Source: Chloroflexota bacterium
GTDB taxonomy: Bacteria > Chloroflexota > Limnocylindria > P2-11E
DNA length: 48,958 nucleotides
Assembly (NCBI GenBank): GCA_028876375.1
Contig: JAGWSB010000008.1
Location: 1-48,958, forward strand
Direction of reading: 5' to 3'
The notes below the pieces were generated by a model. It was not told the DNA's origin and made no database searches. It saw nothing but the letters and a program-made list of their open reading frames with translations. This document shows positions 1 to 48,958 of this stretch, piece by piece (positions within the stretch are counted from its first letter, which is position 1; each line of letters begins with the position of its first letter). The translations under genes and the position numbers were made by a program.

Positions 1-237
1 CGTGTCGGCGAGCGGGACGCCGACCCCGAGGGCGCGCAGGAGCTCACCATGGGCAGCTCCGCCGACGGCCACGCGCGGGATGGCCGTGTCGTAGCGCCCC
101 GCGAGTGCGATAGCGTCGGCGTCGGCGAGGTCGACCAGTACCAGCTCCGGTGCGTCGTCGACCCTCTCGAGTCCGAGGACGCGGACCGCGGCGTCGAATG
201 CGCCGCCGCAGACCGCCGCACGCGGTGGCCGCCTCAT
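1..237 (-). CDS. CpaE/TadZ-like N-terminal domain, partial (runs off the window start)
   Basis: The ATG at 237 overlaps the stop of the upstream gene (ATGA), and the frame stays open for 79 codons to base 1. The visible part begins MRRPPRAAVCGG and alternates hydrophobic strands with acidic turns (ELVLVDLADADAIAL, IPRVAVGGAAHGELL). This resembles the receiver-like N-terminal domain of CpaE/TadZ pilus-localisation ATPases. The ATPase domain that would prove it lies outside the window. The call rests mostly on position directly after CpaB-, TadG- and TadE-like genes. Expected role is positioning of the Tad pilus machine at the inner membrane. Another receiver-like protein is possible. Confidence 0.45.
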   Translation of the reverse strand, partial: MRRPPRAAVCGGAFDAAVRVLGLERVDDAPELVLVDLADADAIALAGRYDTAIPRVAVGGAAHGELLRALGVGVPLADT

Positions 238-638
238 CGGAGCGAGCGCAGGATGGGGACGAGCGACAGGCCACGAGCGCGCGCGCTCGCGATCGCCGCC
301 GCGTCGTCCGCGGTGAGCTCGACGACGACCGCGCGCTCGTCGGAGGAGAGGACGCGGAGGCCGCTCGCGATAGGCGCCGCCCGCTCGCCGACGCGCGTCC
401 CGAGCAGGTCGAGGATGTCGTCGTCGCGAAGCCCGGGTAGCGGTGCGGTCAGCCAGGACGTCGGGATGGCGAACGCCCACGTGCGCTCGCCGAGGCGCTC
501 CGCGATCGACGCGGGCGCCCGCGATGCCGGGCGGTCGCCGGACGGCGCGAGCGACGTCGCAGCCGCGACGATCGCGAGAGCGGCGGCGGCGACGACCAGC
601 AAGGGCCGCATGCGTTCACGCGCGGCGCGGCGCCTCAC
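234..638 (-). CDS. CpaB/RcpC-like pilus assembly protein, short form
   Basis: 134 residues. A basic N-terminus is followed by one membrane segment (about residues 12-28, LLVVAAAALAIVAAATS). An extracytoplasmic domain follows, with a pattern typical of the C-terminal half of CpaB/RcpC: a GLRDDDILDLLGTRV segment, then GLRVLSSDERAVVVELT and an alanine-rich helix ending in LVPILRSLR. CpaB proteins of Tad systems are usually about twice as long and carry a SAF domain, so this is a reduced form. The GTG start at 638 overlaps the TGA of the TadG-like gene (GTGA); an internal ATG at 611 is an alternative start. The family call is an inference from pattern and context. Confidence 0.5.
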   Translation of the reverse strand: MRRRAARERMRPLLVVAAAALAIVAAATSLAPSGDRPASRAPASIAERLGERTWAFAIPTSWLTAPLPGLRDDDILDLLGTRVGERAAPIASGLRVLSSDERAVVVELTADDAAAIASARARGLSLVPILRSLR

Positions 639-1048
639 GGACGCGCCTCGAGGAGCGCCGTGTGCGGCCGCCCCGCGAGCGTCAGGTGGACCTCGATCTC
701 GTAGCCGAAGCTCAGGACCTCGATGCCGGCGGGGTCGCTCCGGCCGTGGGCGCGAGCGAGCCGCACCGCGGCGTCGCGCGCGGCGTTCGTGACCGCCGGA
801 TCCGCGACGAACTGCGCCGTCTCGGCGCGGTCGAGGTCGTGTCCCAGCTCGTGCGCTCGCGCGAGCTGAAGGTCGGCGACGACAGCGCCCGCGGCCGCGA
901 CCGCCGCTTCGCCGGCGCGGTCATCGCGCGCGATCGCGAGGATGCGGTCGGAGACCGCGCGCAGCCCCACGAGCGCGACGGCGGCAACGGCGAGGAGCAC
1001 CGCGGCGAGGACGAGGGCCTGGCCGCGGTCGCTCGTCAGGGCGTCCAC
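635..1048 (-). CDS. TadG-like pilus assembly protein (helical membrane-anchored)
   Basis: 137 residues starting at a GTG that overlaps the end of the TadE-like gene by 13 bases. The N-terminus is diagnostic of the TadE/TadG group: DRGQALVLAAVLLAVAAVAL at about residues 7-26, a short Asp-Arg-Gly-Gln motif followed at once by a hydrophobic segment. The rest is an alanine-rich, mostly helical extracytoplasmic domain, without the von Willebrand domain of full TadG. Such pseudopilin-like proteins are thought to sit at the base of Tad (Flp) pili. It is part of a tightly overlapping minus-strand operon with TadE-like, CpaB-like and CpaE-like genes. Confidence 0.6.
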   Translation of the reverse strand: MDALTSDRGQALVLAAVLLAVAAVALVGLRAVSDRILAIARDDRAGEAAVAAAGAVVADLQLARAHELGHDLDRAETAQFVADPAVTNAARDAAVRLARAHGRSDPAGIEVLSFGYEIEVHLTLAGRPHTALLEARP

Positions 1049-1443
1049 TCGATCATCCGAGCCGCCGATCCGCCGACGGCGACCGAGGGCATCCCCGCGA
1101 AGCCGAGCGGGACCGGGACGACGTAGCGGAGCTCGACGCGCAGGGTCGACCCGCGCGGATCGTTGGCGCGCGGGGCCTCGTGCTCGCTCGGCGCGATGCG
1201 GATCGCGACGCGGTCCGCCGGGAGCGGCGCGACCGCAGCGGCGATGGCGTGCGCGATGCGTTCGTCGTCGTTCGTGAGCGACCCCACGCGCGCCCCCTCG
1301 GCCGCCGCATGCGCGAGGGCGAGACGCGCTATGCCGACGTCGGTCACGAGGACGAGCCCGAAGGCGAAGGCGAGGAGAAAGGGAAGGACGAGCGCGAGCT
1401 CGATGAGCGCCTGGCCGTCGTCCGCGGCCCTGCGCATCGTCAC
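1036..1443 (-). CDS. TadE-like pseudopilin
   Basis: 135 residues. The N-terminus has the TadE signature: a charged start, then DDGQALIELALVLPFLLAFA with the conserved glutamate after the Gln-Ala-Leu-Ile motif, followed by a long hydrophobic helix. Family members are cleaved by the prepilin peptidase and help assemble Flp/Tad pili at the outer face of the membrane. No flp major pilin or tadA ATPase is visible in the window; they may lie beyond base 1. The start is GTG at 1443, overlapping the stop of the upstream hydrolase; ATG at 1437 is two codons later. Confidence 0.7.
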   Translation of the reverse strand: MTMRRAADDGQALIELALVLPFLLAFAFGLVLVTDVGIARLALAHAAAEGARVGSLTNDDERIAHAIAAAVAPLPADRVAIRIAPSEHEAPRANDPRGSTLRVELRYVVPVPLGFAGMPSVAVGGSAARMIEWTP

Positions 1444-2498
1444 TCGGCCGCGCGCGGCACGCGTTCGTCCGTGGCGGCCCTGACGGCGCGGGCGACGACC
1501 GCGGCGAGAGCGCCCACGCCGAGAGCGAGGCGCGCACCAGGGTCGCTCGCGATCGTCTGGGCAGCGCCCGAGTACAGCGCGGTCGCCTCACGTTCGATCT
1601 CTTTGCTGACCGCGTCGGCGACCGCGCGCTCATCGCGTGAGCGAAGGTCCGGCGAGGGTCGTCGCGAGACGATCGTCGCCCACACGACGTCATGGATCTC
1701 ATCGTTGTCGAGGACGCCCCCGTGCCCCTCGAGCTGATCCCATTCCGCGTCAGGCAGGTACTCGCGCGCATCGACGCGCCGGTCGAGCGTGTCGCGGCGG
1801 AGCACGAACGCGTCGGTCGCGAGGCGCAGACGCAGCGTCGCCGTCGTCCGCGGCGTGCGGTGCGGCGGAGCCATGCGCGCCAGGTCGTGGCCCGCGCGCG
1901 TCGTCGGATCCGGACCGTCGCGCAAGATCTCGTGCACCTCCGCCGCGAGGAGCGGGTCCACGGCAAGATGCGGGACGACGATCCGCGCCACCGTCGCGCC
2001 GTTGTGCGGACCGGCGAGCGCGACGTACGTACGCACCCCGGCCAGATCCTTCGCGAAGGCGCGATCGGCGACCGCACCGCCCATCGAGTGGGTGACGACA
2101 TGGACATCGGCGCATTCGTCGCGAAGAGAAGCGACGAAGGCGGCTAGAGCTTCCGCGCTCTCGTCGATCGAGCCCGTGCTGTCGTAGCGGAAGCCCGGCG
2201 TGTCGTACCCGAAGTGATAGGCACGGAAGCGCGGATCCCCGTCGGACCAGGCGAGGAGCGGATCGAAGGCGCGGTCCCCGTTCGTCGAGGCGAAGCCGCC
2301 GACGGCGATGACGCACTGCGGCCCTAGCGGGCCGGACTCCTCTTTCGGGAGCGCGGTCGCGGGCGGACGGAGGATCGTGCACGGAGCACTCCCCGGGCGG
2401 CCGCAGACCCTTTCGTCGGCCGCCGCCGATGACGAGAGCGGCGCGAGGAGGAGGGCGGCGGCGAGCGCGAGGGCAGGAGCTCGGGCGGAGAAGCGCAT
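1440..2498 (-). CDS. Secreted alpha/beta hydrolase (lipase-like)
   Basis: 352 residues. A signal peptide is clear (MRFSARAPALALAAALLLAP, with a likely cleavage site near Ala-Ala-Ala-Asp at 25-28). The mature part has the alpha/beta hydrolase nucleophile elbow THSMGG at 136-141, with Ser138, preceded by the strand DVHVV. This is the arrangement of triacylglycerol lipases and PGAP1-like esterases. An aspartate and histidine for the triad probably lie near 255-270 (a Gly-His-Gly-Gly motif), but I cannot assign them firmly. The substrate is unknown. It overlaps the TadE-like gene by four bases, so it is probably made together with the pilus components. The C-terminus has a hydrophobic stretch (LGVGALAAVVARAV) that may anchor it. 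Confidence 0.7.
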   Translation of the reverse strand: MRFSARAPALALAAALLLAPLSSSAAADERVCGRPGSAPCTILRPPATALPKEESGPLGPQCVIAVGGFASTNGDRAFDPLLAWSDGDPRFRAYHFGYDTPGFRYDSTGSIDESAEALAAFVASLRDECADVHVVTHSMGGAVADRAFAKDLAGVRTYVALAGPHNGATVARIVVPHLAVDPLLAAEVHEILRDGPDPTTRAGHDLARMAPPHRTPRTTATLRLRLATDAFVLRRDTLDRRVDAREYLPDAEWDQLEGHGGVLDNDEIHDVVWATIVSRRPSPDLRSRDERAVADAVSKEIEREATALYSGAAQTIASDPGARLALGVGALAAVVARAVRAATDERVPRAAE

Positions 2499-2531
2499 CC
2501 AATGCGGTGGGATCGGCCGCCGCTTGTCGCG

Positions 2532-3257
2532 TCAGGGCCGGGTCCGCGCCACCTCCGCGGCGGAGCGCTGCGCCGCGAGCTCCATCGCGTCGTCGAGCGG
2601 CTCCAGCCGGACGGCGTCATGGCGGCGCTCGAGCGCCCAGAGCAGAAGCATGTCCGCGAGCCACGGGTTCTTCGGCAGGACCGAGCCGTGGCAGTACGTC
2701 CCGACGATCCGCCCCTGGACCGCGCCTTCGGTCTTGTCCTGGCCGTTGTTCCCGTGCCCGACGATGACGCGCGCCAGCGGGCGCGCCGCGGGGCCGAGGT
2801 AGGTGTAGCCGGAGTGGTTCTCGAAGCCGATGAGCGTCCCCTGCGGCGCCTCGGCGAGCAGGTTGCCGACGAAGCGGACCTTACCCGCGCGTGTCGTCAC
2901 GTCGAGCGCCCCAAGGCCGGCGATCGACGGACCTTCGGCGGGGACGTACTCGCGTCCGAGGAGCTGGTACCCGCCGCAGACGGAGAGCACGGCTGCGCCC
3001 GACGCGAGCGCGCGCCGCAGCGCGGCGCCGTTCGGTCCCTGGAGGTCACGGGAGACCACGTCCTGCCCGAGGTCCTGTCCGCCGCCGAAGAAATAGAGGT
3101 CGGCCCACTCGGGTTCGAGCGCCTCGCCCTCGTGCAGCTCGCGCACCTCGGCGTCGATCCCGCGCCAGCGGGCGCGCTGCGTGAGAGCGATGACGTTCCC
3201 ACGGTCGCCGTAGATGCACATGAGGTCGGGATAGATGTGGCAGACGCGCAGGTCCAC
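2532..3257 (-). CDS. gatD: Lipid II isoglutaminyl synthase, glutamine amidotransferase subunit GatD
   Basis: 241 residues, the family's usual size. GatD releases ammonia from glutamine; partner MurT uses it to amidate D-iso-glutamate of the lipid II stem peptide. The class I (CobB/CobQ-like) amidotransferase fold is visible: N-terminal VCHIYPDLMCIYGDRGN motif, nucleophile Cys in SVCGGYQLLG (about 92-101), then the catalytic His in YCHGSVLPKNPW. MurT is encoded upstream on the same strand with a small gene between. The GTG start at 3257 is preceded by TAGGAT ending six bases before it, so this gene may also have its own leaderless promoter. Confidence 0.93.
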   Translation of the reverse strand: MDLRVCHIYPDLMCIYGDRGNVIALTQRARWRGIDAEVRELHEGEALEPEWADLYFFGGGQDLGQDVVSRDLQGPNGAALRRALASGAAVLSVCGGYQLLGREYVPAEGPSIAGLGALDVTTRAGKVRFVGNLLAEAPQGTLIGFENHSGYTYLGPAARPLARVIVGHGNNGQDKTEGAVQGRIVGTYCHGSVLPKNPWLADMLLLWALERRHDAVRLEPLDDAMELAAQRSAAEVARTRP

Positions 3258-3263
3258 GGACCG

Positions 3264-3269
3264 ATCCTA
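3264..3269 (-). promoter_or_regulatory. Candidate -10 box for gatD (leaderless)
   Basis: TAGGAT reads on the minus strand and ends six bases before the GTG start of gatD. A transcription start about seven bases downstream would fall on the start codon. No recognisable -35 was found. It fits a pattern seen at eleven other genes here. Confidence 0.4.
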
Positions 3270-3286
3270 TCGGCCGCGCGGGAGGG

Positions 3287-3490
3287 TCAGTCGCCCGGCT
3301 GCGTGTACCCCATGCGGATCTCGGACATCCACTCCTCGAGGACGATGCCGAGCGGATCCGTCGGACGGCGACCGACCTTCGAGACGTGGCGCGTGCGCGG
3401 CGGTTCCGGCAGCGGGCGCGCGACCCAGTGGTGACCGACGAAGAGGATGCGGGGATCGTGCCGCGGGAGGTCGCGGTGGAGCTGCTTCAT
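3287..3490 (-). CDS. Small protein of unknown function between murT and gatD
   Basis: 67 residues starting MKQLHRDLPRHDPRI and ending SEIRMGYTQPGD. I do not recognise the family. It looks genuinely coding: nearly every codon ends in G or C, like its neighbours, and it fills the 289-base gap between murT and gatD in the same direction. It is basic in the middle (PRTRHVSKVGRRP) with an acidic, amphipathic end (VLEEWMSEIR). There is no signal peptide or membrane segment. The position suggests co-expression with the amidation enzymes, but no function can be given. There is no clear ribosome binding site, only a weak AGG about 15 bases upstream. Confidence 0.5.
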   Translation of the reverse strand: MKQLHRDLPRHDPRILFVGHHWVARPLPEPPRTRHVSKVGRRPTDPLGIVLEEWMSEIRMGYTQPGD

Positions 3491-3546
3491 CGCGCGACAC
3501 ACTGGGACCTGGAGCGGCGGCGCACAACGGGCCGATCGGCCCTCGC

Positions 3547-4923
3547 TCAGTCCTCCCAGAAGCGGCCGACATAGCCCATGTCGCTGAGCGCGCCGCGCAG
3601 GGCCAGCATGGCCGTGTAGGTCGTGAGGACGGTGACCTCGCCGCCCGGCGCGGCCATGTCGATCGCATGTCGGAGCGCCTCGCGCCAACCGTCCACGACC
3701 TCCAGGTCGGCGGCGCGCACGCCCGCGTACTTGAGGCGCAGCGCGAGGTCGCGGGCGCGCAGGCCGGTCACGACGGCGCGCTCGACCGCCGGCGCGAGAG
3801 CCTCGAAGTCGGCGTCCCAGATCCACGAGACGTCGCGCCCGTCGGCGTCGCGGTCGTTGAGCGCCGCGAGGATGCGGTGCCGTCCGCCGCGCTCGAGGAG
3901 CGCGCCGATCGCGGCGTTGAAGCCGGCGGGGTTCTTCACGAGGACGATGCGAAGGCGACGGCCGTCGGCCTCGACGACCTCGAGGCGTCCGAAAGGCGGG
4001 CGGAACGCGGCGAGCGCGCGGCCGACGGTGGCGTCGTCGATGGCGAGGGCGCGCGCGACGGCGACGGCGGCGAGCGCGTTGTACGCGTTGTACAGGCCGC
4101 CGAGCGGGACCTCGACGAGCGCGCCGGCGCCGGTCAGCTCCAGCCGCGTCCGGTCCGGCGCGAGCACGACGCGGGCGGCGGCCACGTCGCGCGCGGGACG
4201 CGCGAGGCCGCACGCGGGACAGCGCCAGTCGCCGACGTGGGCGAGGACGACGCGCGTGTACGCGAGACGCGCGCCGCAGCGCGGGCAGTGGGTCGCGTCG
4301 CTGATGCTCTGGGGGACCTTCCCGCCGACGGAGGCGTCGTCGATCCCGAAGAAGAGGACAGGGCCCGCGTGGCGCTCCCCCAGGCGGGCCACGAGCGGGT
4401 CGTCGGCGTTGAGGACGAGCGTCGTCGCGGCCGGGAGGCGTGCGAACGCGTCCGCGATGCGCCGCGCCAGCTGGTCGACCTCGAAGTAGCGGTCGAGCTG
4501 GTCGCGGAAGAGGTTGGTGACGAGGACGACGCGGGGCTCGAGGCGCGCGACGACCCGAGGGATCGACGCCTCGTCGACCTCGAAGATGCCGACGTCGCCG
4601 CGCGGACGGCCGGCGGCGTCCGCGTCGGCCAGGAGAGCCGCGGCGATACCGCGCTCGAGGTTGGAGCCGGTGCGGTTGTGCACCGGCGTCCGACCCGCGG
4701 AGCGCGCGATCTCCGCGAGCATCCGCGACGTCGTCGTCTTGCCGTTCGTCCCCGAGACGAGGACGGCGCCGTGCGCCAGGCGCGCCGAGAGGTGGCCGAT
4801 GAGATCGGGGTCGACGGCGAGAGTGACGAGCCCGGGGAGGGCGGTCCCGCCGCGGCCCAGCGCGTGGAGGCCGGCGCGCGCGACCTTGCCGGCGCCGACC
4901 GCGGCGATGGTGCGGAGGGTCAT
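3547..4923 (-). CDS. murT: Lipid II isoglutaminyl synthase, Mur ligase subunit MurT
   Basis: 458 residues. MurT activates the D-glutamate alpha-carboxyl of lipid II with ATP and, with ammonia from GatD, makes D-isoglutamine. The Mur ligase P-loop GTNGKTTTSRM lies near 58-68. A four-cysteine zinc ribbon typical of MurT is inserted in the central domain (HCPRCGARL, then WRCPACGL). The C-terminal DUF1727-type domain contains LNDRDADGRDVSWIWD, with the aspartate implicated in catalysis. The ATG at 4923 is preceded by TACGCT seven bases upstream, a probable leaderless start. The merR gene ends only 37 bases before it, so both read-through and separate transcription are possible. Confidence 0.93.
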   Translation of the reverse strand: MTLRTIAAVGAGKVARAGLHALGRGGTALPGLVTLAVDPDLIGHLSARLAHGAVLVSGTNGKTTTSRMLAEIARSAGRTPVHNRTGSNLERGIAAALLADADAAGRPRGDVGIFEVDEASIPRVVARLEPRVVLVTNLFRDQLDRYFEVDQLARRIADAFARLPAATTLVLNADDPLVARLGERHAGPVLFFGIDDASVGGKVPQSISDATHCPRCGARLAYTRVVLAHVGDWRCPACGLARPARDVAAARVVLAPDRTRLELTGAGALVEVPLGGLYNAYNALAAVAVARALAIDDATVGRALAAFRPPFGRLEVVEADGRRLRIVLVKNPAGFNAAIGALLERGGRHRILAALNDRDADGRDVSWIWDADFEALAPAVERAVVTGLRARDLALRLKYAGVRAADLEVVDGWREALRHAIDMAAPGGEVTVLTTYTAMLALRGALSDMGYVGRFWED

Positions 4924-4930
4924 GCGCCCG

Positions 4931-4936
4931 AGCGTA
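4931..4936 (-). promoter_or_regulatory. Candidate -10 box for murT (leaderless)
   Basis: TACGCT on the minus strand, seven bases before the ATG of murT, inside the 37-base gap after the MerR gene. Same TANNNT geometry as the other leaderless candidates. Confidence 0.4.
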
Positions 4937-4960
4937 CCGAGAGGTCTCGCGGAGGGGGCC

Positions 4961-5488
4961 TCAGCCCGCGCTCGCGGGGACCTCGTGGAGCAGCTGCTCG
5001 AGCTCGTCGGCGGCGCGACCGAGGCGCAACGCGAGCGCCTTCGACCCGTCCCCGTCGCGGCCGGGGGTCGACAGCGAGCCCTGAACGTCGAGACGCGCGA
5101 GGAGCGCGACCGCGCGCCGGAGCCGCGCGATGCCGAGCGAGGTGGGCAGATACGCGCGCAGAGCGGCGACGCGCTCTTCGAGCCGCTCGAGGCGGCGGCG
5201 CAGCTCGCCCTCGAGCTCCTCGGCGGTCATCGCGGAAAGGCGCTCGACGTCGGCCTGGATCTGCGCCATGTCGCGCTGGACGATGGCGGCGGCCTTCTCG
5301 AGCGAGTGGCCCTTCTCGAGCGCCTGGCGGATGCGGATGACCTTCTCCATCGCGAAGACGTCGTAGTCGTGCTCGCCCTCGGGCGAGGGACGCACGAGGC
5401 CCTTCTTGGTCCAGTAGATGAGCTGCCGCGGCGTCACGCGGCAGACGCGCGCGGCCTCCGCAGCCGAGAGCCGGAGTCGCGAGACCAC
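4961..5488 (-). CDS. MerR-family transcriptional regulator
   Basis: 175 residues as drawn from GTG 5488. The N-terminal winged helix is typical of MerR: LSAAEAARVCRVTPRQLIYW at about 7-26, then TKKGLVRPSPEGEHDYDVF. A coiled-coil dimerisation helix follows (about 50-115, rich in Leu/Glu/Arg). The C-terminal domain has no cysteine effector site, so a metal sensor role is unlikely. It lies directly upstream of murT and may regulate it. The start is uncertain: a strong Shine-Dalgarno sequence and 20 more coding-like codons lie upstream, opening at ATC (5546-5548) as ISDPDGREALAQ. Confidence 0.8.
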   Translation of the reverse strand: MVSRLRLSAAEAARVCRVTPRQLIYWTKKGLVRPSPEGEHDYDVFAMEKVIRIRQALEKGHSLEKAAAIVQRDMAQIQADVERLSAMTAEELEGELRRRLERLEERVAALRAYLPTSLGIARLRRAVALLARLDVQGSLSTPGRDGDGSKALALRLGRAADELEQLLHEVPASAG

Positions 5489-5545
5489 CTCGGTGTCATT
5501 CGCGACGAGGACCTGCGCGAGCGCCTCGCGACCGTCAGGATCGCT

Positions 5546-5560
5546 GATGGTCTCCTCCCC
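5546..5560 (-). promoter_or_regulatory. Strong Shine-Dalgarno facing an ATC codon, possible true start of the MerR gene
   Basis: GGGGAGGAG (5552-5560, minus strand) is followed three bases later by ATC in frame with the MerR gene. The 20 codons from ATC to the GTG at 5488 mostly end in G or C. No ATG, GTG or TTG lies at the right distance. Either ATC is the start codon or a base is wrong here. Confidence 0.4.
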
Positions 5561-5593
5561 TCGCCCGCCGGGCGCACCGGCTGGCTGCCCGGG

Positions 5594-5622
5594 AGCGTGG
5601 CACCCTCAGGCAGGCATGTCAA
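5594..5622 (-). promoter_or_regulatory. Candidate sigma-70-type promoter of the MerR gene
   Basis: On the minus strand, TTGACA (5617-5622) is followed after 17 bases by CACGCT (5594-5599). The -35 is perfect; the -10 is weak. Transcription would start near 5587 and give a leader of about 40 bases ending in the Shine-Dalgarno at 5552-5560. Confidence 0.4.
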
Positions 5623-5652
5623 CGGAACGGACAGATGGCCGATACCGCAGCA

Positions 5653-5937
5653 TCAGCGCTTGGCGGCGGGGGCGAGAGGCACGCGATAAGCGACCTTGAC
5701 CGCGGCGCGGTACTGCCGGATGCCGCCGCGCGCGTCGAGCTCGGCCCACAGGCGCGACACCTCGGCGACGACGGGTCGCGGAGCGGTGTCCTTGGCGTCG
5801 CGGACGGCGCTCGTGACCGCGTCGGCCCAGCCGCGGCGGGACGATCCGGTGACCTCGACGGTGCGTACGGCGGCGGGCGCCGCCTTAGCGCGACTTGGCC
5901 GGGAAGCCCTCGAGGCCGTACTCCTTGATCTTGGCAT
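5653..5937 (-). CDS. Dodecin-like small flavoprotein
   Basis: 94 residues; the conserved part begins near residue 24. It follows the dodecin pattern: VEVTGSSRRGWADAVTSAV corresponds to the first strand, the Gly-Ser-Ser turn, the flavin-stacking tryptophan and the helix. The ending LDARGGIRQYRAAVKVAYRV corresponds to the last two strands. Dodecins form hollow 12-mers that bind riboflavin, FMN or CoA and buffer free flavin. The only standard start in frame is ATG 5937, which puts the first 53 bases inside the end of the sigma-54 activator gene. That gives an odd basic N-terminal extension (PRSRSTASRASRPSRAK). A rare start nearer 5880 would give a standard-sized dodecin. Confidence 0.72.
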   Translation of the reverse strand: MPRSRSTASRASRPSRAKAAPAAVRTVEVTGSSRRGWADAVTSAVRDAKDTAPRPVVAEVSRLWAELDARGGIRQYRAAVKVAYRVPLAPAAKR

Positions 5938-7273
5938 AGAGGAGCCGACGATAGATCCCCAGCATCTCCGCCGCCTTCGAACGATTCCCGCCGGCGTCGC
6001 GCAGCGCCTTCATGATCAGGTCCTTCTCGAACTGAGCGACGGACTTCTTGAAGAAGGAGCGCTCGCTCGGGACCTCGTCCCCCTCTTCCTCGCGGTCGCC
6101 CTCGTGGTCGCCGAAGGGGAGCTCGCGGCTGGTGATGATCTGACCGCGCGACAGGACGACGGCGCGCTCGATCACGTTCTCGAGCTCGCGGACGTTGCCC
6201 GGCCAGTCGTACTCGAGGAGCCGGCGCAGCGCCTCCTCGCTGATGGCGGCGGGCTGCGCGGTCGCGCTGTAGCGGTGCTTGGCGAGGAAGTGCTCGACGA
6301 GCGCGGGGATGTCCTCCTTGCGGTCGCGGAGCGGCGGCATGGGGATGTTGATGACGTTGAGGCGGTAGAAGAGGTCGTCGCGGAACTTCGCCTGCTCGAC
6401 CTGCTTCTGCAGGTCCTTGTTCGTCGCGCAGATGACGCGGATGTCCACCTTGATGGGCAGCGACGACCCGAGACGCTCGATCTTGCGGTCCTGCAGGACG
6501 CGGAGGAGCTTCGTCTGCGTCTGCAGGCTCATCTCGCCGATCTCGTCGAGGAAGATCGTTCCCTTGTCGGCGAGCTCGAAGCGGCCGCGTCGCTGCGTCA
6601 GCGCACCGGTGAACGAACCCTTCTCGTGTCCGAACAGCTCCGCCTCGAGGAGGGTCTCCGGGAGGGCCGCGCACGACACCTTCACGAGAGGACCCGCGCG
6701 CCGGCTCGAGTTGTAGTGGAGCGCCTCCGCGACGAGCTCCTTGCCGGTGCCGGACTCTCCGGTGATGAGCACGGTCGCGTCCGCTTTCGCGACCTTGCCG
6801 ATCGTCTTGTAGACCTCCTGCATCGGCGGCGAGTTGCCGACGATGCGCTCGGTCTGGACGAGCGAGGAGATCTCGCCGCGCAGGACCTCGACCTCCTGGG
6901 CGAGATCCTGATACTCGAAGACCTTCCCGACGGTGTGATTGATCTTGTCGAGCTCGAACGGCTTCGTCACGTAGTCGAAGGCGCCGAGCTCCATCGCGCG
7001 GATCGCCGCGTTCGAGCTCCCGAAAGCCGTCATGATCAGGACGGCCGTCCGCGGGGACGCCCCCTTCACGCGCGAGAGCGCCTCGATGCCGTCGAGCTCG
7101 GGCATGCGGACGTCCATGATCACGAGGTCGGGGCTCGCCTCTTTGACCTTGTCCACCACCTCGACGCCCGTCGCCGCCTCCTGGACGGCGTAGCCCTCGT
7201 CCTGGAGGAGCTGCCGCAGGAGCGCCCGGATGGAGGCGTCGTCGTCCGCGACGAGGATGGTCTTCTGGCCCAT
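5885..7273 (-). CDS. NtrC-family sigma-54-dependent response regulator
   Basis: 462 residues, full length. Receiver domain 1-120: acidic pocket DD at 10-11, phospho-acceptor Asp54 in IMDVRMP, Lys104. AAA+ domain about 143-380: Walker A GESGTGKE 172-179; sigma-54 contact loop GSFTGA 219-224 (the common form is GAFTGA); Walker B TIFLDEIGEM; WPGNVRELENVIERA. A Fis-type helix-turn-helix is at the end (about 425-455, GNRSKAAEMLGIYRRLLYAKI). Phosphorylation by a partner histidine kinase, absent from this window, would drive oligomerisation and open sigma-54 promoters. The neighbours do not reveal its targets, but sigma-54-like elements lie at 16518 and 24318. Confidence 0.93.
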   Translation of the reverse strand: MGQKTILVADDDASIRALLRQLLQDEGYAVQEAATGVEVVDKVKEASPDLVIMDVRMPELDGIEALSRVKGASPRTAVLIMTAFGSSNAAIRAMELGAFDYVTKPFELDKINHTVGKVFEYQDLAQEVEVLRGEISSLVQTERIVGNSPPMQEVYKTIGKVAKADATVLITGESGTGKELVAEALHYNSSRRAGPLVKVSCAALPETLLEAELFGHEKGSFTGALTQRRGRFELADKGTIFLDEIGEMSLQTQTKLLRVLQDRKIERLGSSLPIKVDIRVICATNKDLQKQVEQAKFRDDLFYRLNVINIPMPPLRDRKEDIPALVEHFLAKHRYSATAQPAAISEEALRRLLEYDWPGNVRELENVIERAVVLSRGQIITSRELPFGDHEGDREEEGDEVPSERSFFKKSVAQFEKDLIMKALRDAGGNRSKAAEMLGIYRRLLYAKIKEYGLEGFPAKSR

Positions 7274-7345
7274 CAGATGTACGGTTCCAGCGCAATTGCG
7301 GCGCGTCGCGCCACCGCTTCCGCTCTGCTCCCCACTGCGCAGGGC

Positions 7346-7374
7346 ATCCTGTGTCCCCTATGCGTACATGTCAA
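7346..7374 (-). promoter_or_regulatory. Candidate sigma-70-type promoter of the sigma-54 activator
   Basis: Minus strand: TTGACA (7369-7374), 17-base spacer, CAGGAT (7346-7351). The predicted start near 7339 leaves a leader of about 65 bases before the ATG at 7273, with no obvious Shine-Dalgarno sequence. Confidence 0.35.
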
Positions 7375-7409
7375 GGGTCCGGCATCCGCGCCCGGGAACG
7401 GGCGCAGGC

Positions 7410-8630
7410 CTAGGGAACGTCGCGGATGGAGGGGATCAGGGCGCCGACGAACGCCGTCGCCAGGGTGACCGCGCCGGCGATCGCGACGAGGAGCGACGCG
7501 CTCGTCAGGTCGGCGAGCGCGCCGACGCCGAGGACGATGGGCAGCCAGCTGAGGTTGAGCAGCGCCATCCGCGCCCCGAACACGCGCGCGCGGAAGGCGC
7601 TCGGCGTGACCTCCTGCGAGATCGTGATGTTCGAGACGAAGAACAGGACGTTCGTGACGCCCGCGATGGCGAAGAGGACGAGCGCCACGAGGAACGTGGG
7701 CGCGATCCCGATGCCGATGAGCGCCGCGCCCCAGGCCGCGAAACCGGCGATGACGAGCACGCCCTTCCGCCGGCGGGCGAAGATCGTCGGGAGCAGGAGT
7801 CCCGTCGCCACCGCGCCGACGGCGAGCGCCGCCTCCGCCCAGCCGAGCTCTTCCGGACCGAGGCGGTACTCGCGGAAGACGAGGACAGGCGTCAGCGCGT
7901 TCAGCACGGGGATCGAGAGCTGCGCGACGAGCGAGAGGATGGTGTTGTTGCGGAGGATCGCGTTGTCGCCGATCCAGCGGATGCCGTCGAGGGCGTCGCT
8001 CAGCAGCCGGCGCCACGAGATCGCTCGCGGCGCGGGCTCCTGCCGCGTGATCTGAAGGAGGAGCACGGCGGACACGATGAACGTCGCGGCATCGACGTAG
8101 AACGCGAACGCTCCCAGCGCCGCCACGATGAGGCCCGCGACGACGGAGCCTCCGATCTCAACGGTGCGGTCGGACGCGTTCACCATCGAGTTGCTGGCGC
8201 CGAGCTGGTCTGCGGGGACGAGGTCCGGCACGACGGCGAGGCGGGCCGGATTGAAGACCGCGGCGCAGAGCGCGGCGACGAACACGAGCACGTACACCGT
8301 CGGGAGCGGCGCACCGACGGCGAGCAGCACTGGGATCGTGCCGATGAGCGCGGCACGGATGACGTCGCAGGCGACCATCGCGCGCCGGTGGCCCACGGCA
8401 TCCGCGACCGCGCCGCCGAAGAACCCGAAGATGGCGTGCGGGCTGATGGAGGTCGCGAACGCGAGCGTCGTCACGAGTGCCGAGCTCGTCGCCTGCCAGC
8501 TCACGTAGGCGAGGGCGAAGTAGCTGACCTTGTCGCCGAAGCTGCTGATGACCTGCGCCGCCCAGAGCCGCGCGAAGTTCGGTGTGCGGAGGACGTCGAA
8601 GGCGGTCGCCTGGGCGGTGCTGGCGCTCAC
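7410..8630 (-). CDS. MFS transporter (MFS_3-like efflux permease)
   Basis: 406 residues from the GTG at 8630, which overlaps the TGA of the DUF5317 gene (GTGA). About ten to twelve membrane helices. The N-terminus LRTPNFARLWAAQVISSFGD is the usual opening of MFS_3/enterobactin-exporter-like permeases. The loop AVADAVGHRRAMVACD between helices 2 and 3 is the MFS signature loop, and VPDLVPADQLGASNSM is the conserved segment after helix 4. Family members export siderophores or drugs; nothing here indicates the substrate. It is the last gene of an operon with an HD-GYP phosphodiesterase and a DUF5317 protein. A longer reading frame upstream of 8630 is a shadow of that gene. Confidence 0.85.
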   Translation of the reverse strand: MSASTAQATAFDVLRTPNFARLWAAQVISSFGDKVSYFALAYVSWQATSSALVTTLAFATSISPHAIFGFFGGAVADAVGHRRAMVACDVIRAALIGTIPVLLAVGAPLPTVYVLVFVAALCAAVFNPARLAVVPDLVPADQLGASNSMVNASDRTVEIGGSVVAGLIVAALGAFAFYVDAATFIVSAVLLLQITRQEPAPRAISWRRLLSDALDGIRWIGDNAILRNNTILSLVAQLSIPVLNALTPVLVFREYRLGPEELGWAEAALAVGAVATGLLLPTIFARRRKGVLVIAGFAAWGAALIGIGIAPTFLVALVLFAIAGVTNVLFFVSNITISQEVTPSAFRARVFGARMALLNLSWLPIVLGVGALADLTSASLLVAIAGAVTLATAFVGALIPSIRDVP

Positions 8631-9115
8631 TTCCCACGCAGCGCGGCGAAGGTGAGCCATCCGCCGCCGGCGGCGATGAGGACGTCGCCCACGCTGTAGG
8701 CGGTCCGGACGACCGGGAACGGGATCACGTCGGACAGCGGGACCAGCCGGCTCGCCGACGTGAGCGCCGTGTGGAGACGGTCCGTCGGCATGGCTCCGCC
8801 GACGCCGGCGACTACGGCCGCGGAGATCGGCATCGCCCCGTTCACCGCGACGACGAGGAGATTGAGCGCCGCACCGAGAGCGATGAGCCACGCGCCTGCG
8901 AGACCGCGGTTCGCGAGGGCGACGGCGACAATGCCGGCGAACGCGACGACGTACGTCGCGGCGGCCAGGTCCCCCGTGAGCCCCGCGACGGAACGAAGGA
9001 CGATGGCCACCGCCAGGACGGGCCACCAGCGGACGTAGAGCTCCCCGAGCCTTGAGAAGCGACCGCCCGTCGCGAGCCCCGCGACGAGGCCGACGACGAC
9101 CGCGCTAGCCAGCAT
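8627..9115 (-). CDS. DUF5317-like membrane protein
   Basis: 162 residues with about five membrane helices. The pattern is a glycine-rich first helix, then GGRFSRLGELYVRWWPVLAV, a central NLLVVAVNGAMPIS motif, and a last helix after VIPFPVVRTAYSVGDVLIA. This arrangement (Arg-Trp-Trp, Asn-Gly-x-Met-Pro, Ser-x-Gly-Asp) is what I recall of DUF5317 proteins, whose function is unknown. It starts ten bases inside the end of the HD-GYP gene and overlaps the MFS gene by four bases, so all three are translationally coupled. Confidence 0.65.
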   Translation of the reverse strand: MLASAVVVGLVAGLATGGRFSRLGELYVRWWPVLAVAIVLRSVAGLTGDLAAATYVVAFAGIVAVALANRGLAGAWLIALGAALNLLVVAVNGAMPISAAVVAGVGGAMPTDRLHTALTSASRLVPLSDVIPFPVVRTAYSVGDVLIAAGGGWLTFAALRGK

Positions 9116-10472
9116 GCGCGTCGCTGAGCGTGGGCTTCTGCGCCAGGCGTTGACGCAGCTCAGCGAGCGTCTCGTACTCGATGACCGGCAGGTCGCTGAC
9201 CTCGAAGGCGGCGGCGCCGCGCTTCTTGAGCAGCGTGTCGAGCGCGCGCACGACCTTCGGGTCGAACTGGATCCCCTTGTACTTGTTCAGCTGCTCGATC
9301 GCGCGCTCGTGCCCGATCGCCCTCCGGTAGATGCGGTCGGAGGTCATCGCCTCGTACGCATCGGAGACGAGGATGATGCGCGCGCCGACGGGGATCTCAT
9401 CGCCCTTCAGCCCGTTCGGATACCCCGTGCCGTCGTAGTTCTCGTGATGCGCGAGGACGATGGGCGCCAGCGGCCGCAGCGCGGACGACGGCTCGAGGAT
9501 GGACGCCCCGTAGATCGGATGCCGACGCATCAGCTCGTTCTCATCGGGCTCGAGCCGCGTCGGCTTCATGAGGATCCGGTCCTCGACGCCGATCTTGCCG
9601 ATGTCGTGGAGCAAGGCCGCGAGCTCGATCTGCTCGATGATCGGCTCGGACAAGCCCATCTCGCGAGCGACCGCGCCGGCGATGCGCGAGACGCGGTCGG
9701 CGTGACCGCGGGTGAACCCGTCCTTCGCGTCGATGGCCTGCGACAGCGCGCTGACGGATCCGAAGAAGAGGTCGCGCGTCTCGGCGTACTTGCTGAAGGA
9801 GTACCGCGCGAGCAGGAGCGGGACCATGAACAATCCGCCGGCCCACAGCCCGACCTTGCCAGCGACCTCGGCCATCAGCCAGCCCATCGGTACGAGTGCG
9901 ATGAGTCCGGTCCAGACCTGACGGAAGCTTGCGGTCCAGACGCGCTGGAACTCGATCCCGGTCCGAACGCTCGCCGCGGCCGAGGCGAGGATCTGGTTGA
10001 CCAGGCTGTACGCGAGGCCCGCCGCGAACAGCTGCGGGAGGAGCTCGATGGGATCGGCCCCGCTCGCGCCGACGCCCGTCCACTCGATCGCGTACCACCC
10101 CGCGAGGACGGACAGGACGAATGTCGCGCGGTTGTAGAGCGTCCCATACAGCGGCAGCTCGCCACGGATGTCGCGCAGCTGCAGGGTCCCGATCGCGGCG
10201 ATCCAGAGCGGCGCGAACGGGCGCGGAAGGGCGGCGTCGAACAGCGCCGCGATCAGCGGCGCGGAGTTCACCGACACGTTCACGCCGCGCGGCAGGTACA
10301 CCGGCTGACCGCTGGCGACCAGTGTCACGACGATCCAGAAGATCACGCGGCCAACGTCGATCGACGGCGGTAGCGGCACCGAATAGAAGACGAGGAGCGC
10401 CGCCGTGAGCACCGTCACGGCGAGGACGAGCACGCGCAAGCGAAGAGGCTGCTGGAATAGGAGCACCGACAT
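9105..10472 (-). CDS. Membrane-bound HD-GYP domain c-di-GMP phosphodiesterase
   Basis: 455 residues from ATG 10472. The first about 220 residues hold several membrane helices in a MASE-like sensor region. The cytoplasmic HD-GYP domain follows: GHADRVSRIAGAVA, LLHDIGKIGVEDRIL with the HD pair, HPIYGASIL, and HHENYDGTGYPNGLKGDEIP with the GYP motif. RIILVSDAYEAMTSDR is also conserved. These enzymes hydrolyse cyclic di-GMP and so affect motility, pili and biofilm. The frame stays open upstream to 10835, but that part spans a terminator hairpin and a small gene. TATCCT ten bases before ATG 10472 supports this start. Confidence 0.9.
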   Translation of the reverse strand: MSVLLFQQPLRLRVLVLAVTVLTAALLVFYSVPLPPSIDVGRVIFWIVVTLVASGQPVYLPRGVNVSVNSAPLIAALFDAALPRPFAPLWIAAIGTLQLRDIRGELPLYGTLYNRATFVLSVLAGWYAIEWTGVGASGADPIELLPQLFAAGLAYSLVNQILASAAASVRTGIEFQRVWTASFRQVWTGLIALVPMGWLMAEVAGKVGLWAGGLFMVPLLLARYSFSKYAETRDLFFGSVSALSQAIDAKDGFTRGHADRVSRIAGAVAREMGLSEPIIEQIELAALLHDIGKIGVEDRILMKPTRLEPDENELMRRHPIYGASILEPSSALRPLAPIVLAHHENYDGTGYPNGLKGDEIPVGARIILVSDAYEAMTSDRIYRRAIGHERAIEQLNKYKGIQFDPKVVRALDTLLKKRGAAAFEVSDLPVIEYETLAELRQRLAQKPTLSDAHAG

Positions 10473-10482
10473 GATCTCGCGG

Positions 10483-10488
10483 AGGATA
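10483..10488 (-). promoter_or_regulatory. Candidate -10 box for the HD-GYP operon
   Basis: TATCCT on the minus strand, ten bases before ATG 10472 and downstream of the terminator at 10523-10548. This placement suggests the HD-GYP operon is transcribed independently of the small peptide gene. Confidence 0.4.
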
Positions 10489-10522
10489 TGTCCCGACCCG
10501 ACGTCCTCCGCCGGAAAACGAA

Positions 10523-10548
10523 GAGAGGATCCCTCTCGGGATCCTCTC
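10523..10548 (-). terminator. Rho-independent terminator of the 25-residue peptide gene
   Basis: A perfect 11-base-pair stem (GAGAGGATCCC and GGGATCCTCTC, plus-strand reading) with a four-base loop. On the minus strand it is followed by TTCGTTTTCC, a T-rich tail. It lies 28 bases after the stop of the small peptide and before the HD-GYP promoter. Confidence 0.75.
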
Positions 10549-10576
10549 AAGAGATCGATGCGTTGTGCGGTGCGGA

Positions 10577-10654
10577 CTAGAAACCCTGACCGCCAGCGCC
10601 ACCGCCGAGAACGAGAGCCGCGAGCGCGACGAGAACAGCGACGATGCGACGCAT
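10577..10654 (-). CDS. 25-residue hydrophobic peptide of unknown function
   Basis: A tiny gene: Met-Arg-Arg, then a hydrophobic run IVAVLVALAALVL, then a glycine-rich end GGGAGGQGF before TAG. It looks like a signal peptide or membrane segment with almost nothing after it. Support: GGAGGGG Shine-Dalgarno six bases before ATG 10654; a candidate promoter at 10720-10749; a strong terminator directly after the stop. The unit sits between darA and the HD-GYP operon. It could be a small membrane peptide acting on a neighbour such as the membrane-bound HD-GYP protein, a secreted peptide, or a leader peptide. None of these is shown. Confidence 0.6.
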   Translation of the reverse strand: MRRIVAVLVALAALVLGGGAGGQGF

Positions 10655-10660
10655 CTGCTA

Positions 10661-10667
10661 CCCCTCC
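10661..10667 (-). promoter_or_regulatory. Strong ribosome binding site of the 25-residue peptide
   Basis: GGAGGGG on the minus strand, six bases before ATG 10654. It is one of the strongest ribosome binding sites in the window, while many larger genes here have none. Confidence 0.65.
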
Positions 10668-10719
10668 ACTGAGTTCGCCCCGGCCCTCCAGCACTGGTCG
10701 ACCGGTCAGCGTGCGGCCA

Positions 10720-10749
10720 AGGGTACAGCGCACAGATACTTCATGGAAA
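10720..10749 (-). promoter_or_regulatory. Candidate promoter of the 25-residue peptide
   Basis: Minus strand: TTTCCA (10744-10749), 18-base spacer, TACCCT (10720-10725). It lies in the locally AT-richer stretch of the 251-base gap downstream of darA. The predicted leader is about 58 bases. Confidence 0.35.
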
Positions 10750-10905
10750 CCCCTAAACCTTGCGCGGTACGGAATAGACACCTTGCCATCCGGAACGGAA
10801 TGCTGACACCGCCCCGATCCCTGGGCCGAGTGCACACGCCCGCAGCGGCGCCGGCCACCGGCGGGGACAGCAGCTGGGGGCGGCTAGCGCATGGGCGGCG
10901 CTGGG

Positions 10906-11235
10906 CTAGAGACGCTCGTGGCGCGCGACGTCGATCACAAAGACGGTCGCGCCGCCGAAGGTGACCTCCACCGGATAGGGCATGTAGAACTCACCGGGTT
11001 CCATGAGCGGCGGCATGGGGTTGATGAACTGGCTGCGGGAGTGGCAGGTCTTCCGGATGACGGCGAGGACGTCGTCCACCTGATCGTCCTCGGCTCCGAC
11101 CATGACCGTCGCGTTCGCCTGCTTGAGGAAGCCGCCCGTCGACTGCAGGCGCGTGACGCGATGGTCCTTGTCGGTGAGCGCGTCGACGAGCGCCCCGGCG
11201 TCCTCCGCGTGCACGACGGCGATCACGAGCTTCAC
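10906..11235 (-). CDS. darA: Cyclic di-AMP receptor protein DarA (PstA/YaaQ)
   Basis: 109 residues, standard length for the PII-like DarA family. The start KLVIAVVHAEDAGALVDAL, the motif RLQSTGGFLKQANATVMVG and DDQVDDVLAVI match YaaQ/DarA throughout. The protein trimerises and binds cyclic di-AMP between subunits; its downstream partner is not well defined. The diadenylate cyclase is not in this window. It follows tmk on the same strand, as in Firmicutes (tmk-yaaQ). GTG 11235 is preceded by TACCAT eight bases upstream, so an internal leaderless promoter is likely. Confidence 0.93.
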   Translation of the reverse strand: MKLVIAVVHAEDAGALVDALTDKDHRVTRLQSTGGFLKQANATVMVGAEDDQVDDVLAVIRKTCHSRSQFINPMPPLMEPGEFYMPYPVEVTFGGATVFVIDVARHERL

Positions 11236-11243
11236 GGGCGGGG

Positions 11244-11249
11244 ATGGTA
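11244..11249 (-). promoter_or_regulatory. Candidate -10 box for darA (leaderless)
   Basis: TACCAT on the minus strand, eight bases before the GTG of darA, within the 25-base gap after tmk. Confidence 0.4.
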
Positions 11250-11260
11250 GCGAGCGGCCG

Positions 11261-11902
11261 TCAGGCGGGCGTCGCGAGCAGCGCGTCGACCTCGCGCAGG
11301 ATCTCTCGGGCGATCTCCGCCTCGTCGCGGTCGCCCGGCACGACGACGAACCGACGCGGCTCCGCCGCGGCGAGCCGCAGATACCCGTCGCGCAGGCGCT
11401 CGTGGAAAGCGCGCTCGCGTTCCTCGAAACGGTCCCAAGGTCGGTCGGCCGCGCGCGCCCGCGACCGCTCGACGACGACGTCGACCGGCACGTCGAGCAG
11501 GAACGTACGGTCCGGCACCGTCGGGCCGACGGCGAAGCGCGTCAGCTCGCGGAGCCCATCGAGATCCGCGCCTCCCGCGAAGCCTTGGTAGGCGAGCGTC
11601 GAATCGAAGTAGCGGTCGGCCACGACGACCGCGCCGCGCGCGAGTGCGGGACGGACGACGTCGCGCACGAGCTGCGCGCGCGCCGCCATGAAGAGGAGCG
11701 CCTGCGCCTCCGGAGTGAGCGCGACGTCGCGCGCGTGCAGGAGGATCTCACGGATGCGCTCGCCCGCCGGCGTGCCGCCCGGCTCGCGCACGAGCAGCAC
11801 GTCCGTGCCGCGGTCGTGCAGCGACGCGACGAGGCGCCGCGCTTGCACGGACTTCCCCGACGCCTCGCCGCCTTCGAACGAGAGGAGAAGGCCGCGCGTC
11901 AC
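11261..11902 (-). CDS. tmk: Thymidylate kinase
   Basis: 213 residues, standard size. It phosphorylates dTMP to dTDP with ATP in the cytoplasm. The P-loop FEGGEASGKSVQ is at 9-20. The dTMP-binding and DR(Y/H) motif is DRYFDSTLAYQGFA, and the lid region is RAADRPWDRFEE. REPGGTPAGERIR is another conserved block. The ATG at 11902 overlaps the stop of the R3H/AAA gene. The next gene downstream is darA. In Firmicutes the same pair is followed by holB and a PSP1 gene; here those two lie about 7 kb away on the other strand. Confidence 0.95.
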   Translation of the reverse strand: MTRGLLLSFEGGEASGKSVQARRLVASLHDRGTDVLLVREPGGTPAGERIREILLHARDVALTPEAQALLFMAARAQLVRDVVRPALARGAVVVADRYFDSTLAYQGFAGGADLDGLRELTRFAVGPTVPDRTFLLDVPVDVVVERSRARAADRPWDRFEERERAFHERLRDGYLRLAAAEPRRFVVVPGDRDEAEIAREILREVDALLATPA

Positions 11903-13431
11903 CGGTATATCTGCACCCGGCGGTAGGGCTCGTGCCCCGAGCTGCTCGAGGAGAGCTCGGCGCGCTCGGCGAGCTCGTGCTGCAGGCGCCGGATCCCCGC
12001 GGGCTGCGGCGAGAGCTCGACCTCGGCGGCCTGGCCGCCGGTGATGGCGTCGATCGCCTCGCGCGCCTCCTCGAGCGCCGCGTCCTCGGGGCCGCGCCGC
12101 ATCTCGAACACGCTCGCGAGCGCGCTGGCTATCTGCGTCACCGAGTTGCTGCGCGCGATGAAGATGGGGATGCCCGACTGCTCCGCGTCGCGGAGGCGCG
12201 GCGTCTTGCGCCGGTAGTAGTTCTTGAGCGTGATGACGACGTCGGCCTCGTCGGGCTCGCGGACGATGGCGATCGGCAGCCCGAGGCCGCGCGCCGCTTC
12301 CTCCACGCGACTCCAGGAGATCCCGAACGGGTAGACCTTCACGACCTCGCGGCCCTGCGCGATCTGCGGCCGCGTGATGATGCGGCGGTCGCCCGGCGCG
12401 GCGTCGCGCTGCCGCGAGCGCGGCGGGGCGCTCGTCACCTCGACCTGGCCGTCCGCCCCGCGCTCGCGGATCTCGGGGGCGACGGGCACGCCGAGGAGGA
12501 TCGCGTCGACGATCTGTGCCACGTCGAGGTAGATGGCCATGCGCTGGTACGCCTGGATCTCGACGAGCACCTGGAACGTCGGCGGCGCCTTCCGCTCGAG
12601 CACCGACTTCTGCGTTCCGCGGCGGCGCGCCTCCTCGTCGGAGAGCGTGACCGTCTGGATGCCGCCGACGAGGTCCGACAGCGTCGGGTTGAGCATGAGG
12701 TTCTCGAGCGAGTTGCCGTGCGCGGTCGCGATGAGCTGGACGCCGCGCTCGGCGATGGTGCGCGCCGCCGCCGCCTCCTGCTCGGTGCCGATCTCGTCGA
12801 TGACGATGACCTCGGGCATGTGGTTCTCGACGGCCTCGATCATCACGGCGTGCTGCAGGGCCGGCGTCTGGACCTGCATCCGCCGGGCGCGCCCGATCCC
12901 CGGGTGCGGGATGTCGCCGTCGCCGGCGATCTCGTTCGAGGTGTCGACGACGACGACGCGCTTGCCGAGCTCGTCCGCGAGGACGCGCGCGGCCTCGCGC
13001 AGGAGGGTGGTCTTGCCCACGCCGGGACGGCCGACGAGGAGCACGCTCTTCCCCGCCTCGACGACGTCGCGGATGATGTCGACGGTGCCGTAGACCGCGC
13101 GTCCGACGCGCAGCGTGAGCCCGACGACCTTCCCGGCGCGGTTCCGCAGGGCGCTGATGCGGTGCAGCGTCCGCTCGATGCCGGCGCGGTTGTCGCCGCC
13201 GAACTGTCCGATGCGGGACATCACGTACGCGATGTCCTCCGGGCTCACTTCGCGGTCGGAGAGGTTCTCCTCGCGGTCCACGAAGCGCGCCTCCGGCAGC
13301 CGGCCGAGGTCCATGACGATCTCGAGCAGCCCTTCGAGGTGGTCGAGGCCGCGTACCCGCTGATCGAGATACGGCGGGAGGGAGCGGAGGAGCGCTCCGA
13401 GATCGTCGGTGACCGGTCGTTCGAGCGTCAT
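11899..13431 (-). CDS. AAA ATPase with C-terminal R3H-type domain (SpoIIIAA/Ycf45-like)
   Basis: 510 residues from ATG 13431, which overlaps the acetyltransferase stop (ATGA). The ATPase core resembles SpoIIIAA and chloroplast Ycf45: GLTLRVGRAVYGTVDIIRDV, then Walker A GRPGVGKTTLLREAAR, VVDTSNEIAGDGDIPHPGIG, RRMQVQTP and Walker B EVIVIDEIGTEQE. A separate C-terminal part (about 345-435) begins VVKVYPFGISWSRVEEAA and matches the domain annotated as R3H nucleic-acid binding in such proteins. The role is unknown; a nucleic-acid remodelling function is inferred. No sporulation genes flank it, so a direct SpoIIIAA role is unlikely. The frame is open to 14337 upstream, but that part is a shadow. 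Confidence 0.85.
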   Translation of the reverse strand: MTLERPVTDDLGALLRSLPPYLDQRVRGLDHLEGLLEIVMDLGRLPEARFVDREENLSDREVSPEDIAYVMSRIGQFGGDNRAGIERTLHRISALRNRAGKVVGLTLRVGRAVYGTVDIIRDVVEAGKSVLLVGRPGVGKTTLLREAARVLADELGKRVVVVDTSNEIAGDGDIPHPGIGRARRMQVQTPALQHAVMIEAVENHMPEVIVIDEIGTEQEAAAARTIAERGVQLIATAHGNSLENLMLNPTLSDLVGGIQTVTLSDEEARRRGTQKSVLERKAPPTFQVLVEIQAYQRMAIYLDVAQIVDAILLGVPVAPEIRERGADGQVEVTSAPPRSRQRDAAPGDRRIITRPQIAQGREVVKVYPFGISWSRVEEAARGLGLPIAIVREPDEADVVITLKNYYRRKTPRLRDAEQSGIPIFIARSNSVTQIASALASVFEMRRGPEDAALEEAREAIDAITGGQAAEVELSPQPAGIRRLQHELAERAELSSSSSGHEPYRRVQIYR

Positions 13432-14414
13432 CTCACCACCACCGGAGCGAGCGCTGGCTCCTCGATCCGCACGGCGAGCTCCTTCACGAAGAGCATAGCC
13501 GTGACGGTCTCCCTGAAGCCCTCGGACAGCAGAGCGCGCGCCATGTGATCCTCGTACGAGCGGACGGGCGAGCCGAGCGGCCGCCCGGCGGGAAGGTCCG
13601 CCGCGGCCGCGCGGAGCAGGTCGCGCGCCCTGTCGACGTCGCCGTCGGAGGTGCGCACCTTCAAGACGTGCGGGTGCCGCTCGAGCCCGCGGAACGCGAC
13701 AGCCACCGATCGCACGCGCTCCTCCGCGCGCTCGAGGAGGATCCCGGCGCGGCGCATCGCGAGCGGGTTGCCGCTGATGAGGTGCGGCGCGTCGAAGGCG
13801 TGTCCTCCGCGGCCGACGTCGAAGTCCTGGACGGAGAGCTGCTCCGCGCGCTGGACGGCGTGCGGCGTCGTCGAGGCGTACAGACGGAACAGGTCGTGCG
13901 CGTCGCTCGAGCGCGCGGCGCGTCCCGCGCTGTCGCCGGTGGGCCGGCCCAGGCGCTCGCCCGCCGAGACGTACCAGGTCTCTCGCGTGTAGGAGTAGAA
14001 ACCGGCCTGGAAGAACGTCTCGCGTGCGCGCACCTCGTCGGGGACGCTCCCGAAGACCCGGTGGACGCCGCGCCGCGCCGCCAGCGCACAGATCGACGAG
14101 AGGAGCCGGAAGGCTCCGTCGGCGCCGGCGGGGTCGGGATCGGCGACGAGGACGAGGAGGGTCCACTCCGGACCGCTCCCCTCGTGCACGAGCGCCGCGC
14201 TCCTGACCGCGCCGCCGGACGTGTCGATGTACACGCTCGCGCGTGAGCCCACCGGGAACAGGCCGGGCAGGAGCTGCGGCCATCTCGCCAGGGCGCCGCT
14301 GGCGAGCGGCGCGGGGAGGACGCAGCCGATGATCCACGCGGGATCGCGCAGCGCGGCGGACACGTACGACGTCACGCGTGGGAGGTCGAAGATGCCCGCC
14401 GCACGCACGGTCAT
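13428..14414 (-). CDS. GNAT-like acetyltransferase
   Basis: 328 residues from ATG 14414, starting [18 protein letters not shown], a typical GNAT opening. Two GNAT-like halves are suggested: AALVHEGSGPEWTLLVLVAD, followed by LLSSICALAARRGVHRVFGSVPDE and ETFFQAGFYSYTRETWYV, is a good match to the acyl-CoA fold. The second half is weaker. The Arg-x-x-Gly-x-Gly/Ala acetyl-CoA loop is not obvious, so activity is uncertain. The gene overlaps pdxT at its start (TGATG) and the R3H/AAA ATPase at its end, so it is co-translated with both. The substrate is unknown. Confidence 0.65.
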   Translation of the reverse strand: MTVRAAGIFDLPRVTSYVSAALRDPAWIIGCVLPAPLASGALARWPQLLPGLFPVGSRASVYIDTSGGAVRSAALVHEGSGPEWTLLVLVADPDPAGADGAFRLLSSICALAARRGVHRVFGSVPDEVRARETFFQAGFYSYTRETWYVSAGERLGRPTGDSAGRAARSSDAHDLFRLYASTTPHAVQRAEQLSVQDFDVGRGGHAFDAPHLISGNPLAMRRAGILLERAEERVRSVAVAFRGLERHPHVLKVRTSDGDVDRARDLLRAAAADLPAGRPLGSPVRSYEDHMARALLSEGFRETVTAMLFVKELAVRIEEPALAPVVVR

Positions 14415-15003
14415 CAGGGTGCGCGGCCGATGAGGGAGAGGAAGTACTCGTGAAGGCGCCGGTCTGGGGTGAGCTCGGGGTGGAACGAGGTCGCGAGCAG
14501 CCGCCCCTGCCGCGCGGCGACGACCGTCCCGTCGTCGAGCGTCGCGAGCACGTCGACGCCGCCGCCGACGCGCGCGATCCGCGGCGCTCGGATGAAGATC
14601 GCGTGGAAGGACGGCGGCCCGATCACCGGCATGTCGAGATCCGCCTCGAACGAGTCGATCTGCCGTCCGAACACGTTGCGTTCGACCGTCAGGTCCATGA
14701 GGCCCGCGAGCGGGTGAGGGTGGCTGGGCACGTCCTTGGCGATGAAGATCGCGCCGGCGCACGTTCCCCACACCGGCATGCCTTGCGCGACCCGCTCGCG
14801 CAGCTTGGCGATGATCCCGTACTGCTCGGCGAGCTTGCCGATGGTGGTGCTCTCACCGCCCGGGATGATGAGCGCGTCGACGTCGTCGAGCTGCTCGGGC
14901 CGGCGCACGTCGACGGCGTCGACGCGCATGTCGCGCAAGGTGGCGAGGTGCTCCGCGAAATCGCCCTGCAGGCCGAGGACGCCCGCGCGACGGGTCTTCT
15001 TGC

Positions 15004-15010
<7 letters not shown>
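14414..15010 (-). CDS. pdxT: Pyridoxal 5'-phosphate synthase glutaminase subunit PdxT
   Basis: Class I glutaminase that feeds ammonia to PdxS for vitamin B6 synthesis. Motifs: [12 protein letters not shown] near the start, [14 protein letters not shown], nucleophile Cys in [11 protein letters not shown], the oxyanion block [13 protein letters not shown], and the catalytic His and Glu in SFHPELT. The start is odd. The family begins two or three residues before the Gly-Val-Leu block, but no ATG, GTG or TTG lies in frame there. The nearest candidate is CTG at 15010 overlapping the pdxS stop, giving [13 protein letters not shown] non-standard start or a base error is likely. It is coupled with pdxS. 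Confidence 0.88.
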
Positions 15011-15930
<920 letters not shown>

Positions 15931-15939
15931 TCACGCCTG

Positions 15940-15945
15940 ATCGTA
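15940..15945 (-). promoter_or_regulatory. Candidate -10 box for the pdxST operon
   Basis: TACGAT on the minus strand, nine bases before the pdxS ATG. The 45-base gap also contains TACGCT (15958-15963) reading the other way, 12 bases before the HNH ATG, so it probably works as a back-to-back promoter. Confidence 0.4.
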
Positions 15946-15975
15946 CCGCGCTCCTGCTACGCTTGGAATGTCCGT

Positions 15976-16509
15976 ATGGCCGTCCTAGACGCGAATGTGC
16001 TCGTTCTCAACAGCGACTACCGTCCGCTGAACGTCTGCAACGTCCGGCGTGCCGTCGTACTGCTCGAGAAGCAGAAAGCACAGACCGTCGAGCTCGACGG
16101 CGCCGTCGTCCGCAGCGAGCGCCGCTCGCTCCGCGCGCCGTCCGTCATCCGGCTCGCGTACCACGTGAAGCGTCCGCGGCCGGTCGTGAAGCTCACGCGA
16201 CGCGAGATCCTGGCGCGCGACGACCACCAGTGCCAGTACTGCGGCAAGCGAGGGAACGACCTCACGATCGATCACGTGATCCCTCGCCATCGCGGCGGCC
16301 AGCACACGTGGGAGAACGTCGTCGCCGCGTGCAAATCGTGCAATCACAAGAAGGGCGGGCGCACGGTCTCCGAAGCCCACATGACGCTTCTCGTACAGCC
16401 GTTCAGGCCCCCGGCCACGCCGCGCTACCTTTTCTCCTCGTACATTCGGTCAGGGGAGCGCACGTGGCTCAAGTTCCTCGGGGTGGACGAGACCGCAGCG
16501 GCGTCCTAG
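15976..16509 (+). CDS. HNH endonuclease family protein
   Basis: 177 residues from ATG 15976. The N-terminus VLVLNSDYRPLNVCNVRRAV is conserved in a widespread group of single-domain bacterial HNH proteins. The nuclease core is clear: CQYCGKRGNDLTIDHVIPRH, then GGQHTWENVVAACKSCNHKK. These give the two CxxC zinc pairs and the DH-N-H metal site (residues about 91-135). Members of this group are usually chromosomal and not part of restriction modules; their role is undefined. It diverges from pdxS. The longer open frame from 15118 is a shadow of pdxS. Confidence 0.9.
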   Translation: MAVLDANVLVLNSDYRPLNVCNVRRAVVLLEKQKAQTVELDGAVVRSERRSLRAPSVIRLAYHVKRPRPVVKLTRREILARDDHQCQYCGKRGNDLTIDHVIPRHRGGQHTWENVVAACKSCNHKKGGRTVSEAHMTLLVQPFRPPATPRYLFSSYIRSGERTWLKFLGVDETAAAS

Positions 16510-16517
16510 CGGAGGCC

Positions 16518-16532
16518 TGGCACTGCCCTTGC
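16518..16532 (+). promoter_or_regulatory. Perfect sigma-54 -24/-12 promoter element before the glycosyltransferase pair
   Basis: TGGCAC (16518-16523), five bases, TTGC (16529-16532) matches the TGGCAC-N5-TTGC consensus exactly. It lies in the 37-base gap after the HNH gene. Transcription would start near 16544, three bases before ATG 16547. No TANNNT box is present at this gene. Confidence 0.65.
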
Positions 16533-16546
16533 GTTCGGTCGCGCGG

Positions 16547-17743
16547 ATGAAAGTCCTGTTCGTCAAGCGCGGGTACGCGCCCATCGGCGGATCGGAGAGC
16601 CTCTGCTTCCACTTCGCGACGCGGCTGGCGGCGCGCGGACACGACGTGAGGGTCGTCTGCGCGTGGCCGAGCGAGCGAGAGCACGCGAAGTGGCAGCTCG
16701 ACCAGGTCGGCGCCGACGTGTTCGACGACCACCGGGTCTTCATGCATCGCGGCGTCGAGGTCGTGCAGGTGAAGCCGCGCGGCGGGATCTTCGGCCTCGC
16801 GGCCGACGCCACGACGCTCGTCGACCTCATGCGCGGCGATGTCCTCGAGCGGTACGCCGCGGACCGCGACCTCATCCACAACGTCGGCCGGGAGTACCTC
16901 GACTCGTCGCTCGACGTCGCGGAAGAGCTCGACATCCCGATCGTTCTCACGCCGCTCGCGCATCCCGGCCAGTTCCACGGCGGCGACTCGCGCGCCGACC
17001 TCGCGCGCTACCGGCGCGCCTCGGCGATCACCACGATGACGGGATGGGAGCGGGACTGGTACGTGCGCCACGCGATCGAACCGTCGCGCCTCGTCGTCAC
17101 CGGTATGGGCGCGAACGCGATGCGCTCGTCCGACGGCCCGGCGTTCCGCGCCGCCCACGGGATCCCTGCCGACGCGCCGCTCGTCCTCTACATCGGACGC
17201 AAGGAGCGGTACAAGGGCTACATCCAGCTGCTCGACGCGGCGGAGTCGGTCTGGCGGCGGCACCCCGATACGCGGTTCGTCTTCATCGGGATCGACGGCT
17301 TCTATTCGACGTTCATCGACGACTTCGCGCGGTACCGCGACGATCGGATCATCGACATCGAGTGCGCGTCGGATCCGGTCAAGGCGTCGGCGCTCGACGC
17401 CTGCGACGTCTTCGCCATGCCGTCGCGGCACGAGACGTTCGGGCTCGGATACATCGAGGCGTGGCTGCACGAGCGTCCCGTCATCGGAGGCGACATACCG
17501 CCGCTGCGCGAGGTGATCGACCACGGCGTCGACGGGCTCCTCGTGCGGCAGCGCGCGAGCGAGGTGGCGGGGGCCATCGTGCAGCTGCTGGACGATCCGG
17601 CGCTGCGCGCCGCGATGGGCGCGGCCGGCCGGGCGAAGGCGGCCGAACGTTGGGACTGGGCGCGCGTCATCGACCGCGTGGCGGGGGCGTACCAGCTCGC
17701 GATGTCGGGCTTCGAGGTGAGCGGGTCCGTCGCGCTCGCCTGA
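16547..17743 (+). CDS. GT4-family glycosyltransferase (first of a tandem pair)
   Basis: 398 residues from ATG 16547. It has the two-Rossmann GT-B fold: N-terminal MKVLFVKRGYAPIGGSE with the acceptor-side glycine loop, linker LVLYIGRKERYKGYIQLLDA with the phosphate-binding Arg/Lys, and the E-x7-E donor motif HETFGLGYIEAW. GD(I)PPLREVIDHGVDGLLV is also typical. It transfers a sugar from an NDP-sugar, probably at the cytoplasmic membrane face; donor and acceptor are unknown. The next gene is a close relative, giving a tandem duplication. An upstream ATG at 16529 would place six extra residues across the sigma-54 element, so 16547 is preferred. Confidence 0.87.
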   Translation: MKVLFVKRGYAPIGGSESLCFHFATRLAARGHDVRVVCAWPSEREHAKWQLDQVGADVFDDHRVFMHRGVEVVQVKPRGGIFGLAADATTLVDLMRGDVLERYAADRDLIHNVGREYLDSSLDVAEELDIPIVLTPLAHPGQFHGGDSRADLARYRRASAITTMTGWERDWYVRHAIEPSRLVVTGMGANAMRSSDGPAFRAAHGIPADAPLVLYIGRKERYKGYIQLLDAAESVWRRHPDTRFVFIGIDGFYSTFIDDFARYRDDRIIDIECASDPVKASALDACDVFAMPSRHETFGLGYIEAWLHERPVIGGDIPPLREVIDHGVDGLLVRQRASEVAGAIVQLLDDPALRAAMGAAGRAKAAERWDWARVIDRVAGAYQLAMSGFEVSGSVALA

Positions 17744-17750
17744 CGCGACG

Positions 17751-18869
17751 TTGAAGGTCGCCATCGCGAAGAAGCTCCTGTCGTCCGTGGGCGGATCCGA
17801 GCTGCAGGCTCGTCTTCTCGCGCGGGCGCTGGCGGCGCGCGGCCACGACGTCCTCCTCGTCGGCATGCGTCCGGCGTGGCCCCGGCCGGGGATCCCCGAC
17901 CGCGCGGTGCTTCGCGGCGGCGGTGGGACGGTGCGCGATGAGGCCGACGGCGTCGCGTTCGCGTACATCGCCGCGCGCGGAGGCCGTGCCGGCGCGGCGG
18001 TCGACGGCCTTTTCCCCACGGATCTCGCGGACGAGAGCGCGCTCACCACGGCGCTCAGGGGGCGCGACGTCGTGCACGTCATCGCGCGCGAGTGGGCGGG
18101 CTCGTACGAGAGGGCCGCGCGCCGCGCCGGCGGCGCCGTCGTCGAGACGCCGCTCGTCCATCCCGGACAGCCGTTCTCCGGCGCGGCCGGTGCGGACGTC
18201 GCGCGCTACCGGCGCGACGACGCGGTGATCGCGCTCACCGAGTGGGAGGCGGGGTGGTACCGGGAGCGTGGCGTCGAGCGCGTGCGCGTGACCGGCGTCG
18301 GTCCCGTCATCGGCGACGTCCCGTGCGTCGATGCCGACGCGGCGACGATCCTCTTCGTCGGGCGCAAGGAGCGATACAAGGGGTATCACGCGCTGCGCGC
18401 CGCGGCGCCGCTGGTATGGCGCGAGCGGCCCGACGCGCGCTTCGTCGCGATCGGGCAGCGCGCCTGGCGCGATCGGCCCGTCGCCGTCGACCCGCGCTGG
18501 ATCGACCTCGGAGTCGTCGACGAGGCGGCCAAGACGGAGGCGTACGCGCGCGCGACCGTCCTCGTCATGCCGAGCGAGCACGAGACGTTCGGCCATACGT
18601 ACCTCGAGGCCTGGGCGGCCGGTCGTCCGGTGATCGCCGGCGACATCCCGCCGCTGCGCGAGGTCGTGCGTGACGGCGTCGATGGGCTGCACGCGCGGAA
18701 CGACCCCGTGGAGGTCGCGCGCGCCATCCTGCGGATCCTCGGCGACCCCGCCGCGGCGCGGCGCATGGGCGAAGCGGGAAGGGAGCGGCTGCGCGAGCGC
18801 TGGACGTGGGAGAGGATCGCCGAGCGGACCGAGAAGGTCTACGAGGAGGCGGTCGCGCGCGGGGCCTGA
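17751..18869 (+). CDS. GT4-family glycosyltransferase (second of a tandem pair)
   Basis: 372 residues from a TTG at 17751, seven bases after the first glycosyltransferase. It shares many blocks with that protein: LLSSVGGSELQARL at the N-terminus, ILFVGRKERYKGYHALRAA, SEHETFGHTYLEAW (E-x7-E), and AGDIPPLREVVRDGVDGL. The pair arose by duplication and has diverged in the N-terminal acceptor domain, so the two may add successive sugars to one glycan. Transcription is probably shared with the first gene from the sigma-54-like element at 16518. Donor and acceptor are unknown. Confidence 0.86.
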   Translation: MKVAIAKKLLSSVGGSELQARLLARALAARGHDVLLVGMRPAWPRPGIPDRAVLRGGGGTVRDEADGVAFAYIAARGGRAGAAVDGLFPTDLADESALTTALRGRDVVHVIAREWAGSYERAARRAGGAVVETPLVHPGQPFSGAAGADVARYRRDDAVIALTEWEAGWYRERGVERVRVTGVGPVIGDVPCVDADAATILFVGRKERYKGYHALRAAAPLVWRERPDARFVAIGQRAWRDRPVAVDPRWIDLGVVDEAAKTEAYARATVLVMPSEHETFGHTYLEAWAAGRPVIAGDIPPLREVVRDGVDGLHARNDPVEVARAILRILGDPAAARRMGEAGRERLRERWTWERIAERTEKVYEEAVARGA

Positions 18870-18887
18870 TCGCCCACGCTCATCGGC

Positions 18888-18893
18888 TACCTT
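18888..18893 (+). promoter_or_regulatory. Candidate -10 box for holB-PSP1
   Basis: TACCTT, ten bases before ATG 18904 and four before the alternative GTG 18898, in the 34-base gap after the glycosyltransferases. Confidence 0.3.
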
Positions 18894-18903
18894 TGACGTG
18901 CGC

Positions 18904-19905
18904 ATGAGGGACGTCATCGGTCACCGACGCTTGCTCGACCGCCTCGGGGGCCACGCCGTCCGCGGCGACGTCGCTCACGCGTACGGGATCTTCGGGCCGC
19001 GCTCCATCGGCAAGAGGACGGTCGCGCTGCGGCTGGCGCAGACGCTCGAGTGCGAGACGTCCACTGCGGGCGGGTGCGGGACCTGTCTCGCGTGCCGGAA
19101 GGTCGAGCGCGGGGTCCACCCCGACGTGCGCCTCGTCACGCGGGCGGGCGACCGCAAGCTCATCGGCATCGAGCAGATCCGGGAGATGCAGCAAGACCTC
19201 GCGCTGCGCCCGCTCGAGGGCCGCCGCCGCGTCGTGATCGTCGACGACGCGAGCGAGCTCGACCAGGGTCAGGACGCGCTCCTCAAGACCCTCGAGGAGC
19301 CGCCGGACCATGCCGTCCTCCTTCTCGTCACGACGACGCCCGCGGCGCTCCACGAGACGATCCTGTCGCGCCTCCAGCCGCTCACGTTGCGCCTCGTTCC
19401 CGTAGCCGAGATCGAAGAGGGCCTCGCCGCGCGCGGCATCCGCGAGGCGAGCCGCTTCGCGGCGGCGTCGGCGGGACGGCCGGGGATCGCGATCGCGCTC
19501 GCGAGCGGCGACGGCATCCGCGCCGAGCGCGAGCGCGTCGAAGCGGAGCTGTACCGCCTCGTCGGCAGCGGCCTCACCGACCGCTTCGCCTGGGCGGCCG
19601 ACCTCGCCGACGAGAGCGATCCGCGCCGCCGTGCCGACGCCATCGACCTTCGCCTCGCGCACTGGTCGGAGCTGCTGCGCGACGCGACCGTCGCGGCGCG
19701 CGGCGAGCTGTCGCGGCCGCTGCGGCCGGCGCGTCTCGCCGAGACGCGGCGGCTCGCGACGAGCGTGAGCGCGGACGAGCTCCTCGGCGCGACGCTGCTC
19801 GTCGAGAGGCTGCGGCGCGATCTCGGGTTCAACGCGAACGCGCGCGCCATGCTCGAGCTCTTCGCCCTGCGGCTCCCCTACTCGCAGACGATGAGGGCCG
19901 CGTGA
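18904..19905 (+). CDS. holB: DNA polymerase III subunit delta'-like clamp-loader protein
   Basis: 333 residues from ATG 18904 (GTG 18898 also possible). It starts RDVIGHRRLLDRLGGHAV, the usual delta' opening, followed by a P-loop-like GPRSIGKRTVALRLAQ. A zinc cysteine cluster follows (GGCGTCLACRKVERGVHPDV), then RRRVVIVDDASELDQGQDALLKTLEEPP and LSRLQPLTLRLVP. Delta' is a stator of the clamp loader that opens the sliding clamp. The P-loop has Lys but an atypical Arg after it, which fits a non-hydrolysing subunit. The PSP1 gene overlaps by four bases, the usual holB-yaaT pairing. Confidence 0.85.
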   Translation: MRDVIGHRRLLDRLGGHAVRGDVAHAYGIFGPRSIGKRTVALRLAQTLECETSTAGGCGTCLACRKVERGVHPDVRLVTRAGDRKLIGIEQIREMQQDLALRPLEGRRRVVIVDDASELDQGQDALLKTLEEPPDHAVLLLVTTTPAALHETILSRLQPLTLRLVPVAEIEEGLAARGIREASRFAAASAGRPGIAIALASGDGIRAERERVEAELYRLVGSGLTDRFAWAADLADESDPRRRADAIDLRLAHWSELLRDATVAARGELSRPLRPARLAETRRLATSVSADELLGATLLVERLRRDLGFNANARAMLELFALRLPYSQTMRAA

Positions 19906-20882
19906 GCGCTCCCGCTCGCGTGGTCGTCGGCGCGCGCGTCCAGCAGGCCGGGCGCATGTACTTCTTCGAGCCCGGCGACGTGCGCGACCTCGCGGTCGGC
20001 GACGTGGTCATCGTCGAGACGGCGCTCGGGCTCGACGCGGCGCGCGTCCATCTCCTGCCGACCGATTCGCCGCTCGTCCAGGTCGACGCGCCGCTCGGCC
20101 GCGTCGTGCGGCGCGCGACCGCGACCGACAAGTTCCTCCTGGCGCGGCACGAGCGACTGGAGGAGGACGCGCGCCGCATCGCGGCGGAGATGGCGACGAT
20201 GCGCGACCTTCCCATCCGCATCCTCGGCTGCGACTGGAGCTTCGACGGCTCGGCGCTCACGGTCTTCTACGCGTCGAACGAGCGCCTCGACCTCGCCGCG
20301 TACGCCGACGAGCTCGGCACGCGCTTCTCGACGCACGTCGACCTGCGCCGGATGGGAGCGCGGGACGAGACGAAGGTGACGGGCGGCGTCGGCACGTGCG
20401 GACGCGAGCTCTGCTGCGCGACGTGGCTCGACCGCTTCTCGAATATCTCCATCCGCATGGCGAAGGAGCAGGATCTGCCGCTCAACCTCAGCAAGCTCAC
20501 GGGAGTGTGCGGCCGCCTCAAGTGCTGCCTCATCTACGAGCTCGAGACCTATCAGGAGGTCAAGGGGAAGCTGCCGAAGGAGGGCGACGTCTTCCACATG
20601 CCGTCGTGCGTCGGCGGCCAGTGCGGCACCGCCGGCTGCGCGCAGGTGCAGGGGACGAACGTCCCGAAGGAGGCGGTCGTCGTCGGCTTGGCCGACGGCG
20701 GTCGCGGTCAGGTCACCGCCGAGGAGCTCGGCGTCGTGTTCGACCCCGTTCCCGCGCACACCAAGGGCGTCGGCTCGTACGGCGCGGACGAGATCCCGCG
20801 GCAGGAGCGCGCGACCGCGGCGCCGGGGGAGCCGGGCGCGGGCGGACAGCGCCGGCGTCGCCGGCGGCGGGGTCGCCGCTAG
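19902..20882 (+). CDS. PSP1 domain protein (YaaT/RicT-like)
   Basis: 326 residues from a GTG that overlaps the holB stop (GTGA). The PSP1 core is complete: VQQAGRMYFFEPGDVRDLAV, IRILGCDWSFDGSALTVFYA, RMGARDETKVTGGVGTCGRE. The cysteine-rich motifs GTCGRELCCATWL and LTGVCGRLKCCLIYE follow. In Bacillus the homologue RicT binds iron-sulfur clusters with RicA and RicF and steers RNase Y and phosphorelays. No ricA or ricF is seen here. Two extra cysteines in CVGGQCGTAGC are present. The basic C-terminal tail (RRRRRRRGRR) is unusual and may bind RNA. The downstream polyprenyl synthase gene is convergent, three bases away. Confidence 0.92.
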   Translation: MSAPARVVVGARVQQAGRMYFFEPGDVRDLAVGDVVIVETALGLDAARVHLLPTDSPLVQVDAPLGRVVRRATATDKFLLARHERLEEDARRIAAEMATMRDLPIRILGCDWSFDGSALTVFYASNERLDLAAYADELGTRFSTHVDLRRMGARDETKVTGGVGTCGRELCCATWLDRFSNISIRMAKEQDLPLNLSKLTGVCGRLKCCLIYELETYQEVKGKLPKEGDVFHMPSCVGGQCGTAGCAQVQGTNVPKEAVVVGLADGGRGQVTAEELGVVFDPVPAHTKGVGSYGADEIPRQERATAAPGEPGAGGQRRRRRRRGRR

Positions 20883-20885
20883 AGG

Positions 20886-21863
20886 TCAGCGCTGCCGGCG
20901 GAGGATGAAGTCGGCGATCTCGCGCAGCGCCTCGCGCTCGGGACGGTCCGGAAGACGATCGAGCGCCGCTATCGCCTCGTCGTGGAACGCCTGCGCCCGA
21001 GCGCGTGCGCGCTCGATCCCGCCGGACGAGCGGATCGTCGCGATGAGGTCGCGCAGCTCCTCCGGGCCCTTGTCCAGCGCGAGGATCCGCGAGGCGAGCG
21101 CGGCCCCGTCGGCGTCCGCCTCCACGGCGTAGATCATCGGCAGCGTCGGCATGCCTTCGGCGAGGTCGCGGCCGACCTCCTTGCCGAGCGACTCCGATCC
21201 GCCGATGAGGTCGAGGACGTCGTCCGTGATCTGGAAGGAGAGCCCGACGCTGGTCCCGTACGCGCCGAGAGCGGCGACGTGCTCGGGCTCGGCGTCGGCG
21301 AGGAGCGCGGCGCCCTGGCAGCACGCGGCGTAGAGCGAGGCGGTCTTGAGCTCGATGCGCTCGAGGTACTGCGCCTCGGACGGCATCGCCGGGACCGAGG
21401 CGACCTCGGTCAGCTCTCCGTCGCACAGGGCGAACACGGTGTGCGCGACCATCGCGATGACCTCCGGCTTCGGGAGGACGGCCGCGAGGGCGTAGGCCTT
21501 CGCGAACAGGTAGTCGCCGACGATGAGCGCGACGTCGTCGTTCCACACCGCGTTCACCGTGGGTACGTTCCGCCGCAGGTCGGCGCTGTCGACGATGTCG
21601 TCGTGCACGAGCGACGCGGTGTGGACGAGCTCGAGCGACTCGGCGAGGTCGACGATGACGCCGCTCCGCGCGCCGGGGCCGAACCGCGCGGCGAGGAACA
21701 CGAGCGTCGGCCGGAGGAGCTTCCCCGGCGACCCGAAGAGGTGCGCCGCGGCGGCGGCGAAGGTGGGGTGAGCGCCGCGGCCGACGTCGCGCAGGCGCCG
21801 CTCCAGCTCCGCGAGGTCGTTCTCGACGAGCGCGTAGAAGCGCTGGCGCTGGGCGATGGTCAC
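20886..21863 (-). CDS. Polyprenyl diphosphate synthase (trans, heptaprenyl/octaprenyl type)
   Basis: 325 residues. It condenses isopentenyl diphosphate units onto an allylic primer to make a long prenyl chain for menaquinone or ubiquinone. GKLLRPTLVFLAARF is the first substrate-binding block. The first aspartate-rich motif is DDIVDSADLRR; the second is LSFQITDDVLDLIG. Lys in KTASLYAACC is also conserved. Small residues before the first motif (LVHTASLVH) suggest a long product. The GTG start at 21863 follows the PBP gene on the same strand; TAACCT ten bases before it may give an independent leaderless start. Confidence 0.92.
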   Translation of the reverse strand: MTIAQRQRFYALVENDLAELERRLRDVGRGAHPTFAAAAAHLFGSPGKLLRPTLVFLAARFGPGARSGVIVDLAESLELVHTASLVHDDIVDSADLRRNVPTVNAVWNDDVALIVGDYLFAKAYALAAVLPKPEVIAMVAHTVFALCDGELTEVASVPAMPSEAQYLERIELKTASLYAACCQGAALLADAEPEHVAALGAYGTSVGLSFQITDDVLDLIGGSESLGKEVGRDLAEGMPTLPMIYAVEADADGAALASRILALDKGPEELRDLIATIRSSGGIERARARAQAFHDEAIAALDRLPDRPEREALREIADFILRRQR

Positions 21864-21873
21864 GGCGCCGTCG

Positions 21874-21879
21874 AGGTTA
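21874..21879 (-). promoter_or_regulatory. Candidate -10 box for the polyprenyl synthase
   Basis: TAACCT on the minus strand, ten bases before GTG 21863. It overlaps the TAA that closes the alternative proline-rich frame after the PBP gene. Confidence 0.3.
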
Positions 21880-21926
21880 GGGCTTCTTGCTGGGCGGCGG
21901 GGGTGGCGTCGGCGTCGGTGCCGGCG

Positions 21927-24302
21927 CTAGGGATGGCGATGCCGGGGCGCCGCTGGGCTGGGAAGAGGAAAAGGGCTCGGGGATCCTCCCGGCGACGCCG
22001 AGGGCTTCGGCGTGGGCGAGGGACCGAACCCCGGCGGGATCGTGGCGAACGCGCCCGCGACATAGCAGTACCCCATCCGCCCGCCCGAGAGCGAGGAATG
22101 GCCCGCGACCCACGCGTTGACGTAGCCCTGCCAATCCGTGAACGGCGAGATGACGCGGTAGCAGCCGTTGATCATGACCGCGCGGTCGTCGGTCGTCGGC
22201 TCGGTCCCCTTCACGAAGACCTCGTCCTTGCGCCAGCTCGCGGGGCAGCCCGGACCCGGCAGGAGGCCCGATCCGTTCCCGCCGCGGAGCGCCGGGTTCT
22301 CGCACACCGTCACGTGGACGACGTTCGGCGGCGCCTGGTACCAGACGGGCGGCAGCCCGCCCACGACCTTGCTCATGTAGTCGCGCCAGAGCACGCCCGG
22401 ACCGAGGGCCGACGAGATCCCGTACATCTGCGAGTTGTCGGCGTTGCCCATCCAGATGCCCGTGAGTCGCTGCGGCGTGAAGCCGATGGCCCACACGTCC
22501 TGCAGGTTGTCGGTAGTGCCCGTCTTCAGCCCGGCCGGCCGTCCGATGCTCGTCCAGGGACCGAAGATCCACGAGCCGTTGGGGTCGGTGTTGTCCTTGA
22601 GGATGCTGTCGAAGACGTACGCGATCCCGGGGTCGAGGACCTGCTTGCCCTCGGGCTTGGTGTAGTCCTTCACGACCTTCCCGTGCGGGTCGACGATCTT
22701 CGAGATGAAGGTCGGTTCGACGCGCGTCCCGAGGTCCGCGACGACCTGGTACGCGCTCACCATGTCCAGCAGCCGGAGCTCACCCGCGCCGATCGCGAAC
22801 GAGAGCCCGTACCGGGACGGGTCGCCCCAGTCGCGGCGGATCCCCAGCTGGGACACCATGTCCATGATCTTGGGGACGCCGACCATGCGCCCGACGTTGA
22901 TGGCCGGCAAGTTCAGCGACTCGCGCAGCGCCTGGCGCATGCTCACCGGCCCGTTCTGCGGCGACCAGCCACCGATCTGCGGCGCGTCCTTCGGACACCA
23001 CTTGCTGCCGCTGCCGTCCGGCATGCAGAAGTCGATGTCGTCGAGCATCGACGCGGCGGTGAGATGCGCATCCTGCATCCCCGCGAGGTAGGTGAAGATC
23101 TTGAACGTCGAGCCCGGCTGCCGGTAGGCGATCCCGGCGGAGTCGTAGTCGCCCTGCACCTGCGGCGAGTGGTCGCCGTAGTCGACGCTGCCGACGTACG
23201 CGAGGATCTCTCCCGTCGTCGGATCCATCGTGATGAGCGCGCCGTTGTGCATGTTCGTGTAGTTGAGGCCCTTGACGTGGCTCTGGAGCTCCTGCGTGGC
23301 GAGATCCTGCATGTTCCAGTCGAGGGAGCTGTACACGGTGTAACCGCCCTCGTACGTACCGCGCTCGCCGTAGAGCGACACGAGCTGGTCGCGGACCTTG
23401 TAGACGAACCACGGCGCGGCGATCGGCGTCGCGACGGGCTGGACCTTGATCGGCTCCTGCTTCGCCGCCGCCGCCTGCGCCGCCGTGACGTAGCCGTTGT
23501 CGACCATGGAGTCGAGGACCTCGGTGCGGCGCGCCTGCGCGGTCGCGAGGTCGCGGACCGGGTCGTACTTGGAGGGCGCCTGCGGCAAGCCGGCGAGGAG
23601 GGCCATCTGTCCGAGCGTGAGCTTGGAGAGGTCCGTGACGCCGAAGTACGTGAGCGCCGCCGCCTTGACCCCGTACGACTGGTTCCCGTAGTAGACCTGG
23701 TTCAGGTACATCTCGAGGATCTGCTGCTTGCTGTAGATCCGCCCGGCCTGCAGCGCGAGGATGGCCTCCTTGATCTTCCGCGTGAACGTCGGAGCGTCGC
23801 CGACGAGCCGCTGCTTGATGAGCTGCTGCGTGATCGTCGACCCGCCCTCCTGGATGCCATGGCTGGTGAGGTCGGTCTGCGCCGCGCGGACGATGCCACC
23901 GACGTCGATCCCCGGGTTCGACCAGAAGGTCTTGTCCTCGATGGAGACGGTCGCGTCCTGCATGAGCTTGGGGACCTGGTCGAGGCCCACCAGCTCGCGC
24001 CGCTGATCCTCGAGGCGATAGAGGAGGTGCTGGCCGCTGCGGTCGTAGATGAGCGTCGACAGCGGCATCGGCGCGGTCGAGAGGTCGTCGATGGCCGGGA
24101 GGTCGGACGTGAAGAAGCTGATCGCGCTCGCCGCGGCCGTGCCGGCGAAGAGCGCGAACAGCGCGACGAAGATGCCGAGGGCGCCGGCCAGGGTGCCGAC
24201 ACGGCTCACGCCGACGCTCGGCCGCCGGCTGAGGCGTCCGTCGTGGTGGGGAAAGCGATACGCCCGGTAGCGCCCGGGCATGATCCCGCGGCCCTTCGCC
24301 AT
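21927..24302 (-). CDS. Class A penicillin-binding protein (glycosyltransferase-transpeptidase)
   Basis: 791 residues. A short cytoplasmic start is followed by one membrane helix (about 36-60). GT51 domain: catalytic Glu in SIEDKTFWSNPGIDV, then GGSTITQQLIKQRL and RKIKEAILALQ. Transpeptidase domain: PGSTFKIFTY (SxxK), RESLNLPAIN (SxN) and GLKTGTTDN (KTG). It polymerises and crosslinks peptidoglycan outside the membrane. The C-terminus is a proline/serine tail. In another frame the tail continues to 21877 (SSSQPSGAPASP and so on) after a CCCTTTTCC run, so the true end may be frameshifted. The upstream region has a sigma-54-like element and no TANNNT box. Confidence 0.94.
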   Translation of the reverse strand: MAKGRGIMPGRYRAYRFPHHDGRLSRRPSVGVSRVGTLAGALGIFVALFALFAGTAAASAISFFTSDLPAIDDLSTAPMPLSTLIYDRSGQHLLYRLEDQRRELVGLDQVPKLMQDATVSIEDKTFWSNPGIDVGGIVRAAQTDLTSHGIQEGGSTITQQLIKQRLVGDAPTFTRKIKEAILALQAGRIYSKQQILEMYLNQVYYGNQSYGVKAAALTYFGVTDLSKLTLGQMALLAGLPQAPSKYDPVRDLATAQARRTEVLDSMVDNGYVTAAQAAAAKQEPIKVQPVATPIAAPWFVYKVRDQLVSLYGERGTYEGGYTVYSSLDWNMQDLATQELQSHVKGLNYTNMHNGALITMDPTTGEILAYVGSVDYGDHSPQVQGDYDSAGIAYRQPGSTFKIFTYLAGMQDAHLTAASMLDDIDFCMPDGSGSKWCPKDAPQIGGWSPQNGPVSMRQALRESLNLPAINVGRMVGVPKIMDMVSQLGIRRDWGDPSRYGLSFAIGAGELRLLDMVSAYQVVADLGTRVEPTFISKIVDPHGKVVKDYTKPEGKQVLDPGIAYVFDSILKDNTDPNGSWIFGPWTSIGRPAGLKTGTTDNLQDVWAIGFTPQRLTGIWMGNADNSQMYGISSALGPGVLWRDYMSKVVGGLPPVWYQAPPNVVHVTVCENPALRGGNGSGLLPGPGCPASWRKDEVFVKGTEPTTDDRAVMINGCYRVISPFTDWQGYVNAWVAGHSSLSGGRMGYCYVAGAFATIPPGFGPSPTPKPSASPGGSPSPFPLPSPAAPRHRHP

Positions 24303-24317
24303 ACGCGCGCCCCGGAT

Positions 24318-24332
24318 GCACGCGCTGTGCCA
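24318..24332 (-). promoter_or_regulatory. Sigma-54-like -24/-12 element before the PBP gene (one mismatch)
   Basis: Minus strand: TGGCAC (24327-24332), five bases, GTGC (24318-24321). The -24 half is perfect and the -12 half has one mismatch to TTGC. Transcription would start near 24306, four bases before ATG 24302, the same geometry as at 16518. It is fully intergenic. Confidence 0.4.
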
Positions 24333-24364
24333 CGGAGCGACCCACGGCTAGGTGCTTCGTCCGC

Positions 24365-24862
24365 TCAGTGCGGGTGCAGCCGCTCCACGATCCGCTCCCA
24401 CCGCATTCGCCGCCGCGGCCGCGCCGCCGCGCGCAGCACGCGCTGCGCTTCGCGCGCGTCGCCCTCCCACTCATGGATCGCGGCGCGGTCGACGTCGGGG
24501 ATCGACCCCGCGGGCCCCCGCCGCTCCATCGAGGTCTCCGTCGCCGGGATCCGCTCGTACACGTCGGCGACGAAGCGGTAGACGTCGGCCGCCTCGCGCT
24601 CGATGACGTGGCGCGCGGCGAGGAACCGGGCGTTCTCGAGGACGAAGGCCTGCTTCGTCTGGTCGAACATGCTCATGAGCTCGAGGTCCGCGGCGAGCTC
24701 GCTGTCGACGCTCGCCACCGCCCGCTCGAGGTCGGCCTGGGCGGGCGCGGACCGCGCCGGGACGCTCACGCGCAGATAGGCGGCGGCCGCGGCGAGCGCG
24801 ACGACGACCGCGACGGCGATGAGCGGCACGGCGCGAACGTAGTCCCTTTCCCTCGTATACAT
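24365..24862 (-). CDS. Small membrane-anchored protein of unknown function
   Basis: 165 residues from ATG 24862. One N-terminal membrane helix (about 12-30, AVPLIAVAVVVALAAAAAYL), then a largely helical extracytoplasmic domain: AQADLERAVASVDSELAADLELM, ENARFLAARHVIEREAADVY. The end is basic (RPRRRMRWERIVERLHPH). I do not recognise a family. Codons are GC-rich at third positions, as in real genes here. It is divergent from the orphan ATPase at 24906, and its ATG lies inside the first of two GTATAC repeats, so the two genes probably share control. It ends 63 bases before the PBP gene on the same strand. Confidence 0.6.
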   Translation of the reverse strand: MYTRERDYVRAVPLIAVAVVVALAAAAAYLRVSVPARSAPAQADLERAVASVDSELAADLELMSMFDQTKQAFVLENARFLAARHVIEREAADVYRFVADVYERIPATETSMERRGPAGSIPDVDRAAIHEWEGDAREAQRVLRAAARPRRRMRWERIVERLHPH

Positions 24863-24874
24863 CTGTCGTATACA
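24853..24874. repeat. Tandem TCGTATACA repeat between divergent genes, possible operator
   Basis: TCGTATACA occurs at 24853-24861 and 24866-24874, 13 bases apart. GTATAC is itself a palindrome. The second copy sits exactly where the -35 hexamer of the ATPase promoter should be (17 bases before TATGAT), and the first covers the start codon of the minus-strand gene. Confidence 0.5.
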
Positions 24875-24890
24875 AATGACGCATCGCGTG

Positions 24891-24896
24891 TATGAT
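24891..24896 (+). promoter_or_regulatory. Candidate -10 box for the orphan ATPase (leaderless)
   Basis: TATGAT, five of six matches to the TATAAT consensus, nine bases before ATG 24906. It argues against starting the protein at ATG 24876, which would place the -10 inside the coding region. Confidence 0.55.
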
Positions 24897-24905
24897 CGAC
24901 GCGCG

Positions 24906-26105
24906 ATGGCCCGGCTGCTCGGGGCGAGACGCGCCAAGCTCTCTCCGCACTTCCCCGTGGGCGGTCCCGTCGAGGCCGCGGACCTCGTCGGGCGAGAGCC
25001 GTACGTCCGGCAGGCAGTGTCGCGGCTCGGCGACGGGGAGCACCTCCTCATCGCCGGGCCCCGCCGCATCGGCAAGACGTCGGTCATGTTCGAGGTGCTG
25101 CGGCGGCTTCGACGCAAGGGCGTCGTCACCGCGTACGTCGACTGCCTCGGCGCGACCGACGTGCGCGGCCTCGGCGAGCGCCTGGCGGCGTCGCTGCTCG
25201 CGTCGATCGAGGGACGGGAGGGCGGCCTCGAGGACGCGCGCGCGATCTCGCTCGGGATGCGTCCGCGCGGGCGGATCCGCGTCGAGCATCTCGAGCTCGT
25301 CATGCCCATCGTCCGCGAGGGCTCGGCGCAGCGCGCTTTCGACGCCGCGCTCGATCTCCCGCGCGCCGTCGCGGCGCGCGTCGGGCGGCGCGTCGTCGTC
25401 GCTCTCGACGAGTTCCAGGCGGCGGGACGCCTGGGGCCGCGCGTGTTCGACGTCATGCGCGCGCGCTTCCAGGCCCAGCGCGGCGTCGCGTACGCGTTCC
25501 TCGGGTCCGAGGAGGGGATCCTCGAAGAGCTGTTCAGCTCGAAGGGCAAGGCGCTCTACCGCTTCGCCGTCGCGCACGACCTCGCCCAAGCGGGCGGGCA
25601 TCGCTTCGGGATCGACCCATCCGACTGGCAGGCTTACCTCGACCGGAAGTTCGACGCGAAGCGCATCTCGATCGGCGAGACCGAGATCGACCGCATCCTC
25701 GATCTCACGGGCGGTCATCCGCAGGACACCATGCAGCTCTGCGCGGCGCTCTACCACTTCATGCAGGATCAGTCGCTCCGCGCGGTGACGGGCGAGCTCG
25801 TCGACGCGGCCTACGAGATCGCGCTGCGCGAGCTCGAGCGGCCCTTCGCGCTGCACTGGACGGACCTCGGCGGGCAGAAGTACCTCCAGGCGGTGGCCAA
25901 GAGGATCGCGCGCGACGAGCCGCTCTACGCCGCGCGCGCCGACGGCGACGTGCCGCGCGCCGAGGTCCTGCGCGCGCTCACCGCGCTGCGCGCGCGCGGG
26001 CTCGTGATGCGGACGGGACGCGGGCGGTACGAGTACCTCGAGCCGATGTTCGCGGAGCACGTCCGCCGCCTCGACGCCGTGCCCGCTATCGTTCTCGGAC
26101 GGTGA
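24906..26105 (+). CDS. Orphan AAA/STAND-type ATPase with C-terminal winged helix
   Basis: 399 residues. It belongs to the group called archaeal-type ATPases (PF01637-like). VGREPYVRQAVSRL opens the domain, Walker A is AGPRRIGKTSVMFEVL, and Walker B is RRVVVALDEFQAAG. Sensor-like AYAFLGSEEGILEELF and the lid segment LTGGHPQDTMQLCAALYHFM follow. The last about 100 residues form a winged helix (AEVLRALTALRARGLVMRTG). Such proteins couple ATP to an unknown transaction, perhaps as regulatory or defence switches; here there is no toxin or nuclease neighbour except a 64-residue protein overlapping its end. The promoter architecture suggests dedicated control. Confidence 0.82.
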   Translation: MARLLGARRAKLSPHFPVGGPVEAADLVGREPYVRQAVSRLGDGEHLLIAGPRRIGKTSVMFEVLRRLRRKGVVTAYVDCLGATDVRGLGERLAASLLASIEGREGGLEDARAISLGMRPRGRIRVEHLELVMPIVREGSAQRAFDAALDLPRAVAARVGRRVVVALDEFQAAGRLGPRVFDVMRARFQAQRGVAYAFLGSEEGILEELFSSKGKALYRFAVAHDLAQAGGHRFGIDPSDWQAYLDRKFDAKRISIGETEIDRILDLTGGHPQDTMQLCAALYHFMQDQSLRAVTGELVDAAYEIALRELERPFALHWTDLGGQKYLQAVAKRIARDEPLYAARADGDVPRAEVLRALTALRARGLVMRTGRGRYEYLEPMFAEHVRRLDAVPAIVLGR

Positions 26106-26296
26106 GCGCCCGTCCTCCGCGCCTCGACCTCCGACCCGGCGCGCGCGTCCGCTGGCAGCCCGTCCACACCGATCTGTGGCGCGACGGCAAGCTCGTTCGC
26201 GCGATGCCGAACAAGGAAGAGTGGCTCGTCGAGAACGAGTCGGGCCGCTTCTGGATCCACGTGACGCGGCTGCGTCCGGCGGAGGACGCGAGCTAA
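26102..26296 (+). CDS. Small protein of unknown function coupled to the orphan ATPase
   Basis: 64 residues starting at a GTG that overlaps the ATPase stop (GTGA). The sequence is soluble and SH3-like in feel: LDLRPGARVRWQPVHTDLWR, then MPNKEEWLVENESGRFWIHV. Alternating charged and aromatic residues suggest a small beta barrel. No known family is recognised. The four-base overlap makes translation dependent on the ATPase, so a shared complex is the simplest idea. The stop codon lies in a weak six-base-pair hairpin (26287-26306) with no T-run. Confidence 0.6.
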   Translation: MSARPPRLDLRPGARVRWQPVHTDLWRDGKLVRAMPNKEEWLVENESGRFWIHVTRLRPAEDAS

Positions 26297-26312
26297 CGAC
26301 CTCGCGACCCTG

Positions 26313-26384
26313 TACCCCCAAGGCGAGTCGAACGCCTGTCTACAGCTCCGGAGGCTGTCGCTCTATCCACTGAGCTATGGGGGC
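26313..26384 (-). tRNA. tRNA-Arg (anticodon CCG)
   Basis: A 72-base cloverleaf on the minus strand: acceptor GCCCCCA/TGGGGGT (first pair G-U), D arm GCTC...GAGC, anticodon stem ACAGC/GCTGT with loop CTCCGGA, T arm AGGCG-TTCGACT-CGCCT. Anticodon CCG reads CGG codons. CCA is not encoded. GACAAT (26395-26400, minus strand) could be its -10. It lies on the strand opposite the flanking ATPase and tatC genes. Confidence 0.93.
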
Positions 26385-26444
26385 GTCGCGCTCCATTGTC
26401 GCATGGGGATGGCGTCGCGATCGAGCGGCGGGGCCTGCGAGCAC

Positions 26445-26450
26445 TAGGCT
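26445..26450 (+). promoter_or_regulatory. Candidate -10 box for tatC (leaderless)
   Basis: TAGGCT, seven bases before GTG 26458. It supports that start over the open frame reaching back to 26377, which would run through the tRNA gene. Confidence 0.45.
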
Positions 26451-26457
26451 GTCGGGC

Positions 26458-27186
26458 GTGACCGTGGACTCGCGCGACAGGGAGCTTTCGCTCATCCAGC
26501 ACCTCGACGAGCTGCGCCGGAGGCTCGTCGTCGCGGCCATCGCCGTCGCGGTCACGACGGGTGGCGCGTTCTTCTTCTCCTCGTCGATCGTGCGCTTCCT
26601 GCTCGCGCCGGCGGGGATCCAGCGCTGCGTCGCGTTCAGCCCGACGGAGAACTTCACGACCTTCCTGCGCGTCGCGCTCTTCGCGGGCATCGCGCTCGCG
26701 ATGCCGGTGCTCCTCTACGAGATCTACGCGTACGTCGACCCGGCGCTCATGTCGAACGAGCGGAAGTTCGTCCTCATCAGCGGCCCGTTCGTGCTGCTCC
26801 TCTTCCTGACCGGCATGGCGTTCTGCTACTACCTGCTGCTGCCGCACGCGCTCGACTTCCTCCTCCACTTCGGCAGCGACGTCATCGACAACCAGCTCCG
26901 CTGCAACGAGTACCTCTCGTTCGTGACGACGTTCATCCTCGGCGTGGGCCTGATCTTCGAGCTTCCGGCGCTCATCGTCGCGCTCGTGCGCATCGGCGTC
27001 GTGCAGCGGAGCTGGCTCGCCAAGCAGCGGCGCTACGTGTTCCTCGCCTCGTTCATCGCCGGCGCGATCATCACGCCGACGCCGGACCCCTTCAACCAGA
27101 CGCTGGTCTCTCTCCCGATCTACTTCCTGTACGAGCTCGGGCTGCTTCTCGCACGCTTCGTCGGAGGTCCTCGACGCGCCGCTTGA
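26458..27186 (+). CDS. tatC: Sec-independent protein translocase subunit TatC
   Basis: 242 residues from GTG 26458, with six predicted membrane helices. TatC binds twin-arginine signal peptides and forms the receptor core of the Tat system. Conserved features: LSLIQHLDELRRRL at the cytoplasmic N-terminus, FSPTENFTTFLRVALF and the PVLLYEIYAYVDPAL loop, then SFIAGAIITPTPDPFNQTLVSLP near the end. No tatA or tatB is adjacent. The last 95 bases overlap the 3' end of rarA on the other strand, an unusually long convergent overlap. Confidence 0.94.
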   Translation: MTVDSRDRELSLIQHLDELRRRLVVAAIAVAVTTGGAFFFSSSIVRFLLAPAGIQRCVAFSPTENFTTFLRVALFAGIALAMPVLLYEIYAYVDPALMSNERKFVLISGPFVLLLFLTGMAFCYYLLLPHALDFLLHFGSDVIDNQLRCNEYLSFVTTFILGVGLIFELPALIVALVRIGVVQRSWLAKQRRYVFLASFIAGAIITPTPDPFNQTLVSLPIYFLYELGLLLARFVGGPRRAA

Positions 27187-28498
27187 GCTCCGCCTCGGCA
27201 CCCATCTCCGTCGGCTCGTAGTAGCGGCGGCCCTCCACCGAGGGCGGGAGGAAGACCTCGTCCGGGTCGAAGTGCTCGGGACGGTCGTGCGCGTAGCGGT
27301 AGCCCGTGCCGTATCCGAGCTGGCGCATGAGCCCGGTCGCCGCGTTGCGCAGGTGGAGCGGCACGGGGTCGGCGCGCGTCGTGGCGATGTCCTGTTCGAG
27401 GCGGCCGCGCGCCGTCTTGAGCGAGTCCGACTTCGGCGCGAGGGCGAGGTAGACGGTCGCCTCCGCGAGCGGGTAGTAACCCTCGGGGAGGCCGATGAGG
27501 TGGACGGCCTGCTGCGCCGCCGACGCGACGACGAGCCCCTGTGGATCCGCGAGCCCGACGTCCTCCGACGCGAGGATGACGAGGCGCCGCGCGATGAACA
27601 TGGGGTCCTCGCCGGCGTCGATCATGCGCACGAGCCAGTAGAGGCCGGCGTCGGGGTCGGATCCGCGGATGCTCTTGATGAACGCGCTGATCGTGTCGTA
27701 GTGGCCCTCGCCCGCGCGGTCGTAGAGGAGCGTCCGCCGCTGCAGCGCGTCGCGGACCGCATCCGCCGTGACGACACGCTTCCCGTCGGAGGGCGCCGTC
27801 GCGTCGTACGCGAGCTCGAGCGCGTTGAGCGCCACGCGCGCGTCGCCGTTCGCGACGCTCACGAGGAGGTCGCGTGCTTCGGGCTCGAGCGAGGCCGTCC
27901 CGCGGAGCCCACGCTCGTCGGACAGGGCGCGATCGACGATCGCCCGCACCTCGTCGTCGCTGAGCGGCTTCAGCGTGTAGACGCGCGTGCGCGACAGGAG
28001 CGCATTGATGACCTCGAACGAGGGGTTCTCCGTCGTCGCGCCGATGAGGACGACGTCGCCCTCCTCCACGTGCGGGAGCACGACGTCCTGCTGTGCCTTG
28101 TTGAAGCGATGGATCTCGTCGATGAAGAGGACGGTGCGCTCGCCCGTCGCGGCGCGCACCTGTCGCGCCTCGTCGATCACGCGCCGCAGATCGGCCACCC
28201 CGGCGGAGACCGCCGAGAGCGCGACGAACCGCGCGCCGGCGCGCCGCGCGGCGATCGCCGCGAGCGTCGTCTTGCCGGTGCCCGGCGGGCCCCACAGGAT
28301 GAACGAGGGGGGCTGTCCCGCCTCGATCGCGCGGCGAAGGACGCGGTCCTCGCCGACGATCTGGTCCTGGCCGACGAACTCCTCGAGGTCGCGCGGACGC
28401 ATCCGCGCGGCGAGCGGACGATCCGGCCGCGCGCCCTGGTCGGCCGGACCGAAGAGCGGGCGCGGCGTCGGGGCCCCCTGTCGCCCGGAGCGCGGCAT
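27092..28498 (-). CDS. rarA: Replication-associated recombination protein RarA (MgsA)
   Basis: 468 residues, full length. A AAA+ ATPase related to clamp loaders that acts at stalled forks. Order: RMRPRDLEEFVGQDQIVG, Walker A GPPGTGKTTLAAIAARR, ALSAVSAGVADLRRVID, Walker B LFIDEIHRFNKAQQD, sensor GATTENPSFEVINALLSRTR. The tetramerisation domain has SAFIKSIRGSDPDAGLYWLVR and ARRLVILASEDVGLADP. The C-terminus extends into tatC on the opposite strand and is rich in Arg/Ala/Ser, so only the last about 30 residues overlap. TATCCT lies seven bases before the ATG. csoR diverges 53 bases away. Confidence 0.95.
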   Translation of the reverse strand: MPRSGRQGAPTPRPLFGPADQGARPDRPLAARMRPRDLEEFVGQDQIVGEDRVLRRAIEAGQPPSFILWGPPGTGKTTLAAIAARRAGARFVALSAVSAGVADLRRVIDEARQVRAATGERTVLFIDEIHRFNKAQQDVVLPHVEEGDVVLIGATTENPSFEVINALLSRTRVYTLKPLSDDEVRAIVDRALSDERGLRGTASLEPEARDLLVSVANGDARVALNALELAYDATAPSDGKRVVTADAVRDALQRRTLLYDRAGEGHYDTISAFIKSIRGSDPDAGLYWLVRMIDAGEDPMFIARRLVILASEDVGLADPQGLVVASAAQQAVHLIGLPEGYYPLAEATVYLALAPKSDSLKTARGRLEQDIATTRADPVPLHLRNAATGLMRQLGYGTGYRYAHDRPEHFDPDEVFLPPSVEGRRYYEPTEMGAEAELKRRVEDLRRSVREAARARTGSRSGERPASG

Positions 28499-28505
28499 GG
28501 CGCCG

Positions 28506-28511
28506 AGGATA
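28506..28511 (-). promoter_or_regulatory. Candidate -10 box for rarA (leaderless)
   Basis: TATCCT on the minus strand, seven bases before ATG 28498, in the 53-base gap shared with csoR. Confidence 0.45.
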
Positions 28512-28521
28512 GGCGCGCGGG

Positions 28522-28545
28522 ATCCCCTCCCCCCGGGGGTACGAT
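28522..28545 (+). promoter_or_regulatory. Candidate CsoR operator overlapping the csoR -10 box
   Basis: A G/C-tract pseudo-palindrome centred on CCCCCCGGGGG (28529-28539) leads straight into TACGAT (28540-28545), which ends six bases before GTG 28552. Known CsoR operators are GC-tract palindromes over their own promoter. This placement fits negative autoregulation released by metal. Confidence 0.45.
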
Positions 28546-28551
28546 GGCAGC

Positions 28552-28818
28552 GTGAAGCCCGACGTTCGCAAAGAGGTCCTGACGCGCCTCCGCTCCATCG
28601 CGGGGCACGTCCGCGCGGTCGAGCGCATGGTCGACGAGGACCGCTACTGCGTCGACGTCCTGCGCCAGACGATGGCGATCGAGAAGGCGCTCGAGAGGGT
28701 CGACGGACTCCTTCTCGAGGGCCACCTGCAGACCTGCGTCGCCGACGCGTTCCGCGAGGGCCGCTCCGGGGAGACCGTGAAGGAGCTGTCCGAGATCTTC
28801 AACACCGCTCGCCGCTAG
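28552..28818 (+). CDS. csoR: CsoR-family metal-sensing transcriptional repressor
   Basis: 88 residues from GTG 28552. It is an all-helical DUF156/CsoR protein. The copper-binding triad is conserved: Cys33 (DRYCVDVL), His58 and Cys62 (EGHLQTCV). RLRSIAGHVRAVERMVDED is the usual helix-1 block. Cu(I) binding lowers DNA affinity and derepresses copper efflux. No copper ATPase, chaperone or efflux gene follows; the next unit is an ArsR-headed lipid operon after a separate promoter, so the regulated targets are elsewhere or only csoR itself. Other family members sense nickel or formaldehyde, but the Cys-His-Cys set favours copper. Confidence 0.88.
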   Translation: MKPDVRKEVLTRLRSIAGHVRAVERMVDEDRYCVDVLRQTMAIEKALERVDGLLLEGHLQTCVADAFREGRSGETVKELSEIFNTARR

Positions 28819-28831
28819 GCGCAGCGATCGT

Positions 28832-28861
28832 TTGACGCCCCGCGACCGGCTCCTCTAGGCT
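28832..28861 (+). promoter_or_regulatory. Promoter of the ArsR-headed phosphoinositide operon
   Basis: TTGACG (28832-28837), 18-base spacer, TAGGCT (28856-28861). Transcription would start near 28868, just before the operator at 28871-28896. Unlike most genes here, it produces a leader of about 50 bases with a GGGGAG Shine-Dalgarno. Confidence 0.6.
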
Positions 28862-28870
28862 GTGCCCCGC

Positions 28871-28896
28871 GACACTTCAAAGATCATTGAAGTGTC
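28871..28896 (+). promoter_or_regulatory. Perfect inverted-repeat operator before the ArsR-type regulator
   Basis: Two perfect ten-base arms, GACACTTCAA and TTGAAGTGTC, separated by AGATCA. It lies immediately downstream of the predicted transcription start and 21 bases before the ATG of the ArsR gene. TTCAA-n-TTGAA dyads are typical ArsR/SmtB sites, so autorepression by roadblock is the likely logic. Confidence 0.72.
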
Positions 28897-28917
28897 AGAT
28901 GGGGGAGCCCGGGGAGC

Positions 28918-29223
28918 ATGCTCAGCGAGTCGTCGTTGCGGGAGCTGCGCGCCTATCACCGTTCGCTGGGTGACGTGACGCGGCTGCGCATCGTGCAGCT
29001 TCTCGCGACCGACGGCGAGCAGGTGGCCTCGGAGATCGCGCGGCGGCTGCGGATCAGCCCGCCGCTCCTCAGCTGGCATCTGCACCGGCTCAAGCGGTCG
29101 GGGATCGTGCGCATGGTCCGCGTCGGCCGCGAGGTGCGCTGCTCGTTCGACCGCGCGCGCTACGCCGAGCTCGCCGACCGGAGCGCGCGCACGCTCATGA
29201 ACCACGCGTCGGTCGCGAAGTGA
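28918..29223 (+). CDS. ArsR-family regulator at the head of the phosphoinositide operon
   Basis: 101 residues. A single winged-helix domain: AYHRSLGDVTRLRIVQLLAT, then ASEIARRLRISPPLLSWHLH (recognition helix) and LKRSGIVRMVRVGREVRCSF (wing). The ELCVC-type metal site of classic ArsR is absent, and only one cysteine is present (in the wing), so metal sensing is unlikely. Its stop overlaps the start of the CDP-alcohol phosphotransferase gene (TGATG), which ties it to membrane inositol-lipid synthesis. A signal related to lipids, redox or an unknown ligand is possible. It probably binds the dyad at 28871-28896. Confidence 0.85.
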   Translation: MLSESSLRELRAYHRSLGDVTRLRIVQLLATDGEQVASEIARRLRISPPLLSWHLHRLKRSGIVRMVRVGREVRCSFDRARYAELADRSARTLMNHASVAK

Positions 29224-29840
29224 TGGCGACGCACGGCATCGTCCCCGACCGCGCCGCGAGCGCCACGCGAGGCGGGCTCGCGCCGCTGGCCCGGCGGCTT
29301 CGCGCCGCCGGCGTGACCGCGAACGCGGTCACAGGCCTCGGCGTCGCCCTCAGCCTCGTCGGCGCGGCGCTCGTCGCGGCGGATCGGCCGCTGGCGGCGC
29401 TCGTCGTCCTCGTCGTCGGATCGGTCGCCGACACGCTCGACGGCGCCATCGCCCGCGTCTCCGGCGGAGGCACGCGGCTCGGGGCGTTCCTCGACTCCAC
29501 CGCCGACCGCGTCGCCGACGCGGCGCTCTTCGGGGCGGCCGCCTGGCTCGGCGCGTGGACCGGCGACGGCGCGCTGCTGTTCGCCGCGCTCGTCGCGATG
29601 CCGCTCTCGTTCTTCGTGCCGTACGTACGCGCGAAGGCGGAGTCGCTCGGCGTCGCGGCCACCGTCGGGCCGGCCCCGCGTGAAGCGCGGCTCGTCGTCC
29701 TCCTCGCCGGCATCGCGGTGTGGGCCCTCCTGGGGCTGCCCGCCGCTTTCACCACGGCGATCGTCGCCGTCGCGATCCTCGCGGCCATCACCTTCGTGCA
29801 GCGGGTCGCCGCCGTGTGGCGCGCGCTAGCGCGCGGGTAG
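29223..29840 (+). CDS. CDP-alcohol phosphatidyltransferase (phosphatidylinositol-phosphate synthase-like)
   Basis: 205 residues from ATG 29223 (GTG 29220 overlaps the ArsR stop as well). The family signature D-x2-D-G-x2-A-R-x8-G-x3-D-x3-D is perfect: [20 protein letters not shown] followed by [10 protein letters not shown]. About six membrane helices. These enzymes join CDP-diacylglycerol to an alcohol. Because inositol-phosphate synthase is the next gene and a PimA-like mannosyltransferase ends the operon, the acceptor is most likely inositol 3-phosphate, as in actinobacterial PgsA1/PIPS. Glycerol phosphate is the alternative. Confidence 0.87.
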
Positions 29841-29854
29841 GAAGGAAGACGCAC

Positions 29855-31111
29855 ATGCCACGCACGTCGAACGGGAGCAGAGGGAACGGGCGGATCCGGA
29901 GTCACAACGGCGACGCACCCGCGCACGCGCGGACCGAGGCGGCGCAACGACGAGGTCGAGCACGCGCTCCGGAGCCGCGGCTCCGCCGCGGCGAAGGTCG
30001 GAACAAGATCCGCGTCGCCATCGTGGGCGTCGGGAACTGCGCGAGCTCGCTCGTGCAGGGCGTTCACTACTACCGCAACGCGAAGCCGGGCGACCGGATC
30101 CCCGGCCTCATGCACGTCGACCTCGGCGGCTATCACATCCGCGACGTCGAGTTCGTCGCCGCCTTCGACATCGACAAGAACAAGGTCGGGAAGGACCTGG
30201 CCGACGCGGTCTACACCACGCCGAACAACACCTATCGCTTCGCCGACGTGCCCCGGAGCGGCGTCACCGTCGAACGGGGGATGACGCACGACGGGCTGGG
30301 CAAGTACCTCTCGCAGGTCATCGAGAAGGCGCCGGGCCCGACGGCCGACGTCGTCGGCATCCTCAAGGAGACGAAGACGGACGTCGTCGTCAGCTACCTG
30401 CCCGTCGGCAGCGAGGAGGCGACGAAGTGGTACGTCGAGCAGGTCCTCGAAGCCGGATGCGCCTTCATCAACTGCATCCCGGTATTCATCGGCCGCGAGG
30501 CCTACTGGCAGCGGCGCTTCGCGGAGCGCGGCCTGCCGATCATCGGCGACGACATCAAGTCGCAGGTCGGGGCGACCATCACGCACCGCGTCCTCACGAA
30601 CCTCTTCAACGACCGCGGCGTGCGGCTCGACCGGACGTACCAGCTGAACTTCGGCGGCAACACCGACTTCCTCAACATGCTCGAGCGCGAGCGTCTGGAG
30701 TCGAAGAAGATCAGCAAGACGAACGCCGTCACCAGCATGCTCCCCTACAAGCTCCCGGAGGGCGACGTCCACGTTGGACCCTCGGACCACGTGCCGTGGC
30801 TCCTCGACCGGAAGTGGTGCTACATCCGGATGGAGGGCACGACCTTCGGGGACGTGCCGCTCAACATGGAGGTCAAGCTCGAGGTCTGGGACTCGCCGAA
30901 CAGCGCCGGCGTCGTCATCGACGCGATCCGCTGCGCGAAGCTCGCCCTCGACCGCGGCCTCGCCGGGACGCTCGTCGCGCCGGCCTCGTACTTCATGAAG
31001 TCGCCGCCGAAGCAGATCCCGGACGACGTGGCCCGCGAGCGCGTCGAGGCCTACATCGCGGGGACCGATCTCGAGGTCCTCACCGGAGAGAAGGCGGCGG
31101 TCCGGGCCTGA
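29855..31111 (+). CDS. ino1: Inositol-3-phosphate synthase
   Basis: 418 residues from ATG 29855 with a good Shine-Dalgarno (GGAAGGAAG). It converts glucose 6-phosphate to inositol 3-phosphate with NAD. NAD-binding loop [20 protein letters not shown], then [53 protein letters not shown] and [13 protein letters not shown] are conserved in bacterial Ino1. The first about 50 residues are an unusual basic, Arg/Gly/Ala-rich extension ([16 protein letters not shown] and onward) without homology that I recognise. A later start near 30010 is possible but lacks a good codon. It supplies the head group for the preceding phosphotransferase. Confidence 0.94.
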
Positions 31112-31114
31112 CCG

Positions 31115-32023
31115 ATGCGGCAGCGCATCGCGCATGGCATCGGGTACTGGCTGTGGCGGGCGGTGGCGGCCCTCGCACAGCGGCTGCCGCAACGGGTGCT
31201 CTACCCCGTCGCGGTGGCGCTGGGCGAGTTCGCCTACCTCGCCTGGGGCACGAAGCGGCGGATCGCCAAGCAGAACTTCTCCCACGTCCTGGACCGTCCC
31301 GTGGGTGACCGCGCCGTCGCGCGGGTCGCTCGGCGCTCGTTCCGGAACTTCGCCAAGTACGTCGTCGAGATCATGCGCTTCCCGCGGCTGGGGGCGGAGG
31401 ATCTCGAGCACCTCGTCGCGATCGACGGCTGGGAGCACATCCGCGGCGCGATGGAGAAGGGGCGCGGGGTCATCTTCGTGTCGATCCATTTCGGGAACTT
31501 CGAGGTCGGCGGCGCTCGCGTCGCCGGCGCGATCCCGCTCAACGTCATCGCCGACGACCTCGCGAACCAGCGGTTGATGGACCTGCTCGTCGGTAACCGC
31601 GCGCACAAGAACATCAACATCCACACGCCCAACGGCGCCGCGCGGAAGGTGCTCTCCGCGCTGAGACGGAACGAGATGGTCGGCGTGATGATGGACCTGG
31701 GGCCGCGCGCCTTCGCGTTCAACACGATCGACGCCGACTTCTTCGGCACACCCGCCGCGTTCCCGACCGTCGCCGCGGACCTCGCCCGCGTCTCGGGAGC
31801 GCCCATCGTCGTCGGCGCCGTCGTGCGCCAGCGGGACAACACGTTCCGCGGCGTCGCGCTCCCGCCGATCTGGGTCGACCGCGCGCGTCAGGCGGCGGAG
31901 GAGACCGCGCGCGTGACGGGCTCGATCGCGCAAGCGCTCGAAGGTGTCATCCGCGGGTCCCCCGACCAGTGGTACATCTTCCGGCCCATGTGGCCCGCCG
32001 AGCGGGACGCGGAGCCCGCGTGA
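31115..32023 (+). CDS. LpxL/PatA-like acyltransferase 1
   Basis: 302 residues. LPLAT family, as in lipid A acyltransferases and PatA of phosphatidylinositol-mannoside synthesis. The catalytic H-x4-E motif is intact at His125 to Glu130 (SIHFGNFE). VGVMMDLGPRAFAFNTIDAD and ARVSGAPIVVGAVV are further conserved segments. The N-terminus (YWLWRAVAALAQRLPQRVLY) is a membrane-associated amphipathic/hydrophobic helix. In the operon context it should acylate a mannosyl or inositol position of a phosphatidylinositol mannoside at the cytoplasmic face. The next gene, a second LPLAT, overlaps by four bases. Confidence 0.86.
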   Translation: MRQRIAHGIGYWLWRAVAALAQRLPQRVLYPVAVALGEFAYLAWGTKRRIAKQNFSHVLDRPVGDRAVARVARRSFRNFAKYVVEIMRFPRLGAEDLEHLVAIDGWEHIRGAMEKGRGVIFVSIHFGNFEVGGARVAGAIPLNVIADDLANQRLMDLLVGNRAHKNINIHTPNGAARKVLSALRRNEMVGVMMDLGPRAFAFNTIDADFFGTPAAFPTVAADLARVSGAPIVVGAVVRQRDNTFRGVALPPIWVDRARQAAEETARVTGSIAQALEGVIRGSPDQWYIFRPMWPAERDAEPA

Positions 32024-32847
32024 TCGCGGCGGCGATCTCACGCGCCGTCGAGACGACCGTCCCCGCGCTGCCCGACGCCCTCGACGCGCCCGTAGGCGAG
32101 CTGGTCGGCACCCTCGCGTACCTCGCCGCGCCGCGCGCGCGCGCCGCGGTCCGCTCGAACCTGCGCGTCGTCTGCGGCCGCCCCGAGATCGCGCGGCGCG
32201 TCTTCGTCGCCCAGGCGCGTCACTACATCGAGACCTTCCGTGTCCTGCGCCTCGCGCCCGCGCGGCTGCGCGAGATGGTGGAAGTGCACGGGTGGGCCGA
32301 CCTCGCGAGCGCCTACGACCGCGGCAAGGGCGTGGTCGTCGCGAGCGCGCACCTCGGGCCGGTCGTCCTCACCGGACAGATCCTCGCCGTGCGCGGGCTG
32401 GACGTGACCATCGTCGTCGAGCGCAAGTCCGACGAGATCGGGCGCGTCATCGACCGCGCGCGCTCGGCGATGGGCATGAAGACGATCGAGACGCGATCGG
32501 CGCTCGGCATCGGGCGCGTCCTGCGCCACGGCGGCATCGTCGGCCTCCTCGCCGACCGCGCCGTGACGGGCGTCGGTGAGCGCGTCACCTTCTTCGGCCG
32601 CGAGGCGCTCCTCCCGTCCGGACACGTCGTGCTCGCGCTCCGCACCGGCGCGGCCCTCTTCCCGGCGTTCGCCATGCGCGAGGGCCGACGGCTGCACGCG
32701 TACATCGGGCCCGAGCTCGAGGTGCCGCGCACCGGCGAGCCCGGCGCGGACATACGCGAAGGCGTGCGCCGGTGGGCCGCGGTGCTCGAGCGCGCCGTCG
32801 CGCGCTCCCCCGAAGAGTGGTCCGTGTTCGAGCGGGTGTGGTCGTAG
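32020..32847 (+). CDS. LpxL/PatA-like acyltransferase 2 with degenerate active site
   Basis: 275 residues from a GTG overlapping the first acyltransferase (GTGA). It is the same LPLAT family: REMVEVHGWADLASAYDRGK, VVVASAHLGPVVLTGQILAV, GIVGLLADRAVTGVGERVTF, SGHVVLALRTGAALFPAFAM. The catalytic motif is altered: His111 is followed by Val at the fifth position (HLGPVV), so the acidic residue of H-x4-D/E is missing. Either it uses another acid, or it is a non-catalytic partner of acyltransferase 1. Duplication of the upstream gene is likely, but the two sequences have diverged strongly. Confidence 0.8.
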   Translation: MIAAAISRAVETTVPALPDALDAPVGELVGTLAYLAAPRARAAVRSNLRVVCGRPEIARRVFVAQARHYIETFRVLRLAPARLREMVEVHGWADLASAYDRGKGVVVASAHLGPVVLTGQILAVRGLDVTIVVERKSDEIGRVIDRARSAMGMKTIETRSALGIGRVLRHGGIVGLLADRAVTGVGERVTFFGREALLPSGHVVLALRTGAALFPAFAMREGRRLHAYIGPELEVPRTGEPGADIREGVRRWAAVLERAVARSPEEWSVFERVWS

Positions 32848-33566
32848 TGGGACGGGCCGATCTGCAGCTCCACTCCGACCTCGGCGACGGCCTTTCGCCT
32901 CCCGAGGCGCTGCTCGACGCCGCGGAGCGCGCCCGGCTCGACGTCATCGCCGTCACCGACCACGACGACATCCGCGGCTCGTTCCAGGCTCGCGACGAGG
33001 CCGCCCGCCGCGGCAGCTCGGTCGCCGTCATCACCGGGATGGAGGTGACGACGCGCGCGGGGCACGTCATCGCGCTCTTCCTCGAAGACGAGGTGCCGAT
33101 GCTGCGTCCGCTCGACGAGACGATCGTCGCCATCCACCGGCTCGGCGGCGTGGCCATCGTCCCCCACCCGCTGTCCTACCTCACGTTCTCGGTCGGCGAG
33201 CGCGCGCTGCGCGAGCTCGCGGAGCGGGCCGACGAGGAGTCGTTCGTCGACGCCATCGAGGTCCGGAACCCCTCGTACGCCGGCCGCGTGCGCGCCTCGC
33301 GGGCGCGCTGGCTGAACGCGCACGTCCTGCGGATCGCCGAGACCGGCTCGAGCGACGCTCACCACTCGGCGCTGGTCGCGACGGCGTGGACCGAGTTCTC
33401 GGGCGCGACCGCCGAGGAGCTGCGCGACGCGATCGCGCGGCGCGCGACGGTCGCCGGGGGGCGCTCGTGGACGCTGCGCGAGCATCTCGACGGCGTCGTC
33501 GAGCAGCAGTGGCGCGCGATGCTCCGCGACCCCGCGAAGCGCGTCTGGCGGAGGTACGTGCGGTGA
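32847..33566 (+). CDS. PHP-domain phosphoesterase
   Basis: 239 residues from GTG 32847 (overlaps the TAG of the previous gene; GTG 32838 is an alternative). The four PHP motifs are visible: LQLHSDLGDG, AVTDHDDIRG, IVPHPLSYL and SSDAHHSAL. They form a metal cluster for phosphate ester hydrolysis. MEVTTRAGHVIALFLED is the conserved histidine block. Single-domain PHP proteins of this size hydrolyse nucleotides or small phosphates. Here it sits between the acyltransferases and the PimA-like enzyme, and could be an inositol-phosphate or lipid phosphatase supplying inositol to the pathway; this is inference. Confidence 0.85.
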   Translation: MGRADLQLHSDLGDGLSPPEALLDAAERARLDVIAVTDHDDIRGSFQARDEAARRGSSVAVITGMEVTTRAGHVIALFLEDEVPMLRPLDETIVAIHRLGGVAIVPHPLSYLTFSVGERALRELAERADEESFVDAIEVRNPSYAGRVRASRARWLNAHVLRIAETGSSDAHHSALVATAWTEFSGATAEELRDAIARRATVAGGRSWTLREHLDGVVEQQWRAMLRDPAKRVWRRYVR

Positions 33567-33573
33567 CGCCGCG

Positions 33574-34722
33574 ATGAAGATCGGGATCGTCTCGCCCTAC
33601 GCCTATCCGCGCCCGGGCGGCGCCAACTCCTACATCCGCGAGCAGTACGAGCAGCTCCGTGACCTGGGGCACGAGGTCCGCATCATCACCGCGCCCTGGG
33701 GCGACGACCCGCCGGCGCGGGACGTCATCCAGATCGGCCAGGCCATCGCCGTCCCGTACAACGGCAGCATCGGGCGCGTCACGCTCTCGCTGCGGCTCGA
33801 GTGGCTCGTCTCGCGGATGCTGAAGCGCGAGCACTTCGACGTCATCCACCACCACGAGCCTCTCGTGCCCTTCCTCTCGATGCAGATCCTCGACCGGGCC
33901 AAGTGCCCGAACGTCGCGACGTTCCACGCCTTCGGCGGCTTCTCGCTCTCGTATTGGCTCGGGCGGCCGTTCGGGGAGCACTACATGGACAAGCTCGACG
34001 CGCGGATCGCCGTTTCCACCGCGGCGAAGCACCACGTGTCGCGCTACTTCCCCGGCGAGTACCGGATCATCCCCAACGGCGTCGACGTCGACCAGTTCGC
34101 GAACGCGCGTCCGTTCCCGGAGTACCGCGACGGCAAGGTGAACATCCTCTTCGTCGGGCGGCTCGAGCCCCGCAAGGGCGCGATGCACCTGCTGCGCGCC
34201 TACGCGCTGCTGAAGCCGAGATACCCGAACACGCGCCTCATCGTGTGCAACTGGGGTCCGCAGCTGGGGAACCTGCGCCGGTTCGTCCGCAGCCAGGGCC
34301 TCGGCGACGTCCTCTTCGCCGGCCGCGTCTCGGACATCGACAAGGCACGCTTCTACAAGACCGCGGACATCTTCTGCGCTCCGTCCACGGGGCAGGAATC
34401 GTTCGGCATCGTCCTCCTCGAGGCCATGGCGGCCGGACGCGCCGTCGTCGCGTCGGACATCCATGGGTACAAGCGCGTCGTGCAGCGGAACGTCAGCGGC
34501 CTGCTCGTCGAGCCCAAGGAGCCGGAGGAGCTGGCGCAGGCGATCGCGCGGCTCATCGACGATCCGGCGCTGCGCGACAGGCTCGGCGCCGCCGGCGCCG
34601 AGCGCGCCAAGGAGTTCGACTGGGAGCACGTCGCGCGACAACTCGTCGAGGTGTACGAGGAAGTGCTGTCGCGACGGCCGGCGGCCGCGACGGAAGAGGT
34701 ACCCGAGGAGCTACAGCCCTAG
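33574..34722 (+). CDS. PimA-like phosphatidylinositol mannosyltransferase (GT4)
   Basis: 382 residues. GT-B fold. The start KIGIVSPYAYPRPGGANSYI is the PimA/GT4 opening with the glycine loop. Acceptor-side FDVIHHHEPLVPFL is close to PimA (His-x-His-x-Pro). Donor side: NILFVGRLEPRKGAMHLLRA, then the E-x7-E motif GQESFGIVLLEAM. It should transfer mannose from GDP-mannose to phosphatidylinositol on the inner leaflet. Operon context (inositol synthase, CDP-alcohol transferase, PatA-like acyltransferases) is the main support for that acceptor. The 3' end overlaps livF on the other strand by 12 bases. Confidence 0.85.
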   Translation: MKIGIVSPYAYPRPGGANSYIREQYEQLRDLGHEVRIITAPWGDDPPARDVIQIGQAIAVPYNGSIGRVTLSLRLEWLVSRMLKREHFDVIHHHEPLVPFLSMQILDRAKCPNVATFHAFGGFSLSYWLGRPFGEHYMDKLDARIAVSTAAKHHVSRYFPGEYRIIPNGVDVDQFANARPFPEYRDGKVNILFVGRLEPRKGAMHLLRAYALLKPRYPNTRLIVCNWGPQLGNLRRFVRSQGLGDVLFAGRVSDIDKARFYKTADIFCAPSTGQESFGIVLLEAMAAGRAVVASDIHGYKRVVQRNVSGLLVEPKEPEELAQAIARLIDDPALRDRLGAAGAERAKEFDWEHVARQLVEVYEEVLSRRPAAATEEVPEELQP

Positions 34723-35421
34723 GTACGCCGTCCGGACGTACGGGTCCGCGAGGAGCTCGGACCCGCTCCCCGTCTTCGTCACGCGGCCGAGCTCGAGGAT
34801 GTAGCCGCGCTGCGCGATCTCGAGGGCACGGTGGACGTTCTGCTCGACGAGGAGGACGGTGATCCCCTGCTCGTGGAGGGACAGGATCCGCTGGAAGACC
34901 TCGCCGACGAGGCGGGGCGACAGGCCGAGCGACGGCTCGTCGAGCATGAGCAGGCGAGGCAGCCCCATGAGGCCGCGCGCGACGGCGCACATCTGGCGCT
35001 CGCCGCCGGACATCGTCCCGGCGAGCTGAGAGCGCCGCTCGCGGAGGCGCGGGAGCTGCTCGTACACGCGCTCGAGCGTCTCCTTGCGCTTCGCCTTCGC
35101 GTGCGGGAGGTAGGCCCCGAGGAGGAGGTTCTCCTCCACCGTCATGCGCGGCCAGAGCAGGCGGCCCTCGGGGACGTGGACGACGCCGAGCGCGACGATC
35201 TGGTCGCTGCGCAGTCGCGAGAGGTCGTGTCCGTCGAAGGTCACGCTGCCCGCGCGGACCGGAAGGAGACCGGACACGACGCGCAGCGTCGTCGTCTTCC
35301 CGGCGCCGTTCGAGCCGATGAGCGAGACGATCTCGCCCTCGCTGACGTCGAACGACACGTCCCAGAGCGTCGTCACGCGACCGTACGCGGCGGAGAGACC
35401 GCGAACGCTGAGCAGGCTCAT
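34711..35421 (-). CDS. livF: Branched-chain amino acid ABC transporter ATP-binding protein LivF
   Basis: 236 residues, the usual LivF length. Walker A GSNGAGKTTTLRVVSGLL, Q-loop region VVHVPEGRLLWPRMTVEENL (diagnostic of LivF), signature TMSGGERQMCAVARGLM, Walker B LLMLDEPSLGLSP. It powers uptake of Leu/Ile/Val or related amino acids or amides together with LivG. The ATG overlaps the livG stop (ATGA), and it is the last gene of the operon. Confidence 0.94.
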   Translation of the reverse strand: MSLLSVRGLSAAYGRVTTLWDVSFDVSEGEIVSLIGSNGAGKTTTLRVVSGLLPVRAGSVTFDGHDLSRLRSDQIVALGVVHVPEGRLLWPRMTVEENLLLGAYLPHAKAKRKETLERVYEQLPRLRERRSQLAGTMSGGERQMCAVARGLMGLPRLLMLDEPSLGLSPRLVGEVFQRILSLHEQGITVLLVEQNVHRALEIAQRGYILELGRVTKTGSGSELLADPYVRTAYLGL

Positions 35422-36149
35422 GCGGTCCTCTGGATGGGCGCGCCCAGATATGCCTCGATCACCCGCGGATCCCGCGCGATCTCGTCCGGGCGGCCCTCGG
35501 CGATCTTCTGCCCGAAGTCGAGGACGATGACGCGCTGGCACACCGCGCCGATGGCGCGCATGTTGTGCTCGATGTAGAGGATCGTCGTCCCGGCCGCGTT
35601 GAGGTCGCGGATGAGCTGGAGCATCCGCTCGAGCTCGACGGGCGTCACGCCGCTGCCCACCTCGTCGAGGCACAGGAGCTCGGGACCGGTCGCGAGGGCG
35701 CGCGCGACCTCGAGCAGCTTGAGGTTGCCGACGGAGAGATTCCGCGCGGGCGTGCTCGCGAGACGCGCGAGGCCGGTGCGGTCGAGCACTTCGTCGACGA
35801 CGGCATGGGCGTTCGCCGCGCGGCGGCCGAACGACGCTCCGACCCGGACGTTCTCGCGCACGCTGAGGTCGGGGAACGGCGCGGGGATCTGGTGGCAGTA
35901 GCAGACGCCGGCGCGCACGACGGCGTGCTGCGAGAAGCCGTCGATGCGCCTGCCGCCGAAGACGATGCGCCCCGCCGTCGGCTTGAGCAGGCCGACGACG
36001 CACGCGAAGAGCGTCGTCTTGCCGGCGCCGTTGGGCCCGACGAGGCCGAGGATCTCGCCGCGCTGCACCTCGAGCGAGACGTCTCCGACGGCCACGAGGC
36101 CGCCGAAGCGCTTCGTGACGCGGTCGACGACGAGGAGCGGCTCGCTCAT
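35418..36149 (-). CDS. livG: Branched-chain amino acid ABC transporter ATP-binding protein LivG
   Basis: 243 residues. Walker A VGPNGAGKTTLFACVVGLL, then GVCYCHQIPAPFPDLSVREN. The ABC signature is atypical: NLSVGNLKLLEVARAL replaces the usual Leu-Ser-Tyr-Gly-Gln-Gln. Walker B reads LLCLDEVGSGVTPVE, with Val where Pro is usual after the catalytic Glu, but Asp-Glu is intact. LivG usually carries a longer insertion than LivF, and this one is short. It overlaps livF and livM by four bases each. Confidence 0.92.
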   Translation of the reverse strand: MSEPLLVVDRVTKRFGGLVAVGDVSLEVQRGEILGLVGPNGAGKTTLFACVVGLLKPTAGRIVFGGRRIDGFSQHAVVRAGVCYCHQIPAPFPDLSVRENVRVGASFGRRAANAHAVVDEVLDRTGLARLASTPARNLSVGNLKLLEVARALATGPELLCLDEVGSGVTPVELERMLQLIRDLNAAGTTILYIEHNMRAIGAVCQRVIVLDFGQKIAEGRPDEIARDPRVIEAYLGAPIQRTA

Positions 36150-37159
36150 TCCACCCCCGCCCCTTCGCCGCCCGTCCCCAGCTCCGCGGGCGGCGGCGCG
36201 GCGCCGGGACGAAGCCGCACGCCGGTCCGCGCGACGATACCGAGCCGCGCGAGGAGCCCGAGCAGGCCGCCGGGCTCGAACAGGATGATGAAGATGAGCA
36301 GCATCCCGAAGATGAGCAGGTTCACGGCGACGAGGTTGGGGTCGGCGAGAAGGATCTGCCGGACCGGGAAGTAGATGAGCGCGCCGAGGATGGGACCCCA
36401 GAGCGTGCCGATCCCGCCGATCACGTTCATGAGCACCATGCCGATGGAGAGGTCGAACCCGAAGACCTGATCGGGGTGCGCGTACGACAGGTACGTGACG
36501 TAGAGGCCGGCGCTCACGCCGACGAAGAACGCGGCGATCATGTGGACCACGTTCTTGAAGACCGCCGTAGGCACGCCGAGGCTCTCCGCGGCGGACTGGT
36601 CCATCCGCAGCGCGAAGAGCGCGAGCCCGAAGCGGTGGCGACTGATCCAGACCGAGGCCAGGAAGGTGATGGTCGCGAGAATGAGACCGGCCCAGTAGAA
36701 CCACGACTTGCTCGGAACGTCGAAGGGCAGGATCAGCCCCGAAGCCCCACCGGTGACGTTGTCGAGGTTGATGGCGATCACGCGGGCGCCTTCGCCGACG
36801 CCGATCGTGGCGATCGCGAAGTACTGGGCCTGCAGGCGGAACGTAGGGAGCCCGACGACGAGGGCGACGATCATCGCCGCCAGCCCGGCGAGCGGGAGGG
36901 TCATCACCGGATCCCAGCCGTTCTTGCCCCACAGGATCGCGGTCACGTACGCGCCGGTGCCGAAGAAGGCGGCGAACCCGAACGAGATCTGCCCGGCGAA
37001 GCCGCCGACGAGGTTCCACGCGATCGCCTGCGTGATGAAGACGAACGTGAGGAAGCCCAGGCTGAGCGTGGTGAGGTCGTCGGGCCGCACCACGGGGTAG
37101 AGCGCGGCCAGGACCGCGATCGCGATCCCGATGACGTAGGGCTCGCGGAGGCGTCTCAT
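36146..37159 (-). CDS. livM: Branched-chain amino acid ABC transporter permease LivM
   Basis: 337 residues with about nine membrane helices. Typical LivM blocks: AIAWNLVGGFAGQISFGFAA, FGTGAYVTAIL, FRLQAQYFAIATIGVGEGAR, VTGGASGLILP, and RMDQSAAESLGVPTAVFKNV (coupling helix). GGIGTLWGPILGALIYFPVR is the conserved C-terminal motif. The cytoplasmic tail is proline-rich. ATG 37159 overlaps the livH stop. Confidence 0.94.
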   Translation of the reverse strand: MRRLREPYVIGIAIAVLAALYPVVRPDDLTTLSLGFLTFVFITQAIAWNLVGGFAGQISFGFAAFFGTGAYVTAILWGKNGWDPVMTLPLAGLAAMIVALVVGLPTFRLQAQYFAIATIGVGEGARVIAINLDNVTGGASGLILPFDVPSKSWFYWAGLILATITFLASVWISRHRFGLALFALRMDQSAAESLGVPTAVFKNVVHMIAAFFVGVSAGLYVTYLSYAHPDQVFGFDLSIGMVLMNVIGGIGTLWGPILGALIYFPVRQILLADPNLVAVNLLIFGMLLIFIILFEPGGLLGLLARLGIVARTGVRLRPGAAPPPAELGTGGEGAGVE

Positions 37160-38055
37160 GACGACGTCCGCCGCGATCGGCGCAGGCGAACGCTGGTGAG
37201 GCCTCCGGGAAGGACGACCAGCGTGACGACGAGCAGGCCGAACGCGAGGAGGTTCACCAGGCTCGCGCGCCAGCCCGGTATGAGGATCGAGAACGACTCC
37301 GCGCCGGATAGCACGAGGGAGCCGAGGAGCACGCCGGGGAAGCTCTCGAGGCCGCCGAGCACGATGATCGCGAAGCTCTTCAGCTGGAAGACGCCGCCGA
37401 AGTCGGGAGTGAACGAGAAGATGAGGGTCAGCAGGCCGCCGGCGAAGGCCGACAGCATCGTGCCGATGCCGAACGAGATCATCGAGGTCCGCTCGGCCCA
37501 GATGCCGGAGAGGCGCGCGGCGGTCGGCTCCTGGCTGACGGCGCGGATAGCGCGTCCAAGGTCCGTCGAGCCCAGGAACCACCGCAGCACGGCGAGCATC
37601 ACGAGCGAGAGCGCGAAGGGGATGATCCGCGTGACGGCGACCCTCACGCCGAGCACGTCGATGGTCGAGTAGGTGTACGCGGTGAGGATGGATTGATCCT
37701 CGCTGCCCCAGATGAGGTACGCGGCGTTCTGCGCCACGAGCCACACGCCGAAGAGGAGCAGCAGCGACGCGATCGGCACCGCCGCGATCCTCCCGATCGC
37801 CGCCCGATACAGGCCCATGCCTCCGAGGAAGAAGACCGGGAGCACCACGAACGAGCCGATGATCGGATCGAGATGGAACGCGCGGTTCAGCGTGAGCACG
37901 AGGTAGGCCGCGAGCATCATCGTCGCGGCGTGGCCGAGGTTGATGATCTTCATCACGCCGTAGACGAGCGCGAGGCCGTAGGACATGGTCGCGTAGAGGC
38001 CCGCGGTCATGAGCGCCGCGATCGCCAGAGTGGCGATGTTGTTCAGGTCGTACAT
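37156..38055 (-). CDS. livH: Branched-chain amino acid ABC transporter permease LivH
   Basis: 299 residues. MTAGLYATMSYGLALVYGVM and INLGHAATMMLAAYLVLTL are the LivH opening (usually Asn-x-Ala-His-Gly). The coupling segment RAIRAVSQEPTAARLSGI and VLGGLESFPGVLLGSLVL are conserved. It forms the channel with LivM. A very strong hairpin separates it from livJ, 14 bases before its ATG, and probably lowers its expression relative to the binding protein. Confidence 0.94.
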   Translation of the reverse strand: MYDLNNIATLAIAALMTAGLYATMSYGLALVYGVMKIINLGHAATMMLAAYLVLTLNRAFHLDPIIGSFVVLPVFFLGGMGLYRAAIGRIAAVPIASLLLLFGVWLVAQNAAYLIWGSEDQSILTAYTYSTIDVLGVRVAVTRIIPFALSLVMLAVLRWFLGSTDLGRAIRAVSQEPTAARLSGIWAERTSMISFGIGTMLSAFAGGLLTLIFSFTPDFGGVFQLKSFAIIVLGGLESFPGVLLGSLVLSGAESFSILIPGWRASLVNLLAFGLLVVTLVVLPGGLTSVRLRRSRRTSS

Positions 38056-38069
38056 CGGCGATATCAGAC

Positions 38070-38098
38070 GGGGCGGGGACCGCTCCGGTCCCCGCCCC
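38070..38098 (-). terminator. Strong 13-base-pair hairpin between livJ and livHMGF
   Basis: GGGGCGGGGACCG pairs perfectly with CGGTCCCCGCCCC around the three-base loop CTC. No T-run follows on the minus strand, so it is more likely a partial attenuator or 3' stabiliser of the livJ message than a full terminator. Confidence 0.65.
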
Positions 38099-38121
38099 GC
38101 TCGAGGTCTGTTCTCCTCACC

Positions 38122-39411
38122 CTACTTCGACGGCAGAGGCATGATCGCGTCCTTGTAGCCGTCGACGTTCTTCGGCCAGACGAGCTGCACGGGGTTGTTC
38201 GCGCCCGGCAGGTTCTGGGTGAAGACGTACTCCGTCTTCGGCTTGCCCGTCGCGTCGAACGAGATCGTCCCGCCGGGCAGGATCGAGCCGGTGAAGGTCA
38301 GGCTGGAGAGAGCGTCTCGGATCTTGGTGCCGTCCAGCGCGCCGGCCTTCGTGATACCGGCGTAGAGGACGCGCGCGGTCTCGTAACCGAGCGCCTGGAA
38401 CCAGTCCGGGGTCACCTTGTACGCGGCCTTCCACTTCGCGGTGAAGTCCTGGCTTCCCTTGTCGGGCTGGGCCGGGGTCCACCACACGCCGGCGACGAGG
38501 TAGTCGGCGCCCGCGCCGAGCGCCTCGCGGCCCTTCTGGTCCGGACCGCGCGCGCCGTACGAGACGAACTTGTGCTTCAGGCCCATCTGCAAGTACTGCT
38601 TGTGCATCGTGATGAAGTCCGGCAGGTGCGCGTCGGACAGGAACGCGTCGGCGTTCGCCGCCTTCACCTGCGTGAGCAGAGCGGTGAAGTCGCTCGCGTT
38701 CAGCTCGAAGGACTGGTCCAGGAGCACCTTGAAGTAATCGGGGTGGTCCTTCGCGGCCTTCTGGACGGCGCCCTCGTAGTCCTTGCCGTGGTCGGTGTTC
38801 TCCCACGTGAGGGCGATAGTCAGCGGCTTCGGCAGCTTGCCCTGGTCGATCCAGTACTTGAGGAAGTCCATCGTGTTCGCTCCGAGGATGTCGACCGTCG
38901 CGAGCGTGCCGAAGAGGTACTTGTTCCCGCGGGTGAAGATGGCCGACGCGGCCCCTCCGCCCTCGACCATGGGGATCTTGTACTGGTCGGGGACCGCCTG
39001 CTGCGCCTCGACCAGGCTCGTGTCATAGCCGCCGAGCAGCGCCGTGACCTTGTCCTGCGTGACGAGCTGCTCGACGAGGCTCCGCGACTTCGTGCCGTTG
39101 CTGCCGTCGTCGAGGACGCTCAGCTTGATCGTGTACTTCTTGCCGCCGACGTCGAGGCCGCCTTTGTCGTTGACCTCCTTCGTCGCCAGCTCGTAGCCCT
39201 GCTGGAAGTACTTACCGGACGCGTTGAATGGGCCGGTGAGCGGCAGGACCGCGCCGATCTTGATCTCGCCCGGCGCCGCCTGCGTCGCCGCGGCACTTGC
39301 CGCCGCGCTGGCCGCGACGCTCGGCGCCGCGCTCGGCGCCGCTGTGCCGCCGCACGCCGCGGCGACGAAGAGCGACGCGAGCGTGGCCGCGCCTAGAGTT
39401 CGGATCCGCAT
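38122..39411 (-). CDS. livJ: Branched-chain amino acid ABC transporter substrate-binding lipoprotein
   Basis: 429 residues. Lipoprotein signal with the cysteine at about residue 20 (LFVAAACGG), then an Ala/Ser-rich linker. The mature domain is a periplasmic-binding type I fold: IKIGAVLPLTGPFNASGKYF, GGKKYTIKLSVLDDGSNGTK, VTALLGGYDTSLVEAQQ and YETARVLYAGITKAGALDGT. The family binds branched-chain amino acids, amides, urea or aromatic compounds; the exact ligand cannot be told. The ATG has a perfect AAGGAGG Shine-Dalgarno (39419-39425) seven bases upstream, fitting high expression of a binding protein. It heads the liv operon. Confidence 0.93.
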   Translation of the reverse strand: MRIRTLGAATLASLFVAAACGGTAAPSAAPSVAASAAASAAATQAAPGEIKIGAVLPLTGPFNASGKYFQQGYELATKEVNDKGGLDVGGKKYTIKLSVLDDGSNGTKSRSLVEQLVTQDKVTALLGGYDTSLVEAQQAVPDQYKIPMVEGGGAASAIFTRGNKYLFGTLATVDILGANTMDFLKYWIDQGKLPKPLTIALTWENTDHGKDYEGAVQKAAKDHPDYFKVLLDQSFELNASDFTALLTQVKAANADAFLSDAHLPDFITMHKQYLQMGLKHKFVSYGARGPDQKGREALGAGADYLVAGVWWTPAQPDKGSQDFTAKWKAAYKVTPDWFQALGYETARVLYAGITKAGALDGTKIRDALSSLTFTGSILPGGTISFDATGKPKTEYVFTQNLPGANNPVQLVWPKNVDGYKDAIMPLPSK

Positions 39412-39502
39412 CCCTTCGCCTCCTTGTGATCTCCCCGCACCCGAGGTCCCGACATTCTGTCACCCGTGCGAGGCGGTCACCGACTCCATTTGGCGATATG
39501 TG

Positions 39503-40525
39503 TCAGCACGCCCCCCAGCGGTCGACGCCGTTGGGCGTGATCCGCCATGCGCCTCCCCGCAGCGCGTCCGAGCCGACGATCCACACCGAGCCGCCTTCGG
39601 GGAAGACCGCCCGTAGCGTGCACGTCGTCCCGAGATCGACACGCCGCACGCCGTCGCCGAGCAGCTCTATGGCCGTGCCTCCGTCACCGACGACCCACGT
39701 CGCCGCTCCCACGAGAGCCGCCGCCCGCAGCGTGCCTGTGGTGCCCGACGGGACCGCGCTCCACGTCCCGCCCGCCCAGCGCAGCAGCGCTCCGCCGTCG
39801 CCGACGGCGATCGCCGTGTCGGCGGAGGGCGCGACGACCGCGCGGAGCGTGGCCGTCATACCCGTGGGCGCGGTCGACCAGGTCGATCCGCTCAGGCGGT
39901 AGGCGACCCCGCCGTCGCCGACGACCCACGCCGTCGTCCCATTGACCGCGACGCCGAACAGATCGGCCTTCATTCCGCCGTCGATCGGCATCCAGTCGAC
40001 GGCGCTCTGCCGGAGGATCGTGCCGCGCGAGCCGACGGCGAGCGCCCCGTCCGGCAGGGGCGCGATGGCGTGGAGGTCGTCCGTGCCGCTCCGGTCGACG
40101 CGCACGGATCGCTCGTCCTCGTCGATCCTCACGATGCTCCCGGCGTCGCCGACGGCCGTCGCCACCGCCTCCTGGCACGTCGCCGCCGAGAGCGACCGCA
40201 GCGTCTGGTCCGGGATGGTCCACACGCGGCCGTCGAATCGGATGGCGCTCCCGCCGTCCGCGAAGAGCCACACGGCGTGTCCGGTCGCGCACCCCGCGGC
40301 GAGCGGCTGCGCGAACGCGCGCCGCTGGATCTCCGCCGGATCGACCGGGGTCGGCGTGGGCGCCGGCGTCTCCTCGGCGAGCGACGGCGCGGGCGTCGGG
40401 GACGATCGCGCGCGCAAGCCGACGAAAGCGCCGCCGGCCCCCGCGGCCGCGACGACGAGGACGAGCGCGGCGGCGACCATCTCCCAAGGAGGGCCGCCGC
40501 GGCTCGGCGGAGGCGCCGACATCAC
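39503..40525 (-). CDS. Membrane-anchored seven-bladed beta-propeller protein
   Basis: 340 residues. A cytoplasmic start (PPPSRGGPPW), one membrane helix (about 16-37), a Pro/Thr/Ser linker (40-62), then seven repeats of 37-39 residues. Each has a Gly-Asp-Gly-Gly-like turn: at residues about 88, 125, 164, 202, 241, 279 and 317 (FADGGS, VGDAGS, VGSRGT, VGDGGV, VGDGGA, VGDGGT, VGSDAL). Even spacing predicts a seven-bladed propeller outside the cell, similar to Ycf48/BNR-type folds. Several cysteines may pair. There is no catalytic motif. It overlaps htpX by four bases, so an envelope quality-control or binding role is possible, but its partner is unknown. Confidence 0.72.
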   Translation of the reverse strand: MMSAPPPSRGGPPWEMVAAALVLVVAAAGAGGAFVGLRARSSPTPAPSLAEETPAPTPTPVDPAEIQRRAFAQPLAAGCATGHAVWLFADGGSAIRFDGRVWTIPDQTLRSLSAATCQEAVATAVGDAGSIVRIDEDERSVRVDRSGTDDLHAIAPLPDGALAVGSRGTILRQSAVDWMPIDGGMKADLFGVAVNGTTAWVVGDGGVAYRLSGSTWSTAPTGMTATLRAVVAPSADTAIAVGDGGALLRWAGGTWSAVPSGTTGTLRAAALVGAATWVVGDGGTAIELLGDGVRRVDLGTTCTLRAVFPEGGSVWIVGSDALRGGAWRITPNGVDRWGAC

Positions 40526-41436
40526 ATCGCTTCGAGCCGGCGAATGCGCTCCTCGATGGGCGGATGCGTGTCGAAGAGATGGTCGAGGAAGGCCGGGTGG
40601 TCCTTCAGCGGGTTCGCGATGTAGAGCGACGCGGTCGCCTTGTTCGCGACGTGCAGGGCGTTCGGATCGGCGGCGATCTTCTTCAGGGCGTTCGCGAGCC
40701 CCGCCGGATAGCGCGTGAGGAGCGCGCCGGACGCGTCGGCGAGGTACTCGCGCTGCCGCGAGACCGCCATCTGGATGATCGCCGCGACGATCGGCGTGAG
40801 GATCGCGAGCACGAGGCCGAGGACGAGGAGGATCGCGCCCGCATTGCCGCGGTCGCGGTCGCGCCGGCCACCGCCCCAGAACATCGACCTCAGGATCACG
40901 TCGGCGATGAGCGCGACGGTCCCGACGAGCACCGTCACCAGGAGCATGACGCGGATGTCGCGGTTACCGACGTGCGACAGCTCGTGCGCGATGACGCCCT
41001 GCAGCTCCTCGCGGTCCATCATGTTGAGCAGCCCGCGCGTGACGGCGACCGACGCGTGCTTCGGGTCACGCCCGGTCGCGAATGCGTTCGGCGCCGCCGC
41101 TTCGATGACGTACAGCTTCGGCGTCGGTATCCCGAGGCCGATGCCGAGCTCCTCCACGATGTGGCGCAGCTCCGGCTCCTCGTTCGGTCCGAGCTCGCGC
41201 GCCTGGCTCTGCGCGAGGACCACCTGGTCGCCGGCGTAGTAGGAGAAGAGCGCCGACCCGACGGCGAACACGAAGGCGAACGGCAGGACGGCCAGGCCGC
41301 CGCCCGGGTACCAGATCTCGCCGAGGAGGTACCCGAGCGCGGCGACGAAGGCGATGAACACGACGAGGAGCGCGACCGTCCGTGCTCGGTTCGCCGAGAT
41401 CGCCTGGTAGATGTTGACGCGCGCGGGGGTCGACAC
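40522..41436 (-). CDS. htpX: Membrane zinc metalloprotease HtpX (M48)
   Basis: 304 residues. Two N-terminal membrane helices, then the zinc site VIAHELSHVGNRDI with the third ligand Glu in REYLADASGALL. ANPLKDHPAFLDHLFDTHPP and EERIRRLEAM are the conserved C-terminal block. The active site faces the cytoplasm, and the enzyme degrades misfolded membrane proteins. It is preceded three bases upstream by lemA and followed by the propeller gene with a four-base overlap. The lemA-htpX pairing is common in bacteria. Confidence 0.95.
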   Translation of the reverse strand: MSTPARVNIYQAISANRARTVALLVVFIAFVAALGYLLGEIWYPGGGLAVLPFAFVFAVGSALFSYYAGDQVVLAQSQARELGPNEEPELRHIVEELGIGLGIPTPKLYVIEAAAPNAFATGRDPKHASVAVTRGLLNMMDREELQGVIAHELSHVGNRDIRVMLLVTVLVGTVALIADVILRSMFWGGGRRDRDRGNAGAILLVLGLVLAILTPIVAAIIQMAVSRQREYLADASGALLTRYPAGLANALKKIAADPNALHVANKATASLYIANPLKDHPAFLDHLFDTHPPIEERIRRLEAM

Positions 41437-41439
41437 CGG

Positions 41440-42009
41440 CTACGTCGTGAACTTGACCTGCGGAACGGCGCGGTCCCCGGCGTCCTCGACCTCGAAGAAC
41501 TGCTCGGGAGCGAATCCGAACATCGACGCGAGCATGTTCGTCGGGAACGTCATGAGGGCGGTGTTGTAGTCGCGCACGTTCCCGTTGTAGAAGCGTCGCG
41601 CGAACTGGATCTTGTCCTCGGTGTCGCGCAGGTTCTCGGAGAGGTCCTTGAACTCCTGCACCGCCTGCAGCTGCGGGTAGTTCTCGGCGACGGCGAAGAG
41701 CGATCGGATCGCGCCGGTGAGCATGTTCTCCGCTTGGGCTCGCTGTTCCGGTGTTCCGGTCGCGCCGGCGCTGACGGCGGCCGCGCGCGCGTTCGTCACG
41801 GCCTCGAAGGTCCCGCGCTCGTGCGCGGCGTAGCCCTTCACGGTCTCGACGAGGTTGGGGATGAGGTCGTGGCGGCGCTTGAGCTGGACGTCGATGTCGC
41901 TCCAGGCTTCCTTCACTCGCTGCCGGAGGGTGACGAGGCGGTTGTACGTCGCGGCGAGGAAGAGACCGACGATGACGATGATGGCGAGGACGACGATCGC
42001 GACCTCCAT
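41440..42009 (-). CDS. lemA: LemA family protein
   Basis: 189 residues. One N-terminal membrane helix (about 3-22) followed by a long four-helix domain: YNRLVTLRQRVKEAWSDIDV, QLKRRHDLIPNLVETVKGYA, ENYPQLQAVQEFKDLSENLR, and RRFYNGNVRDYNTALMTFP. The function is not defined; it is commonly next to HtpX or TPM-domain proteins and linked to envelope maintenance. It has a clear Shine-Dalgarno (GGGAGGTGA) before ATG 42009 and heads the lemA-htpX-propeller operon. Confidence 0.95.
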   Translation of the reverse strand: MEVAIVVLAIIVIVGLFLAATYNRLVTLRQRVKEAWSDIDVQLKRRHDLIPNLVETVKGYAAHERGTFEAVTNARAAAVSAGATGTPEQRAQAENMLTGAIRSLFAVAENYPQLQAVQEFKDLSENLRDTEDKIQFARRFYNGNVRDYNTALMTFPTNMLASMFGFAPEQFFEVEDAGDRAVPQVKFTT

Positions 42010-42082
42010 ACGGGTTCACCTCCCTCGTTGGCGATGATGCCACTTGGCCGTCGGGGGCCTGAGGAGCCTGCCGGGACCCTCT

Positions 42083-43945
42083 CTACTCGCCGGGCCCCCG
42101 CGCGAGCTCTTTGACGGCTGACGCGATGTGCTTGGCGGAGATGCCGGCGGCGTCGAGGAGCTCGTCCGGCTTGCCGGAGCCGGGCATCTCCCGGACGGCG
42201 AGATGGCGGTACCGCAGGTCGGAGACGCCCGCCTCGGCGAGCGCGGCGAGGACGGCGTCGCCGATGCCGCCCCAGGCCCAGTGGTCCTCGGCGACGACGA
42301 GGCGGCCCTTCGTCGCCTTCACCGCCGCGGCGATCGTCGTGCCGTCGATCGGCTTCACGGTGTAGGCGTCGATGACGCGGACCTTCACTCCGCTCTTCGC
42401 GAGGTCGTCCGCCGCGCGTAGCGCCTCGTGGAGCGTGATGCCGGCCGCGACGACGGTGACCGCGTCGTCCGCTCCGCCGCCGCGCACGACCTTGCTCCCG
42501 CCGATCGGGAAGCGCTCGTCCGCGGCGTAGAGGACCTCGGTCTTCTCGCGCGTCGTGCGCATGTAGACGACCCCTTCGCGATCGGCCATCTCGGCGACCA
42601 AGCGCGCGGTCTCGTTCGCGTCGCACGGGTAGAGCACCGTGCTCCCGTGCACCGCGCGCATCATCGCCAGGTCCTCGAGGGCCATCTGCGACGGACCGTC
42701 CTCGCCGATCGAGACGCCGGCGTGCGAGCCGACGAGCCGGATCTTCGCCCGCGACACCGCGGCCATGCGGATGAAGTCGTAGGCGCGCGTGAGGAACGCC
42801 GCGAACGTCGACGCGAAGGGGACGAGGCCGACGACCTGCATCCCGACCGCGGCCGCGACCATCTGCTGCTCGGCGATGAACATCTCGAAGAAGCGCTCGG
42901 GGTGCGCCTTCTTGAAGTCCTCGCTGTACGTCGAGTTGCTGACCTCGGCGTCGAGCGCGACGACATCGCCGCGCGCGGCCCCCACCGCGGCCAGCGCCTC
43001 GCCGTACGCCTTGCGCGTGGCGAGCGCTTCCGAGAAGGTCGGCAGCTTCGGCGTCGACCGCTCGAAGCGCCGGCCGCTCCAGTCGGGCGGCTTGGCGACC
43101 TCGAAGGTGCGCAGCGGCGCGCGCCCGAGCTCGTCGATCGCCCTCTCCGCCTCGTCCGGCTTGAGCGCCTTGCCGTGCCAGCCCTCCTTGTCCTCGAGGA
43201 AGGACACGCCGCGGCCCTTCATCGTTCGGGCGACGATCGCCGTCGGTCGCTCCGCGTCGCGCGCGCGGCCGAGCGCTTCGTCGATCTCCTCGAGGTCGTG
43301 CCCGTCGATGACCATCGCGTCCCAGCCGAACGCCTCGATGCGCTCGGCGTACGCGTCGGTGTCCCACTGGAGCTCCGTCGGCCCGCGCTGGCCGAGGCGG
43401 TTGATGTCGAGGATGGCCGTGACGTTCGCGAGGCCCTCGTGCCCGGCGCGGTCGAACGCCTCCCACACCGATCCCTCGGCGGTCTCGCTGTCGCCGAGCA
43501 GGGTCCACACGTGATACGGCGCGTCGAGCACGCGCTTCCCGGCCCACGCGACGCCGACCGCGATGGGGAATCCCTGTCCGAGCGAGCCCGTCGCGACGTC
43601 GACCCAGGGGATCTTCGGGGTCGGATGCCCTTCGAGACGGCTGCCGAGCTTGCGGAAGGTGAGGAGCTCCTCCTCGGTGATCGCGCCGGCGGCGCGGAAC
43701 ACGGCGTAGAGCAGCGGCGACGCGTGCCCCTTCGAGAAGATGAGGTGATCGTTCGACGGCAGGTCGGGGTGCGAGAAGTCGTAGCGCAGATGGCCCGCGA
43801 GGAGGACGGCCATGAGGTCCGCCGCCGATAGCGATGAGGTCGGATGGCCCGACCCGGCCGCCGTACTGCAGCGGATGCTGTCGACCCGGAGCTCTCGCGC
43901 GAGCTCGCGATAGGTCTCGAGCTTCGCCGGCGCCCCGACCACCAT
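42083..43945 (-). CDS. tkt: Transketolase
   Basis: 620 residues from ATG 43945, in one chain. It moves two-carbon units between sugar phosphates using thiamine diphosphate. TPP motif: GDSETAEGSVWEAFDRAGHE. The N-terminal block is RCSTAAGSGHPTSSLSAAD. IDGHDLEEIDEALGRARD and MKGRGVSFLED are conserved, as are the pyrimidine-domain segments EMFIAEQQMVAAAVGMQVVG and SHAGVSIGEDGPSQMALEDL. TACCGT six bases before ATG 43945 supports this start over the GTG six codons earlier. It diverges from gnd-zwf-opcA, so both branches of the pentose phosphate pathway are controlled from one 62-base gap. Confidence 0.94.
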   Translation of the reverse strand: MVVGAPAKLETYRELARELRVDSIRCSTAAGSGHPTSSLSAADLMAVLLAGHLRYDFSHPDLPSNDHLIFSKGHASPLLYAVFRAAGAITEEELLTFRKLGSRLEGHPTPKIPWVDVATGSLGQGFPIAVGVAWAGKRVLDAPYHVWTLLGDSETAEGSVWEAFDRAGHEGLANVTAILDINRLGQRGPTELQWDTDAYAERIEAFGWDAMVIDGHDLEEIDEALGRARDAERPTAIVARTMKGRGVSFLEDKEGWHGKALKPDEAERAIDELGRAPLRTFEVAKPPDWSGRRFERSTPKLPTFSEALATRKAYGEALAAVGAARGDVVALDAEVSNSTYSEDFKKAHPERFFEMFIAEQQMVAAAVGMQVVGLVPFASTFAAFLTRAYDFIRMAAVSRAKIRLVGSHAGVSIGEDGPSQMALEDLAMMRAVHGSTVLYPCDANETARLVAEMADREGVVYMRTTREKTEVLYAADERFPIGGSKVVRGGGADDAVTVVAAGITLHEALRAADDLAKSGVKVRVIDAYTVKPIDGTTIAAAVKATKGRLVVAEDHWAWGGIGDAVLAALAEAGVSDLRYRHLAVREMPGSGKPDELLDAAGISAKHIASAVKELARGPGE

Positions 43946-43951
43946 GCTCGA

Positions 43952-43957
43952 ACGGTA
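43952..43957 (-). promoter_or_regulatory. Candidate -10 box for tkt (leaderless)
   Basis: TACCGT on the minus strand, six bases before ATG 43945. It lies between the two possible starts, so it favours the shorter protein. Confidence 0.4.
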
Positions 43958-44007
43958 TCGCACAATGCCTGCCGGGACCTTTCGAGCGCGAAAGAAGGTA
44001 TCCGCTG

Positions 44008-44907
44008 ATGGAGATCGGTCTCTACGGCCTCGGACGGATGGGCGGCAACATGGTCACTCGGCTCGCGCGCGGCGGGCATCGCGTGGTCGCGGGCAATCGC
44101 AGCCCGGGTCCCGTGCAGGAGGCCGTGACGCACGGCGCCGTCGGCGCGTCATCGATCGCCGACATGGTCTCCAAGCTCAAGCCGCCCCGCGTCCTGTGGT
44201 CGATGGTGCCCGCCGGCGACGTCACCGGAACGACGCTGCGCGAGTTCGCGGAATGCGCCTCACGCGGCGACGTGCTCGTCGACGGAGGCAACTCCTACTT
44301 CCGCGACTCGATGCGTCGCGGCGACGAGCTCGCAGCGTCGGGCTTCCGGTTCGTCGACGCCGGCGTCTCCGGGGGGATCTGGGGCCTCGAGGTCGGCTAC
44401 TGCATGATGGTCGGGGGGCCCGACGACGCGATCGACCTCCTCCGACCGGCGCTCGACACGCTCGCTCCGCCGAACGGCTGGGCGCACTTCGGCAAGACGG
44501 GCGCGGGGCACTTCGTGAAGATGGTCCACAACGGGATCGAGTACGGGATGATGCAGTCGTACGGCGAGGGCTTCGAGCTGCTCCACGCCTCGGAGTTCGG
44601 CATCGACCTGCGCAAGGCGGCGAAGGTCTGGAACAACGGCAGCGTCGTGCGCTCCTGGCTTCTCGAGCTCGCCGAGCGCGCGTTCGAGCAGGACGGCAAC
44701 GAGCTCGCGGGGATCAAAGGCTGGGTCGCCGACTCCGGCGAGGGCCGCTGGACGATCCTCGAGGCCATCGCGCACGACGTGCCCGCCACGGTCCTCGCGC
44801 ACTCGCTGTTCGCGCGCTTCACGTCGCGGCAGGACGACAGCTTCGCGATGAAGGTGGCCGCCGCTTTGCGGAATCAGTTCGGCGGCCACGCGATCAAGAA
44901 GGAATGA
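44008..44907 (+). CDS. gnd: 6-phosphogluconate dehydrogenase, short (GndA/YqeC) type
   Basis: 299 residues from ATG 44008, with AAGAAGG Shine-Dalgarno-like bases upstream. NAD(P)-binding loop MEIGLYGLGRMGGNMVTRLA. Substrate motif VDGGNSYFRDSMRR. Catalytic Lys in GHFVKMVHNGIEYGMMQSYG. VSGGIWGLEVGYCMMVGG is also conserved. The protein is 299 residues, against about 470 for the classic enzyme; it lacks the long C-terminal tail and matches the decarboxylating YqeC group, which is often NAD-dependent. It is followed at seven bases by zwf. It diverges from tkt. Confidence 0.92.
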   Translation: MEIGLYGLGRMGGNMVTRLARGGHRVVAGNRSPGPVQEAVTHGAVGASSIADMVSKLKPPRVLWSMVPAGDVTGTTLREFAECASRGDVLVDGGNSYFRDSMRRGDELAASGFRFVDAGVSGGIWGLEVGYCMMVGGPDDAIDLLRPALDTLAPPNGWAHFGKTGAGHFVKMVHNGIEYGMMQSYGEGFELLHASEFGIDLRKAAKVWNNGSVVRSWLLELAERAFEQDGNELAGIKGWVADSGEGRWTILEAIAHDVPATVLAHSLFARFTSRQDDSFAMKVAAALRNQFGGHAIKKE

Positions 44908-44914
44908 GACCGTA

Positions 44915-46444
44915 GTGGCGATCGCCGTCGAGCCGAACCCGCTCCGCGCCGGCCTTCGCCTCGCGCGCCTTCCCGACCCGGCGGCGATGGTGATCTTCGG
45001 CGGCACGGGCGACCTCGCGTCGCGCAAGCTCCTCCCCGCGCTCTACGACCTCGCGCGGCAGCGCCTCCTCCCGCAGGCGTTCTGCGTCGTCGGCGTCGGG
45101 CGCGCCGACATGACCGACGCCGGCTACCGACAGCACCTCCACGACGCGGTCGCGGAGCACAGCCGTTCGCGGCCGATCGACGAGGACGTGTGGTCGTCGT
45201 TCGCGGAGCGGCTGTTCTACGTGTCGGTCAAGGAGGACCAGGGCTACGACGACCTCAAGCGGCGCCTGGCCGACCTCGACGGCGAGCTCGGGACGGACGG
45301 CGACCGCCTCTTCTATCTCGCGACGCCCCCCGCGGCCTACGCGAGCATCGTCCGGTCGCTCGGGCGCCACGAGCTCGCGCACAACGGGACGTCGTGGTCG
45401 CGGATCGTCGTCGAGAAGCCGTTCGGGCGCGACCTCGAGAGCGCGCGCTCGCTGTCGCAGGCGCTGCACGAGGTGTTCGCCGAGGACGAGATCTTCCGCA
45501 TCGACCACTACCTCGGCAAGGAGACCGTGCAGAACATCCTCGTCCTGCGGTACGCGAACTCGATCTTCGAGCCGGTGTGGAACCGGCGGTACGTCGACCA
45601 CGTGCAGATCACCGTCGCGGAGTCGCTCGGCGTCGAGGAGCGGACCGAGTACTACGACCGGGCCGGCGCGATGCGGGACGTCGTGCAGAACCACCTCCTG
45701 CAGCTCTTCGCCCTGGTCGCGATGGAGCCGCCCGCCGCGTTCGACGCGAACGCCGTGCGCGACGAGAAGGTCAAGGCGCTGCGCGCGATCCGCAAGACCA
45801 CCACGGCGGACGTCGGCGACCGCGCGGTCCGCGGCCAGTACGCGGCGGGCTTCATCGAGGGTGAGCCGGTGACCGGGTACCACGACCTCGCCGAGGTCCC
45901 TCCCGAGTCGCACACCGAGACGTTCGTGGCCCTCAAGCTCTTCGTCGACAACTGGCGCTGGGAGGGGACGCCCTTCTACCTGCGCCATGGCAAACGCCTC
46001 CCCAAACGGTCGACCGAGATCGCGATCCGCTTCCGGTCGGTCCCCCACCAGCTCTTCAGCGAGGAGCAGCGCGAGGGGCTCGAGCCGAACACGCTCGTCC
46101 TGCGCATCCAGCCCGAGGAGGGCATCTCGCTGAAGTTCGGGGCGAAGGTGCCGGTGCAGGGCGTACGCATCCGCTCCGTCGCGATGGACTTCGTCTACGG
46201 CGCGTCTTTCCTCGTGGACGCTCCCGACGCCTACGAGACGCTGCTCCTCGACGCGCTCCGCGGCGACGCGACGCTCTTCACGCGGCAGGACGAGGTCGAG
46301 GAGCAGTGGCGCCTCGTCGACCCGATCCTCGAGGCGTGGCGCGCCGCCCCCGACGCGCCGCCGTCGTACGCGGCGGGCAGCTGGGGACCCACGGAGGCCG
46401 ACGCGTTCATCGAGCGCGACGGCCGCCGCTGGCGCCAGCCGTGA
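44915..46444 (+). CDS. zwf: Glucose-6-phosphate 1-dehydrogenase
   Basis: 509 residues from GTG 44915. It oxidises glucose 6-phosphate to 6-phosphogluconolactone. Dinucleotide loop VIFGGTGDLASRKLLPALYD, KPFGRDLESARSL, the catalytic motif RIDHYLGKETVQNILVLRYA, and AGAMRDVVQNHLLQLFALVA. YAAGFIEGEPVTGYHD and VALKLFVDNWRWEGTPFYLR complete the family pattern. No separate lactonase gene is seen. opcA overlaps its end by four bases. Confidence 0.96.
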   Translation: MAIAVEPNPLRAGLRLARLPDPAAMVIFGGTGDLASRKLLPALYDLARQRLLPQAFCVVGVGRADMTDAGYRQHLHDAVAEHSRSRPIDEDVWSSFAERLFYVSVKEDQGYDDLKRRLADLDGELGTDGDRLFYLATPPAAYASIVRSLGRHELAHNGTSWSRIVVEKPFGRDLESARSLSQALHEVFAEDEIFRIDHYLGKETVQNILVLRYANSIFEPVWNRRYVDHVQITVAESLGVEERTEYYDRAGAMRDVVQNHLLQLFALVAMEPPAAFDANAVRDEKVKALRAIRKTTTADVGDRAVRGQYAAGFIEGEPVTGYHDLAEVPPESHTETFVALKLFVDNWRWEGTPFYLRHGKRLPKRSTEIAIRFRSVPHQLFSEEQREGLEPNTLVLRIQPEEGISLKFGAKVPVQGVRIRSVAMDFVYGASFLVDAPDAYETLLLDALRGDATLFTRQDEVEEQWRLVDPILEAWRAAPDAPPSYAAGSWGPTEADAFIERDGRRWRQP

Positions 46445-47586
46445 GCGTCGACCCCGCGGTCTGGGGCGCGCCGTCGACGTCGCTCGCCGAGCTCGAACTG
46501 GATCTCGCCCGCGTCCGCCGCGGCCGCTCGGCACACGCGCGCGAGCAGGTCGCGACCGTCGCGCGCGCGGCCGTCGTCAACATCGTGGTCGTCGCGACGC
46601 GCGAGATGCACGCGCTCCGCGCCGCGCGGACCATCTCGGACCTGGCGATGCGGCACCCCTCGCGCGCGATCGTCGTGCTCGGGGAGCGCGAGCCGTCGCC
46701 GCGGGCCGAGCCGCGGATCGAGCTGTACTCGCGCGTTCCGACCGTTGACCGCTTCGATCAGGTCAGCTACGAGCAGATCCTCATCCGCACGTCCGGCCCG
46801 GTGAGCGACCGGCTCATCAGCGTCATCGTCCCGCTCCTCGTGCCGGATCTGCCGATGTTCCTGTGGTGGACGGACACGCCGCCCATCGGCGCGCGGCACT
46901 TCGAGGAGCTCGTCGCGCTGTCCGATCGTCTGATCGTCGACTCGACCGACTTCGCGCGGCCCGAGGCGACGCTTCCCGAGCTCTCGCGCGTCTGCGTCCT
47001 CGGCGCGAGGCACTGCGCCCTCACCGACCTCGACTGGGCGCGGGTCACGTGCTGGCGCGAGCTGGTGACGCAGTTCTTCGACGCGCCGGCTTGGAGGCCG
47101 TGGCTCGACCGCATCGACGGGATCCGCATCGGCTTCTGCGTGGACGCCGACGGCAGGCAGATCCATCCATCGCAGGCGCTCCTCCTTGTCGGCTGGCTCG
47201 CGTCGTGCCTGCGCTGGAGCGCCGCGGATCCGATCTCGCCGTCGGAAGCGGGCGGGTTCCTCTTCGCCATGCGCCGGCGCGACGGAGGGGTCGTCCGCGT
47301 CCGGATCCGTCCCCGCTACGAGGTCGGGATGGACGCCGGCGACGTCTCGGCCGTGCGGATCGAAGGCGTCGACGAGGCCGGGCACCGGGCCGAGTTCGTC
47401 GTGCGCCACGCCGGAGCGGGCCGGAACGCGACGGCGTCGGTCCTCGTCGACGGCCGGATCGTCGCGGAACGGAACCTGCCGCATGCGCAGAACGACGTGG
47501 TGGAGCTTCTCGGCGAAGAGCTGACGATCGTCGCCGGCGATCGGATCTACGAGCAGGCCCTGGCGACGCTCCTGACGCTCGCGTGA
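46441..47586 (+). CDS. opcA: Glucose-6-phosphate dehydrogenase assembly protein OpcA
   Basis: 381 residues from GTG 46441, overlapping the zwf stop. OpcA is a redox-responsive partner of Zwf in cyanobacteria and actinobacteria. Conserved blocks: ARAAVVNIVVVATREMHALR, HPSRAIVVLGEREP, SVIVPLLVPDLPMFLWWTDT and RLIVDSTDFARPEATL, then a C-terminal domain with WLDRIDGIRIGFCVDADG. Several cysteines in the C-terminal half could respond to redox state. It is encoded directly after zwf, the usual order. It overlaps the kinase gene by four bases. Confidence 0.92.
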   Translation: MSVDPAVWGAPSTSLAELELDLARVRRGRSAHAREQVATVARAAVVNIVVVATREMHALRAARTISDLAMRHPSRAIVVLGEREPSPRAEPRIELYSRVPTVDRFDQVSYEQILIRTSGPVSDRLISVIVPLLVPDLPMFLWWTDTPPIGARHFEELVALSDRLIVDSTDFARPEATLPELSRVCVLGARHCALTDLDWARVTCWRELVTQFFDAPAWRPWLDRIDGIRIGFCVDADGRQIHPSQALLLVGWLASCLRWSAADPISPSEAGGFLFAMRRRDGGVVRVRIRPRYEVGMDAGDVSAVRIEGVDEAGHRAEFVVRHAGAGRNATASVLVDGRIVAERNLPHAQNDVVELLGEELTIVAGDRIYEQALATLLTLA

Positions 47587-48836
47587 CGCGCGAGGCCGCG
47601 CCCCAGCGCGAGGGCTGTCTGCTGGGAGACCGCTATCGCCTCCTCGAGCGCATCGACGCGGGCGGCGCCGGCGAGGTGTGGCGGGCGCGCGACGAGCGGC
47701 TCGAGCGCGAGGTCGCGGTCAAGCTGCTCGGCGCGAGCGCGGATGAGGCCTTCCGGTCCCGCTTCACGGACGAGGCCCGGCGCGCCGCGACTATCTCGCA
47801 CCCGAACGTCGTCACCGTGTTCGACGAGGGCCAGGACGGCCCGGACGCGTACATGGTCATGGAGTTCGTGCGCGGCCGGACGCTGCGCGACCTCGCCGCG
47901 GAGCGCGGCGCGCTCCAGCCGCTGGAAGCCGCGCGCATCGTGGCGCAGATCGCGGACGCGCTCGACGCGGCGCACGCCGCGGGCGTCATCCACTGCGACG
48001 TCAAGCCGGCCAACGTGATCCTCGACGAGCGCGGGACGGCGAAGCTGACGGACTTCGGCGTCGCCCGCGCCGCGCGCGGTCCAGCCGAGCACGAGCTCAT
48101 CGCGACGCCGCGCTACATCGCGCCCGAGCGCATCGAAGGGAAGGTGCCGACGCCGGCGAGCGACGTGTACGGGCTCGGCCTCGTCGCCTTCGAGCTCATC
48201 GCCGGGCATCCGCCGTTCCAGGGCGTGGACACCGACGACCTGCTCCGCGAGCGGCTCGAGGGTCCTCCGCCGTCGCTGCGCCGCGAGCGTCCGGGCATCG
48301 CGCCCGAGATCGACGTCGTCGTCGCCAAGGCGCTCGCGCGCGATCCCGCGCGCCGCTACCAGACCGCGGGAGCGTTCGCGCGCGACCTCCTGTCCGCCGT
48401 GCGCGGCGAGCGCACGGTCACGATGCCCGTGATCCCCCCGGCGGCGCGGACGCTGCGGCGGTCGGGCGCGCGCTTCGGCACCGGCAACGCGCTCGCGCTC
48501 CTCGCGATCGTCGCGATCCTCGCCGGCGTCGCGCTGCTGTTCCTCGACTTCCCGCGCGCAGGGATCCCCGGCCTCGGGCCGGCGGCGTCGCCGACGGCGG
48601 CGGCGCATCTCACGCCGAACGTCGTCGGGAAGAACGTGAAGGATGCGGCGAACATCCTCCTCGCGGCGGGATTCCGTGATAGCCAAGGACGCCCGCTTAT
48701 TCCCTGGCAGGTCCAGCCCGGAGCCACGGGAGCGGCGTGCTCGGTCGTACGCCAGGACCCAGCGGCGCAAACGCCGTATCAGCCAGGTGCGACCGCGACG
48801 CTGTACCTCGTGCCCGGGAACTGCGGAGGTGGCTGA
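47583..48836 (+). CDS. PASTA-domain serine/threonine protein kinase, non-RD type
   Basis: 417 residues from GTG 47583 (GTGA overlap with opcA). Kinase domain about 16-280: glycine loop RIDAGGAGEVW, Lys47 in VAVKLLG, ATP hinge MVMEFVRG, catalytic loop IHCDVKPANVIL (137-144), DFG at 157-159, APE in YIAPERI. One membrane helix near 300-322. The extracellular part has one PASTA repeat (LTPNVVGKNVKDAANILLAA and onward). The HRD arginine is Cys138, so this is a non-RD kinase with a cysteine in the catalytic loop. PASTA domains sense muropeptides or lipid II. It pairs with the PP2C gene that follows. Confidence 0.9.
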   Translation: MTREAAPQREGCLLGDRYRLLERIDAGGAGEVWRARDERLEREVAVKLLGASADEAFRSRFTDEARRAATISHPNVVTVFDEGQDGPDAYMVMEFVRGRTLRDLAAERGALQPLEAARIVAQIADALDAAHAAGVIHCDVKPANVILDERGTAKLTDFGVARAARGPAEHELIATPRYIAPERIEGKVPTPASDVYGLGLVAFELIAGHPPFQGVDTDDLLRERLEGPPPSLRRERPGIAPEIDVVVAKALARDPARRYQTAGAFARDLLSAVRGERTVTMPVIPPAARTLRRSGARFGTGNALALLAIVAILAGVALLFLDFPRAGIPGLGPAASPTAAAHLTPNVVGKNVKDAANILLAAGFRDSQGRPLIPWQVQPGATGAACSVVRQDPAAQTPYQPGATATLYLVPGNCGGG

Positions 48837-48958
48837 GCTCGCCGCGGTCACCGACCGCGGCCGCGTGCGCGATGACAACCAGGACCGCTACCTGACGCTG
48901 CGGGCCGCGGGGACGACCTTGCTCGCGGTCGCCGACGGCGTCGGCGGAGAGGCCGGCG
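48829..48958 (+). CDS. PP2C-type protein phosphatase, partial (runs off the window end)
   Basis: The first 43 codons are visible from GTG 48829, overlapping the kinase stop by eight bases. The PP2C opening is clear: AVTDRGRVRDDNQDRYL, then LLAVADGVGGEAG, giving metal-binding Asp residues. It should dephosphorylate targets of the preceding kinase, as in the PknB-PstP pair. GGAGGTG overlaps the start codon itself, so the exact start is uncertain. Confidence 0.85.
   Translation, partial: MAELAAVTDRGRVRDDNQDRYLTLRAAGTTLLAVADGVGGEAG

Follow-up and report, generated by a model that had tools for sequence, protein, structure and literature searches.

A conserved 25-residue peptide gene beside a membrane HD-GYP gene in Limnocylindria and its possible role in c-di-GMP signaling

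The peptide gene and its signals

The window, that is, the whole stretch of 48,958 nucleotides analyzed here, carries a gene for a 25-residue hydrophobic peptide immediately before a gene for a membrane HD-GYP protein. From the comparison with relatives, it was concluded with high confidence that this is a genuine gene with a functional link to the adjacent HD-GYP gene. Beyond the single locus described by an initial annotation of this DNA, the comparison pointed to a class-wide module comprising a c-di-GMP-II riboswitch, a second peptide, and an S-component-like sensor.

The peptide gene, assigned to a family termed B, was located at 10577-10654 on the minus strand, the strand of all features of this locus, and reads from an ATG start through 25 residues (MRRIVAVLVALAALVLGGGAGGQGF) to a stop codon. 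The peptide is built of an n-region MRR, a hydrophobic core, the residues GGA, and the end GGQGF. The latter (10580-10594) is a putative tail, which presumed cleavage at the signal-peptidase-like site GGA would release. The Shine-Dalgarno sequence GGAGGGG (10661-10667) is placed six bases 5' of the ATG, and strong sequences of this type or of the GAAGGGAGG type were also found in relatives of the peptide gene. On the other side, an intrinsic terminator was located at 10513-10548, with a perfect stem of 11 pairs (10548-10523), a loop of 4, and the T-rich tail TTCGTTTTCC. Three terminator-like sites were found in 1.7 kb against 0.7 expected from shuffles, and the other two have stems of 5 pairs. 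Hairpins were also present at the equivalent place in relatives, with differing stem sequences. Thus, the small frame, strong ribosome site, and 11-bp terminator that had been noted directly before a membrane HD-GYP gene were all confirmed.

The promoter-like elements that had also been noted stood only in part. In the sigma-70 sense they did not hold, as a consensus scan of the window locus gave 0 promoter sites. A conserved element, GTTTC-N6-GTATC (10735-10750), was found approximately 85 nt 5' of the start codon; it has no sigma-70 match, and this or a similar motif occurred at equal distance in most copies from the window's family (f1). Judged from the sequences, the element is likely a start signal, either a promoter or a regulator site. 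Between the stop codon and the terminator, a further conserved 3' UTR element was observed around CCTCTAGAGG, a perfect 10-base palindrome, and it was seen in several genera (loci L027, L028, L029, L031, L033, L035, L047, L039, and L040). As for RNA structure, Rfam searching of positions 10300-11000 of the window returned chance-level matches only and none to RF01786, the predicted fold of the peptide transcript was not unusual (z -0.99), and RNAalifold gave no consensus structure for the 5' UTR. Pfam accepted nothing for the peptide, LPAM_1 being below the cut-off at E 0.14, and no paralog of the peptide gene was found in the window's own genome.

In GC-rich DNA, frames of 25 codons occur at chance level, and it is conservation that sets this one apart. 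Using a profile made from three peptides, 23 strong places (E < 1e-5) were found in 28 genomes of the window's family. Of these, 22 were 25-codon frames with a ribosome site and, where the sequence extends, a 3' hairpin. The 23rd (L048, 1501-1620 on the plus strand, genome G026) was an orphan of 39 residues with no HD-GYP gene after it, and was not counted among the 22 f1 copies; it keeps part of the conserved 5' region. A diverged member (L126) came from another family of the same order (f2). Across the 22 f1 frames and L126, the first, second, and third positions of the codons had mismatch rates of 0.27, 0.15, and 0.60, respectively, with pS of 0.63 and pN of 0.22, and the pattern was reversed in the two shifted frames. 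The core L-x-A-L-V-L-G-G-G-A-G was almost invariant among the f1 peptides. Three genomes (G009, G014, and G017) carried two peptide genes. Accordingly, the earlier proposal of a self-contained gene missed by annotation was strongly supported by these 23 frames, the frame, ribosome site, and terminator all being conserved in the relatives searched. As the genomes compared were mostly drafts, absences reported here are soft; family and genus labels follow the assignments of the search tool.

The HD-GYP partner and its sensor domain

The HD-GYP gene (9105-10472, minus strand) starts with an ATG at 10472 and encodes 455 residues. Its product belongs to the HD_5 type, scoring 130.8 bits with Pfam HD_5 against a cut-off of 27.2, and it contains both the HD and GYP motifs (LLHDIGKIG and HHENYDGTGYP); c-di-GMP phosphodiesterase activity is therefore predicted. 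Upstream of the peptide gene, Pfam identified CdAMP_rec, a DarA-like cyclic-di-AMP receptor (10906-11235, minus strand), and tmk also lies upstream.

The pairing was evaluated from both sides. Among f1 loci whose sequence extends 447 nt or more past the peptide, an HD-GYP gene of the window type followed in 17 of 18 cases, with products 64-68% identical to that of the window and one cut copy at 48%. In the remaining five of the 22 f1 copies, the contigs end 74 to 447 bases past the peptide, four being too short to judge. In the fifth (L039 in G016), the conserved start of HD-GYP runs into unrelated sequence, and this genome yielded no HD-GYP gene of the window type. Where G014 and G017 carry two peptide genes, each has its own HD-GYP gene. 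The link also persists at loci without tmk and the DarA-like gene upstream. Conversely, the HD-GYP membrane domain was found at 21 places in 19 of the 29 genomes of the order; three places were cut by contig ends (G001, G012, and G021), and the peptide was present at all of the other 18.

Shortly 5' of the HD-GYP start, a TATCCT box (10483-10488, minus strand) was recognized as the probable promoter of this gene itself. A box of the form TATCCT, TATTCT, TATGCT, or TATCGT was found near the HD-GYP start in the f1 and f2 copies that reach that far. It precedes a GTG or ATG start giving 451-455 residues in 16 of the 19 HD-GYP genes listed, a count that includes an f5 member without the box (L128), the other three genes being broken or cut. 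From these positions, the HD-GYP gene in f1 and f2 likely has its own leaderless transcript. As the peptide gene has its own terminator and upstream element and the HD-GYP gene has a promoter-like box, the two appear to be separate transcription units. The HD-GYP orthologs mostly start with GTG rather than ATG and may thus be mis-annotated.

The N-terminal residues 1-225 of the HD-GYP protein (9798-10472, minus strand) were assigned to a MASE9-like sensor domain using a structure model and Pfam. The model was of good confidence, with a pLDDT of 88. On comparison with solved structures, S-components of ECF transporters, NikM, and CbiM chains filled the top 21 rows with Z of 9.8-14.4, the best being 4m5b (191 residues aligned at 3.5 A), while the next unrelated row, Lnt, had a Z of 6.5. 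Sequence identity to these structures was 6-15%, a sequence search of the PDB with the sensor domain gave no match, and Foldseek alone was weak (best E 0.095). By its model, the sensor domain has the ECF S-component fold, a fold that does not in itself imply function; here it is fused to a phosphodiesterase rather than belonging to a transporter. With MASE9 (PF20972) and E allowed up to 1, matches were obtained for 13 of 18 N-terminal domains (best 1.9e-8), whereas the window's own sensor scored 11.6 bits, below the gathering score of 24.3. S-components, the substrate-binding parts of ECF vitamin transporters, bind small ligands from outside. The modeled fold suggests a view of MASE9 domains as ligand-binding relatives of S-components that have become sensors.

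Peptide B, peptide A, and the riboswitch across the class

Within the class, 98 of 177 genomes contained the HD-GYP membrane domain. Outside the f1/f2 HD-GYP set, 73 loci were examined, namely, 13 and a further 60 chosen from additional matches; G048:C270, G034:C83, G068:C107, and several weak matches, for example, were left out, and L241 and L242 are weak paralogs in f1 genomes. Peptide B was called when a hydrophobic frame of 26-36 residues had a run of small residues near its end. B was present at 64 of the 73 loci, 63 by this rule and L181 by eye, with relatives of 28-32 residues. The nine loci without B comprised seven weaker paralogs (L237-L243), a contig edge (L208), and one real absence (L186, genome G091). 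When the rule was widened to 24-36 residues, only two matches were obtained in a 188 kb control strand, and both were true members. The typical f3 peptide B is MKARLFRLAVTISTVAAMALAGGASLKGY, and the f5 peptides have 32 residues ending in KGW, RGW, or RGL. In 400 genomes of the phylum, the B profile gave no convincing match outside the class, the other matches having E of at least 1e-4 and falling mostly within long frames. Two observations concern the loci without B. In G091, a riboswitch and a peptide A (MKPDSSIKPW) precede the HD-GYP gene, and L241 and L242 follow a gene ending in tandem repeats of the type W-E/D-G/S-V/I-S/T-W.

At 61 of the 73 loci, the transcript begins with a match to the c-di-GMP-II riboswitch RF01786 (13/13, 19/20, 17/20, and 12/20 in four sets). 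Matches were accepted at E up to 1 in the 13-locus set, where the worst found was 8e-5, and up to 0.01 elsewhere; many, though not all, exceeded the gathering score. In contrast to the sister families, no match was found at any of the 19 f1/f2 loci or at that of the window, and in the class-wide RF01786 search all 101 positive genomes belonged to f3 and f5. All 18 leaders examined have a terminator-like hairpin whose 5' arm starts inside the 3' end of the aptamer. In Clostridioides difficile, class II switches are reported to be ON switches (PMC6366702), and by analogy the riboswitch here is likely an ON switch too.

Between the switch and B, a second frame of 8-10 codons was found, designated peptide A, which ends in [KR]-small-[WFY] (e.g., MARKVIKGW and VHPDQSLKGY). 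By this motif rule, which gave no match in the 188 kb control strand, A was present at 55 of 63 B loci, having exactly 10 residues at 45, and there was none at the other 8. A is absent from f1. It was also missing from 18 of 19 other c-di-GMP-II loci, the exception (L302) being a second but incomplete copy of the module in which A was recognized by eye. Thus, genes as small as 10 and 25 codons, sizes that tend to escape annotation, can be kept across a class. As a separate observation, c-di-GMP appears to control a large regulon of surface proteins through these other leaders, and no description of it was found; f3 and f5 genomes contain up to 12 c-di-GMP-II-like leaders each, many before long secreted-looking frames (among L301-L320).

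The C-terminal geometry of B was compared in 83 distinct peptides, from which the L203 peptide, with its contig edge and odd N-terminus, was excluded. Ala immediately precedes the last five residues in 82 of 83, residue -3 is Gly, Ala, or Ser in all 83, and residue -2 is Gly in 81. The N-terminus is positive in 82, and a single uncharged stretch of 16-22 residues is present in all 83. Small residues at -3 and -1 are the rule of thumb for signal peptidase. By this rule, the peptides are signal-peptide-like, with small residues at -3 and -1 before a tail of constant five-residue length. Judged from composition, they are also compatible with a single membrane helix, and their co-conservation with HD-GYP is strict. 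The conservation of the core exceeds what a simple signal peptide needs and fits an intact helix touching a partner.

Tail sequences covary between A and B. The last four residues were identical in 12 of 55 pairs, compared with 2.1 expected when shuffled, and none of 20,000 shuffles reached 12. Since one genus dominates the signal, shuffling was repeated within genera, where 6.0 identical pairs were expected (p 0.00025). The 12 pairs come from genera g12, g17, g34, and g46, nine of them from g34, and many genera share the tail type only. Synonymous differences were present at 12 of 48 matched codons of the A and B tails; therefore, the agreement is, at least in part, at the peptide level. The f1 tail is without the Lys or Arg found in sister-family tails, and as f1 also has neither riboswitch nor A, its tail may work differently.

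A candidate signaling circuit and competing explanations

On the proposed mechanism, B would insert with its N-terminus inside and place its tail at the outer face of the membrane, where it would either be released by cleavage behind the invariant Ala or remain anchored. The tail would then bind the S-component-fold sensor of the adjacent HD-GYP protein and adjust c-di-GMP breakdown. In the sister families, c-di-GMP would switch on the peptide mRNA via the class II riboswitch, closing a feedback loop; more c-di-GMP would give more A and B, and the feedback would be negative if B activates the enzyme. Cytosolic A, having the same tail type, may provide a copy of the tail inside the cell or act as a competitor. 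In the window's lineage, a different conserved upstream element would replace the riboswitch and A. It is the presence of an S-component-like pocket next to a secreted-looking pentapeptide that leads to the reading in which the tail acts on the sensor. From the sequences, the chance that the tail or peptide acts on the HD-GYP sensor in this way is put at a little under even. The complete circuit is offered tentatively and is, as a whole, rather doubtful: a c-di-GMP riboswitch would drive production of a cytosolic and a surface micropeptide that share their pentapeptide tail, the tail would be the ligand of a MASE9-like phosphodiesterase sensor, and the window's lineage would have kept surface peptide and receptor with another start signal in place of the riboswitch.

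Several other explanations were weighed against the tail acting as a ligand. The whole peptide may instead remain uncut as a small membrane subunit, in which one glycine-faced helix packs on the HD-GYP sensor and tunes its activity without cleavage or secretion. The core and glycine positions, invariant beyond signal-peptide needs, the positive N-terminus and uncharged stretch, and the strict pairing with one membrane enzyme all agree with such a subunit; however, it leaves unexplained why -1 is nearly always Ala and -3 small, why the tail keeps its length of five residues, and why a covarying tail is found on another, soluble peptide (A, 8-10 residues), and it is regarded as unlikely though a serious contender. 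Both the "regulatory membrane peptide" and the "secreted signal" of the initial annotation thus survive, as the two leading readings. Alternatively, the released or displayed tail may act on an import system, a PDZ-type protease, or another cell, HD-GYP being adjacent only through a shared c-di-GMP circuit. Such a target would suit the separate transcription units, the retention of riboswitch and A without B in G091, and the orphan copy in G026, but it does not account for the one-to-one pairing with this HD-GYP subtype or for the weaker paralogs that are without the peptide, and it was judged improbable.

The order of small frame, terminator, and gene would also be expected of a leader-peptide attenuator, in which translation of the frame governs read-through into HD-GYP. 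Against this, the HD-GYP gene of f1 and f2 has its own conserved box close to its start codon, the terminator stems change between relatives, conservation acts at the amino-acid level while synonymous codons are free, and the peptide accompanies HD-GYP even where the layout differs; attenuation was accordingly rejected as very improbable. Even less probable is a membrane toxin of the type I kind. Although small size, hydrophobicity, and a strong ribosome site would suit a toxin, the peptide keeps to a single partner gene throughout a class and has an invariant core and tail geometry, so that the toxin reading was rejected and the "toxin-like" part of the earlier proposal gained no support. Finally, 25-codon frames are common by chance, and the terminator could close the darA transcript, so the frame might merely lie in the untranslated region ending a tmk-darA operon. 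The pS/pN values and the codon-position pattern refute this, as does the persistence of frame and ribosome site where tmk-darA is absent, and the probability left to it is negligible.

Among known systems, the precursors of Firmicutes short hydrophobic pheromones and Phr pentapeptides are similar in being very short, with a signal-peptide-like part and an active C-terminal tail of about five residues that varies between lineages. Their receptors are cytosolic regulators, whereas the neighbor here is a membrane c-di-GMP phosphodiesterase. To our knowledge, these systems have no counterpart of the second, cytosolic peptide with the same tail or of the c-di-GMP riboswitch. MgrB with PhoQ and CydX with cytochrome bd resemble the present pair in having one short membrane helix and a fixed partner enzyme, but they are longer and are without a signal-peptidase-like site and a constant five-residue tail. 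We know of no small membrane regulator of HD-GYP enzymes. Unlike the known c-di-GMP-II riboswitches (RF01786), that of the sister families precedes micropeptide genes beside a phosphodiesterase gene. In literature searches, c-di-GMP-II, riboswitch, and Chloroflexi were not found together, nor was Limnocylindria with cyclic di-GMP; for HD-GYP with peptide pheromone, the matches appeared unrelated, and for MASE9 an unrelated match and no report of a ligand were obtained.

Of the MASE-type sensors of c-di-GMP enzymes, MASE1 is placed by a review among domains with no discernible physiological purpose (PMC8846402). The present module offers a genetically encoded candidate ligand for one such MASE-type sensor, and its natural tail variants (SLKGF, SVKGW, TLKPY, GVTGF, etc.) make specificity directly testable. 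If the proposed action of the tail were true, it would constitute a peptide channel into second-messenger signaling. If the circuit as a whole were true, the internal messenger level would become an outside peptide signal, read back by the cell itself and possibly from its neighbors.

Some minor observations were made on the surroundings. The DarA-like neighbor is conserved in part of the order, in several genera, though not throughout, and the nearest named relatives of its protein are from Chloroflexi metagenome assemblies. The sole tRNA found in the window was tRNA-Arg (ccg), at 26312-26384 on the minus strand. With the DarA-like gene next to the peptide and HD-GYP pair, functions related to two second messengers are adjacent at this locus.

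Follow-up and report, generated by a model that had tools for sequence, protein, structure and literature searches.

Sigma-54 (RpoN) is in most cases associated with nitrogen, flagella, pili or the cell surface, with several activators driving it. The families CsbD, YtxH, KGG, DJ-1 and Ku are linked to general stress regulons, those controlled by sigma-B, sigma-S and EcfG. One-activator sigma-54 systems have been described in Chlamydia (CtcC) and Borrelia (PMC3162934, PMC7482065), and leaderless promoters with a TANNNT box are known in high-G+C bacteria (PMC3160421). Chloroflexota go unmentioned in a 2025 survey of sigma-54 regulons (PMC12316311), and a non-exhaustive literature search turned up neither a leaderless sigma-54 regulon nor a description of sigma-54 acting as a general-stress factor in this phylum.

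Here, we analyzed a 48,958-nucleotide stretch of Chloroflexota DNA (the window) from a 2.6 Mb genome of 134 contigs and approximately 71% G+C, together with genomes of the same family and class. By most features examined, the system is an RpoN regulon of the classical kind, served by an NtrC-type activator: it shares with canonical regulons that use NtrC-type enhancer-binding proteins the -24/-12 consensus, a strict spacing, a complete RpoN and a REC-AAA-HTH activator with the GSFTGA motif. It differs from them in its single activator, its stress-gene content, the placement of the start codon 12 to 19 nt downstream of the -12 box at the majority of putative promoters, and in that an enhancer motif was not found in 79 upstream regions. 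A single RpoN paired with a single response-regulator-type activator is also the arrangement in Chlamydia and Borrelia; however, the activator here keeps a DNA-binding HTH that CtcC lacks, and the bacteria are free-living environmental ones with different genes and no adjacent kinase seen. As at TANNNT leaderless promoters, the candidate promoter directly adjoins the start codon and a Shine-Dalgarno sequence is missing; TANNNT boxes occur in this genome too, but those are sigma-70-type -10 boxes, whereas the abutting element here is of the sigma-54 -24/-12 type. With the sigma-B, sigma-S and EcfG regulons, the system has the families CsbD, YtxH, KGG, DJ-1 and Ku in common, although it would use another class of sigma factor that depends on an ATP-driven activator, and its putative stress role is read from gene families.

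Two -24/-12 elements and their conservation

The features of the window that bear on this comparison are the following:

5885 to 7273, minus strand: NtrC-type response regulator P0001 (REC, sigma-54 AAA+ and Fis-type HTH domains); the genome has no other strong sigma-54 activator
16518 to 16532, plus strand: -24/-12 element of the glycosyltransferase (GT) operon, TGGCAC-N5-TTGC (TGGCACTGCCCTTGC), a perfect match; within two mismatches in 23 of 28 family genomes
16547 to 17743, plus strand: glycosyltransferase family 4 gene (398 aa), first of the GT pair; orthologs in 28 of 28 family genomes
17751 to 18869, plus strand: second glycosyltransferase, 41-44% identical to the first and starting 7 bp downstream of it
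21927 to 24302, minus strand: class A penicillin-binding protein (PBP; 791 aa) with transglycosylase and transpeptidase domains
24318 to 24332, minus strand: -24/-12 element of the PBP gene, TGGCAC-N5-GTGC (TGGCACAGCGCGTGC), one mismatch (GTGC for TTGC); within two mismatches in 21 of 22 orthologs

The GT element lies in the gap that separates the stop codon of an HNH gene (15976-16509) from the GT start codon, an ATG at 16547; the two GT genes probably form one operon. The PBP element is likewise intergenic, upstream of the PBP ATG (24302, minus strand). The distance from element to ATG is 14 nt for GT and 15 nt for PBP; if the C of the -12 GC is numbered -12, transcription is predicted to start at 16544 and 24306, which is 3 and 4 nt 5' of the respective ATGs. 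Neither a TANNNT box nor a Shine-Dalgarno sequence was found in the sequence upstream of either gene, while TANNNT occurs at -12 to -16 in six other window genes. The original prediction had named these two elements as one perfect and one single-mismatch intergenic site, placed the starts 3-4 bases before the ATG and contrasted both genes with those carrying TANNNT; the positions proved exact, and the predicted geometry and the contrast were reproduced.

One reading takes such matches as products of chance in a G+C-rich genome. The window holds 2 matches against 1.2 expected, a number reached in 29 of 100 shuffles and thus not above chance, and the 46 sites with at most one mismatch found genome-wide fall below the count of a reversed-pattern control. 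Motif counts alone, in the window or the genome, are not significant, and we used them as evidence neither for nor against promoter function; as we read the sequences, the significance of both window elements comes only from their conservation in relatives. There, the 23 genomes with a GT element compare with 0.6 expected and a maximum of 4 in 1000 simulations, and the 21 orthologs with a PBP element compare with 0.6 expected and a simulation maximum of 5. The sole ortholog scored without a PBP element has TGGCACGACCCGTGC and was missed through a misplaced start codon (L084). Judged by this conservation, which is far above simulation in nearly all family genomes, chance is refuted for both window sites and as an overall explanation is extremely unlikely; it does hold for some other matches, such as those in coding sequence.

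The form of the elements in relatives is that of the sigma-54 consensus, with GG and GC 10 bp apart. Before the GT gene, TGGCAC-N5-TTGC is retained while the middle bases and flanks vary; before the PBP gene, the form is TGGCAC-N5-(G/C)TGC, again with variable middle bases. The GT element departs from the usual -24 box in genus g2 (TAGCAC, an exception to the consensus) and in genus g3 (CGGCAG), although the PBP element is intact in both genera, and the GT promoter may therefore be weaker there. In genus g2 (L044-L053), the TAGCAC box overlaps the TAG stop of the preceding HNH gene, such that stop codon and candidate promoter are fused. Altogether, conservation across family genera before orthologous genes, with rpoN present, supports the predicted sigma-54 nature of both elements.

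RpoN and a single activator

Absence of rpoN would have spoken against the original prediction, but this check did not refute it: the genome encodes one complete rpoN, with the AID, core-binding (CBD) and DNA-binding (DBD) Pfam domains all present. In genome G000, RpoN (P0006) also carries a zinc-ribbon-like insertion, CPLCGG...CVRC, at approximately residues 53-69 between the activator-interacting and core-binding domains. Autoregulation of rpoN was considered and rejected: a TGGCATGCGGCCTGC sequence found 17 nt upstream of rpoN in G000 has similar counterparts in G022 and G017, but it is absent from the other genomes. What is conserved before rpoN in most genera (L280-L300) is TAAGGTAGCC, a TAAGGT box of the TANNNT -10 type directly 5' of the start codon, which by its sequence is a housekeeping leaderless promoter. 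Since the region upstream of rpoN yields this box and no conserved -24/-12 element, the conservation method discriminates between the two types.

The sigma-54 activator predicted at 5885-7273 is borne out by its domains (REC, Sigma54_activat at 245 bits and HTH_8) and by GSFTGA in the sigma-54 contact loop. In a survey of the class, such an activator was detected in 33 of 177 genomes, with exactly one per genome in 33 of 33. The kinase of P0001 is probably unlinked: no histidine kinase adjoins it among the Pfam-scanned window neighbors, and none was apparent by eye near the activator in relatives, whose neighborhoods were not Pfam-scanned. The enhancer sites that were to be looked for according to the original prediction did not emerge, as no palindrome or k-mer was enriched above background in the 79 upstream regions.

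The surroundings of the activator gene are envelope-related, with MurT- and GATase-like genes at 2532-4923 (minus strand) that also follow the activator in relatives. In two genomes of family f5 (L411, 3822-4334; L377, 4300-4959), a correctly shaped site lies approximately 2 kb beyond the activator gene; the gene behind the L411 site is of the YGGT family, and in the family of the window, too, YGGT genes are found after such sites.

Several genomes lack parts of the system. In two genus g7 genomes (66% and 76% complete), the GT gene has no element, and rpoN and a strong activator were likewise not detected, a pattern suggestive of joint loss. One genome of the window's genus (G019, 90% complete) has the activator, but neither an rpoN hit nor a GT element nor a close PBP ortholog was obtained, possibly reflecting an assembly gap or a decaying regulon. 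In G022 (95% complete), rpoN and sites are present without an activator; its contig begins approximately 3 kb before the GT gene, and a contig break is the likely cause.

Spacing, start codons and predicted leaders

A search for further -24/-12 sites had been suggested, and it uncovered a larger putative regulon. We scanned seven genomes from three families (G000, G001, G015, G022, G154, G170 and G176) for TGGCAY-N6-TGC and then read the surrounding DNA. In G001, there were 39 correctly spaced sites against 11 with one base more. A coding-like start codon lay 12-19 nt downstream of 61 of 291 correctly spaced sites, whereas at nine other spacings this held for 2 of 124 (p=2e-8); since the DNA examined was taken mostly around correctly spaced sites, this comparison is one of rate per site and not of site number. 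The 61 include orthologs of both window genes and comprise 46 different proteins after removal of near-duplicates. The distribution of start-codon distances shows a sharp rise at 12-13 nt, the point at which a sigma-54 transcript is expected to begin; many sites had no linked start codon. Very short predicted leaders are, on this sequence evidence, a general feature of the regulon.

If the start site is set by the -12 element, a short spacer leaves no room in the mRNA for a Shine-Dalgarno sequence, and genes with long spacers should have one. With start codons chosen without using the Shine-Dalgarno sequence, one was found at its usual position in 28 of the 35 genes whose spacer measured at least 27 nt, but in only 3 of 42 genes with a spacer of 12-19 nt (p=2.6e-11). 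This rule is the strongest indirect evidence for the elements as core promoters, and it fits many of the mRNAs being leaderless, including those of the two window genes.

The same observations bear on whether the conserved elements are ordinary transcription-factor sites instead of core promoters. The PBP element, GCAC-N5-GTGC, is nearly palindromic in most genomes, as a factor site might be; however, the GT and other elements are non-palindromic and their spacing is strict. Binding of an ordinary factor predicts neither the abrupt appearance of start codons at 12-13 nt nor the Shine-Dalgarno rule, and rpoN and an activator are both present, which leaves this reading very improbable and sigma-54 core promoters the preferred one.

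Among the scanned matches, the recurrent TGGCACATCGAGTGC was rejected as a promoter, being coding and part of a cysteinyl-tRNA synthetase-like motif recognized by eye, as was one TGGCACGCGCGCTGC match inside a mutase-like gene. In G154, which belongs to the same order but to a different family, eight TGGCAYN6TGC sites occur within 9 kb around a glycosyltransferase and a RibD-type gene (L332, G154:C133, 7046-16012), possibly a regulon island.

Envelope and stress families in the putative regulon

A Pfam scan of 50 proteins encoded downstream of sites returned CsbD, KGG, Ku, YtxH, DUF5670, DUF308, PRC, DUF2382, BON, hemerythrin, DUF2935, DJ-1/PfpI, DNA topoisomerase IB, a mechanosensitive-channel domain, GvpL/GvpF and YGGT. 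Uracil-DNA glycosylase, alpha-amylase-type enzymes, several response regulators and further GTs were also among them. Putative members that recur in distant genomes are Ku, CsbD, KGG, YtxH, YGGT, GT and PBP. By comparison, 0 of 30 randomly chosen neighboring genes belonged to those stress families, the nearest being one AhpC-type, one glutaredoxin-like and one PCMT protein; the stress grouping was made post hoc, with the list already seen. Read from these gene families, the content points to a general-stress role for the regulon.

Sigma-54 had originally been proposed to control cell-exterior genes here. This theme holds for the GT and PBP operons but is probably too narrow, as many putative members are of general-stress type. 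One could still take the promoters as genuine and the regulon as essentially one of the cell exterior, with stress-type genes minor or present by chance. An exterior theme is established for sigma-54 generally (PMC3162934), and the best-conserved members include the GT pair, another GT, the PBP and several small membrane proteins. Yet genes for CsbD, KGG, Ku, YtxH, PRC, DUF2382, DJ-1 and hemerythrin are found repeatedly behind correctly placed sites, across three families, and Ku, KGG and CsbD fall outside the exterior category; we consider an essentially exterior regulon improbable and favor one that combines envelope and stress genes.

From the elements, their conservation and spacing, the RpoN and the single activator, all of which are established directly, we infer promoter use, start sites, phosphorylation, an inducing signal and a general-stress role as follows. 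Both elements would be -24/-12 promoters for RNA polymerase carrying the genome's single RpoN, and both would be opened through ATP hydrolysis by the response regulator at 5885-7273, probably after its phosphorylation by an unlinked kinase. They would belong to a regulon that spans no fewer than two orders within a single Chloroflexota class and in which most promoters are predicted to start transcription approximately 1-8 nt 5' of the start codon and thereby yield leaderless mRNAs, with the remainder giving a longer leader that contains a Shine-Dalgarno sequence. Such a regulon would couple envelope renewal (the GT pair, another GT and the class A PBP) with general-stress proteins. Taken as a whole, this explanation, with genuine sigma-54 promoters, one RpoN, one activator and a largely leaderless stress and envelope regulon, is one that we hold with good confidence.

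Because of the regulon's envelope and general-stress content, sigma-54 probably takes over part of the work done elsewhere by sigma-B, sigma-S or EcfG. To the bolder claim, that a single RpoN with its single response-regulator activator is the master switch for both envelope remodeling and the general stress response in the class, acting mostly through leaderless mRNAs, we give an even chance; sigma-54 would then perform a task known otherwise only for factors of the sigma-70 family. The spacer rule (12-19 nt without a Shine-Dalgarno sequence, at least 27 nt with one) yields a start-site prediction for each individual gene, one that is open to checking in metatranscriptomes without a cultured strain. 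If the explanation is true, a compact one-activator sigma-54 system feeding leaderless stress mRNAs in environmental Chloroflexota would represent a different use of sigma-54, in which an ATP-gated promoter is coupled to ribosomes that initiate at a 5'-terminal start codon.
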